Shown here: one piece after another, positions 1-38,091 of the stretch
Layout of the letters: each line of letters opens with the position of its first letter
Position numbering within the stretch: position 1 is the stretch's first letter
Origin: a virus
Virus record (IMG/VR): IMGVR_UViG_3300028589_000020
Span: 1-38,091 of that record
Direction: 5' to 3' (one strand)
DNA: 38,091 bases
The notes under the pieces: model-generated
What the model was told of the DNA's origin: nothing
Databases searched by the model: none
The model's input: the letters and a program-made list of their open reading frames with translations, nothing else
Made by a program: the position numbers and the translations under genes

Positions 1-53
1 CGCATCTTCGCGATCTCAAGGCCCAGCCGGGCCAGTGCTACCTGATTGCTCAT
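1..53 (-). CDS. partial phage early protein, N-terminus only
   Basis: Only the first 17 codons are in the window (begins MSNQVALARLGLEIAK). The ATG at 53 overlaps the stop of the upstream gene as ATGA, so the two are translationally coupled members of the leftward early operon. Not recognised; the function cannot be judged from so short a piece. Confidence 0.6.
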   Translation of the reverse strand, partial: MSNQVALARLGLEIAKM

Positions 54-478
54 AGCTCGTTGTCCTCGGCCTGGGCGATCAGCGCGTCATCGACAAGGGG
101 TCGAAGTAGGCCCTCTGCGATTTCGCCGAGCTTGCCCAGTGGGTGGTCGCTGGGGCCGAGGAGTTCGGCGGCGGCGACCTTGTCAGCGTGGCCGCGCTCG
201 GCGGCGATCAGTAGGTAGCCCAGTGAAGCCGTGGTGACCTCGCAGTCTGCAAGCCGTCCGTTTGCATGCTCATCAACTGCCAGAGCGAACTGGGCCAGCG
301 TGACGCCCTGAGCCGGGCGCATGCGGCGCTGAAACGAGACGTCGCAGCCGAACCGCACCAACTGCTCAGCGGCGTTGTACAGCCAGTCAGCCCGAGCCAC
401 TTCCTGCGCGCTCTCGCTCACCATCGGAGGCAACTGCGCGTCGTGCATGGCCTGACAAATCTTCAGTGCTGCGTTCAT
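50..478 (-). CDS. phage early-left hypothetical protein
   Basis: A 142-residue acidic, largely helical protein of unknown function in the PL operon. I chose the ATG at 478 because GGAGG lies 4 nt upstream; the earlier in-frame ATG at 493 would put that ribosome site inside the gene. It overlaps its neighbours by 4 bp on both sides (ATGA junctions), which marks one cotranscribed and coupled set. No membrane segment or metal motif is visible. Confidence 0.75.
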   Translation of the reverse strand: MNAALKICQAMHDAQLPPMVSESAQEVARADWLYNAAEQLVRFGCDVSFQRRMRPAQGVTLAQFALAVDEHANGRLADCEVTTASLGYLLIAAERGHADKVAAAELLGPSDHPLGKLGEIAEGLLRPLVDDALIAQAEDNEL

Positions 479-753
479 GCTGCCTCCGGCCAATGGCGCT
501 TAATGCTCTCTTTTGCGTAAATGGACAGTCGCTCGTAACTGTTCACGCCACCGCAGCCGGGCATGGTTCCTTCCAGCTCGACGCAGGCGCGGATATCGCA
601 GCGGCGCGAGCAGACCCAGCCGCCGTAATGACAGCGGTGGACTTCACCTTTTGGATCGGGGTGATAGGCGAGGCCGCCTTTCCACGAAGGCGAGCCGCGC
701 AGCTTCAGCCCGCAACCTCGGCAAACTGCTTGTGTGTCGGTGCAGTTGTGCAT
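475..753 (-). CDS. small Cys-rich, probably zinc-binding phage protein
   Basis: A 92-residue protein. Cysteines at about 11, 14, 41, 48, 52 and 57 fall in CxxC-like spacing (CRGC, then CSRRC and C57), which suggests one or two structural zinc sites. GGAGG stands 5 nt before the ATG. It overlaps the next gene by ATGA. Family not recognised; such small zinc proteins are common in phage early operons. Confidence 0.7.
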   Translation of the reverse strand: MHNCTDTQAVCRGCGLKLRGSPSWKGGLAYHPDPKGEVHRCHYGGWVCSRRCDIRACVELEGTMPGCGGVNSYERLSIYAKESIKRHWPEAA

Positions 754-774
754 GGCGACCTCCAGTATTTGGGG

Positions 775-1098
775 TTAGGCGGAACGGGCGGCGAGCATGG
801 CGTCGGCGAGCTCGTAAGATGCAGTTGCGATCTTCTCGTTGCTGATCAGGCCCCATGTGTCTGCATGAGAGCAGATGCCTTGCATGTCCTTGGCTGCGAA
901 GTAGTCGCGAATCGTGAGCCCGAAGCAGGTGCCGTGCCCGCCGTATTCGTTGGCGCCGACAGGAAAGGCCGGTTCCTTTGCGGCGTCGACGGCTTGGCAC
1001 TCGAAGCAAATGCCGCCGGACTGTTCCGAATCCTCGATCAAGCTGCTGCACTTCAAGCACGACCCGAAGCGTTCCGGATCCGGTGGCTGAAAATTCAT
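775..1098 (-). CDS. zinc-ribbon phage protein with 'YADAML'-type C-terminus
   Basis: A 107-residue protein with a zinc ribbon at the N-terminus (C14-x2-C17 ... C31-x2-C34). The C-terminal stretch (GLTIRDYF ... ELADAMLAARSA) resembles a motif I know from many short prophage proteins of unknown role. Start at 1098 is supported by GGAG 6 nt upstream; longer ATG starts at 1110 and 1143 lack this. Lies in the PL operon. Confidence 0.7.
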   Translation of the reverse strand: MNFQPPDPERFGSCLKCSSLIEDSEQSGGICFECQAVDAAKEPAFPVGANEYGGHGTCFGLTIRDYFAAKDMQGICSHADTWGLISNEKIATASYELADAMLAARSA

Positions 1099-1498
1099 GG
1101 CTTTCTCCATTCGTTGATTGATCCAATAAAACTCGCAATGCACTCATCCGCTCCGCTGGTTGCCGTTGGGCGCGGAGGGGAGTGCATTCGTACTTGTGTA
1201 GGGGGGAATGCCGGTTACGTCTCCGGCGCCAGCCTCTGCTGGCCGTGGTCCAGGGTTTTGAGTCCCTGTGCTACTGGGCTCTACGGGACTTGATGCAGGT
1301 GGGCGGTTATAGGCCGCAGTTTCGTCCGCATCGGGTTGTGATCTGGCCGGGGCTCAACCGGCATTCGGCGGAAGGGGTAGCCCTGTAGGCGACCGGTTGG
1401 CACATCCGCTGCCCAAGACTTAGCCTCAGATCACACCCCGATGCGCTCTCATAGAGAGGATCGGGCAGTTAACGACAGGCTGTCGTGGCGCTGGTTGT
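1099..1498. other. mostly non-coding gap in the early-left operon
   Basis: About 400 bp between two early genes. No ORF with a good ribosome site is seen on either strand, apart from the weak 40-codon candidate at 1281-1403. No convincing terminator or promoter. It may be an eroded gene or a transcript leader. Confidence 0.4.
1281..1403 (-). CDS. possible 40-residue early protein, GTG start
   Basis: A minus-strand frame opening with GTG encodes 40 residues, basic and proline-rich, ending in LRPITAHLHQVP. Residue composition looks protein-like (repeated R-P/P-x-R pattern), but the ribosome site is weak and an ATG in another frame overlaps the start. Function unknown. I list it because the flanking gap otherwise has no gene; it could be chance. 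Confidence 0.3.
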   Translation of the reverse strand: MPTGRLQGYPFRRMPVEPRPDHNPMRTKLRPITAHLHQVP

Positions 1499-1681
1499 TC
1501 AGTCGTGGTAGCTGAGCACCGTGTGAACGTCGTGCACTTCGCTGATCTCGCCGCACTCCAGCTCCTCGACCAGTTCGATGTACTCATCGACGTTTCCTTG
1601 GCGGTCCAGAGTGATAATCGCGATCTCGGTCACGACGCGGGTGATCTTCGCCTTCACGCGGCGCGGTTTTTGTTCTTGCAT
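1499..1681 (-). CDS. small phage early protein
   Basis: A 60-residue protein: basic N-terminus (MQEQKPRRVKAK), then a beta-rich stretch (ITRVVTEIAIITLD) and an acidic C-terminal half. ATG at 1681 has GAGGG 8 nt upstream, so I prefer it to the longer ORF beginning at 1783. Not recognised. Member of the leftward operon. Confidence 0.6.
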   Translation of the reverse strand: MQEQKPRRVKAKITRVVTEIAIITLDRQGNVDEYIELVEELECGEISEVHDVHTVLSYHD

Positions 1682-1862
1682 CGTCTTGCCCTCGGTTGTT
1701 TTCCCAATGCACCCGTCACCAGGTGCATCAGTGAAAAATTCCTGCCGTGACCCGCTGCTGGCGGCCGTCACTGGCTTGATCATCTGGCTGTCGGTACGGG
1801 ATTACTCGCCATCCCGGGAGGCGCATTTGAGTCACCGCTTCGCACTGTGCCGGTAAAGCGCC

Positions 1863-1985
1863 TCATCTTGGCTCCGGCAGGGAGTGATCACAGCGCAGGT
1901 CGGCGACTGCTGAATCCAGATGCATCAGCAGGTCGACCTGGTCCGGTAACCAGAGCCGGGCGTGGTTCAGTTCCAGAGCTGACAT
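1863..1985 (-). CDS. possible 40-residue early-left protein
   Basis: A minus-strand ATG frame of 40 residues (starts MSALELNHARLWLPDQ). Its start overlaps the end of another open frame that runs from about 2130 down to a TGA at 1965 and contains an amphipathic helical stretch (RKRAALEASLETANIANH) but no ATG or GTG start after the PL start point. Either the two frames are real coupled small genes or one gene is broken by a frameshift. No good ribosome site is seen for this ATG. Confidence 0.35.
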   Translation of the reverse strand: MSALELNHARLWLPDQVDLLMHLDSAVADLRCDHSLPEPR

Positions 1986-2043
1986 GGGGATCGAAATTTA
2001 TGGTTCGCGATGTTCGCCGTTTCCAGCGATGCCTCAAGGGCTG

Positions 2044-2091
2044 CCCGTTTCCGGGGATCGATCCGCGAAGATTCCTGACTGTTAAAGAGCG
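2044..2091 (-). promoter_or_regulatory. nut-like site: boxA and a GNRA hairpin
   Basis: On the minus strand 2091-2080 reads CGCTCTTTAACA, a close match to the bacterial and lambda boxA element bound by NusB/NusE. It lies about 45 nt downstream of the expected PL start. Some 24 nt further on (2055-2044) CCCG-GAAA-CGGG forms a 4-bp stem with a GNRA loop, a possible boxB, though the gap is longer than in lambda. This implies antitermination of the early-left transcript; the N-like protein is not identified. Confidence 0.55.
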
Positions 2092-2142
2092 GCGGGTCTG
2101 TTGAGGCCCTTCGCAGTGGCTGTGTGTCGCTGCGATGGGTGA

Positions 2143-2184
2143 ACAATACCGGCGGTATTTCATGTGGTCAATACCTCCGGTCAT
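2143..2184 (-). promoter_or_regulatory. PL promoter with operators OL1 and OL2
   Basis: Minus strand -35 TTGACC (2171-2166), 17-nt spacer, -10 TATTGT (2148-2143). Two operators overlap it: 2145-2159 is the perfect 15-bp palindrome AATACCGGCGGTATT over the -10, and 2170-2184 (AATACCTCCGGTCAT) covers the -35. Centres are 25 bp apart. The same operator sequence occurs three times before cro, so repressor should shut both early promoters. Confidence 0.85.
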
Positions 2185-2202
2185 GTTTTTATTTTGAGCA
2201 AC

Positions 2203-2225
2203 AAAAAACCCGCGCAATGGCGGGC
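2203..2225 (-). terminator. rho-independent terminator of the cI operon
   Basis: Minus strand: CCCGC, 6-nt loop, GCGGG, then six T. It lies just after the last gene of the repressor operon and before PL, so repressor-operon transcripts end before entering the leftward early operon. Confidence 0.8.
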
Positions 2226-2252
2226 TTCTGCTGACGTCTGTTGAGTTTTAAA

Positions 2253-2582
2253 TCAGTCTGCAGCGGGAGTAGATTGGCCTAGAAACTTGTTAACCGCCTT
2301 CGTTACCGCGAACGGCATGAATACGAGGGCGCTGCCACCAAGGAGGAATGCAGCAGAAGAATCGGGGATCTTCAAAGCATAGGCTGGATAGGCAGAACAA
2401 AAAACGAACGCAAATCCATTAGGCAAGGTAGAAAATGTAAATCCTCTGACCAGACATTCGAAGACACGAGACGAGTCAAGCTTGTAGCCGAAAAAGTACA
2501 GTAGCCCTGATGAAAATCCAACGAGTGCACTGATGGGCTGAAGGTTTGTAAAATAAGTATCGGCAGCCTCAAACAGTGTCAT
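2253..2582 (-). CDS. CI-linked membrane protein, Rex-position cassette gene 3
   Basis: A 109-residue hydrophobic protein with probable membrane segments near residues 17-32, 47-69 and 75-97. It is the last gene of the operon headed by the phage repressor, and its ATG overlaps the stop of the preceding gene (ATGA). In lambda this place holds rexB, a four-segment membrane protein for phage exclusion. No sequence likeness to RexB is claimed; the parallel is of position and topology. Likely expressed in the lysogen. Confidence 0.75.
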   Translation of the reverse strand: MTLFEAADTYFTNLQPISALVGFSSGLLYFFGYKLDSSRVFECLVRGFTFSTLPNGFAFVFCSAYPAYALKIPDSSAAFLLGGSALVFMPFAVTKAVNKFLGQSTPAAD

Positions 2583-2971
2583 CGTGCGTCCCTTGCCTTT
2601 ACCGAAACGATCGCCCCAACGACAAGGCCAACCAGAGCAGCTGCCAAACCTAAGCCATTAGGCGTCGGCGAGTCGGAAGCTATCATCCATGAAACTCCGG
2701 AAACAGAACTGAAGAAAAAACCTGCGCCGATCATCACAGGCAAGTCTCGCAGATCGTAACGTAAATGCCCTTTCATGATTTCCCTCCTATCGTCCAATGC
2801 AATCCTATGCATGTAGGAAGTGTACATCACCATGATCTCTTCGTTGTCGACTCCAACGATAACAGACGTCTCTGTGTTATCAAGGTAGGAGAAGAAATCA
2901 ACGGATCCGTTGTCACAGGTGGCAGGGTATGATTCGTATTCAATTGGCTCGAAATATGTGCATGTTGTCAT
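2579..2971 (-). CDS. CI-linked membrane protein, Rex-position cassette gene 2
   Basis: About 130 residues: a soluble N-terminal part rich in Tyr, Asp and Glu (residues 1-80), then two hydrophobic segments near the C-terminus (about 79-100 and 107-124), ending in a short basic tail. I chose ATG 2971, which overlaps the upstream stop as ATGA, over the ATG at 2983. Family not recognised. Coupling on both sides to other small genes suggests the three products act together at the membrane. Confidence 0.75.
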   Translation of the reverse strand: MTTCTYFEPIEYESYPATCDNGSVDFFSYLDNTETSVIVGVDNEEIMVMYTSYMHRIALDDRREIMKGHLRYDLRDLPVMIGAGFFFSSVSGVSWMIASDSPTPNGLGLAAALVGLVVGAIVSVKARDAR

Positions 2972-3300
2972 AACTCGGGCCACCCGCTCTCAGTCGCCAT
3001 GGCGTGGTAAGTCTGTGGCGCGTGGAAGAGGCGCGTATCTCCACACTGACTACAAGTAGCGGCAAAGAACCATACGCCAACCTTAGCGATATTTGCCGAT
3101 GGAGTCGCAATCACACCTGCGGTCCCACCTTCAGGCGAAGGGGCGGGGTTGTAGGTGCCGCCTACACAGAACACACATGACCTTCCTGGCCTCATGCGTT
3201 CTAGGTAATCCACCAACGATTGCAGCGGCACCTTAGCCATTTTCTGCTTGCGTTCTGCGCCCGAGGTTAACGTCACCTCGCCGATTTCTTCATTAGGCAT
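2968..3300 (-). CDS. CI-linked zinc-ribbon protein, Rex-position cassette gene 1
   Basis: A 110-residue soluble protein. CVFC in the middle and CSQC near the C-terminus make a four-cysteine zinc site. Start 3300 is preferred because AAAGGAG lies 8 nt upstream; the longer form from 3336 would overlap the repressor's stop. It directly follows the repressor gene and is coupled by ATGA to the next gene. Function unknown; a sensor or effector role with the two membrane partners is only an inference. Confidence 0.7.
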   Translation of the reverse strand: MPNEEIGEVTLTSGAERKQKMAKVPLQSLVDYLERMRPGRSCVFCVGGTYNPAPSPEGGTAGVIATPSANIAKVGVWFFAATCSQCGDTRLFHAPQTYHAMATESGWPEL

Positions 3301-3325
3301 TAGTAAAACTCCTTTCTCTTTCGGC

Positions 3326-4156
3326 TCACAGGTCACCGCCTCGCCAAATCACCTTTCCGATAATTTGGTGCTCGTTGGCATTGCTGCGTAGGTGGTATCG
3401 GTCTGGATACTGTTCTTTATTATCGTTGTCGCTGCGAAGAAACCATTGGCCGAGCGGACCCTGAATCAGACGTTTTACGATAGCCCCGTCTGAGCCAGCA
3501 AGAACGAAAACCTGCCCGTCGACAGGGTCGATGCGTGAGCGGTCTACAAGAAGAACATCGCGATCATTAATAGTGGGCCACATACTGTCTCCTTCAGCAT
3601 ATATCACCATTAATTGATCTGGCTTGGCTCCCTTGTCCTTCAGCCAGTCGCGCTTGAATGCAAGCGTCGATCTGATTTCAACATGGGGGTTCTCGCTTCC
3701 CAACCCGGCTGCCGCTTTCGCATCGTACTGTGGAACAAGTGCATACCTGCCGTCGAGGGCATCATGGTCTGACCCATCAGGAAGCGGAGTTGAAGATTTT
3801 GCATCCTCCACGGCGTTATCTGGCTTATCTCGATGCTGCGAACCAAAGGCGCCAACAGCAGCAATGAGCGGTTGGGCTTGTAGAGCCGCAAGCTGCTCAG
3901 AAAGCGTAGGGCTGAATTCCGATATCGGAACCTGAAGAGCCCTGGCGAATACTGCTGCTGCCCGCAGGCTAAGCGCAGTACGGCCATTCATAAAATGGCT
4001 CACTGCGCCTTGAGTAACCCCTTCGCCTAACTCAGCGGCAATCTTGTCTTGCGTCAAGGCAAGTTCGCCACGCTTCTGGTTGTAGAGCGCTTTCAGGCGC
4101 TTGCTGTCCTCCACCTGCCAATCAGCAAGCGGAACCTTTCGAGAGTTTTTCATCAT
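3326..4156 (-). CDS. cI: CI-type phage repressor, self-cleaving (XRE HTH + S24 peptidase)
   Basis: A 276-residue repressor that holds the prophage silent. The N-terminal XRE helix-turn-helix covers about 33-80. The C-terminal S24/LexA-like domain has the cleavage site A150-G151, catalytic Ser191 (GDSMWP) and Lys228 (IVKRL). RecA-stimulated self-cleavage, hence SOS induction, follows from family knowledge. No ribosome site precedes ATG 4156, but a -10 element ends 6 nt before it, so the message is probably leaderless as in lambda PRM. ATG 4153 is an alternative. It heads an operon with three small genes. Confidence 0.92.
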   Translation of the reverse strand: MMKNSRKVPLADWQVEDSKRLKALYNQKRGELALTQDKIAAELGEGVTQGAVSHFMNGRTALSLRAAAVFARALQVPISEFSPTLSEQLAALQAQPLIAAVGAFGSQHRDKPDNAVEDAKSSTPLPDGSDHDALDGRYALVPQYDAKAAAGLGSENPHVEIRSTLAFKRDWLKDKGAKPDQLMVIYAEGDSMWPTINDRDVLLVDRSRIDPVDGQVFVLAGSDGAIVKRLIQGPLGQWFLRSDNDNKEQYPDRYHLRSNANEHQIIGKVIWRGGDL

Positions 4157-4162
4157 TTGCGA

Positions 4163-4191
4163 ATGATATGACCACCGGTATTGAAGGCACC
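4163..4191 (-). promoter_or_regulatory. PRM promoter of the repressor operon
   Basis: Minus strand -10 TATCAT (4168-4163, five of six consensus bases) with a poor -35 (GGTGCC, 4191-4186) at 17-nt spacing. Operator OR2 directly abuts the -35, as where lambda CI touches RNA polymerase to activate, and OR3 overlaps the spacer and -10, fitting negative autoregulation. Activation and feedback are inferences from this geometry. Confidence 0.7.
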
Positions 4192-4231
4192 AATATCGCC
4201 GGTATTGACGAGCAACAATACCGCCGGTCAT
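4168..4231. promoter_or_regulatory. operators OR3, OR2 and OR1
   Basis: Three 15-bp sites: 4168-4182 (ATGACCACCGGTATT), 4192-4206 (AATATCGCCGGTATT) and 4217-4231 (AATACCGCCGGTCAT). Centres are 24 and 25 bp apart, so the sites lie on nearly one face of the helix. All are variants of the palindrome AATACCGSCGGTATT found perfectly in OL at 2145-2159. They sit between divergent cI and cro. Confidence 0.88.
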
Positions 4232-4234
4232 ACT
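4205..4234 (+). promoter_or_regulatory. PR promoter for cro and the early right operon
   Basis: -35 TTGACG (4205-4210), 18-nt spacer, -10 CATACT (4229-4234). OR1 lies over the spacer and -10, and OR2 touches the -35. Transcript would begin near 4241 and reach cro at 4267, whose ribosome site is AAGGA. Confidence 0.75.
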
Positions 4235-4266
4235 GGTGATGTAGTTCAACTGTTAAGGACGTTGCT

Positions 4267-4461
4267 ATGCGCCGAATCCCACTCACCGAATTTGCCAAAG
4301 AACACGGCCATACAAAGGCCGCGCAGATGCTCGGCTGCACGCAGGGCGCCCTCAGCAAGGCGATCCGCGTAGGGCGTGATGTGTACGTAACCCTCGAAGA
4401 CGACGGTAGTTTGTCGGCACAAGAGCAGCGTCCGTTCCCGTCCCAGAAATCCGCTGCATAA
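4267..4461 (+). CDS. cro: Cro regulator
   Basis: A 64-residue Cro-family DNA-binding protein. The helix-turn-helix covers about residues 15-36 (HTKAAQMLGCTQGALSKAI), followed by the beta stretch RDVYVTLEDDG typical of lambda Cro relatives. It is the first gene after PR, divergent from cI, with AAGGA 8 nt upstream of the ATG. Expected to bind the same five operators, OR3 first, to favour lytic growth; site preference is by analogy. Confidence 0.9.
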   Translation: MRRIPLTEFAKEHGHTKAAQMLGCTQGALSKAIRVGRDVYVTLEDDGSLSAQEQRPFPSQKSAA

Positions 4462-4490
4462 CCATTTTCAACAGCCAGGAGCATCGAAGC

Positions 4491-4691
4491 ATGTACATGG
4501 ACCCCAATCAAAAGCGCGCCATCCCGGTGAAGGTTCGATTCGAACCAGTGCTTGATCGGATTCTGCGTAAAGCCGCGACCAAAACCCGTATGCAGCACGC
4601 CACCTACCTCTACGAAATCATCGAGTGGGCAGTGGCCAATGGCGTGATCGAGGAACTCATGCAGGACAAACAAGAAGATATCGCGGGCTGA
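4491..4691 (+). CDS. small early-right protein, possible DNA-binding
   Basis: A 66-residue basic protein (IPVKVRFEPVLDRILRKAATKTRMQH ...). A beta strand followed by two helices (about 11-57) is reminiscent of a ribbon-helix-helix regulator, but I do not see a firm family signature. AGGAG lies 10 nt before the ATG. It stands in the place of lambda cII, next to cro, and could be a lysis-lysogeny regulator; this is position only. Confidence 0.65.
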   Translation: MYMDPNQKRAIPVKVRFEPVLDRILRKAATKTRMQHATYLYEIIEWAVANGVIEELMQDKQEDIAG

Positions 4692-4710
4692 AGGGCCTAT
4701 GGAGGCCTAA

Positions 4711-4926
4711 ATGCATTTCGACATCGACAGGCTGTCGCCGGAAGCCCGACGGCAGGTGTTGGCACTTATGGAGGCCAACGGACTGACCCTCGGAGAAAGC
4801 CTTAACCAGATCGTGGAAGAGGCGGTATCCGATGGAGCAACTTCGGCAGTGGGGCGGAGGAAGGCAAAAGTCCTCCAGCTAGTGGTGACCCCAAAAAGGG
4901 CCTCTGGCAGGGACTCTTCGGGGTAA
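4711..4926 (+). CDS. small early-right protein, possible ribbon-helix-helix
   Basis: A 71-residue protein: helical first half (LSPEARRQVLALMEANGLTL then ESLNQIVEEAV) and a basic tail rich in K and R. GGAGG sits 6 nt upstream of ATG. Follows the previous small gene by 19 bp and so shares the PR transcript. Function unknown; the two adjacent small regulators may belong together. The region around its stop holds the direct repeat GGGCCTCTG twice (about 4901 and 4933) within an imperfect inverted repeat. Confidence 0.6.
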   Translation: MHFDIDRLSPEARRQVLALMEANGLTLGESLNQIVEEAVSDGATSAVGRRKAKVLQLVVTPKRASGRDSSG

Positions 4927-4955
4927 TCCAGAGGGCCTCTGCCAAATCCGAGACG

Positions 4956-4982
4956 AAAAAAAGCCGGGGTAGTGACCCGGCT
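4956..4982 (-). terminator. hairpin with T-tract reading leftward
   Basis: Stem AGCCGGG/CCCGGCT with a 7-nt loop; on the minus strand it is followed by seven T. Read rightward the tract is only CTCTCTT, so it would be a weak terminator for the PR transcript. It may block antisense transcription into cro, or act as a tR1-like weak stop. Confidence 0.45.
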
Positions 4983-5011
4983 CTCTTAAGCATCTCTGTG
5001 GGACGAATTAT

Positions 5012-5869
5012 ATGCACACCACAACATCAACAATCAATACCCCGGCCAGTGTCGCGACACAATTTGGCAACGGTGAAAACGTGTCGCGCAATTCATCCGT
5101 GATTCCGTTCGATTTCGACGGGGCCGCAATCCGCGTAATCACCGACAAGCTCGGAGATCCGTGGTTTGTAGCGCGTGACGTAGCCGACGCACTTGGCTAC
5201 TCGAAACCGGAGAACGCCGTAGCACGTCATTGCAAGGCTGCGACCACTACCCCGAAACAGGGTGGTGGTTTCATGACCGTTATCCCGGAGCGCGACCTGT
5301 ACCGACTGGTGATGAGGTCGAAGCTTCCGGCCGCCGAGCAATTCGAAGAGTGGGTAGTCGGCCAGGTGCTGCCGAGCATTCGCAAGACAGGCCAGTACGC
5401 CGTGTCTGCGCCGAACAACTCGAAGATCGTGGGCGAGCTGGCAATCCTTGAGTGTTTCGATCGCCTGCTCAAGCCGGCGGCGTCGAGCAAAATGATGATG
5501 CTTGCCCAAATCGCCGCCAATAACGGACTCGATGCGAAATTCCTTCCGGGCTACGCCATAGATGCAGCGCCTGACGCCACGGGCGGCTCTTCGATGCCAA
5601 CCAAGGCCGTTACCGCCCTGATTAAAGAGCACGCCATCAGCAGCACGGCGCCAGCCTTCAATCGCGCTCTCGCCGAGCATGGCTACCTCAAAACCCTGCA
5701 GCGCCGTAACTCCAAAGGGGAAACAGTCGACTTCTGGTCCGTGACTGAAAAGGGCCTCAAGTACGGCAAGAACCTCACCAGCCCTCAATGCCCGCGCGAG
5801 ACGCAACCTCACTGGTACGTCGATCGCTTCCTTGAGCTTGCCGCGCTTATCGGCAAAGGACGCCCATGA
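5012..5869 (+). CDS. ant: phage antirepressor, BRO-N domain
   Basis: A 285-residue protein. BRO N-terminal domain at about 31-130 (IPFDFDG..IRVI ... DPWFVARDVADALGY ... RKTGQYA), then a linker and a C-terminal domain ending in the WSVTEKGLKYGKN ... RETQPHWYVDRF signature seen in Pseudomonas phage antirepressors. Family members counteract repressors. ATG 5012 gives a 30-residue extension before the BRO domain; a palindromic repeat element (5046-5090) lies inside this extension, so an internal start such as GTG 5099 is possible. Ends overlapping the replication gene. Confidence 0.85.
   Translation: MHTTTSTINTPASVATQFGNGENVSRNSSVIPFDFDGAAIRVITDKLGDPWFVARDVADALGYSKPENAVARHCKAATTTPKQGGGFMTVIPERDLYRLVMRSKLPAAEQFEEWVVGQVLPSIRKTGQYAVSAPNNSKIVGELAILECFDRLLKPAASSKMMMLAQIAANNGLDAKFLPGYAIDAAPDATGGSSMPTKAVTALIKEHAISSTAPAFNRALAEHGYLKTLQRRNSKGETVDFWSVTEKGLKYGKNLTSPQCPRETQPHWYVDRFLELAALIGKGRP
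5046..5090 (+). repeat. 45-bp twin-palindrome element, copy A
   Basis: Contains GTGTCGCGACAC (5049-5060, perfect 12-bp palindrome) and a second partial site GTGTCGCGCA (5081-5090), 32 bp start to start. The whole 45 bp reappears in opposite orientation at 10808-10852: the first 21 bases are identical, about 35 of 45 overall, and no gap is needed. Here it lies in the first codons of the antirepressor (residues 12-26). Possible operator pair or antisense-pairing region. Confidence 0.75.
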
Positions 5870-6675
5870 TGGCCAGATCCAGAAATATCAAACCGGGGTT
5901 CTTCTCGAACGAACACCTGGCTGAAGTAGATTTTGCAACGCGCCTCCTTTTCATTGGCATGTGGACCGAGGCTGATCGGGAAGGGCGCCTGGAAGATCGC
6001 CCGCGCCGCCTGAAAATGGCTCTGTTCCCCGCTGACAACGTGGACATCGAAAAGATGCTCGCCGACTTGGATCATCTGGGGTTCATCACGCGGTACACCG
6101 TTGGATCATTCAAGGCTATCCAGATCGTGAACTGGTCGAAGCACCAGAACCCCCACGTCAAAGAAGCGAAGAGCGTCATCCCTGAAATGCCCGGCGCAGA
6201 GGCTTCGGAAGGGGAGCATGGTGCAAGCCCGGTGCAAGCACCAGACAAGAACAGTTCTTTCCCGGCTGATTCCCTCTCTCTTGATTCCGGATTCCTGATT
6301 CCTGATTCCCTCTCTCCGTCGCCTGCTCCGGTAGTGACCGAGGACCTGTTCCCGAAGTTCTGGAAGCTCTATCCGCGCAAGGTCGGGAAGGACAAAGCCG
6401 AGAAGGCTTGGGCGAAGCTCAAGGTCAGTCAGGCGCTGTACGACCTGATGGTCGCAGCTCTCGCCAAGCAGGTTCTGACACCTGACTGGACCAAAGAGCG
6501 GGGCCAGTTCATCCCGCACCCTGCGACGTGGCTCAACGGCAAGCGCTGGCAGGACGAGATCCCTGAGCTCGCCAGCAACGTGCACCCGTTCCCGCAATCC
6601 CGCCACAACGGCTTCGCCGATCGCGATTACACCTCCGGCCTGAAGATGCGGGAGGACGGCAGCTATGCGCTCTGA
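5866..6675 (+). CDS. phage replication initiator, lambda O position
   Basis: A 269-residue protein. The N-terminal half (SRNIKPGFFSNEHLAEVDFATRLLF ... EADREGRLEDRP) is the winged-helix-like replication domain of many Pseudomonas phages. A low-complexity linker at about 120-160 is encoded by short DNA repeats, followed by a C-terminal domain (FWKLYPRKVGKDKAEKAW ... FIPHPATWLNGKRWQD). Directly upstream of a DnaC-like loader, as O is next to P in lambda. It probably binds an origin and recruits the loader. The ATG overlaps the antirepressor stop. Confidence 0.8.
   Translation: MMARSRNIKPGFFSNEHLAEVDFATRLLFIGMWTEADREGRLEDRPRRLKMALFPADNVDIEKMLADLDHLGFITRYTVGSFKAIQIVNWSKHQNPHVKEAKSVIPEMPGAEASEGEHGASPVQAPDKNSSFPADSLSLDSGFLIPDSLSPSPAPVVTEDLFPKFWKLYPRKVGKDKAEKAWAKLKVSQALYDLMVAALAKQVLTPDWTKERGQFIPHPATWLNGKRWQDEIPELASNVHPFPQSRHNGFADRDYTSGLKMREDGSYAL
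6267..6309 (+). repeat. TGATTCC iteron-like repeats, candidate replication origin
   Basis: TGATTCC occurs at 6267-6273, 6282-6288, 6296-6302 and 6303-6309, with GGATTCC at 6289-6295, so three units are in perfect 7-bp tandem. TGATTCCCTCTCTC also occurs twice (6267 and 6303). They lie in the linker of the initiator gene, exactly where lambda keeps its O-binding iterons. Iteron function is inference. Confidence 0.55.
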
Positions 6676-7471
6676 GCCAGTACAAGCTGCCCCCGAACTG
6701 CCACCAGGCACCCGCATCCAGCCTGCTGACTGCGAAAACCACGGCGCCTACGACCAGAAGGTCTACTCGGTGCTTGGCCGGGAGCTGAGGAGTAATTGCC
6801 CGGAGTGCAGCCGCATCGCCCGCGAGAAGTCCGAAGCGGCCGAGCAAGCCAACAAGGCGATGGAGCTGCGCATGTCCCTCGCTCGCAAGCTGGGCGACGC
6901 GCTGATCCCGAAACGCTTTACCACTCGCACTCTAGGCAACTACCAGGCCGAGAACGAAGGCCAGCGCAAAGCCCTCCGTTTCTGCCAGCACTACGTGCAG
7001 ATCTTCGACGAGATCCTGAAGACCGGTCGCTGCATGGTGATGATCGGCAAGCCCGGCACTGGGAAAACCCACCTCGGCGCCGGCATGGCCAACGAGCTGC
7101 TGCACAACACGTCGCGCACCGCCGTGTACCGCACTGTCGGCGCAATCCTTCAGGCAATCCGCTCCACGTACGACAAGCACAGCGAACGCAGCGAGGCCGA
7201 GATTCTTTCGAGCCTGATCGATCCCGATCTGCTGGTGCTGGACGAGGTTGGCGTGAGCAAGGAGCAGCCGAGCGACTTCGAGCTGACAACCCTGTTCGCA
7301 ATCATCAACGGCCGGTACGAGCAGGAGCGCCCGACGGTGGTGATCTCCAACCTCGAAGCCAGCCAGTTGCCGGCCGCCATGGGTGACCGATGCGTCGACC
7401 GCCTGCGCGAGGGCGGAATGATCGTGGTCCCGTTCGACTGGGAATCGCAGCGCGGCAAGGAAGGTTTCTGA
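6665..7471 (+). CDS. DnaC-like replicative helicase loader (AAA+ ATPase)
   Basis: A 268-residue ATPase. Walker A GKPGTGKTH at 128-136, Walker B LLVLDEVG with D193/E194, sensor region near VVISNLEASQ. The N-terminus carries cysteines (C23, C45, C48) in a likely zinc site, as in phage DnaC homologues. It would load the host DnaB helicase at the phage origin, with the upstream initiator as partner. Overlaps the initiator gene by 11 bp. Confidence 0.9.
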   Translation: MRSEPVQAAPELPPGTRIQPADCENHGAYDQKVYSVLGRELRSNCPECSRIAREKSEAAEQANKAMELRMSLARKLGDALIPKRFTTRTLGNYQAENEGQRKALRFCQHYVQIFDEILKTGRCMVMIGKPGTGKTHLGAGMANELLHNTSRTAVYRTVGAILQAIRSTYDKHSERSEAEILSSLIDPDLLVLDEVGVSKEQPSDFELTTLFAIINGRYEQERPTVVISNLEASQLPAAMGDRCVDRLREGGMIVVPFDWESQRGKEGF

Positions 7472-7472
7472 A

Positions 7473-7700
7473 ATGACCATCGACAAACAAAAACTCCAGA
7501 AGCTGCTGTGGGCCGAAGCCGCGTCCTACCGTGCCGACTGCGCAGACTGGAAGCGCAACACTGAGGTGCTGCAGGACTTCCTCGGGGAAAAGACCGTGGA
7601 GGAGGTGGCGCTTGAGCTGCTGGCAGAGAACGAACGGCTGACACAGCAACTCGGCGAGCTGATCAGCGCACTGCCGAACAAGGTGGCCACGCATGGCTGA
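7473..7700 (+). CDS. small nin-region protein
   Basis: A 75-residue acidic helical protein (KLLWAEAASYRADCADWKRN ... ELLAENERLTQQLGELISAL), with a leucine-rich coiled-coil-like second half. It starts 2 bp after the loader gene and overlaps ninB by 8 bp. No family assigned. Its position before ninB makes a replication or recombination accessory plausible. Confidence 0.75.
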   Translation: MTIDKQKLQKLLWAEAASYRADCADWKRNTEVLQDFLGEKTVEEVALELLAENERLTQQLGELISALPNKVATHG

Positions 7701-8163
7701 CAAAATCTCAGTGAACTGCCAGGCCAAGCTCTCCGAGGCCATCACCCGTCTTAGCGCCATGTTCCGCGATAAGAAGTTCGTCGTGGTGTCGCTGCGCCCG
7801 GGCAAGGACCGCACGCTCGACCAGAACCGGCTGTGGTTCGCGATGTACAAACGCATCGCAGAGATGACCCAGATCGGCGACGAGGCCGACGCTCGCCGGT
7901 ACTGCAAGTTGCACGTCGGCGTGCAGATCCTGCTGAACGAGGACGCCGGGTTTCAGGACGAGTGGTACCGCGTCATGCGTCACCTCCCGTACGAGACGAA
8001 GCTGGCCATGATGGGTGGCTGCCATCTGTTCGGTCCGGACGGCTTCCCGGTGACCAGTCTGTTCAACCGCGCCCAAGGCGTGGCGTACACCGACCGGATC
8101 GTCGCGCGCTTCGCTCAGCAGGGCGTGTACTTCGATGATCTGTTGAGCCAGGAGGCTGCATGA
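7693..8163 (+). CDS. ninB: NinB recombination protein
   Basis: A 156-residue NinB (Orf) family protein: LSAMFRDKKFVVVSLRPGKDRTLDQNRLWF is the family signature, and the length fits. In lambda, NinB binds single-stranded DNA and helps recombination in place of RecFOR. It sits between the helicase loader and ninG as in lambdoid phages. Overlaps ninG by ATGA. Confidence 0.9.
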   Translation: MADKISVNCQAKLSEAITRLSAMFRDKKFVVVSLRPGKDRTLDQNRLWFAMYKRIAEMTQIGDEADARRYCKLHVGVQILLNEDAGFQDEWYRVMRHLPYETKLAMMGGCHLFGPDGFPVTSLFNRAQGVAYTDRIVARFAQQGVYFDDLLSQEAA

Positions 8164-8762
8164 TGATTGAACGGAAGCAGCCCAAACCGAAGAAATGCCG
8201 AGTCGCTACTTGCAGGGCCTCATTCGTCCCGTCGCGGATGGGGCAGGCGGTTTGCAGTCCGGCCTGCGCGGCGATTGATGCACCGCGCCACATGGAGAAA
8301 GCCCGCAAGGCCATCGCTCAGCGCGACCGCCGCGAGATCCAGGTGCGCAAGGAGAAGCTGAAGAGCAGGGCGGAACACCTGCGAGAAGCACAGGTCGCCG
8401 TGAACGAATACGTCCGCCTGCGTGACGCACACCTGCCGTGCATCAGCTGCGACTCGATGCCGAACGACAACGACCTCATGACCGGCAGCCGCTGGGACGC
8501 CGGGCACTACCGATCTGTCGGTGCCTGTCCGGAGCTGCGCTTCGAGCCGCTGAACATCCACCGCCAATGCGTGAAGTGCAACCGCAACCTGTCCGGGAAC
8601 GCGGTCGAATACCGCATCCGCTTGGTGCTGCGCATCGGCGCCGAAACCTTGGCTTGGTTGGAAGGGCCTCATGAGCCCCGCAAGTACACCGTCGAAGAAA
8701 TCCAAACCATCAAGGCCGAATACCGGGCCAAGACCCGCGAACTGAAGAGGGCTGCAGCATGA
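8160..8762 (+). CDS. ninG: NinG recombination protein
   Basis: A 200-residue NinG (Rap) family protein. N-terminal cysteines (about C13, C18, C32, C36) form a zinc-binding unit, a charged helical middle follows, and the C-terminal part has CISCDS ... WDAGHYRSVG ... HRQCVKCNRNLSGN, the HNH-like core. Lambda NinG is a structure-specific Holliday junction endonuclease. Start may be 8160 or 8163. Coupled to ninB and to the next gene by 4-bp overlaps. Confidence 0.9.
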   Translation: MMIERKQPKPKKCRVATCRASFVPSRMGQAVCSPACAAIDAPRHMEKARKAIAQRDRREIQVRKEKLKSRAEHLREAQVAVNEYVRLRDAHLPCISCDSMPNDNDLMTGSRWDAGHYRSVGACPELRFEPLNIHRQCVKCNRNLSGNAVEYRIRLVLRIGAETLAWLEGPHEPRKYTVEEIQTIKAEYRAKTRELKRAAA

Positions 8763-9304
8763 CCTATCGCAACGTGATTTCCGCCGTGGTCCGCGCGCTG
8801 GCCGCCGAGACAATCAGCTCAGCAGGGGGCTGCGAATTTGAGCCCAAGGTGCAGTGCGCCAAGCAGAAGGGGGAGATCGTTGGCAAAGAAGCCGCGCTGC
8901 TCCAAGACTGCTGGGTGTTCGGCCGTCTGCACAAGTCGCTCACGCCGGCCCATTGGCGCGCACTGGTAGCGAAATATTCGACGCACGAAGAGCGTAAGCA
9001 CAGCGCGATCCTCGAGCTGTTGAACTCGGTCAAGTCTCCGGCGCCGCAACGATTCCGTGAGTGCGCAGTGCTGACCTGGGCAATTCCGCAGGTTGGCGGC
9101 ACGGAGGGGAAGCGCTCCTCCACGGTGTTGCCTGCGGCCTGGTATGACATCACCAATTGGGACAACGACGGCAAGCCTGAGTCGACTCGGTACCGGTGGA
9201 GATCTTCGATCCGGAAGGCGCTAGACGATCAGGTAAATGAGGCGCTCACAGCGGCGCAGGAACTGCTCGATGCGGAGGGCTTGATCGAAAGTTGCGCTGC
9301 GTAG
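8759..9304 (+). CDS. conserved phage protein in the Q antiterminator position
   Basis: A 181-residue protein (ISAVVRALAAETISSAGGCEFEP ... GKEAALLQDCWVFGRLHKSLTPAHW ... ECAVLTWAIPQ). I recognise the pattern from Pseudomonas prophages, but no defined function. It is the last gene of the early right operon, overlaps ninG, and is followed by a long untranslated region with three terminators before the lysis and late genes. That is the place of lambda Q, so late antitermination is the leading guess, not shown by motif. Confidence 0.7.
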   Translation: MTYRNVISAVVRALAAETISSAGGCEFEPKVQCAKQKGEIVGKEAALLQDCWVFGRLHKSLTPAHWRALVAKYSTHEERKHSAILELLNSVKSPAPQRFRECAVLTWAIPQVGGTEGKRSSTVLPAAWYDITNWDNDGKPESTRYRWRSSIRKALDDQVNEALTAAQELLDAEGLIESCAA

Positions 9305-9387
9305 CAAAAAGCCATTGCAATGAGTGAGAAAGTGAGAGAATATTTACCCATCCTGTCGATCTTGCGCGTTAGGGATTGATACATAAA

Positions 9388-9413
9388 GCCCAACTATTGA
9401 GTTGGGTTTTTTT
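9388..9413 (+). terminator. rho-independent terminator after the early right operon
   Basis: CCCAAC, 6-nt loop, GTTGGG, then seven T. It lies 85 bp after the Q-position gene and should end the PR transcript. Confidence 0.85.
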
Positions 9414-9510
9414 ATGCTGGCCTATTGCTATTTTTTCTCGTTTTTGCAAATCTACAAGCAAGTCGAAGGGGTAACCCTGAAGCCTAGGGTAACCAGCCTT
9501 TCTGGTATTT

Positions 9511-9586
9511 ATCCCCTAGTAGCTTAACTGGATAGAGCGGCTCTCTAACTAAGGGTCAGGTGCAGGTTCAAATCCTGCCTGGGATG
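9511..9586 (+). tRNA. degenerate tRNA-like gene
   Basis: Canonical parts: positions 8-9 TA; D stem GCTT/GAGC with loop AACTGGATA; anticodon stem GCTCT/AGGGT (two G-U pairs) with loop CTAACTA; variable loop CAGGT; T arm GCAGG-TTCAAAT-CCTGC. Odd parts: the acceptor pairs cleanly for only five positions unless two 5' bases bulge, there is no encoded CCA, and the loop would read anticodon AAC (valine) with T rather than a purine at position 37. Flanked on both sides by terminators. It may be a decayed tRNA, a tRNA mimic or a processing signal. Confidence 0.5.
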
Positions 9587-9594
9587 AATTTTTA

Positions 9595-9622
9595 AAGCCC
9601 CGCCACTGTGCGGGGCTTTTTT
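9595..9622 (+). terminator. strong terminator after the tRNA-like gene
   Basis: AAGCCCCGC, 6-nt loop, GCGGGGCTT with a six-T tract. Nine perfect stem pairs. It would close the tRNA-like transcript only 9 nt after its 3' end. Confidence 0.88.
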
Positions 9623-9844
9623 ATGCCCCAAGTTTACCTGTAACCAGGGCTGCCCTCGGGAAAGCCGGGGCGTCGATAGCCGGATAGTGCGACGTACGGA
9701 ATCAACGCCGGCAGCCCGCGCACTCTGACCTCACAATGCTTTCAGGGTGGCGCGAGACTGAATCAGCGAGATCGATGCAAAGGGGCGTCGACGCTGGGAA
9801 AGTCTTTGGCCGACAGCTCGGAAAGACGAGCGCACCTATTCAGG

Positions 9845-9870
9845 GCCTCTGCATTCGCAGGGGCTTTTTT
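9845..9870 (+). terminator. terminator before the lysis genes
   Basis: GCCTCTGC, 4-nt ATTC loop, GCAGGGGC, then six T; one G-U pair in an 8-bp stem. It stands 89 bp upstream of the holin and would need antitermination for late expression, as tR' does in lambda. Confidence 0.85.
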
Positions 9871-9958
9871 CGTTTTCGGCTCCCCACACCCATAGCCCCG
9901 AGCTGGGAGTGCAGCGGACGCCGGATTTATCAATCTCCCCAAGGGGGAGGCAACCCGG

Positions 9959-10282
9959 ATGCCAAACATGCCTGACAAGCCAGACTCATGGGCCAAGCTC
10001 TGGCTGGCGTTGAGCAATCCGCTAATGGCGGGCGTCATCATGGCCATCACCGTTTGCTTGCTTCGCGTCATCTACGACGGAAAAGAAACCAGCGTGCGCC
10101 GGATCATTTTCGAGGCGCTGATTTGCGGATCGCTGAGTCTGGTCGCGTCCAGCGTTATTGAGTGGATGGCCTGGCCTTCAAGCCTATCGATCGCCGCCGG
10201 AGGGACTATTGGGTTCCTCGGCGTGACAGCCATTCGCGAACTGGTGACCCGTTTCCTCGGTCGCAAGGCGGATGCCGCATGA
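9959..10282 (+). CDS. phage holin
   Basis: A 107-residue membrane protein: hydrophilic start, hydrophobic segments near 18-38, 52-64 and 76-92, and a basic C-terminus (RFLGRKADAA). This three-segment form fits small holins that open the inner membrane at lysis time. GGGAGG lies 9 nt before ATG. Its stop overlaps the Rz start (ATGA), which supports a lysis role. Confidence 0.82.
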   Translation: MPNMPDKPDSWAKLWLALSNPLMAGVIMAITVCLLRVIYDGKETSVRRIIFEALICGSLSLVASSVIEWMAWPSSLSIAAGGTIGFLGVTAIRELVTRFLGRKADAA

Positions 10283-10665
10283 AGACCTTCGCTGCGGCAA
10301 TCATCATCGCCCTGGTCGGCCTGCTTCTCATTGGGATTCAGCAGTCGCGCGTCGTCGCCCTTCGCGGGGAGGTGGCATTCGAAGCCAGCGAGAAGAAGAA
10401 GGCGGTCGACGCCAACCTCGAAAGCCAGGCCACGATCACCACCCTTCGCGCCGAAGCCCAGCGCAACGCCGATTACCAGAAAGACCTGAACAAGCGGTTG
10501 CAGGCCAGTCAGGCCAAAGCCAGAAAGGCGGAGAAGAACTTTGAAGAACTCAAACGCAACAGCAAGCCTGTTCGTGATTGGGCTGCTCAGCCTCTGCCTG
10601 ACGGCCTGCGCGGGAAAGCCGCCAGTGGTAACAAAGACAGCGGCAGTAAGAGTCGAACCCCCTGA
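10279..10665 (+). CDS. Rz: Rz inner-membrane spanin
   Basis: A 128-residue Rz-type protein: N-terminal membrane anchor at about 4-21, then a charged coiled-coil periplasmic region (VAFEASEKKKAVDANL ... KDLNKRLQASQAKARKAEKNFEEL). It pairs with Rz1 to fuse the inner and outer membranes in the last step of lysis. The start is the ATG that overlaps the holin stop. The 3' third overlaps Rz1 in another frame. Confidence 0.88.
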   Translation: MKTFAAAIIIALVGLLLIGIQQSRVVALRGEVAFEASEKKKAVDANLESQATITTLRAEAQRNADYQKDLNKRLQASQAKARKAEKNFEELKRNSKPVRDWAAQPLPDGLRGKAASGNKDSGSKSRTP

Positions 10666-10807
10666 GCTGGTGCCTTGTGAGCGAGTGGCTGATGAAGACC
10701 TTGCCGACAACGGCCAGCTGTGGGAGCTGAAGAACCAAGCCATCAACCTGCTCGACACCTGCGCTGATCAGGTGGACGCGCAGATCAAGCGCAGTCAGAG
10801 CAAGTAG
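10541..10807 (+). CDS. Rz1: Rz1 outer-membrane spanin lipoprotein, TTG start
   Basis: An 88-residue lipoprotein with a signal peptide and lipobox LTAC (Cys23). The short proline-containing segment after it (KPPVV, VEPPELVPCE) fits Rz1. It begins with TTG at 10541, preceded by GGAG at 9 nt, 125 bp inside the Rz gene in the +2 frame, and extends 142 bp beyond it. Longer than lambda Rz1 (60 residues). Confidence 0.88.
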   Translation: MKNSNATASLFVIGLLSLCLTACAGKPPVVTKTAAVRVEPPELVPCERVADEDLADNGQLWELKNQAINLLDTCADQVDAQIKRSQSK

Positions 10808-10852
10808 GTCGCGACACGTTTCCCGAGAGTGCAAATTGTGTCGCGACACTGG
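10808..10852 (-). repeat. 45-bp twin-palindrome element, copy B
   Basis: Contains GTGTCGCGACAC (10838-10849) and the partial site GGTCGCGACAC (10807-10817). Reverse complement matches copy A at 5046-5090 without gaps. Here it begins at the Rz1 stop and ends 8 bp before the next gene, so it is intergenic and well placed to control late genes from 10861 on. Confidence 0.75.
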
Positions 10853-10860
10853 AGAAGGGC

Positions 10861-11112
10861 ATGACCGCAAAGCTGATCGACTTCAAGCGCGAGGGATGGC
10901 GCGACGCCGCGAAGACCCTACGCAAGATCGCGGATGACCTCGATGCTGGCGTGCACCCGGAATGCACCGTAGGCGCTTTGACTCTGCTCGGCCCGAAAGG
11001 GCAGGTGACTGTGTTCGGACTTGGCCCTAAATGCGACGACCTGCAATGTCTGGGTGCTATGCGCCTGGGTGAGCAGAAGCTGATTGATGTGCTGCTGGAC
11101 ATCGAAGATTAA
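10861..11112 (+). CDS. small hypothetical phage protein
   Basis: An 83-residue protein (IDFKREGWRDAAKTLRKIADDLDAG ... VTVFGLGPKCDDLQCLGAMRLGEQKLIDVLL). Mixed helix and strand with three Cys. GAGAAGGGC precedes the ATG. It lies between Rz1 and the terminase genes. I recognise the type in Pseudomonas prophages but know no function. Confidence 0.75.
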   Translation: MTAKLIDFKREGWRDAAKTLRKIADDLDAGVHPECTVGALTLLGPKGQVTVFGLGPKCDDLQCLGAMRLGEQKLIDVLLDIED

Positions 11113-11121
11113 GGATTCCCC

Positions 11122-11643
11122 ATGACAACCAAGCAACCCGACTGGGAGGCGATCGAACGAGCCTACCGGGCAGGTTCGCTTTCAGTTCGAGCAATCGCCG
11201 AAGAGAGCAACATCTCTCACGTAGCGATTGCCAAGCGAGCGAAGAAGGAAGGCTGGGTGCGCGACCTGACGGATAAGGTCAGAGCCGCAGCCAAGCGAAA
11301 GGTTACCAACGCGGTTACCACGGAAAGTTACCAAGACCCACTGGTAACCGAAGAGCAGATCATTGAGGAGGCTTCCGACAAGGTTGCCTCTGTAGTGCTC
11401 GCGCACCGGGTTGATCTGGCTCAGTGGCGAGGCATTGCGAACAAGCTCAGTGCCGCGCTTCAAGCCATGACGGTCAACGAGGCGAACATTGGTGACTTCT
11501 CCCGCTCACTCAACGCAGGCGTCGACGCTCAGCTCAAGGTGATCAAAGGCGAGCGCCAGGCCTACAACCTCGACACGGAAGAGGGTGACAAGACAGTCGA
11601 TACCCTGGCCGCGATGATGGACGAACTATCGAAGGACGCCTGA
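11122..11643 (+). CDS. terS: terminase small subunit
   Basis: A 173-residue protein with an N-terminal helix-turn-helix (WEAIERAYRAGSLSVRAIAEESNISHVAIAKRAKKEGW is the region, residues 8-46) and a helical C-terminal half. It stands 1 bp before the large subunit, the usual order, and should recognise the packaging site. A cluster of GGTTACC motifs lies inside it. Confidence 0.82.
   Translation: MTTKQPDWEAIERAYRAGSLSVRAIAEESNISHVAIAKRAKKEGWVRDLTDKVRAAAKRKVTNAVTTESYQDPLVTEEQIIEEASDKVASVVLAHRVDLAQWRGIANKLSAALQAMTVNEANIGDFSRSLNAGVDAQLKVIKGERQAYNLDTEEGDKTVDTLAAMMDELSKDA
11301..11349 (+). repeat. GGTTACC motif cluster in terS
   Basis: GGTTACC at 11301-11307 and 11313-11319, AGTTACC at 11326-11332 and the inverse GGTAACC at 11343-11349. 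Steps are 12, 13 and 17 bp. Phages that package by headful often keep pac inside terS; whether these are terminase-binding sites is inference, and a Val-Thr codon bias could give part of it. Confidence 0.4.
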
Positions 11644-11644
11644 C

Positions 11645-13132
11645 ATGAAGCCCGAGCACATGAAGCTGCTCCGGGATAAGCGTTGGCGGTTGAACAATCT
11701 CTACTTCATCACCGACAAGCAGGGCAAGAAAGTCCGCTTCCGGATGACGGACGAGCAGATTGAATACTTCGATGGGATGCATACCCGCAACATCATCCTC
11801 AAGGCTCGCCAGCTCGGCTTCACCACCGAATGCTGCATCATCCAGCTGGACGCCGCTCTGTTCGAGTCGGCCAAGTGCGCACTGATCGCCCACACCCTGA
11901 ACGACGCCAAGCGCCTGTTCCGGGAGAAGGTGAAGTACGCCTACGACAACCTGCCGAAAGAGATCCGCGCCGCGAACCCGGCGAGCAACGACGCTGCCGG
12001 TGAGTTGGTGTTCAGCAAGGGCGGCTCGCTCTACGTCAGCACCTCGTTCCGGGGCGGCACGCTGCGTTACCTGCACGTATCCGAGTTCGGGAAGATCTGC
12101 GCCAAGTTTCCGCACAAGGCGCGCGAGATCGTCACGGGCGCCTTCGAGGCGGTGGCCACCGACTGCTTCGTCACGATCGAGTCCACAGCAGAGGGCCGGG
12201 CCGGCTACTTCTTCGATTACTCGCAGACGGCCGAGAAGCAACTGCTGTCAGGCGCGCCGCTGGGCAAGCTGGACTGGAAGTTCTTCTTTTTCAGTTGGTG
12301 GAAGAACAAGGCCTACTGGCTCGATCCAACCGAAGCGATCATTCCGCAGCGCCTGACCGACTACTTCAACGAACTGTTCGCAAAGCACGGCATCGACACT
12401 AACCCCGGCCAGCGCGCCTGGTACGCCGCCAAGGAAAAGACCCTCGGCGACGACATGAAGCGGGAATACCCGTCGATACCGGCCGAAGCCTTCCAGCAGT
12501 CGATCGAGGGCGCCTACTACGCCCAGCAGTTCACCAAGCTCTACGCCGCTCAGCGCATCGGCACGCTGCCAGACAACAGCCACCTGCCTGTGATGACCTT
12601 CTGGGACATCGGTGTCGGCGACTCCACGGCTATCTGGTTCGTGCGTCAGGTCGGCAACGAGTACCACGTCATCGACTTCTACCAGAACAGCGGGGAAGGC
12701 CTGCGGCACTACATGAAGGTTCTCAAGGACAAGGGTTACACCTACTCCGAACACTGGGGGCCGCACGATATCGACAACCGCGAGTTCGGTAGCGATGCCA
12801 AGACTCGCCGGGAAATGGCGCGCGAGGGCTACGAGATTGACGGCCAGCACTACCGCATGACGTTCCAGGTCGTGCCGAAGATCGGCGTCGACGACGGCAT
12901 TGATCAGGCACGGGAAATCCTCGGGCTCTGCGTCTTTGACGAGGCGAAGTGCGAGGAGGGCATCACCGCGCTCGAGAACTACCGCAAAGAGTGGGACGAC
13001 AAGAAGGGCTGCTGGAAAGAAAAGCCGCTTCATGACTGGGCTTCTCACCCGTCCGATGCATTCCGGTACTTCGCTGTCGCCAAGAGCGCAAGGAAGCCGG
13101 TCAAATCAATCAAAATGGGATTCGCACGCTAA
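11645..13132 (+). CDS. terL: terminase large subunit
   Basis: A 495-residue packaging motor and nuclease. ATPase part: Walker A-like KARQLGFTT at 53-61, Walker B-like LHVSE at 143-147. RNase H-like nuclease part: D321 (FWDIGVGDS), D375/D377 (PHDIDNRE) and D471 (ASHPSDAFRY). Full length. Its last base is shared with the portal start. Confidence 0.93.
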   Translation: MKPEHMKLLRDKRWRLNNLYFITDKQGKKVRFRMTDEQIEYFDGMHTRNIILKARQLGFTTECCIIQLDAALFESAKCALIAHTLNDAKRLFREKVKYAYDNLPKEIRAANPASNDAAGELVFSKGGSLYVSTSFRGGTLRYLHVSEFGKICAKFPHKAREIVTGAFEAVATDCFVTIESTAEGRAGYFFDYSQTAEKQLLSGAPLGKLDWKFFFFSWWKNKAYWLDPTEAIIPQRLTDYFNELFAKHGIDTNPGQRAWYAAKEKTLGDDMKREYPSIPAEAFQQSIEGAYYAQQFTKLYAAQRIGTLPDNSHLPVMTFWDIGVGDSTAIWFVRQVGNEYHVIDFYQNSGEGLRHYMKVLKDKGYTYSEHWGPHDIDNREFGSDAKTRREMAREGYEIDGQHYRMTFQVVPKIGVDDGIDQAREILGLCVFDEAKCEEGITALENYRKEWDDKKGCWKEKPLHDWASHPSDAFRYFAVAKSARKPVKSIKMGFAR

Positions 13133-14586
13133 TGGCAGACGTCACCTACACCCGCCCGGAGTACGACGCGGCCCAGTCCCGTTGGCGGCTGGTGCGCGAC
13201 GTGTGCAAGGGCTCCGAAACGGTAAAGGCTCGCGGGGATCATTACCTTCCTCGGCCAAACCCTCACGATGAGAGCGACGAGAACAAGGCACGCTTCGCCA
13301 CGTATCTGATGCGGGCCGTGTTCTACAACGCCACTGGGCGCACCAAAAACAGTCTGGTGGGTGCGGTGTTCCGCACCTGGCCAACGCTCACAGTGCCAGC
13401 AGCGCTCGAATACGTCGCCAAGGACGTCGATGGCCAAGGCATCAGCATTTACCAGCAGTCGCAATCGGTCATCGGGCACATTCTCGAAGTCGGCCGTCAC
13501 GGGCTGCTGGTGGATTACCCGAGCGTTGAGCCTGGTTCGACCAGCAAGGCGGACAGCGCGGCAATGGGCATCCGCCCAACCATCGCCAGCTACAACGCTG
13601 AGTGCATCATCAACTGGAAGACGCGCAAGGTGGGCGGGCAGCACCTGCTGAGCCTGGTTGTGCTGAAGGAAGTGGTCGACAAGGACACCGACGACGGCTT
13701 CGGTGTTGAGAGCAAAGATCAATATCGCGTGCTGCGACTGAATGACTCTGGCGTGTACGAGCAGGAGCTGTGGACGACTGAGGGCGGGAGCTGGGCGGCA
13801 ACTGACGCGCACACGCCTCTCGACGGCACTGGCAAGCCTTGGCGCCTGATCCCGTTCATGTTCGTCGGCAGCGAGAACAACGATTCGTCGATTGATGACT
13901 CTCCGCTGTACGACATGGCCGAGATCAACATCGGTCACTACCACAACAGCGCCGACTACGAGGACTCGGTCTGGTTCTCGGGTCAGCCGCAGTTCTGGAT
14001 CGCCGGCCTTGATGAGGCTTGGCGTGATCACCTGGAAGAGAACGGCATCTATGTCGGCTCGCGCGCACCGCTGACGCTGCCAGCCAATGGATCGTGTGGC
14101 TTTGCTCAGCCTGAGCCGAACACCCTCGTCAAAGAGGCTATGGACGGCAAGAAAGAGGACATGGTCTCGCTCGGCGCCCGGCTGATTGAGCGTGGTAGCG
14201 CGGTGAAGACCGCAACGCAGGCTGACAACGACAGCGCGGCAGAGCACAGCATCCTGTCGCTGGCCGTGAGCAACGTCAGCGAGGCCTACAGCCAGTGCCT
14301 GATGTGGATGTGCGCATTCGAGAATGTCGCCGGCGAAGTGCTGCTGAAGCTGAATCAGGACTTCACGCAAGTGAGTCTCGACGCGGCAATCATGGCCAGC
14401 CTGTTCAATGCAGTGCAGGCAGGGCGCGTGCCTGAGTCTGACTTCTGGCAATACCTGCGCGATCGCGGCGTGATCGATCCAGAGAAGACCGACGACGATA
14501 TTCGAGGCGAGCTGGAAGCGAATCCTGCGGGCCTTGCCCTGGACGATGAGGACAACCGAGATGGCGGCAAACCAAGCGATCCTTGA
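13132..14586 (+). CDS. portal protein (DUF4055 type)
   Basis: A 484-residue protein of the DUF4055 portal group (RPEYDAAQSRWRLVRDVCKGSETVKARGD region at the N-terminus; SSIDDSPLYDMAEINIGHY in the core). It forms the dodecameric ring at the capsid vertex through which DNA passes. Placed between terL and the head morphogenesis gene, as usual. Overlaps the next gene by 26 bp. Confidence 0.88.
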   Translation: MADVTYTRPEYDAAQSRWRLVRDVCKGSETVKARGDHYLPRPNPHDESDENKARFATYLMRAVFYNATGRTKNSLVGAVFRTWPTLTVPAALEYVAKDVDGQGISIYQQSQSVIGHILEVGRHGLLVDYPSVEPGSTSKADSAAMGIRPTIASYNAECIINWKTRKVGGQHLLSLVVLKEVVDKDTDDGFGVESKDQYRVLRLNDSGVYEQELWTTEGGSWAATDAHTPLDGTGKPWRLIPFMFVGSENNDSSIDDSPLYDMAEINIGHYHNSADYEDSVWFSGQPQFWIAGLDEAWRDHLEENGIYVGSRAPLTLPANGSCGFAQPEPNTLVKEAMDGKKEDMVSLGARLIERGSAVKTATQADNDSAAEHSILSLAVSNVSEAYSQCLMWMCAFENVAGEVLLKLNQDFTQVSLDAAIMASLFNAVQAGRVPESDFWQYLRDRGVIDPEKTDDDIRGELEANPAGLALDDEDNRDGGKPSDP

Positions 14587-15640
14587 TGCCACCATTCGGC
14601 ACGCTGTATTCCTCGAAAGGCTGAAGGCGGGGGAGGTGAAGAAGTTCACCCCCTTCCTCAAGGAGATCGACCGCTCGCTGCGTGAGCGCCTGACCAAGTC
14701 AGACTTGACCGGGTTCACACGTAAGCGGCTGGAGAAGCTGCTCGACGAGGTGGATAGCCTGCTGCTGGGCATCTTCACTCGCTTCACCGATCAGCTGACG
14801 CTGGACCTGATCGACCTGGCGAACTACGAAGCGCAGTTCGAAGCTACGAGCCTGACGAAAGCGGTACCCGCCAGCATCAGCCTTGAGGCTGCGATTCCCT
14901 CCGTCACGGCGATTCGCTCGGCAGTGATGAACAACCCGCTCAGCATCCGCGATGGCGGCAAGCTGCTCAAGCCATTCATCAAGGACTGGACGACAGCGGA
15001 GCGCGAGCGTGTCACCGGAGCGATCCGGCAAGGTTTTTTCGAAGGGCAGACGAACTTCCAGATCCTTCAGAACATACGAGGCACCAAGGCAGCAGGGTAC
15101 GCCGACGGCATTCTGGCAATCACTGGCCGCAACGCCTCAACGGTGGTGCGCACTGCCATCCAGCATGTTGCCAGCCAGGCGCGAATGGAGACAGCGAAGG
15201 CTAACACCGACATCGTCACCGAGATCCAACTGGTCGCCACGCTCGACAGCAAGACCAGCCAGATTTGCCGGACACTGGATAAGCGCCGATTCCCTGTCGA
15301 TTCAGGGCCAAGGCCACCGTTCCACCCGAACTGCCGAACGACCTTTGTGCTGCTGACGCGCCTCAGCGAAATGTTCGAGAAGGACGCCACAAGGGCCTCA
15401 AAAGGAGCGGATGGTGCAGCACAAGTAAGCGCCGATCTCGACTATTACCACTGGCTCAAGCAGCAGCCCGCATCGTTCCAGGACAAAGCCATTGGCAAGG
15501 CCCGTGGTGCTCTGTTCCGCAACGGCGGGCTCAGCGTTAAGCGTTTCTCCGAGCTCCAGCTCGATCGCAACTTCAAACCACTGACACTCGTTGAGATGAA
15601 GGCCTTGGAGCCTTTGGCCTTCGAGCGCGCAGGCATCTGA
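14561..15640 (+). CDS. minor head protein, Mu gpF-like (head morphogenesis)
   Basis: A 359-residue protein. The C-terminal half carries the Mu F / SPP1 gp7 signature: ATLDSKTSQICRTLDKRRFPVDSG ... PPFHPNCRTTFV. The N-terminal half is helical. ATG 14561 (GAGGAC upstream) is preferred to the earlier ATG 14534. It binds the portal and takes part in procapsid assembly in relatives. Confidence 0.88.
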   Translation: MAANQAILDATIRHAVFLERLKAGEVKKFTPFLKEIDRSLRERLTKSDLTGFTRKRLEKLLDEVDSLLLGIFTRFTDQLTLDLIDLANYEAQFEATSLTKAVPASISLEAAIPSVTAIRSAVMNNPLSIRDGGKLLKPFIKDWTTAERERVTGAIRQGFFEGQTNFQILQNIRGTKAAGYADGILAITGRNASTVVRTAIQHVASQARMETAKANTDIVTEIQLVATLDSKTSQICRTLDKRRFPVDSGPRPPFHPNCRTTFVLLTRLSEMFEKDATRASKGADGAAQVSADLDYYHWLKQQPASFQDKAIGKARGALFRNGGLSVKRFSELQLDRNFKPLTLVEMKALEPLAFERAGI

Positions 15641-15680
15641 TCCGCAGGCTGAGCCTGTAAACCAGTCCCAGGGGGACAGC

Positions 15681-16397
15681 ATGAAATACCTGATCGACAA
15701 AGCAGCATATGACGCGCTCGAACCATCCATGCAGGCGTTCTACAAGGCGCAGGGCGAAGACTACGTGCTGGCAGTAGAAGGCTTGCCGGCACCTGAGGAC
15801 GTCACGGGCTTGAAAGCCAAGAATGACGAACTACTGGCTGAGCTTCGAGCCAACAAGACGAAGGCGCGCGAAGCCGAAGAGGCGGCGCGAATCGCGGCTG
15901 AAGATGCTGCCCGCAAGTCCGGCGACACTGAAGCGCTTGACCGCAGCTGGCAGGAAAAGCACACCGCAGCATTGGCCGAGAAGGACGGCACGCTGAGCGC
16001 GCTGCAGGCACAGGTTCATGCTCTCACCGTAGGCGCAACTGCTGCACGCGTGGCCGGAGAGCTGGCCGTGCAGGGCTCTGCCGCCGTGCTGCAACAAATC
16101 ATCGAGCCTCGCCTCTCCATGGAGCTGCGCGAGGGCAAGCCTACCGTCGTGGTGCTGGACGCTGAGCGCCGGCCTACCGCTCTGACGGTGGAAGAATTCA
16201 AGACTCAACTTTTCAACGACGCCTCACTGGCTCCGTTGATCGCTTCAAGCAGGGCTTCTGGTGGCGGGGCTACCGGTGGCAAAGGCGGCGGGGCCGCAAA
16301 AACGTGGAACCAACTTACCGGGATGGAGCGTGTAGAGCTCCGCCGAACCAACCCCGCCGAGCACGCGCGCCTGAAGGCAGCGGCTGAGGCATCGTAA
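15681..16397 (+). CDS. head scaffolding protein
   Basis: A 238-residue protein. The central part (about 43-105) is a charged Ala/Glu/Lys coiled coil, followed by a Gly-rich linker (SGGGATGGKGGGA) and a small C-terminal helical region (MERVELRRTNPAEHARLKAA). These traits plus its place just before the coat gene are those of scaffolding proteins, which guide shell assembly and then leave. GGGGGAC precedes ATG. Confidence 0.85.
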   Translation: MKYLIDKAAYDALEPSMQAFYKAQGEDYVLAVEGLPAPEDVTGLKAKNDELLAELRANKTKAREAEEAARIAAEDAARKSGDTEALDRSWQEKHTAALAEKDGTLSALQAQVHALTVGATAARVAGELAVQGSAAVLQQIIEPRLSMELREGKPTVVVLDAERRPTALTVEEFKTQLFNDASLAPLIASSRASGGGATGGKGGGAAKTWNQLTGMERVELRRTNPAEHARLKAAAEAS

Positions 16398-16411
16398 AAG
16401 GACCTATCGCA

Positions 16412-17440
16412 ATGCCAACCATTCTTTCCGACGTCATCTTCCGCGACGAACTGCGGGATTACATCAGCGTCAACACTGTCGAGCGCACCGCGTTCTTCCA
16501 GTCGGGCATCCTGACCACCAACTCGGACATGACCCAGTTGCTGGCCAGTCCGTCCAACACTTTCACCATTCCGTGGTGGGTTGACCTGGACGCGTCCATC
16601 GAGTCGAACTACTCGAACGACGTGTACACCGACATCGCGGTACCGCTGTCGGTAACCAGCGCTTCCATGCAGGCGCGCGCCGCGTACCTCAACGAAGGCT
16701 GGAACTGCATGAACTTGGTGAAGAACATCACCAAGCAAGATCCGCTGGAGTTCGTGGCGAGCCGCCTGATCTCGTACTGGCAGCGCGTGGCCCAGCGCCG
16801 CACCATCGCCACTGCGGTCGGTATCTACAACGACAACGTGGCCAGCAATGGCGGTGACATGGTCGTAGACGCGGGCGGCTTGATCAGCCCGACTGCTGTG
16901 ATCCGCGCCCGGGGCACCATGGGCGACTACACCGGCCAGTTGGGCGGCCTGAGCGTGATTGCAATGCACTCGGCAGTTCACACCGAACTGGCCATCCAGA
17001 ACCAGATCGACTACACGCCGATCGCAGACCAGACCCCAGAGTTCGGTCGCTTCCAAGGCATGCCGGTCGTTCTGGACGACGGTCTGCCTGTGATCGGCAC
17101 CGGCCCAACCGCCAAGTACCTGTCGATCATCTTCGGCCCGGGCGCTATCGGCTACGCCGAGCAGCAGCCGGAAGGCGAAGACGGCCTGGAGTACGACCGC
17201 ACGCCTGATCGCGGTAACGGTGGCGGTGCGGAAACCCTGTGGACCCGTCGCAACTTCGTTGTGCACCCGCTGGGCTTCTCGTTCACCAGCACCACCATCA
17301 CCAGTACCCCGACCACCACTCGCCCGATCTCGGCGAACTGGGCGGACCTGGCGCTGGCCACCAACTGGGAGCGCAAGTTTGCTCGCAAGCAGGTGCCTAT
17401 GGCGTTCATCACCTCCCTCGTTACTGCGGCAACGCCGTAA
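16412..17440 (+). CDS. major capsid protein
   Basis: A 342-residue coat protein. It begins MPTILSDVIFRDELRDYISVN and includes the helical spine region FVASRLISYWQRVAQRRTIATAVGIY and the beta-rich P domain up to VVLDDGLPV. This pattern is known from Pseudomonas siphophage coats with the HK97 fold. It follows the scaffold by 14 bp. A strong ribosome site is not obvious. Confidence 0.88.
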   Translation: MPTILSDVIFRDELRDYISVNTVERTAFFQSGILTTNSDMTQLLASPSNTFTIPWWVDLDASIESNYSNDVYTDIAVPLSVTSASMQARAAYLNEGWNCMNLVKNITKQDPLEFVASRLISYWQRVAQRRTIATAVGIYNDNVASNGGDMVVDAGGLISPTAVIRARGTMGDYTGQLGGLSVIAMHSAVHTELAIQNQIDYTPIADQTPEFGRFQGMPVVLDDGLPVIGTGPTAKYLSIIFGPGAIGYAEQQPEGEDGLEYDRTPDRGNGGGAETLWTRRNFVVHPLGFSFTSTTITSTPTTTRPISANWADLALATNWERKFARKQVPMAFITSLVTAATP

Positions 17441-17495
17441 CCGAGCGCGCGGCGGGTGAGTTGCCCGCCGCGCAGAACTGATCCAGGAGAAACCC

Positions 17496-17897
17496 ATGAC
17501 CGTGCAAAAAGACAATCACATCGACCCGAACATCAAGGCCCGCTGGGGCTTCGGCGGAACCGAAGGCAATATCACCGTCGGTCCCGAAACCGTAGGCGAA
17601 ACCGGCGGAGTTGATACTGCTCGCACTCGCTCGGACGAGAGCGGGGCTCGCAACAATGGCGGCGGCGCAGAGGAGACGCAGGCTATCCGCCTTGAGCTAA
17701 CCGACACTCAGGACCAACTCGCCCAGGCATTGGCAGATCTCGCTGCCGAGCGCGCGAAGAACTCCGATCCGCGTGATAGCCTGACCATCCCGGAAATCAA
17801 AGAGCAACTGGACGCCAAGGAAGTGAAGTATTCGTCCACTGCCAACAAGGCTGAGCTGCTGGAACTGCTCAAGGCCCAGCCAGCCACCCAGGAGTAA
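17496..17897 (+). CDS. HeH/LEM-domain phage structural protein
   Basis: A 133-residue protein: low-complexity Gly/Thr-rich N-terminus, coiled coil at about 67-92, and a C-terminal HeH/SAP-like fold at about 99-128 (LTIPEIKEQLDAKEVKYSS, then KAELLELL). Such domains follow coat genes in several phages, with a likely neck or DNA-contact role; the exact job is unknown. CAGGAG precedes ATG. Confidence 0.75.
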   Translation: MTVQKDNHIDPNIKARWGFGGTEGNITVGPETVGETGGVDTARTRSDESGARNNGGGAEETQAIRLELTDTQDQLAQALADLAAERAKNSDPRDSLTIPEIKEQLDAKEVKYSSTANKAELLELLKAQPATQE

Positions 17898-17900
17898 CAA

Positions 17901-18401
17901 ATGCTCATCATCGAGGACGGTACCGGCAAGCCTGACGCGGACAGCTACTCAACCGCAGCGGAACTGGTCAGCTACGCCGCGCGGTACGGCGTGACCATTC
18001 CGGCGGAAGAGGCGGCACAGGAAACGCTGCTTCGCCGGGCCGCCTTGGCGATGGATGTCATGAAGTGGAAAGGATGCCGGGCCAACGGTGACCAGGCGCT
18101 GGCCTGGCCTCGCCGTGGCGTCAATATCGACGGCGAAAACAAGCCGTCCGACTACATTCCTGCACGTATCCAGTACGGGCAGATGGCCCTCGCGGGCGAG
18201 ATTCATGCAGACGATATCGACCCACCGGAAACACGCAAAGGCGCGATCATCCGCGAGCGTGTGGAAGGCGCTGTGGATACCGAATACGCAGCAATCTCCA
18301 ACACCAGCGGCAAACTGTTGCCGGCGGCTCCGGATCGTCCGAGCCATACGCAGTTTGCCGACTACCTCCAGAAGCGTGGGCTTTACGCCATAAGGGCCTG
18401 A
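17901..18401 (+). CDS. head-tail adaptor, DnaT-like domain protein
   Basis: A 166-residue protein of the group annotated as 'putative DnaT-like ssDNA-binding' (DGTGKPDADSYSTAAEL ... LRRAALAMDVMKWKG ... ALAWPRRGV). Despite the name, its position right after the coat block points to the connector adaptor that joins portal and tail. CAGGAG stands 8 nt before ATG. Confidence 0.75.
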   Translation: MLIIEDGTGKPDADSYSTAAELVSYAARYGVTIPAEEAAQETLLRRAALAMDVMKWKGCRANGDQALAWPRRGVNIDGENKPSDYIPARIQYGQMALAGEIHADDIDPPETRKGAIIRERVEGAVDTEYAAISNTSGKLLPAAPDRPSHTQFADYLQKRGLYAIRA

Positions 18402-18404
18402 CCA

Positions 18405-18770
18405 ATGAGTGAGTTCTACGACCGCATGGCTGCCACCGCTCTGCGGTTGATTACTCAATACGGCCAGCCAGTAACGCTAAGAGACATCCAACCGGCGGAG
18501 TACGACCCGGACAATCCCGATGGCGGCGACGTGATCATTGAGCAAACCGCCCAAGGCATCCTGCTCGACTTCACCGGCCTTGAATTCCAGAGCGACACCC
18601 TGATTGTGCGCGGTGACAAGAAACTCAAGGTCGCGGCGCTGGGCATGGAGTGGAAGCCGAAACCGCAGATCAAGGCGGACGTGCAGGGCAAAACGTGGAC
18701 GGTGATCAACTTCAAGGAGATCAACCCAGCCGGCACGCCACTGCTGTATGAACTTCAGGTGCGCTCATGA
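18405..18770 (+). CDS. head closure / stopper-like protein
   Basis: A 121-residue beta-rich protein (GQPVTLRDIQPAEYDP ... QGILLDFTGLEFQSDTLIVRGDKKLKVAAL). Size, predicted beta content and place between adaptor and gp10-like protein fit the stopper that seals the filled head. The family assignment is by context. Stop overlaps the next ATG. Confidence 0.7.
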   Translation: MSEFYDRMAATALRLITQYGQPVTLRDIQPAEYDPDNPDGGDVIIEQTAQGILLDFTGLEFQSDTLIVRGDKKLKVAALGMEWKPKPQIKADVQGKTWTVINFKEINPAGTPLLYELQVRS

Positions 18771-19189
18771 ACAAGTACGCAGGGCAGCAGGGCAGCTTCG
18801 CGTTACAGCTGGCAGAGTTCGCAGAGCAGGCTAAGGACGCGGTCGATGCCAGCCTTCGCGAGATCATCATCGAGATCGGCAACTCGCTGATCCGCATGTC
18901 ACCGGTAGACACCGGCCGATTCCGTGGCAACTGGCAGATGACGATTGATGCGCCGGCTGCTGGCACGCTCAGCGCGCTTGACCCAACCGGCGCAGAGGCG
19001 ACGGCGCGCATCGCGGGCGAGTCGATCCTGTTTCGGGCAGGCACCACGGCCTTCATCGTGAACAATCTGCCATACGCGATCCCGCTGGAGTACGGGCACT
19101 CCGATCAGGCGCCTGGCGGGATGGTGCGCATAACCCAGGCCCGCTTTCAGCAGATCGTGCTCGAAGCCATCAGGAACAACCAGGTATGA
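18767..19189 (+). CDS. HK97 gp10-like tail completion protein
   Basis: A 140-residue protein. A helix near the N-terminus (ALQLAEFAEQAKDAVDASLREIIIEI) is followed by the family signature SPVDTGRFRGNWQ (residues 45-57) and by the C-terminal PYAIPLEYGHSDQAP...MVRI. HK97 gp10-like proteins sit at the head-tail junction. Overlaps on both sides by 4 bp. Confidence 0.88.
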   Translation: MNKYAGQQGSFALQLAEFAEQAKDAVDASLREIIIEIGNSLIRMSPVDTGRFRGNWQMTIDAPAAGTLSALDPTGAEATARIAGESILFRAGTTAFIVNNLPYAIPLEYGHSDQAPGGMVRITQARFQQIVLEAIRNNQV

Positions 19190-19602
19190 GCCACAACATC
19201 ATTGCTGCGGCCTTCGAGTCGCGCCTGCTGGTCTGGGCGAAGGCCAGAGTCCCGAAGCTTAAGGTGGTGGCCGAGAACGAAACCTACACGCCGGCGACGG
19301 GCGAGACGTACCTGCGCGCTTTCACTCTGCCGGCGGACACTGCCAGCAACACGCTGGGAGGCGATCACCGACTGTACACCGGCGTGTTCCAGGTCAACAT
19401 CGTGGCACCCTCCGGCAAGTACCGGACCGAAGCGAGCACCATCGTCGACGAACTGGCCGCGCTGTTCCCGCTCAATCTGCGTATTCCCCGCGCTGGACTT
19501 GTGGCGCTGGTCATGACGCCAGTTGCGCCGGGGCCCGGGATACCAGACGGCAACACTTTCACGGTACCGGCCTCGTTCCAATACCGATCCGACACCAACT
19601 AA
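19186..19602 (+). CDS. tail terminator protein (DUF4128 type)
   Basis: A 138-residue protein (IIAAAFESRLLVWAKAR ... YLRAFTLPADTASNTLGGDHRLYTGVFQVNIVAP). This matches the DUF4128/gpU-like terminators that cap the tail tube when it reaches full length. ATG overlaps the gp10-like stop. Confidence 0.82.
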   Translation: MSHNIIAAAFESRLLVWAKARVPKLKVVAENETYTPATGETYLRAFTLPADTASNTLGGDHRLYTGVFQVNIVAPSGKYRTEASTIVDELAALFPLNLRIPRAGLVALVMTPVAPGPGIPDGNTFTVPASFQYRSDTN

Positions 19603-19624
19603 TCCGCCCGTTGGGCAAACCCAG

Positions 19625-19646
19625 AACCCGCCACCGAGCGGGTTTT
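19625..19646 (+). terminator. hairpin before the tail tube gene
   Basis: ACCCGC/GCGGGT stem, 6-nt loop, then only four T. It sits in the 72-bp gap before the tail tube gene and could reduce read-through or protect the downstream mRNA 5' end. Confidence 0.5.
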
Positions 19647-19674
19647 GTCATTTCTGCACAGAGGAAACACAACC

Positions 19675-20328
19675 ATGGGCTTTCGACTCCCCAACGGCGC
19701 CACGCTCGAAATCGCATCTGCATTCGGCCCTGCCATTCCTGTCACAGCGCTGAGCAATGCCAACCCAGCCGTGGCGACCGCAGCAGCGCACGGCCTGTCT
19801 GATGGCGACATTATCGCTGTGACCTCGGGCTGGACTCGCTTGAATGATCGGGCTGCCCGCATTGCGAACAGTCTGACCGGTACTTTTGCGCTGGAAGGCA
19901 TCAACACCACCAACCTCCAACCGTACCCGGCGGGCTCCGGCGCTGGCTCCGTGCGCGAAGTCACCGGCTTTACCGAGATCTCGCAGATCACCGACTTGAA
20001 CTCCAGCGGCGGCGATCAGCAGTTCCTCACCTTCGGCTTTCTCGCAGATGACGATGATCGCCAGCTTCCAACGACCAAGAACCCAATCAGCATGGCGGTC
20101 ACTGTCGCCGACGATCCTGACCTGCCTTACGTGGCCATTGTCGAAGCGGCTGACGAAGACAAGCAGACCCGTGTGCTTCGCCTGAACCTGCCAGGCGGTA
20201 GCAGCATCGTCTACAACTGCTACGTGTCGATCACGTCGACCCCAGCGCTCAGCCGCAACAACCTGATGACCCGAGTCATCACTCTGTCGCTCGCTGGCCG
20301 CCCAACCCGCTACGCAGCGGCGGTGTAA
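19675..20328 (+). CDS. major tail tube protein
   Basis: A 217-residue protein: GFRLPNGATLEIASAFG ... NPAVATAAAHGLSDGDIIAVTSGW ... FALEGINTTNLQPY ... then a second part with VREVTGFTEISQI. This is the tail tube type of Pseudomonas siphophages; it polymerises into the non-contractile tube. GAGGAAA lies upstream of ATG 19675, so I use it rather than the ATG at 19645. Confidence 0.86.
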   Translation: MGFRLPNGATLEIASAFGPAIPVTALSNANPAVATAAAHGLSDGDIIAVTSGWTRLNDRAARIANSLTGTFALEGINTTNLQPYPAGSGAGSVREVTGFTEISQITDLNSSGGDQQFLTFGFLADDDDRQLPTTKNPISMAVTVADDPDLPYVAIVEAADEDKQTRVLRLNLPGGSSIVYNCYVSITSTPALSRNNLMTRVITLSLAGRPTRYAAAV

Positions 20329-20331
20329 CCC

Positions 20332-20715
20332 ATGGCCAAGATCAAGATCTCCCAGAACCCAACCTTCAAGGCGAAGGTCGCGATTCCACGCGTTGGCGCT
20401 GAGCCGGTCAGCGTTGAGTTCGAATTCAAGTACATGGATCGGCTGGCCCTGGCCGCACACTTCGATAAGTGGAATGCGGCGCGCGACGAGCATGCCAAGA
20501 AGGTGCAGGAAGACGAGCTGAACTGGCAGGAAGCGACCGGCGCCGAAATCGCGCTGCAGGTCGGCCAGCTCAAGGACATCATCGAGGGCTGGGGCTTTGA
20601 CGAGAAACTGTCGGATGAATCTCTGACGGCGTTGGTCACCACCTGCATTGGCGCACCCCAGGCTGTGCTTTCCGCGTACCAGAGCGCCTATCAACCGGCC
20701 CGCCTGGGAAACTGA
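20332..20715 (+). CDS. tail assembly chaperone, gpG-like
   Basis: A 127-residue chaperone (KISQNPTFKAKVAIPRVGAEPVSVEFEFKYMDRLAL), a phage tail-chaperone family form. It starts 3 bp after the tube gene. It ends with the slippery heptamer GGGAAAC directly before its TGA, so a fraction of ribosomes should shift to -1 and make a longer G-T protein, as in lambda. Both forms bind the tape measure during tail assembly. Confidence 0.9.
   Translation: MAKIKISQNPTFKAKVAIPRVGAEPVSVEFEFKYMDRLALAAHFDKWNAARDEHAKKVQEDELNWQEATGAEIALQVGQLKDIIEGWGFDEKLSDESLTALVTTCIGAPQAVLSAYQSAYQPARLGN
20706..20712 (+). other. programmed -1 frameshift site GGGAAAC
   Basis: Read in frame as G GGA AAC followed at once by TGA. 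In the -1 frame (GGG AAA CTG ACC) an open frame continues to 21026. The heptamer is X XXY YYZ, one base from lambda's GGGAAAG. A possible downstream stem GCCCG/CGGGC (20724-20728 with 20744-20748) may help. Confidence 0.88.
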
Positions 20716-21026
20716 CCGGCGCCGCCCGCGTCCTGTACGAGCCCGGGCCGTCCGAAGCTGATTTGGCAGCCTTCGGCATGACGCTCGCCGACATCCCTGA
20801 AGAAGAGTACGAGGTCTGGCCAGACAACTGGCCGGCCTTTCTGCTGTTCGAGGCGATGTCCACGCAGTGGCGCGTAGGCATGGGCGGGGCTACCGGGCTG
20901 GACTACAACGCCTTGCCGCCGGTGGCCTCGATGCTGGGCATGAAGCGGCGCGAAATCCCTGAAGTCTTCCACGACATTCGTGTCATGGAAGCAGAAGCCA
21001 TGCTCGTGATGAGCGAATCGAAATAA
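20712..21026 (+). CDS. gpT-like part of the G-T tail chaperone (DUF1799), via -1 frameshift
   Basis: 104 residues added to the 127 of gpG, giving about 231 in all. The frame is open from the slip site (LTGAARVLYEPGPSEADLAAFGMT ...) to YNALPPVASMLGMKRREIPEVF, of DUF1799 type. The only separate start is a TTG at 20763 without a good ribosome site, so fusion is far likelier than separate translation. gpT in lambda links the tape measure to tube subunits. Confidence 0.85.
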   Translation: MTGAARVLYEPGPSEADLAAFGMTLADIPEEEYEVWPDNWPAFLLFEAMSTQWRVGMGGATGLDYNALPPVASMLGMKRREIPEVFHDIRVMEAEAMLVMSESK

Positions 21027-21036
21027 CGGAGCCCGC

Positions 21037-24030
21037 ATGACTTCTATTGCTGAACTCGGCATCAAGGTCGATTCGACCGATGCTGCGCAGGCGAGCTCCG
21101 ACCTCGACAAGCTCACGGCGGCAGGTGCACGGGCCGAGAAGGCGGCGGAGGGCGTCTCCAAAGGCGCCGACAAGGCAACAGCTTCGATCAAGAAGCAGAA
21201 GGACGAGCTGAGCGATCTGCTCGGCGAGATCGACCCGACAGTTAAGGCGCTCGGCAGGCTCGACGAACTCGAAAACAAGCTGGCCAAGCAGAAGAAACTC
21301 GGCGCGCTTGATGCGTCGACCTTCAGCGAATACCAGTCGAAGATCGACCAGTCTCGGACGAATCTGTCCCGCTTTGATGACAGCCTGACCCGCACTGGCA
21401 ACACCGCCAAACAGACAGCCGCTGCCCTTCGCGGCGTGCCTGCGCAGTTCACTGATATCGCGGTGTCGCTGCAAGGCGGCCAAGCTCCGCTGACCGTGCT
21501 GCTCCAGCAGGGCGGACAGCTCAAGGATATGTTCGGCGGCATCGGCCCGGCTGCAAAAGCACTGGGCGGCTACGTGCTCGGCTTGATCAACCCGTTTACT
21601 GTCGCTGCGGCTGCTGTCGGTGCGCTGACGCTGGCCTATTACAAGGGCAGCCAGGAGGCCGACGAGTACAACAAGGCAATCATCTTCACCGGCAACTCTG
21701 CCGGCACGAGCGCTACTCAGCTGGCGTCGATGGCGCAGCAGGTGAGCGCAACGGTCGGCACCACTGGCGCAGCTGCCGAGGTGCTGGCCAAGCTGGCAGG
21801 CAATGGAAAGATCGCCAGCGCCAGCTTCGAAGAGATCACCGAAGCTGCTCTGCAGATGGAAAAGGCCACCGGCAAAGCCATCGACGAAACGATTGCCGAG
21901 TTCGCGAAGATTGCCAAAGATCCCGTCGCCGCAGCCAAGGAGCTCAACGACCAGTACAACTTCCTTACGGCCTCGGTCTACTCGCAGATCGTCGCGTTGA
22001 AAGAGCAGGGCGACACCATCGGGGCGGCAAAGCTGCTCACCGACACCTATGCCGATACGATCAAAAATCGAACCGGCGAGGTGACGGCGAATCTCGGCCT
22101 GATTGAGGGCGCTTGGCAGAAGATCAAAGCCGCAGCGGCCGGCGCGCTGGACGCGACTCTGGATGTGGGTCGAACCCAGTCCATCGATTCGCAGATCGCC
22201 AACTACCAAAAAATCCTTGATGGGCGTAAGTCCGGCGGCTTTCTCTCGTCGTTTTTCGGCGAAGAACTGGGCGCCAATAGCCAGTCCACCAAGTTCCTTG
22301 AGCAGCAGATTGTCCTGCTGCAAAAGCGAAAAGAGGAAATCACCGCCGGCGCCAAGGCTGACGCTGACCGGGCAAAAACCGAGCGCGACGGCATCGACGC
22401 AAGCCTGCGACTCAAGACAATCAGCGATTCGAACCTCACCAACGAGGAAAAGCGCAACAAGCTGATCAAGGAGTACAAGCGGGACGTAGAGGCGCTGCGT
22501 AAGGCGAACCCGAACGATCCTCTGGTTCAGGAAGCGGTTGTTTCGAAGACGATTCAGAACATCCGCGACAAGAACAAGGATCCGAAAGCCGCGACCTCAA
22601 CGGTAAACCTGACCGAGTTCAACGACTCGAAAAACCAGCTCTCGCTGATCATCGGCGAGTACAAAAACGCCCAGAAGGAACTGGAAGCCGCGCAGAAGGC
22701 CGGGCTGGTCACGCAGGAAGACTACCTGCTCAAGCGTCAGGCGCTGATCGGCAACGAGCGCGACGAGGTAACCGCCGCGTATCAGGCTGAAATCAGTTCG
22801 TTGGAAGCGGCGAAGGGCAAGGCCAGCACCTCGGCAGCGCAACGTATTCAGCTCGATCAAAAGATCGCTGATGCCAGGGCCAACATGGTCAAGGCTCAGA
22901 AGGAAGCCGACAGTGAGCTCGAAGTCATCGCGACGAACGAGCAGGGCCGGCTCGCCAAGCAGGCGCAGGCGATCAAGGTCTACACCGATGCCCTCGACCA
23001 GCAGAACGTCGCTCTGCGGCGCGCTGGCGGCCGTGCAGCGGATGGCGTTGGCCGTGGCGACCGGGAGAACGCCATCAATGGCGAACTGAACGGCATTGCC
23101 GATCGAGCCAACCAGCAGCGTCTGGATCTGGCGCGCGACCGGGCCGACAAGGCGCGCAACATGAGCGCCGAGGAGTACCAGGCCAAGCTCGACGCGATCA
23201 ACAGAAGCGAAACCGACCTGAGCGAAACGGTGCTCAGCAACTACGAGCAGATGTCGGCGGCGCAAAGCGATTGGCGAAACGGGGCAACCTCGGCGTTCAG
23301 CAACTATCTGCAGAGCGCGCGCAACGTCGCAGGCCAAACCCGCGACCTGTTCAGCAATGCCTTCAGCTCGATGGAAGACGCAGTCGTCAACTTCGCCATG
23401 ACCGGGAAACTGTCGTTTGCTGACTTCACCAAGTCGATTCTGGCGGACATGGCGCGGATCGCGACCCGTCAGGCCAGTTCGGCGCTGCTGAGCAGTCTGG
23501 TTGGCGCTGGCGCAAGCTACTTCGGTGGCGGCGGCTCAGGTAATGGATTGGCGGCAGGATCCGCTGGCGCAACGTCATCCAACCTCGGGGCCTCGCAGGC
23601 TGGTTACTCGTCCGCCTATTTTCAGGCTGACGGCGGGGCTTGGACCAATGGCGTGCAGATGTTCGCCAATGGTGCCGCGTTCACCAACTCCGTCGTGAGC
23701 AAGCCGACAGCGTTCGGGATGGCTGGCGGGCAGACTGGCGTCATGGGCGAGGCAGGGCCTGAGGCGATCATGCCACTGACCCGCACCGCTGGCGGCCAGC
23801 TGGGTGTGCGGGCGATCAGCGGCGGAGGAAGTGGTGGCGGAAACGTTTACAACTTCCCCGTCGCGGTATCGGTGCAAACCCAGGGCAATGGTGGAGCAGC
23901 CAGCACGGAAGACACCTCGCAGCTTGGCAAAGGCATTCAGCAGGCAGCGAAAGCGGAAGCTGAAACCGCGATCGCCCGAGCGCTGCAGCCAGGCGGCTCA
24001 ATCTGGAAACTCACGAACGGGAGGGGCTGA
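21037..24030 (+). CDS. tail tape measure protein
   Basis: A 997-residue protein and the second largest gene of the window. The N-terminal coiled coil (1-120) is followed by the lambda gpH-like region (about 125-290: PAQFTDIAVSLQGGQAPLTVLLQQGGQ, hydrophobic segment LGGYVLGLINPFTVAAAAVGALTLAY), long helical repeats, and a Gly-rich C-terminus with AFGMAGGQTGVMGEAGPEAIMPL. It sets tail length and is injected with DNA. At about 3 residues per nm-scale helical rise this implies a long flexible tail. Follows the chaperones by 10 bp. Confidence 0.93.
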   Translation: MTSIAELGIKVDSTDAAQASSDLDKLTAAGARAEKAAEGVSKGADKATASIKKQKDELSDLLGEIDPTVKALGRLDELENKLAKQKKLGALDASTFSEYQSKIDQSRTNLSRFDDSLTRTGNTAKQTAAALRGVPAQFTDIAVSLQGGQAPLTVLLQQGGQLKDMFGGIGPAAKALGGYVLGLINPFTVAAAAVGALTLAYYKGSQEADEYNKAIIFTGNSAGTSATQLASMAQQVSATVGTTGAAAEVLAKLAGNGKIASASFEEITEAALQMEKATGKAIDETIAEFAKIAKDPVAAAKELNDQYNFLTASVYSQIVALKEQGDTIGAAKLLTDTYADTIKNRTGEVTANLGLIEGAWQKIKAAAAGALDATLDVGRTQSIDSQIANYQKILDGRKSGGFLSSFFGEELGANSQSTKFLEQQIVLLQKRKEEITAGAKADADRAKTERDGIDASLRLKTISDSNLTNEEKRNKLIKEYKRDVEALRKANPNDPLVQEAVVSKTIQNIRDKNKDPKAATSTVNLTEFNDSKNQLSLIIGEYKNAQKELEAAQKAGLVTQEDYLLKRQALIGNERDEVTAAYQAEISSLEAAKGKASTSAAQRIQLDQKIADARANMVKAQKEADSELEVIATNEQGRLAKQAQAIKVYTDALDQQNVALRRAGGRAADGVGRGDRENAINGELNGIADRANQQRLDLARDRADKARNMSAEEYQAKLDAINRSETDLSETVLSNYEQMSAAQSDWRNGATSAFSNYLQSARNVAGQTRDLFSNAFSSMEDAVVNFAMTGKLSFADFTKSILADMARIATRQASSALLSSLVGAGASYFGGGGSGNGLAAGSAGATSSNLGASQAGYSSAYFQADGGAWTNGVQMFANGAAFTNSVVSKPTAFGMAGGQTGVMGEAGPEAIMPLTRTAGGQLGVRAISGGGSGGGNVYNFPVAVSVQTQGNGGAASTEDTSQLGKGIQQAAKAEAETAIARALQPGGSIWKLTNGRG

Positions 24031-24368
24031 TGGCCATCGAGACATTCAACTGGCCAACCCAGCACGGTGACGCGCCCGAGATCTTGTATCGGGTGCGCAC
24101 CGCGCAGTTCGGCGACGGCTACAAACAGGAAGTTGGCGACGGCCCGAACAACAAGGAAGACGCGTACCCGATCACCTACAGCGGACCTCAGGCCAAGGTG
24201 CTGGAAATCATGTCGTTCCTTGATCGGCACGCGGGCGCTAAAGCCTTCCTGTGGACCACGCCACTGGGCCAGCTTGGCCTGTTCACCTGCAAGAACCCCG
24301 TGCCCACTCCGGTGGGTGGCGGCGTTTTCAAACTCACCGCCACGTTCGAGCGGGCATTCCATCCATAA
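24030..24368 (+). CDS. minor tail protein, gpM-like
   Basis: A 112-residue protein of the phage minor tail family (FNWPTQHGDAPEILYRVRTAQFGDGYKQE ... AKAFLWTTPLGQLGLFTCKN). It joins the tail tube to the tip complex. Its ATG shares a base with the tape measure stop. Confidence 0.9.
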   Translation: MAIETFNWPTQHGDAPEILYRVRTAQFGDGYKQEVGDGPNNKEDAYPITYSGPQAKVLEIMSFLDRHAGAKAFLWTTPLGQLGLFTCKNPVPTPVGGGVFKLTATFERAFHP

Positions 24369-24377
24369 GGGGCAATC

Positions 24378-25127
24378 ATGCCGCTGATCAGTGACATCCA
24401 GGTGCTTGAGCCTGGCAGCGAAGTGCTGCTCTTTGAATTGGACGGCACGGACTATGGCGCGGACGTTCTGCGCTTCCACGGGCACGCGATACCGCACACG
24501 GCGGCAGAGTTGATTGCGGCCGGAGACAATGCTGACCAACTGCCGGCGAAGGCGATCTACTGGCAGGGCAACGAGTACAGCGCCTGGCCGATGCAGATCG
24601 ACGGTATCGAGGCGAACGGCGACGGCACGGCGGTTCGGCCGACATTGTCCGTCGGCAACGTCAACGGGCGCATCACTGCGCTCTGTCTGGCATTCGAGGA
24701 TCTGCTCGAGTTCAAGCTGACGATGCGCCACACGCTCGGCAGCTACCTCGATGCCGCGAACTTCCCGGCCGGCAACCCAACGGCCGACCCTACCCAAGAG
24801 ACGATCGAGGTCTGGTACATCGACCAGAAAACGAACGAGGACGGCGAGAACGTCAGTTGGGAGTTGGCCAGCCCGGGCGATGTCGGTAATGAATCGATCG
24901 GGCGGCAGGCCACAACCCTTTGCCATTGGTGCCTCACCGGCGGATATCGCGGGCCGAACTGCGGCTACACCGGCCCGTACGTCACGAAGGACGGCGTGAT
25001 CACCGATAACCCTGAGCTAGACCAATGCGATGCCACGCTGGGCAAGGGCTGCATTCCGCGCTTCGGCGAGGGCAACCCGCTGCCGTTCGGTGGCTTCCCG
25101 GCCGTTTCCCTGATCGCACGGAGCTGA
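24378..25127 (+). CDS. minor tail protein, gpL-like (Fe-S)
   Basis: A 249-residue tail tip protein. The N-terminal part is beta-rich; the C-terminal domain has Cys in CHWC, GPNCGY, DQCDA and KGC, matching the four-cysteine set that holds a 4Fe-4S cluster in lambda gpL. The order M-L-K-(cargo)-I-J follows lambda. Ribosome site AAGGGGCA upstream. Confidence 0.9.
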   Translation: MPLISDIQVLEPGSEVLLFELDGTDYGADVLRFHGHAIPHTAAELIAAGDNADQLPAKAIYWQGNEYSAWPMQIDGIEANGDGTAVRPTLSVGNVNGRITALCLAFEDLLEFKLTMRHTLGSYLDAANFPAGNPTADPTQETIEVWYIDQKTNEDGENVSWELASPGDVGNESIGRQATTLCHWCLTGGYRGPNCGYTGPYVTKDGVITDNPELDQCDATLGKGCIPRFGEGNPLPFGGFPAVSLIARS

Positions 25128-25128
25128 C

Positions 25129-25917
25129 ATGCGAAAGCACATCTTGAACGCGATCCAGGCGCACGCGGCCGCCGAGTACCCGAAAGAGTGCTGCGGGCTC
25201 CTGCTGGCGATTGGGCGCAAGCAGCAATACTTCCCCTGCATCAATGTCTCGACCGAGCCGAACGAAGAATTCCGAATCGATCCTGAGCACTATGCTGCAG
25301 GCGAGGACATCGGTGAGGTGATCGGCGTGGTGCATTCGCATCCGGACGCCACCAGCAGGCCTTCACCGCGCGACCTCGCCATGTGCGAAGCGACGGCGCT
25401 GCCCTGGCACATCCTGAGCTGGCCGGAAGGCGATCTGCGGACTGTCGTTCCCACCGGTGAAGTGCCGCTGCTGAAACGACCGTTCGTGCACGGGGCCTGG
25501 GACTGCTGGCAGGTCTGCGCCGATTGGTACAAGCGCGAGTGGGGCTTGGAGTTCGAGCCCTTCAAGCGCGCCGATGGCTGGTGGGAAAGCAATGAAAACA
25601 CCAGCCTGTACGAAGCGAACTACGAGGCCGCGGGCTTCTACCGCGTCGACCAGCCGCAGCGTGGCGACATGATCGTGATGGAAGTGGGGCGCACCGTTTA
25701 CCCGAACCACGCCGGGATTTTCCTGGGCGCCGCCCCGGCTCTGCCTGGTGAAGATGCCGCCACGTTCGGCCCCGGGCCTTTCCTGCTGCACCACCTGTAC
25801 GGCAGGCCATCTGAGATCATTGTCTTCGGCGGCCCGTGGCTCGACCGCACGCGCCTGATTCTCAGGCATAAAGACGCCCAACAATCGCGTGACGCTGAGC
25901 TTTATAGACGGTGTTAA
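25129..25917 (+). CDS. tail assembly protein gpK-like (JAMM + NlpC/P60)
   Basis: A 262-residue two-domain enzyme. JAMM metallopeptidase: Glu20, H69-x-H71-x7-S79-x2-D82, a full motif. NlpC/P60 domain: Cys126 (GAWDCWQVC) and His194 (NHAGIFLG), so the Cys-His pair is intact. In lambda, gpK is a tail tip assembly protein and possible peptidoglycan hydrolase. It ends at an AT-rich break where cargo genes are inserted. Confidence 0.92.
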   Translation: MRKHILNAIQAHAAAEYPKECCGLLLAIGRKQQYFPCINVSTEPNEEFRIDPEHYAAGEDIGEVIGVVHSHPDATSRPSPRDLAMCEATALPWHILSWPEGDLRTVVPTGEVPLLKRPFVHGAWDCWQVCADWYKREWGLEFEPFKRADGWWESNENTSLYEANYEAAGFYRVDQPQRGDMIVMEVGRTVYPNHAGIFLGAAPALPGEDAATFGPGPFLLHHLYGRPSEIIVFGGPWLDRTRLILRHKDAQQSRDAELYRRC

Positions 25918-25986
25918 TGTTATAGGCTGCTTTGGCGCTGCTTGTTAATGGTGGTAAATTACCGTTATCAATTTAAGGAGATGAAG

Positions 25987-26319
25987 ATGCTGGAATTTGG
26001 ACTGGGGATAGTTTTTCTCTTCTTGATAATCGCCACTTATTTTTTGCCTTCATTCAATGCTTTCAGTCGAAAGCACCCGGATAGATGGCCTATTTTCATG
26101 CTGGATCTTTTTCTCGGCTGGACCATCATTGGATGGGTTGTATCTCTGGTTTGGTCCGTCTCCCCAATAACGTCTCGTGACATGACCCGAGTTCCGTCTC
26201 AATCTCAGCCTGAAGACGATAAGTACCAGAAGCTTGAGAAAATCGGTAGCCTGATGGAAAAGGGCCTCCTCACGGAAAGTGAATTTGAGGCTGAAAAAGC
26301 CAAACTTCTGCAAAGCTAA
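25987..26319 (+). CDS. superinfection-immunity-like membrane protein with SHOCT tail
   Basis: A 110-residue protein. Two membrane segments (about 4-21 and 35-57) contain the ATYFLPSFNAFSRKH ... WPIFMLDLFLGWTIIGWVVSLVW pattern of the T4 Imm-like superinfection immunity family. Residues 81-110 form a SHOCT domain (KLEKIGSLMEKGLLTESEF). ATG 25987 lies 6 nt after AAGGAG. AT-rich relative to its neighbours and in the same strand between tail genes K and I, so a moron. It may block entry of related phage DNA; this is family-based inference. Confidence 0.82.
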   Translation: MLEFGLGIVFLFLIIATYFLPSFNAFSRKHPDRWPIFMLDLFLGWTIIGWVVSLVWSVSPITSRDMTRVPSQSQPEDDKYQKLEKIGSLMEKGLLTESEFEAEKAKLLQS

Positions 26320-26371
26320 AAGAAAAACTCGATCCATTGGTTTCGGCGAGTTAGATAGCGGGGAATAAATA

Positions 26372-26794
26372 ATGCGAATTGCGATAGGAGCGCTGGCGGT
26401 AGCGTTGTTGGCGGGGTGTGCGACTTCGCCGACACCGTCCAATGAAGCCAAGCAGGCGCCGGCAAGTCACCTGTCGGCCTACCAGACCAAGCCATCTGGG
26501 ACATATGGGACACTGCAAGTGATCCGCGACTCTGGGCAGACTGGAAGCCTATGTTCAATGGCCGTTTTTATCGATGGCAAACAAGCTGCCAAGCTCGACC
26601 CGGGTCAGAAGGCATCTTTCTACCTGTCGCCTGATTCGGTTTCGGTTGGCGCGGCTTACACCGGCTCTGGCATCTGCTCCATGGGTGCAGCCCGAGTGGA
26701 GCGGGAAGCGATCGTGAAAGGCGGCGCGGTCAAGAAATACCGAGTTTTCACCGGGGGCGATGGGCAGATCGACATACTGCCCACGACTCTCTGA
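26372..26794 (+). CDS. phage-encoded lipoprotein
   Basis: A 140-residue lipoprotein: signal peptide with lipobox LLAGC (Cys16), short linker, then a compact beta-rich domain with Cys in SLCSMAV and GICSMGA, probably a disulfide. It follows the Imm-like gene by 52 bp and ends at a terminator. Prophage lipoproteins can block phage receptors at the cell surface (lambdoid Cor is one case), so surface exclusion is a good guess. Not assigned to a family. Confidence 0.8.
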   Translation: MRIAIGALAVALLAGCATSPTPSNEAKQAPASHLSAYQTKPSGTYGTLQVIRDSGQTGSLCSMAVFIDGKQAAKLDPGQKASFYLSPDSVSVGAAYTGSGICSMGAARVEREAIVKGGAVKKYRVFTGGDGQIDILPTTL

Positions 26795-26797
26795 ACA

Positions 26798-26819
26798 AAC
26801 CGCCTCCGGGCGGTTTTTT
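26798..26819 (+). terminator. terminator closing the cargo pair
   Basis: AACCGCC, 4-nt loop, GGCGGTT and a six-T tract. It is followed within 3 bp by TGCCTGGAG, the ribosome site of the next tail gene. The same hairpin-plus-TGCCTGGAG pattern recurs at 27465 and 33773. Confidence 0.85.
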
Positions 26820-26836
26820 ATTGCCTGGAGAATGGC

Positions 26837-27445
26837 ATGTGCTCAGCAATTACCTACACGCCAATGACGAAAGTCATGTTGTCCGGCTCGCTTGCGAAGA
26901 AGTTTTTTCGAAGCAAGCTATTCCTGCTCGACGGCGGATCGGCCGTGGAGGTGTTCCGTGCACTCAACGCGACGGTTGATGGTTTCGCCGCGGAAATTAA
27001 ACGACTGGAGCGCCTTGGACTGAAGTTTGCGATCTTTCGGAATCGCGCAAACATCGGAATGGACGGATTCGATCTCGGCGGCACGCGGGAAATCCGCATT
27101 GTTCCAGTGATTGGTGGCAGCAAGCGTGCCGGCGGACTGCAGACCATTATCGGCACAGTAATGATCGCCGCAGCCTATGTGCTGTCATTCACTCCGTTTG
27201 CAGCCGCATCGCCGTTTTTGTACGCGGCCGGCGCGTCGATGGCGATCGGCGGCGTCATTCAAATGCTGAGCCCCCAAGCCTCGGGTTTGAAACAAAGCGC
27301 TTCCCCCGAGAACTCTCCGTCCTACGCCTTCGGCAGCGCCAAGAACACCACTGCCAGCGGCAACCCGGTGCCGATCTGCATAGGCGAACGCCGGTGGGGC
27401 GGGATGATCATTTCGGCCTCGATCCTGGCTGAAGACAAAGTGTAA
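26837..27445 (+). CDS. tail assembly protein gpI-like
   Basis: A 202-residue lambda gpI family protein: N-terminal beta domain (VMLSGSLAKKFFRSKLFLLDGGSAVEVFRALN), two hydrophobic segments at about 98-115 and 120-140, and the C-terminal NTTASGNPVPICIGERRWGG motif. It is needed for tail tip assembly but is absent from the mature lambda tail. TGCCTGGAG is its ribosome site. Confidence 0.9.
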   Translation: MCSAITYTPMTKVMLSGSLAKKFFRSKLFLLDGGSAVEVFRALNATVDGFAAEIKRLERLGLKFAIFRNRANIGMDGFDLGGTREIRIVPVIGGSKRAGGLQTIIGTVMIAAAYVLSFTPFAAASPFLYAAGASMAIGGVIQMLSPQASGLKQSASPENSPSYAFGSAKNTTASGNPVPICIGERRWGGMIISASILAEDKV

Positions 27446-27464
27446 TCAGGACAGCCGCACAACG

Positions 27465-27487
27465 ACCGCCCGCGAGGCGGTTTCTTT
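27465..27487 (+). terminator. terminator-like hairpin before the central tail protein
   Basis: ACCGCC, 5-nt loop, GGCGGT then TTTCTTT. The T-tract is broken by a C, so it is probably partial. TGCCTGGAG follows at 27489-27497. Confidence 0.6.
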
Positions 27488-27503
27488 ATGCCTGGAGGAA
27501 AGC

Positions 27504-30500
27504 ATGGGCGCAGCAGCACAGATCGATATCCGCGGGGAGAAGGGCGGCAGCAGCAAGCCGAAGTCGCCGACCGAAGCCAGCGACAGCCTGCGCTCGACCA
27601 ACCTGGCCAAGCTGCTGATCGCCGTGGGCGAGGGAGAGTTCGACAGCGTCCCGACCGATTACGACATCTACCTGGACAACACGCCGATTCGCGATGCCAG
27701 CGGCAACTACAACTTCCCGAACGTGAAGTGGGACTGGCGCCCGGGATCGGTGGATCAGACGTACATCCCCGGCATTCCGTCCGTGGAGAACGAGACGTCG
27801 CTGAACATTGAGCTGCGCAGCGATTCGCCGTGGGTACGCTCCATCACCAACACCCAGCTTTCGGCCGTGCGCATGCGCTTGGCCTGGCCGGCGCTGCAAC
27901 GCTCTGATGACCAGGGCAATGTCGGCGGCTACCGGATCGAATACGCAATCGACGTGGCCACCGATGGCGGCGCCTATCAGCAGGTGCTGGTGGACGCCGT
28001 CGATGGCAAGACCACCACGCGCTACGAGCGCTCGCGCCGCATCGATCTACCGGACGCCACCACCGGGTGGCAGATCCGTGTGCGTCGCCTGACGCCGAAC
28101 CAGAACACCAACAAGATCGCCGACACCATGCTGGTGGCCGGATATACCGAAGTCATCGACGCCAAGCTGCGCTACCCGAATACCGCGCTGCTCTACATCG
28201 AGTTCGACGCCGAGCAGTTCACCAACATTCCGGCCGTGACCGTGAAGTGCAAGGCCCGCCGCTGGATGGTGCCGAGCAACTACGACCCTATCCTGCGCAC
28301 CTACACCGGGACATGGGACGGCTCGATGAAATCGGCCTGGACCAATAACCCGGCGTGGATCACCTACGGCATCTGCACCGAAGACCGCTTCGGCCTGGGC
28401 AAGCGCATCAAGCCGTTCATGGTCGACAAGTGGGAGCTGTACCGCATCGCCCAGTATTGCGACCAATTGGTGCCGAACGGCCTCGGCGGACAGGAGCCAC
28501 GTTTCCTGTGCGACATGAACCTGCAGGGCAAGGCTGACGCCTGGTCGCTGCTGCGCGATATCTCGGCGATCTACCGGGGCATGACGTACTGGGCGCAGGG
28601 CCAGTTAGTGATGCAGGCGGACATGCCGCGCGCGCAGGACTTCGATTACGTCTTTACTCGGTCGAACGTCATCGACGGCAAGTTCTCCTACGGCAGCGCC
28701 TCGGCGAAGACCCGTTACACCCGGGCGCTGGTCAGCTACGACAACCCGGCGAACAACTACGACACCGACGTCATTCCGTTCGCTGACCTGGATCTGCAAC
28801 GCCGCTACGGCGACCGGCCGACCGAGCTGAGCGCCATTGGCTGCACCCGAGCCTCCGAAGCCCAGCGGCGTGGCAAGTGGGCGATCCTCAGCAACAACCA
28901 GGATCGCACCGTCTCGTTCAGGACCGGCATGGAAGGCGTGATCCCGTTGCCGGGCCATATCATCCCGGTGGCGGATTCGCTGCTGGCTGGCCGGGAAGTG
29001 GGCGGCCGGATCTCGGCGGTGGCGGGGCGGGTGATTACCATCGATCGCGACACCCAGGCCAAGGCCGGCGACCGGCTGATCATCAACCTTCCCGGCGGCC
29101 GCGCCGAAGGTCGCACAGTGCAGAGCGTGAACGGGCGCGCGGTGACAGTCACGGTCGCCTACAGCGAGTCTCCGGTGGCGCAGTTGCAATGGGCGCTCGA
29201 CGCGGACGATCTGGCAATCCCGCTGTATCGCGTGCTGCGCACCAAGCGCACCACCGAGGGCGACTACGAAATCAGCGCGCTCCAGTTCGAACCGAGCAAG
29301 TTCGCTTTCATCGACACCGGTGCACGATTGGAAGAACGCCCGATCAGCGTGATTCCAATAACCGTCGTTCCGGCGCCCGCGAGCGTGTCGCTTTCGTCGA
29401 CGTCGTCAGTTGTACAGGGGCTGGCCGTGGCCACCATGACCATCAGCTGGCCAGCCGTGGATGGCGCCGTCGGCTATGACGTGGAGTGGCGCAAGGACAG
29501 CGGCAACTGGATCAAGCTACAACGCACCGGCATGACCAACGTGGACGTGGTCGGCATCTATGCCGGTGGCTACGTGGCTCGCGTCCGCGCAGTGAGCGCC
29601 TTCGACATCACGTCGCCGTGGCGCAACTCAATCCTAACCAACCTCAGCGGTAAGCAAGGGCTGCCGCCGGCGCTGGCGTTCCTGACTGCCACGCCGCTGC
29701 TGTTCGGCATTTACCTCAAGTGGGGATTCCTTGCTGGGGCCGAGGACAGCCAGCGCACGGAGATCTGGTACGGGCCGACGACTGAGCTGGATGCTGCGAC
29801 CAAGCTGACAGACCTGGCCTATCCGCAAAGCGATTTCTCCATGCTCGGCCTGCGCGCTGGTGTGACCTTCTATTTCTGGGGGCGCATCGTAGACAAGATC
29901 GGCAACATCGGTCCGTGGTATCCGATCGGGCTTGGCGTGCAGGGGCAATCGAGTTCCGACGCAGCAGCCATTCTCGAGATGATCGCGGGCGAGATCAGCC
30001 GAACCGAGCTGGGGCAAGACATCCTCGACGAGATCGACAAGATCCCGGGGCTTCAAGAGCAGATCGATGCGCTCGACGGGCTGAAAGGCTACGATCCTGA
30101 AGCCACCTACGAGGAGTACGACCTGGTGGTGCAGGGCAAGCGTATCTATCAGGCCACCGGCCCGGTACCGCTCAACATGCCACCGCCAAGCCCGCTCTAC
30201 TGGCTCGACGTTGGGCAGACCGTTGAGACTGCGAACGGACTTGCCCAGCAGGTGGCGACCAACACCACCGAGATTATCGAACTCGACGGAGAGGTCACGG
30301 CTCAAGCCACAGCCTTCGAAGCCCTTCGCGCCTCATATCGCGACGATGACGGTGCTGGCGATCTCGCGGACGCGATCAAAAGCTACACCAGCACGGCGGC
30401 GATCGCTTCCGAATCGAAGGTTCGCGCCTCCCAGAACGAGGTAATGGCAAGCCGTGTAACGACCTTCGACGCGAAAATCGGCGAGAACGCGGCGAACATC

Positions 30501-31070
30501 ACCGAGCTGGAGCAGGTGGTGGCCACGAACGAATCCGCGACTGCGACGAAGATCGAGCAGTTGAATGTGTCGGTAGGGGATAACTCGGCGGCCATTCAGC
30601 AGACATCGACGGCTTACGCAGATACGGCCGGGAAGCTGAGCACGATGTGGTCGGTGAAAATGCAGGTCACGGCGAATGGGCAGTACGTTGCAGCCGGCAT
30701 CGGCCTCGGGATCGAGAACACCGGTGCCGGTCTGCAAAGCCAGTTCCTGGTGAGCGCAGACCGCTTCGCCATCGTCAACACCATTGCCGGCGGCGCAATC
30801 TCTGTGCCGTTCGCAGTGCAGGGCGGACAGGTGTTCATGAACTCGGCGTTCATTCAGGACGCCTCGATCGGAAACGCCAAGATCGGTTTCTTCATCCAGT
30901 CAGACAACTACATCGCAGGTGTTCAGGGCTGGCGCATCGACAAGGCCGGCAACTTCGAGTTGAACAGCCCGCTGGGTGGTGGCGCTCGCCAAGTCATCAA
31001 CAACAACGGCGGCAAAGTGTTCGACGAGAACGGCGTGAAGCGCTATCAGTGGGGGAACTTGAACGCATGA
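27504..31070 (+). CDS. tip attachment protein J (central tail protein, host specificity)
   Basis: An 1188-residue protein, the largest here. The N-terminal 600 residues follow the lambda gpJ tip fold (KPKSPTEASDSLRSTNLAKLLIAVGEGE ... ITYGICTEDRFGLGKRI). Fibronectin III-like modules lie at about 630-720, a DUF1983-like helical region at about 900-1060, and a beta-rich C-terminus. It closes the tail tip and determines receptor choice. GGAGG stands 9 nt before ATG. Confidence 0.93.
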   Translation: MGAAAQIDIRGEKGGSSKPKSPTEASDSLRSTNLAKLLIAVGEGEFDSVPTDYDIYLDNTPIRDASGNYNFPNVKWDWRPGSVDQTYIPGIPSVENETSLNIELRSDSPWVRSITNTQLSAVRMRLAWPALQRSDDQGNVGGYRIEYAIDVATDGGAYQQVLVDAVDGKTTTRYERSRRIDLPDATTGWQIRVRRLTPNQNTNKIADTMLVAGYTEVIDAKLRYPNTALLYIEFDAEQFTNIPAVTVKCKARRWMVPSNYDPILRTYTGTWDGSMKSAWTNNPAWITYGICTEDRFGLGKRIKPFMVDKWELYRIAQYCDQLVPNGLGGQEPRFLCDMNLQGKADAWSLLRDISAIYRGMTYWAQGQLVMQADMPRAQDFDYVFTRSNVIDGKFSYGSASAKTRYTRALVSYDNPANNYDTDVIPFADLDLQRRYGDRPTELSAIGCTRASEAQRRGKWAILSNNQDRTVSFRTGMEGVIPLPGHIIPVADSLLAGREVGGRISAVAGRVITIDRDTQAKAGDRLIINLPGGRAEGRTVQSVNGRAVTVTVAYSESPVAQLQWALDADDLAIPLYRVLRTKRTTEGDYEISALQFEPSKFAFIDTGARLEERPISVIPITVVPAPASVSLSSTSSVVQGLAVATMTISWPAVDGAVGYDVEWRKDSGNWIKLQRTGMTNVDVVGIYAGGYVARVRAVSAFDITSPWRNSILTNLSGKQGLPPALAFLTATPLLFGIYLKWGFLAGAEDSQRTEIWYGPTTELDAATKLTDLAYPQSDFSMLGLRAGVTFYFWGRIVDKIGNIGPWYPIGLGVQGQSSSDAAAILEMIAGEISRTELGQDILDEIDKIPGLQEQIDALDGLKGYDPEATYEEYDLVVQGKRIYQATGPVPLNMPPPSPLYWLDVGQTVETANGLAQQVATNTTEIIELDGEVTAQATAFEALRASYRDDDGAGDLADAIKSYTSTAAIASESKVRASQNEVMASRVTTFDAKIGENAANITELEQVVATNESATATKIEQLNVSVGDNSAAIQQTSTAYADTAGKLSTMWSVKMQVTANGQYVAAGIGLGIENTGAGLQSQFLVSADRFAIVNTIAGGAISVPFAVQGGQVFMNSAFIQDASIGNAKIGFFIQSDNYIAGVQGWRIDKAGNFELNSPLGGGARQVINNNGGKVFDENGVKRYQWGNLNA

Positions 31071-31390
31071 GCTTCGGCATAAGGATATGGGGCGCCGATG
31101 GGGCGCTCCAGCTGGACGAGAACTCATTCACGATTCGAGTCGTGCTTTCAGTGCAAGTGACCTTCGCGCTTGGAGCCAGCAAAGGAACGCAGGATTTCGC
31201 CGTTCCCGGTGTAGGCCCTGGTAACGGAACGGCGATCGTGATCCCGATCGGCACCTATTCGCAGAACCAGATGCAGTTCGAAACCGAGATGCTCGACGGA
31301 GTCGTCCGCGTCTACAACTACACCCGGACGTACGCGGCGAGTACCACGTCTTCCGGAACCATGCGCTTGATAGTAATGAGGTGGAGCTGA
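31067..31390 (+). CDS. tail-tip-linked hypothetical protein
   Basis: A 107-residue beta-rich protein with many Thr and Ser. The ATG overlaps J's stop (ATGA), so it is translated with J and probably part of the tip. No family recognised. The next gene is again coupled by ATGA and has a similar style (MSFGIRIW vs MSYGVQFT openings), so the two may be related or duplicated. Confidence 0.78.
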   Translation: MSFGIRIWGADGALQLDENSFTIRVVLSVQVTFALGASKGTQDFAVPGVGPGNGTAIVIPIGTYSQNQMQFETEMLDGVVRVYNYTRTYAASTTSSGTMRLIVMRWS

Positions 31391-32070
31391 TGAGCTACGG
31401 CGTTCAGTTCACAAACAACAATAACGTCGTCACTTTGGATTCAGAGTATGCACGGCTGATGGTCATTGCTTCAGGGCGATATGCACCAAACCAAGAGTCT
31501 GGGCTTGGCTCGGTTACCACGTTTGCACGCCCCGTCACCTCGCAAGAGCCTCCGCTCGTATTCGTGCGACCTGACACTATCAACGGGGTAGCAGGACTTT
31601 GCCGGATGAGTCTTCTCGGCTCTGCGGGTAACTGGACTGGCTTTTATGTCAGGGCGTACGACGTCAGCGTTGCCGGCCTGAATGGGCGTTATTTTGTTGC
31701 CGCCTTTGGTGCCCAGCCTGTTGCTCAATACGGGATGCGCTTGTGGGATGGCGCCGGGAAACTGCTTTTTGACTCAGGCACTCCGAACGCAACGTTTACC
31801 CGAGCATTCCAGAACTGGACGTATGTTCGCTATGACACCACGCCTCAGGGCCTGACGCGAATCTTCTACAGCGTTCCGTTCAACTTCCCCGAGAACGAGT
31901 TCATGTTGCTGAACACATTCGGCATGCCGATGACTTCGGGCAGCGGCATCCCTCGCGATCTTTATTGCTGGTGGGATTTCCCCAACAACACGCTCTACGC
32001 CATCACCATTGCGGCATCGAACCCCTTCGCTTTCTTCCTGCCGGCAGTGTTCGCAAAACAAGCCGCATAA
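31390..32070 (+). CDS. tail-tip-linked hypothetical protein, possible receptor-contact
   Basis: A 226-residue beta-rich protein (MSYGVQFTNNNNVVTLDSEYARLMV ... RLWDGAGKLLFDSG). GGAG lies 5 nt before ATG 31390, and the start overlaps the previous stop. I prefer it to GTG 31381. It is found between J and the tail fibre, where Pseudomonas siphophages vary. No family assigned; a structural tail tip role is likely by context. Confidence 0.78.
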   Translation: MSYGVQFTNNNNVVTLDSEYARLMVIASGRYAPNQESGLGSVTTFARPVTSQEPPLVFVRPDTINGVAGLCRMSLLGSAGNWTGFYVRAYDVSVAGLNGRYFVAAFGAQPVAQYGMRLWDGAGKLLFDSGTPNATFTRAFQNWTYVRYDTTPQGLTRIFYSVPFNFPENEFMLLNTFGMPMTSGSGIPRDLYCWWDFPNNTLYAITIAASNPFAFFLPAVFAKQAA

Positions 32071-32091
32071 CCCCCCTATAGGATGCACACC

Positions 32092-33075
32092 ATGCCCTGG
32101 TACAAATCAGGAACGGTTTCTGTCACCCAAAATTCCAATGCGGTAATCGGCACGGGCACCGCATTTATTGCCAACAGCCGGGTCGGCGACGGCTTTCGCG
32201 GTCCGGACGGCCGTTGGTATGAGGTGACCAACATCGCCAGCAACACAGCTTTGTCGATCTCGCCGGACTACGAAGGCCCGACAGTAGCTGACGGCCTTTA
32301 CTCGATCGTGCCGGTGCAGGGATATCAGAAGGACCTGGCGGATCAGGTGCGAAAAATCCTCAACGACTACGGCGGCGTGCTGGCGGTGCTGGGCACCACG
32401 CCCACCACCGCCGGCGTTCGTGATGAGCTCGATCTCACTGATACAGATGGCCTGCCAGAGGGGCTGACGAATAAGTACATGACCGCGGCTGGTGTTCGCG
32501 GCACTGCGCTGGCGGGCGTGGATGTCGCAACGCCGGGAGCTGTCGCGGCAACCGATTCCATCTTGTCGGCACTGGGAAAGCTGCAGGCCACCAAAGCAGA
32601 TCTCAGCGGGACGAATAAAACCGTTGCTGTCGAGAAAGGGGGAACTGGTGCTACTACGCCCGCTCTCGCTCGGGCGGCATTGGGGCTGACGATTCTGGGC
32701 ACTGTCAGTCAGTCCGGAGGCGCTCCAACCGGAGCGCTCATGGAGTACGGTAGTAATGCCAACGGGGAATATTGGAAGTTCGCCAACGGTTTTATGGTCT
32801 GTATTTCCACGAAGTCAGTAATCGTGGCAATCAGTAGTGCGCTGGGTGGGCTCTACTGGAAAGGGGCTGCTGATCGGCCCGCCGACACACTGCCGGCTAA
32901 CTTTGCGGTTGCTCCCTGGGCTCATCTGATTATTGGCGGAGAATACCCGGGGTTCAGCGAGACAGTAATCATGCCGACTACCGGGACGTTCGGCATCATT
33001 CGCCACTTGAGCCCCGTCGCACTTCCGCTCGCCACTTACACTTACACGTTCATAGCAGTAGGGAGGTGGTTTTGA
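32092..33075 (+). CDS. tail fibre protein
   Basis: A 327-residue protein starting MPWYKSGTVSVTQNSNAVIGTGTAF, a fibre N-terminus common in Pseudomonas phages that attaches to the tail. The middle has VEKGGTGATTPALARAALGL, the collagen-like/fibre linker motif of lambda Stf-type proteins, and a distal beta-rich tip follows. ATG 32092 is preferred; ATG 32083 in the same frame is possible. Confidence 0.85.
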   Translation: MPWYKSGTVSVTQNSNAVIGTGTAFIANSRVGDGFRGPDGRWYEVTNIASNTALSISPDYEGPTVADGLYSIVPVQGYQKDLADQVRKILNDYGGVLAVLGTTPTTAGVRDELDLTDTDGLPEGLTNKYMTAAGVRGTALAGVDVATPGAVAATDSILSALGKLQATKADLSGTNKTVAVEKGGTGATTPALARAALGLTILGTVSQSGGAPTGALMEYGSNANGEYWKFANGFMVCISTKSVIVAISSALGGLYWKGAADRPADTLPANFAVAPWAHLIIGGEYPGFSETVIMPTTGTFGIIRHLSPVALPLATYTYTFIAVGRWF

Positions 33076-33392
33076 TGCGTATTAATCTTTCACCGATGCG
33101 CATGGATGCGACCTTGAGCGTTATCCGTAGCGGAAACGCCATCGTTGTAAATGGCGAGGAATTCGACTTCAGTCGCGTTGCAGAGGGAGACACCTTGCCT
33201 AGTGCCGCGATCAAATCGACATGGTTTGCCGGCGATGTCAGCCGCGTCGACGGGGAGCTTGAGCTTACTCTGATCCTTCCGCTCCCGATCAATTACAGCC
33301 CAGAGCAGGCATTCCCGTCGCCGCTTGAGGATGTGCGTGACGGCGTGATTCCCTTGCCGATGCCTCTGCCAGAGCCAGGAGAACAAGCATGA
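33075..33392 (+). CDS. small protein after the tail fibre
   Basis: A 105-residue protein: two beta-rich parts and a proline-rich C-terminus (PLPMPLPEPGEQA). GGGAGG lies 9 nt before ATG, which overlaps the fibre stop. Genes here are often fibre assembly factors; the proline tail may bind a partner. Not recognised with certainty. Confidence 0.75.
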   Translation: MRINLSPMRMDATLSVIRSGNAIVVNGEEFDFSRVAEGDTLPSAAIKSTWFAGDVSRVDGELELTLILPLPINYSPEQAFPSPLEDVRDGVIPLPMPLPEPGEQA

Positions 33393-33754
33393 ACATCGAC
33401 TGGACTCAACTGATTACCAAGGCCATGAAGGACGCCGCCATTCAGGCCGCTGAATTGGCAGCCGCGAAGGCATTGCTCGCCTCACGAAATGCACAGGCGA
33501 TTGCCCAGATCTCGCGAATTCAAGACCGCATCGATACGATCAATTTCGGCATTGATATCGGCGAAGCCACGGCAGAAGACGAGGCCGAGCAGGCCGCACT
33601 GACGCTGAACCTGAAAGCGTGGAAGACCTATAAGTTTGCACTGGGCAAGGTCACTGTGCAGCCGACCTGGTATCAGGCACCGATATGGCCGATCGAACCG
33701 CCCATCCCGGAAATCATTGCTGCGCCGTTACTGAGTGAGGCCGAAGCGATCTGA
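33389..33754 (+). CDS. tail fibre assembly-like protein
   Basis: A 121-residue protein: helical N-terminal two thirds with Ala-rich coiled stretches (AAIQAAELAAAKALLASRNAQAIAQ), then LNLKAWKTYKFALGKVTVQPTWYQAPIWPIEPP, the motif that ends many tail fibre assembly chaperones. It is last in the tail block. The ATG overlaps the preceding stop, and CAGGAG lies upstream. Confidence 0.78.
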   Translation: MNIDWTQLITKAMKDAAIQAAELAAAKALLASRNAQAIAQISRIQDRIDTINFGIDIGEATAEDEAEQAALTLNLKAWKTYKFALGKVTVQPTWYQAPIWPIEPPIPEIIAAPLLSEAEAI

Positions 33755-33772
33755 GCCGCATCAAAAACCGTA

Positions 33773-33798
33773 ACCCGCCATCGAGCGGGTATTTTTTT
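33773..33798 (+). terminator. terminator after the tail fibre block
   Basis: ACCCGC, 6-nt loop, GCGGGT, A, then seven T. TGCCTGGAG follows at 33798-33806, as at the gpI and J junctions. Confidence 0.82.
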
Positions 33799-33813
33799 GC
33801 CTGGAGAAAAGTG

Positions 33814-34236
33814 ATGGCTGTTACCGAAAAAGACCGCGACATTCTTGCCCGCACGCTGTGGGGCGAGGCGCGAGGCGAGGGACCCGCAGGCCAGATCGCC
33901 GTGGCGTGGACGATCCGCAACCGCGTGTTCGATGGCAAGGAGAAGTCGTGGTGGGGTGAAGGCTACGCGGGCGTGTGCCAAAAGCCGTGGCAGTTCAGCT
34001 GCTGGAACAAAACCGACCCGAACTATCAGTTCCTGATCGGCGTGAAGCAGATCCCGTTCCGCGAGCTGGCGCAGTGCCGGGTCGTGGCTGGCCAGGTTAT
34101 CGATGGCAAGGTGCCGGATCCTACCGGCGGAGCCACCCATTATTACGCCACCAGCATCAAGGTGCCGGCTTGGGCGGCGACGGCCAAACAGACACTCAAG
34201 CTCGGTCACCACATCTTCTTCAAGGATGTGAGCTGA
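33814..34236 (+). CDS. cell wall hydrolase, SleB type (likely endolysin)
   Basis: A 140-residue Hydrolase_2/SleB family protein. LARTLWGEARGEGPAGQIAVAWTIRNRV has the catalytic Glu near residue 18, and C-terminal GGATHYYATSIKVPAWA is also typical. It cleaves peptidoglycan glycan strands. No signal peptide is seen, so it would need the holin. It lies 23.5 kb from the holin-Rz genes, which have no endolysin. GGAG lies 7 nt before ATG 33814. Confidence 0.88.
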   Translation: MAVTEKDRDILARTLWGEARGEGPAGQIAVAWTIRNRVFDGKEKSWWGEGYAGVCQKPWQFSCWNKTDPNYQFLIGVKQIPFRELAQCRVVAGQVIDGKVPDPTGGATHYYATSIKVPAWAATAKQTLKLGHHIFFKDVS

Positions 34237-34286
34237 TGAAACAGATTTTCCCTTAAGAAGCTCCTGCTTAAGAGTGACTTGCCAAC

Positions 34287-34314
34287 TTTACACTTTGAAG
34301 GTCGTTAGTATAAA
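34287..34314 (+). promoter_or_regulatory. promoter of the Cys-rich cargo gene
   Basis: -35 TTTACA (34287-34292), 16-nt spacer, -10 TATAAA (34309-34314). It lies in a visibly AT-rich stretch after the hydrolase. With the terminator at 34765 it frames one gene as an independent unit. Confidence 0.6.
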
Positions 34315-34472
34315 TATGTTTCATATGTGAGAAGTTTTGGTTGTTTGTATATTGTGGAGGAGATTTCTATTTCTAATTGGTATTGTCAGGCGCTTGGTTT
34401 AGGTTGTTAGTTTTGTTCGGTGGTCTATCTTCTCTATGGGGTCGAAATTTAAATGCAGATGAGGGATTGATC

Positions 34473-34733
34473 ATGGCGGATATAATTGCAACTGAATCTA
34501 CCAATGCAAAAGATTTGAAAATCACATTTGAAGTAAGTGGCGATGACTATGTGCTTTATGTGAAGGAGTCCGCGATAACTACCATGGATAAAAATGACAT
34601 AATAAATGCACTGAAAAGTCAGCTGGAATGTGCGCTGAGGTGTAGTAGTAAAGCAAGTTTTGGAGCATGTGTAGCAAGATGTTTGTTGGATGGTCAAGTT
34701 TGTGATGGAGGAGTTGATAACTGTTCTGAGTAG
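34473..34733 (+). CDS. AT-rich cargo gene, Cys-rich small protein
   Basis: An 86-residue protein. The acidic N-terminal domain (about 1-55) precedes a C-terminal tail with six cysteines (ECALRC, GACVARC, then GQVC and DNC). ATG 34473 has GAGGG 8 nt upstream. The same frame is open upstream to a TTG at 34377 and would add a hydrophobic stretch resembling a signal anchor, but without a fitting ribosome site. Codon use is unlike the flanking genes. I know no family; the leader-plus-Cys-rich-tail plan recalls secreted or modified peptides, or a zinc protein. Confidence 0.72.
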   Translation: MADIIATESTNAKDLKITFEVSGDDYVLYVKESAITTMDKNDIINALKSQLECALRCSSKASFGACVARCLLDGQVCDGGVDNCSE

Positions 34734-34764
34734 CTAGAAGGGTATTACCGGCTCCATCACTGGT

Positions 34765-34797
34765 GGTGCGGATATACATGCTATCTGCACCATTTTT
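34765..34797 (+). terminator. terminator of the Cys-rich cargo gene
   Basis: A ten-pair stem GGTGCGGATA/TATCTGCACC with one G-U pair and a 7-nt loop, then A and five T. It lies 32 bp after the cargo stop. Confidence 0.75.
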
Positions 34798-34922
34798 AGC
34801 AGGTGCGTAATCTGGACCGGAAGATATGGGCAGAGCATGGTATGACGTCTTGCATCACCATCGATAACGCGTCAAACGCCCTCATTCGCTATTCTCGGCA
34901 CTTTCCAATTGGAGGTGGCGAT

Positions 34923-35153
34923 ATGGACGGTGTAAAGCTGAGTCCAAATATAGAGCGCGCCGCGGACAAGCTTCTAGCTCAGATTGCTCGAGCGGACTCG
35001 ATGATCATTGCGGCCAAGGCCGGTGCCAAAGCAGAGGGATTCGTCTATGGCCTGGAGTCGGCGCGCGCCTTAACCGATTCAACTATCGATAAGCTCTATG
35101 TGATCTTCGACAAAGCGACCGAGAACCGCCTGCGCGCGCTGAGTTCGGCTTAA
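34923..35153 (+). CDS. small hypothetical protein
   Basis: A 76-residue helical protein (LSPNIERAADKLLAQIARADSMIIAAKAGAKAEGF ... STIDKLYVIFDKATENRL). GGAGG stands 7 nt before ATG 34923, so I reject the longer in-frame starts at 34803 and 34842. Known from Pseudomonas prophages without a function. It overlaps tail to tail by 4 bp with the SRAP gene on the other strand. Confidence 0.75.
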   Translation: MDGVKLSPNIERAADKLLAQIARADSMIIAAKAGAKAEGFVYGLESARALTDSTIDKLYVIFDKATENRLRALSSA

Positions 35154-35845
35154 AACAACCTGTTTTCCTCAATCTGTTTGATAAGGTCGGGACCCTGATT
35201 GCGGACATTGCCCAGGGCGCGATCGACCTTGAACCATTCGAAAGCCTCGGATGGCTCGCCCTCGTGCAGCACCATTTGTTCGGCGCGTTCGTTGGGCGTG
35301 GCCGGGTCGAGCCATTCCCGCGCGAGCTCTGGCGGGAGAGCGACCGGCCGCCGGTCGTGAATGTCGACCATGCCGCCGGCGCTGTCGGCAGTGATGATCA
35401 CAAAGCCGTCGTGCTCGCCGGGGCCGTGCTCCTCATTCGGGTATTGGCCAATCGCGGCGCAGAGGATGGGAGATTGGTCGCGGTGCCTGATCAGGTAGGG
35501 CTGCTTCTTCGGCCCACCTTCGTCTACCCACTCGAACCAATTGTTGATCGCGATGATTGCCCGGTGCGGCCAGATCGCGCGGAAGAACGGGCCGTGGGCG
35601 ACTTTCTCCACGCGGGCGTTGATTGGTGCGGCGCGGTCTTTTGCCCAATGTGGGCGCCATCCCCAGCGAACCATGTCCACGTGCAGAAACTCGCCTTCCT
35701 GGTGGAAGAGGGCAAGTTGAGTGGTCGGCGCGGCGTTGTATCGATCGAGCGGTTGCTCACCCACCGAGTTGATCAGCGCGTTCGACATGCTGAGCGCTGC
35801 AACGAAGTCGTGAATGCCGCTGTACTGGGTAAGTCGTCCGCACAT
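35150..35845 (-). CDS. SRAP-family abasic-site protein (YedK/HMCES-like)
   Basis: A 231-residue SRAP protein that forms a covalent link with abasic sites in single-stranded DNA. Start 35845 makes Cys2 the residue exposed after Met removal, as the chemistry requires (MCGR); GAGGG is upstream. Other active-site residues align with YedK: N76, E105 (NNWFEWV) and H163 (IHDRRP). It is second in a leftward operon 19 bp after the zinc-ribbon gene at 35871 and under a LexA box, so SOS-induced. An extra copy on a phage may protect its replicating DNA. Confidence 0.92.
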   Translation of the reverse strand: MCGRLTQYSGIHDFVAALSMSNALINSVGEQPLDRYNAAPTTQLALFHQEGEFLHVDMVRWGWRPHWAKDRAAPINARVEKVAHGPFFRAIWPHRAIIAINNWFEWVDEGGPKKQPYLIRHRDQSPILCAAIGQYPNEEHGPGEHDGFVIITADSAGGMVDIHDRRPVALPPELAREWLDPATPNERAEQMVLHEGEPSEAFEWFKVDRALGNVRNQGPDLIKQIEENRLF

Positions 35846-35870
35846 TGCCATGCCCTCGGATGGATCTGAT

Positions 35871-36596
35871 TCAGCGTAGACCCGCTGGCGCGGGCTTCGT
35901 CACAAAACCTTTTCCGGAGCATTTCGTGCAGTCGTCCCTGGCACCGAAGCGATCAAGGCACTCAGAGCAAATGCAGAACACCGCCGACTCGATGTGAGGG
36001 CGTAGCTTTTCAAACGCCCGAAGATCCCGCTCCTCTTGAGCGACCTGCGCCGCATCGACGAGCGCCCGGTAGACGTCAGCATCCGCGAGAGGGTGGTGAG
36101 TAACGCCGTCAACCATTCGCTCGGTTTCAATAAGTCGGTACCGGCAACCGTTCATCTCCATCGCCAACCCGGCAATCTTTCCGACCCTACGAGAGATTCC
36201 AAGCGACAACCAAACTCCGTCGGGTTCGGAGTACACCTTTCCGTCATAGCCAGAGTAAGCGCCGCGCGGCTCACTCTTTGCGAAGTTGAATATTGACCGA
36301 CTGATGGTGCCAAGCAACTCCCCGTTGTCGATGTGCACCACGTCATAGCTCGATGCGCCCCGGTACTGGCCAGGCAAGCTCTGCAGTTCTTCCACTGCGT
36401 GCCAATAAGCTGCGTCGGCCATTTCGTTCATTTCGAACAGCTCGAGCTCGTCGATCAGGCCTTCACTCAGCAAATCCATCGCCATTTCTCGCAAGGTCGC
36501 CCGGTGCGCTTCGGGGCTTTGCATACGGAAGTCGTGATCATCGAGAGTGGCTCGCCAGCGATCAAGGCGAAGGGATTTTGCTTGGTTGAAATTCAT
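35871..36596 (-). CDS. zinc-ribbon protein of the LexA-controlled operon
   Basis: A 241-residue protein of unknown function. The N-terminal helical part (1-75) and a central mixed region come before a C-terminal four-cysteine ribbon (CICSEC, then CTKC, about 207-227). It is first in the operon with the SRAP gene, and its ATG lies 23 nt from a LexA box. No strong ribosome site is seen. A DNA repair or anti-defence role alongside SRAP is inference from company. Confidence 0.8.
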   Translation of the reverse strand: MNFNQAKSLRLDRWRATLDDHDFRMQSPEAHRATLREMAMDLLSEGLIDELELFEMNEMADAAYWHAVEELQSLPGQYRGASSYDVVHIDNGELLGTISRSIFNFAKSEPRGAYSGYDGKVYSEPDGVWLSLGISRRVGKIAGLAMEMNGCRYRLIETERMVDGVTHHPLADADVYRALVDAAQVAQEERDLRAFEKLRPHIESAVFCICSECLDRFGARDDCTKCSGKGFVTKPAPAGLR

Positions 36597-36619
36597 GAAA
36601 CGGGTTCGCTGTACGAGTG

Positions 36620-36635
36620 CTGTATGTATGTACAG
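36620..36635 (-). promoter_or_regulatory. LexA box of the SRAP operon
   Basis: CTGTATGTATGTACAG matches the LexA consensus CTG-N10-CAG with its alternating TA core, and TA flanks one side. It is located 23 nt upstream of the first operon gene and between two same-strand genes, so it should control only the leftward pair. LexA cleavage in DNA damage would open the operon. Confidence 0.85.
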
Positions 36636-36678
36636 TAATCGAGGCGAAGCCCGTGGGCGATAGTGAGGCGACGAGCTG

Positions 36679-36888
36679 TCAGTCGGGCGTCATCAAAACA
36701 GCCAAGGTCATTTTGATGAATTCTTCATTTCGATCGAGCGCGGCCAGAGAGCTGCGGACGTTTTCCGCGACGTCGGCGGATCCGCGCTGCTCGACCCAGA
36801 GGGTGAGCTCCATGATGGCGGCTTCAAGGGCGAGCTGGTTTTCATTGATTTTGTAGAGTAGGGAAGGGAGCAGATCAGAGTTTGGCAT
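36679..36888 (-). CDS. small hypothetical protein
   Basis: A 69-residue acidic helical protein (LYKINENQLALEAAIMELTLWVEQRGSADVAENVRSSLAALD). AAGGAGG lies 6 nt before the ATG, an excellent ribosome site. It lies between the att region and the LexA box. Common in Pseudomonas prophage ends by my recollection, with no known function. Confidence 0.75.
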   Translation of the reverse strand: MPNSDLLPSLLYKINENQLALEAAIMELTLWVEQRGSADVAENVRSSLAALDRNEEFIKMTLAVLMTPD

Positions 36889-37160
36889 TGGTTTCCTCCT
36901 TGGACGAAACCAGAGTAGCAGGGGGATTCAATGTCGGCAGAACGCCGGAGAAGGGCAAAGCGCTGGGTTATGCAAAGTCGGCATAATGCCAGCTTCTCAA
37001 TGCCCGATAGGGCTTCATTATTTACGTGAAATTTAAGGCCCTTTTTTTGGGCCGCAATCATTTTTCGATATGCGAAAGCAGTGGGCCGAATCTCAGTCTT
37101 TCGACTCTAATTGCGGCCCAAAAAATCGCATCAAAGCCGCAGCCCGCTTGATTCTGGCGC
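36889..37160. other. non-coding phage right arm before the attachment site
   Basis: 272 bp with no gene. It has the palindrome GGCATAATGCC (about 36974-36984) and a 16-bp inverted repeat at 37043-37125. The promoter of the gene at 36888 should be here. Likely former attP arm DNA. Confidence 0.5.
37043..37125. repeat. 16-bp perfect inverted repeat
   Basis: TTTTTTGGGCCGCAAT (37043-37058) is the exact reverse complement of ATTGCGGCCCAAAAAA (37110-37125), with 51 bp between. The left arm also forms its own hairpin GGCCC-T7-GGGCC (37038-37053 approx.). 36 bp before the tRNA fragment. Candidate integrase/accessory protein arm site, structured RNA or bidirectional terminator. Confidence 0.7.
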
Positions 37161-37219
37161 GGGACTTAAAATCCCCCGCTCGTAAGGGCGTGCCGGTTCG
37201 ATTCCGGCTTCGGGCACCA
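37161..37219 (+). other. attR: 3' fragment of tRNA-Leu (TAA)
   Basis: From the anticodon stem onward this is a tRNA-Leu: GGGACTTAAAATCCC with anticodon TAA, the long class II variable arm, T arm GCCGG-TTCGATT-CCGGC, acceptor TTCGGGC, A and encoded CCA. The 5' acceptor and D arm are missing; upstream DNA is phage. Phages that enter a tRNA 3' part leave just such a remnant at the far end, with the intact gene at the integrase end. That end is outside the window. Confidence 0.82.
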
Positions 37220-37227
37220 TAAATATC

Positions 37228-37268
37228 AAGGGCTTGCATGACATATGTCATGCAAGCCCTTATTTTTT
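37228..37268 (+). terminator. host terminator of the tRNA-Leu gene
   Basis: A perfect 34-bp palindrome (37228-37261; core GCATGACATATGTCATGC) with a T-rich tail. It starts 8 bp after the CCA and is the natural end of the tRNA transcript. Its symmetry lets it also stop the leftward usp transcript. Confidence 0.85.
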
Positions 37269-37363
37269 GTGCCGTGGAAATGTTTTCCACGCTCCTGACT
37301 GGCCATTCCGTCGCCGTCTGGTGCCTGGAGATCCACTCCTTTCTTCAGCGTCGACTGCATCCA

Positions 37364-38091
37364 TCAGCGAGTAAGCGTTTCCGGCGCTACGACCCATACG
37401 CTACAAGGCATTTTGTACAACAGATGCTCGACCGTGCTGCCAACCAGTCTGCCTATTCCTCGATGAGTGACGCGGCCCATTACGATCACATCGATGTCGT
37501 AAGCATCGGCATAGCTGGAAAGCACCTTGGCGGGATCGCCCACAATCATGTGCTGGTTTTCTGCCGGAATATTGTTGCGTGCAGCCAGCGCCTGGAAAGC
37601 TTCGCCTTGGGCATCGAACAGTTTCTTGGCTGCGCTGGAAGAAAAGATCGCGGACGCGTTATTGAAGCCGAATTCGGCAGCGCTGATCGATGACAGGTCA
37701 TGGGCATAAATCACGTCCAGGCTGCCATTGCAGACACTGGCCAGTCTTGCTGCTTCGCGCAGGATCCGATCGTTGAGGCCCTGGTATTGGCCCTCACGAT
37801 GGAAAGGGTCGACCGCCGCGACGATTCGGCGTGGCAGAGCGTTTTGAGCGTGGCTGACAAAATGCAGCGGCACCGGGCATTCGCGTAACAGGTGGATGTC
37901 CAGCGGCGTGAACATCAGCCGCGACAGAAGTGATTCGTGCTCCAGAGCCTTTATAAGGGCGGCCATCGGCTGTTCCTTCAAATGGATAAGGATCTCCTTC
38001 AAAGGATTGTCCACCCAGACGACCTCGGTGGTGACGGTCACTCCGATCTTGCGCAGCGGCCGGGCCTGGTCTTCGAGCCATTGATGATGGC
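37364..38091 (-). CDS. universal stress protein (UspA family), partial
   Basis: The C-terminal 242 residues are in the window; the frame is still open at the edge (HHQWLEDQARPLRKIG...), so the true start is beyond. Residues after about 70 are one UspA domain (RRIVAAVDPF ... VIYAHDLSS ... HMIVGDPAKVLSSYADAYDIDVIVMGRVTHRGIGRLVGSTVEHLLYKMPCSVWVV), with the nucleotide-site pattern G-x2-G-x9-G/S. The piece before it looks like the end of a first Usp domain, so a tandem UspE-like protein. A host gene flanking the prophage. Confidence 0.88.
   Translation of the reverse strand, partial: HHQWLEDQARPLRKIGVTVTTEVVWVDNPLKEILIHLKEQPMAALIKALEHESLLSRLMFTPLDIHLLRECPVPLHFVSHAQNALPRRIVAAVDPFHREGQYQGLNDRILREAARLASVCNGSLDVIYAHDLSSISAAEFGFNNASAIFSSSAAKKLFDAQGEAFQALAARNNIPAENQHMIVGDPAKVLSSYADAYDIDVIVMGRVTHRGIGRLVGSTVEHLLYKMPCSVWVVAPETLTR

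Follow-up and report, generated by a model that had tools for sequence, protein, structure and literature searches.

An orphan gene for a small cysteine-rich protein at a variable cargo site of a Pseudomonas prophage

Introduction

Prophages often carry accessory loci that are expressed in lysogeny, at times from a promoter of their own (PMC7067206), and 12 of the 14 such morons of P. aeruginosa that were tested in work cited there changed host phenotypes, phage immunity included. The locus described here resembles prophage morons in that it is an insert between phage genes with its own putative promoter and terminator and a deviant base composition, is absent from relatives, and lies at a site with variable cargo. 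It differs from them in that its product is not a member of any known family, and in that expression in the lysogen is read from the architecture of the unit.

The cysteines of the product recall another group of proteins, the alpha-hairpinins, which are characterized by a CX3C-X4-20-CX3C core with at most two extra Cys, a signal peptide or secretion, and two nested disulfides (PMC11591084). Like these and other CX3C...CX3C hairpin peptides, the protein has a C-x3-C-x8-C-x3-C core and a predicted helix-turn-helix, but it comes from a bacterial prophage, is acidic, and has a 50-residue part with predicted beta strands before the core and two extra Cys after it. Among prophage products, sublancin of SPbeta is a RiPP bacteriocin that is likewise small and Cys-rich and forms a helical hairpin. 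The locus described here, however, has no genes for a glycosyltransferase, a transporter, an oxidase or immunity, and its Cys spacing is x3 and not x6.

Prophage setting and cargo site

The window, i.e. the whole stretch of DNA that was analysed, is an IMG/VR virus sequence of 38,091 bases. At its right end, positions 37300-38091 match a stretch of the Pseudomonas genome G043 with 94% identity, and 37158-37220 are occupied by a partial tRNA-Leu, namely its 3' portion including CCA (anticodon TAA by reading), which was not called by ARAGORN because it is partial. A tRNA-Leu match was also obtained at this position. The identity at the right end and the partial tRNA-Leu together indicate a prophage with its right attachment side in view: the tRNA-Leu part is likely the right attachment site, the DNA beyond it is host chromosome close to G043, and this Pseudomonas prophage has a tRNA-Leu gene as its integration site. 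Direct att repeats of at least 18 bp were not found within each end of the window, and a comparison of its left and right ends gave only 16-17-bp matches, which is chance level. A tRNA-Val (9512-9587, anticodon AAC according to ARAGORN) lies inside the prophage.

The site of interest is bordered on the left by the endolysin gene, which likely starts at ATG 33814 and is the last late gene ahead of the site, and on the right by phrog_36962, a conserved gene and marker of Pseudomonas prophages that was found in 44 loci (5 genome and 39 viral). Anchored on these two genes, the site was compared across related Pseudomonas prophages, with 20 loci that have both genes compared at first. In 11 of the 20 (L007-L011, L023, L026, L027, L031, L033, L036) the two genes are only 53-59 bp apart, and one further short-interval locus was added later, whereas the interval is 686 bp here, so that the insert parts two genes that lie side by side in related phages. 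Elsewhere, unrelated AT-rich cargo is found between both anchors (669 bp in L004, 940 bp in L005, 395 bp in L012, 1150 bp in L044), and the same holds for L032, listed together with L005, and for other loci. Gaps of 689-693 bp are common to many relatives, but were left out of the AT-rich cargo count because their G+C content of 0.58-0.60 is normal.

Cargo also follows the same endolysin in L333, where a TIR_2 protein is encoded (2503-3318, minus strand; Pfam 8.3e-9; Thoeris ThsB-like 4.8e-6), and in L323, where the product is an acyltransferase (4563-5825, minus strand; Acyl_transf_3, 1.1e-29) of a family that includes O-antigen acetylases. In both loci phrog_36962 was not found in the stretch covered, so that this cargo lies after the endolysin gene and not strictly between both anchors. 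TIR proteins and acyltransferases are the kinds of genes expected of lysogenic conversion or defence, and further loci carry many unassigned genes after the same endolysin. Two of the AT-rich inserts encode a 160-aa protein with a weak match to PADLOC PDC-S66 in L004 (3385-3867, plus strand) and a DUF6864-like protein in a two-gene unit of L044 (2966-3779, minus strand).

The insert and its gene

Between 34200 and 34800 the G+C content is 0.365-0.43, as compared with 0.52-0.64 upstream (about 0.6 in the endolysin gene) and 0.53-0.68 downstream, which sets the insert apart from its neighbours. Taken as a whole, the unit has a G+C content of about 0.38, and its surroundings one of about 0.56-0.60. 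In searches with its DNA, phages and E. coli genomes gave no match and plasmids one 33-base chance match. The features of the site are compiled in Table 1. The putative promoter is the best site in the 236-nt upstream stretch and is equalled by 5.7% of dinucleotide shuffles (P = 0.057); it is not listed by the consensus tool because that tool demands a T at the last -10 position. The inverted repeat ahead of it is possibly an operator, or a remnant of a late-operon terminator that lacks the T run. An Rfam match to the leader was looked for and not found, and its folding gave no structure above that of shuffles. At the other end, the hairpin of the terminator (34764-34792) is strong, with an 11-bp stem and a 7-nt loop followed by T5, and it too is not listed by the consensus tool.

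Table 1. Features of the cargo site and its borders
Feature	Position	Strand	Evidence or remark
Endolysin (Hydrolase_2, cell wall hydrolase)	33811..34236	+	Pfam PF07486 6.9e-18; PHROG endolysin
Cargo insert, endolysin stop to phrog_36962 start	34237..34922		Site comparison; G+C drop
Inverted repeat CTTAAGAAG-CTC-CTGCTTAAG	34252..34272		14 bp upstream of the -35 box
Sigma-70-like promoter TTTACA-N16-TATAAA (putative)	34287..34314	+	10/12 consensus bases; TTTACA 34287-34292, 16-nt spacer, TATAAA 34309-34314
Leader, T/G-rich, ~155 nt	34320..34472	+	Contains in-frame TTG 34377, a weak alternative start
86-aa acidic Cys-rich orphan protein MADIIATEST...DNCSE	34473..34733	+	ORF, SD, codon-position bias
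Intrinsic terminator TGGTGCGGATA-TACATGC-TATCTGCACCA-TTTTT	34764..34797	+	Fold z = -2.4
phrog_36962 protein, 76 aa from ATG 34923	34923..35153	+	PHROG 6.7e-32

The single plausible ORF of the unit is preceded by an SD-like GAGG at 8 nt from its ATG, and its codon-position bias is gene-like (G1 0.40, C1 0.07, T3 0.40). The frame stays open as far back as TTG 34377, and a start there would result in a 118-aa reading with a hydrophobic N-terminus, but this extension is T-rich at every codon position and has no coding signal, and the SD-like GGAGGAG is about 14 nt away from the TTG. ATG 34473 is taken as the probable start codon and the region upstream of it as the leader. Compared with shuffled DNA, the length of the ORF stands out only moderately (P = 0.043, ATG ORFs) and the six-Cys content of its tail is marginal (P = 0.049), and as each of these values is marginal, the case for a coding gene rests on the combined evidence.

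The initial annotation had described an AT-rich stand-alone unit outside the late operon, with a good promoter, one gene and a clean terminator at 34287-34797. At the sequence level this description is borne out with regard to the base composition, the terminator, the one gene and the separation from the late operon, the unit lying at a variable site that the nearest relatives leave unfilled. To call the promoter good is fair, as it is the best upstream site, but not conclusive, as it surpasses chance only marginally in the shuffles.

The protein and the search for relatives

The encoded protein has a mass of 9.2 kDa, a pI of 4.41 and a net charge of about -6.5, and is thus acidic. Its Cys pattern is C53-x3-C57-x8-C66-x3-C70-x6-C77-x6-C84, and of the proposed tail of C-x3-C pairs, the six Cys and the pairs 53/57 and 66/70 stand, but 77 and 84 are x6-spaced and are not a third pair. 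The suggested search for the pattern showed that a CX3C-x4-20-CX3C motif is rare, as it occurs in 3 of 3363 distinct ORFs (60-150 aa, any frame, from the related loci and the window), the window's own included, which is the sole plausible gene among the three. In structure prediction, also proposed in the initial annotation, an AlphaFold2 single-sequence model of low confidence (mean pLDDT 65.6) has strands at residues 4-8, 15-21 and 24-30 and helices at 40-57 and 60-73, but a fold search with this weak model in PDB and BFVD found nothing below E = 0.001. The low-confidence model suggests a beta meander and a helical hairpin with one CX3C pair per helix by position, and this Cys-rich hairpin may be locked by metal or disulfides. 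Read from ATG 34473, no signal peptide is seen in the sequence.

No relative of the protein was found in any of the searches. In the profile libraries there were 0 matches in Pfam, and the best values were 0.15 in PHROGs and 0.067 in NCBIfam; the PADLOC models gave 0 families at E up to 10, which speaks against a known anti-phage defence protein, and the sequence search of PDB gave none. With no profile, sequence or fold match (the latter from a weak model), the protein could not be assigned to a known phage or general protein family in these libraries either, and no metal family of Pfam or PDB was matched. Scans of genome contigs and viral contigs with the full protein, and of viral contigs also with its two halves, found nothing; scans of this type register only sequences that share one of a few 8-residue peptides exactly, so that distant relatives would escape them. 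More sensitive, with fewer sequences covered, were tblastn against phages and plasmids, which gave no relative up to E = 10, and a six-frame search, which gave none either in 399 genomes of Pseudomonas, 369 of the class, 195 from relatives of the likely host and 10 records; as these genome sets overlap, about 750 distinct genomes or somewhat more were covered. The weak six-frame matches that were examined are antisense frames, unrelated proteins or short stretches, and their number is about the chance expectation, and the exact Cys spacing was met in viral contigs only in low-complexity or unrelated Cys runs, among the matches listed. The protein is thus the orphan without known match that it had been taken for, new to the databases searched, and as there is no homologue, neither purifying selection nor conserved residues can be demonstrated for it.

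Interpretation

As relatives have a cargo site between the endolysin gene and phrog_36962 that is either empty or otherwise filled, the best interpretation of the gene is that of a moron, i.e. of lysogenic-conversion cargo; the kind of locus is known, and what is new is the orphan gene in it. More specifically, we lean, if only slightly, towards a moron that is expressed in the lysogen and encodes a cytoplasmic protein-binding modulator of the carrier cell. An AT-rich unit would have entered the variable site, and its own promoter and terminator would, judging from the architecture, permit its transcription in the lysogen apart from that of the late operon. The product would be an acidic protein that presumably stays in the cytoplasm, composed of an N-terminal beta meander and a helical hairpin rich in Cys, and as a small protein-binding modulator it may alter the carrier in such a way that other phages are excluded or resisted or that a host function is changed, as the context of the site suggests. 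The neighbours at the site are diverse, so that a term like defence is guilt by location. The absence of the gene in relatives suggests that it is dispensable for the lytic cycle.

Since the gene shares the strand of the endolysin gene and lies directly downstream of it, a late gene of the phage with a part in lysis or particle maturation could be considered, but the nearest relatives lack it while retaining the endolysin gene and phrog_36962, it is AT-rich and has its own putative promoter, and the product has neither a TM segment nor a lipobox, as a holin or spanin should, which is why such a function is highly improbable. It is also quite unlikely that the insert has no functional protein gene, being either degenerate or non-coding AT-rich DNA with a fortuitous ORF or the source of an RNA product: although the zero homologues and the shuffle values for ORF length and Cys content are compatible with this, the codon-position bias, the SD at 8 nt and the end of the ORF just before a strong terminator point to a gene, and an Rfam match or a structured leader is not seen.

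If the gene is accepted, its six Cys within 32 residues and the lack of a signal peptide from the best start bring up a cytoplasmic metal- or redox-dependent regulator, in which the Cys bind Zn or Fe-S or act as a thiol switch for the control of a host or phage factor. In agreement with such a regulator, disulfides are less favoured than free thiols or metal in a reducing cytoplasm, but the CX3C pairs differ from the usual CXXC spacing of Zn or Fe-S sites and no metal family of Pfam or PDB matches, so that this explanation is unlikely. An exported disulfide-rich peptide of the bacteriocin or alpha-hairpinin type would have to start at TTG 34377 with a hydrophobic N-terminal signal. The core does fit that of alpha-hairpinins (PMC11591084), with C77 and C84 following it, the N-terminus of the 118-aa reading is hydrophobic and the low-confidence model contains a helical hairpin, but the extension has no coding bias and a distant SD, genes for export, immunity or modification are absent alongside, and the product is acidic, as most antimicrobial peptides are not, which together make export very unlikely. 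Membership in the alpha-hairpinins fails, as there is no signal peptide from ATG 34473 and the TTG extension is poorly supported. The initial annotation had also thought of a precursor peptide, and this was not supported: the neighbours of the single-gene unit are the endolysin gene and phrog_36962, the latter followed by a minus-strand SRAP/YedK-like gene, with no modification, peptidase or transport gene alongside, and the better-supported ATG start gives no signal peptide. Because such accessory genes are absent within the record, a RiPP or bacteriocin precursor is unlikely. A small toxin or modulator, which had been suggested as well, may still apply.

The moron with a cytoplasmic modulator thus remains the favoured reading. 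A much more far-reaching version of it, in which the protein represents a new bacterial family whose beta-meander domain presents a disulfide- or metal-locked twin-CX3C hairpin and which serves Pseudomonas lysogens as a single-gene phage-exclusion or defence factor, is rather unlikely, but if true, the protein would be the first member seen of that family. As there is a single sequence, functional claims await experiment, for which the Cys-rich orphan is a compact and testable candidate. New proteins for defence and host modification are to be had from variable cargo sites, and the comparison marks such a site between endolysin and phrog_36962 in Pseudomonas prophages, with contents that differ and are mostly uncharacterised AT-rich genes. 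The SRAP/YedK-like gene beside the site (35150-35851), which is annotated as SOS response-associated peptidase in the phages PseuP_222 and F116, has a similar counterpart in L038-L040 and L042 that is found upstream of phrog_36962 instead, and the gene order is therefore mosaic here.
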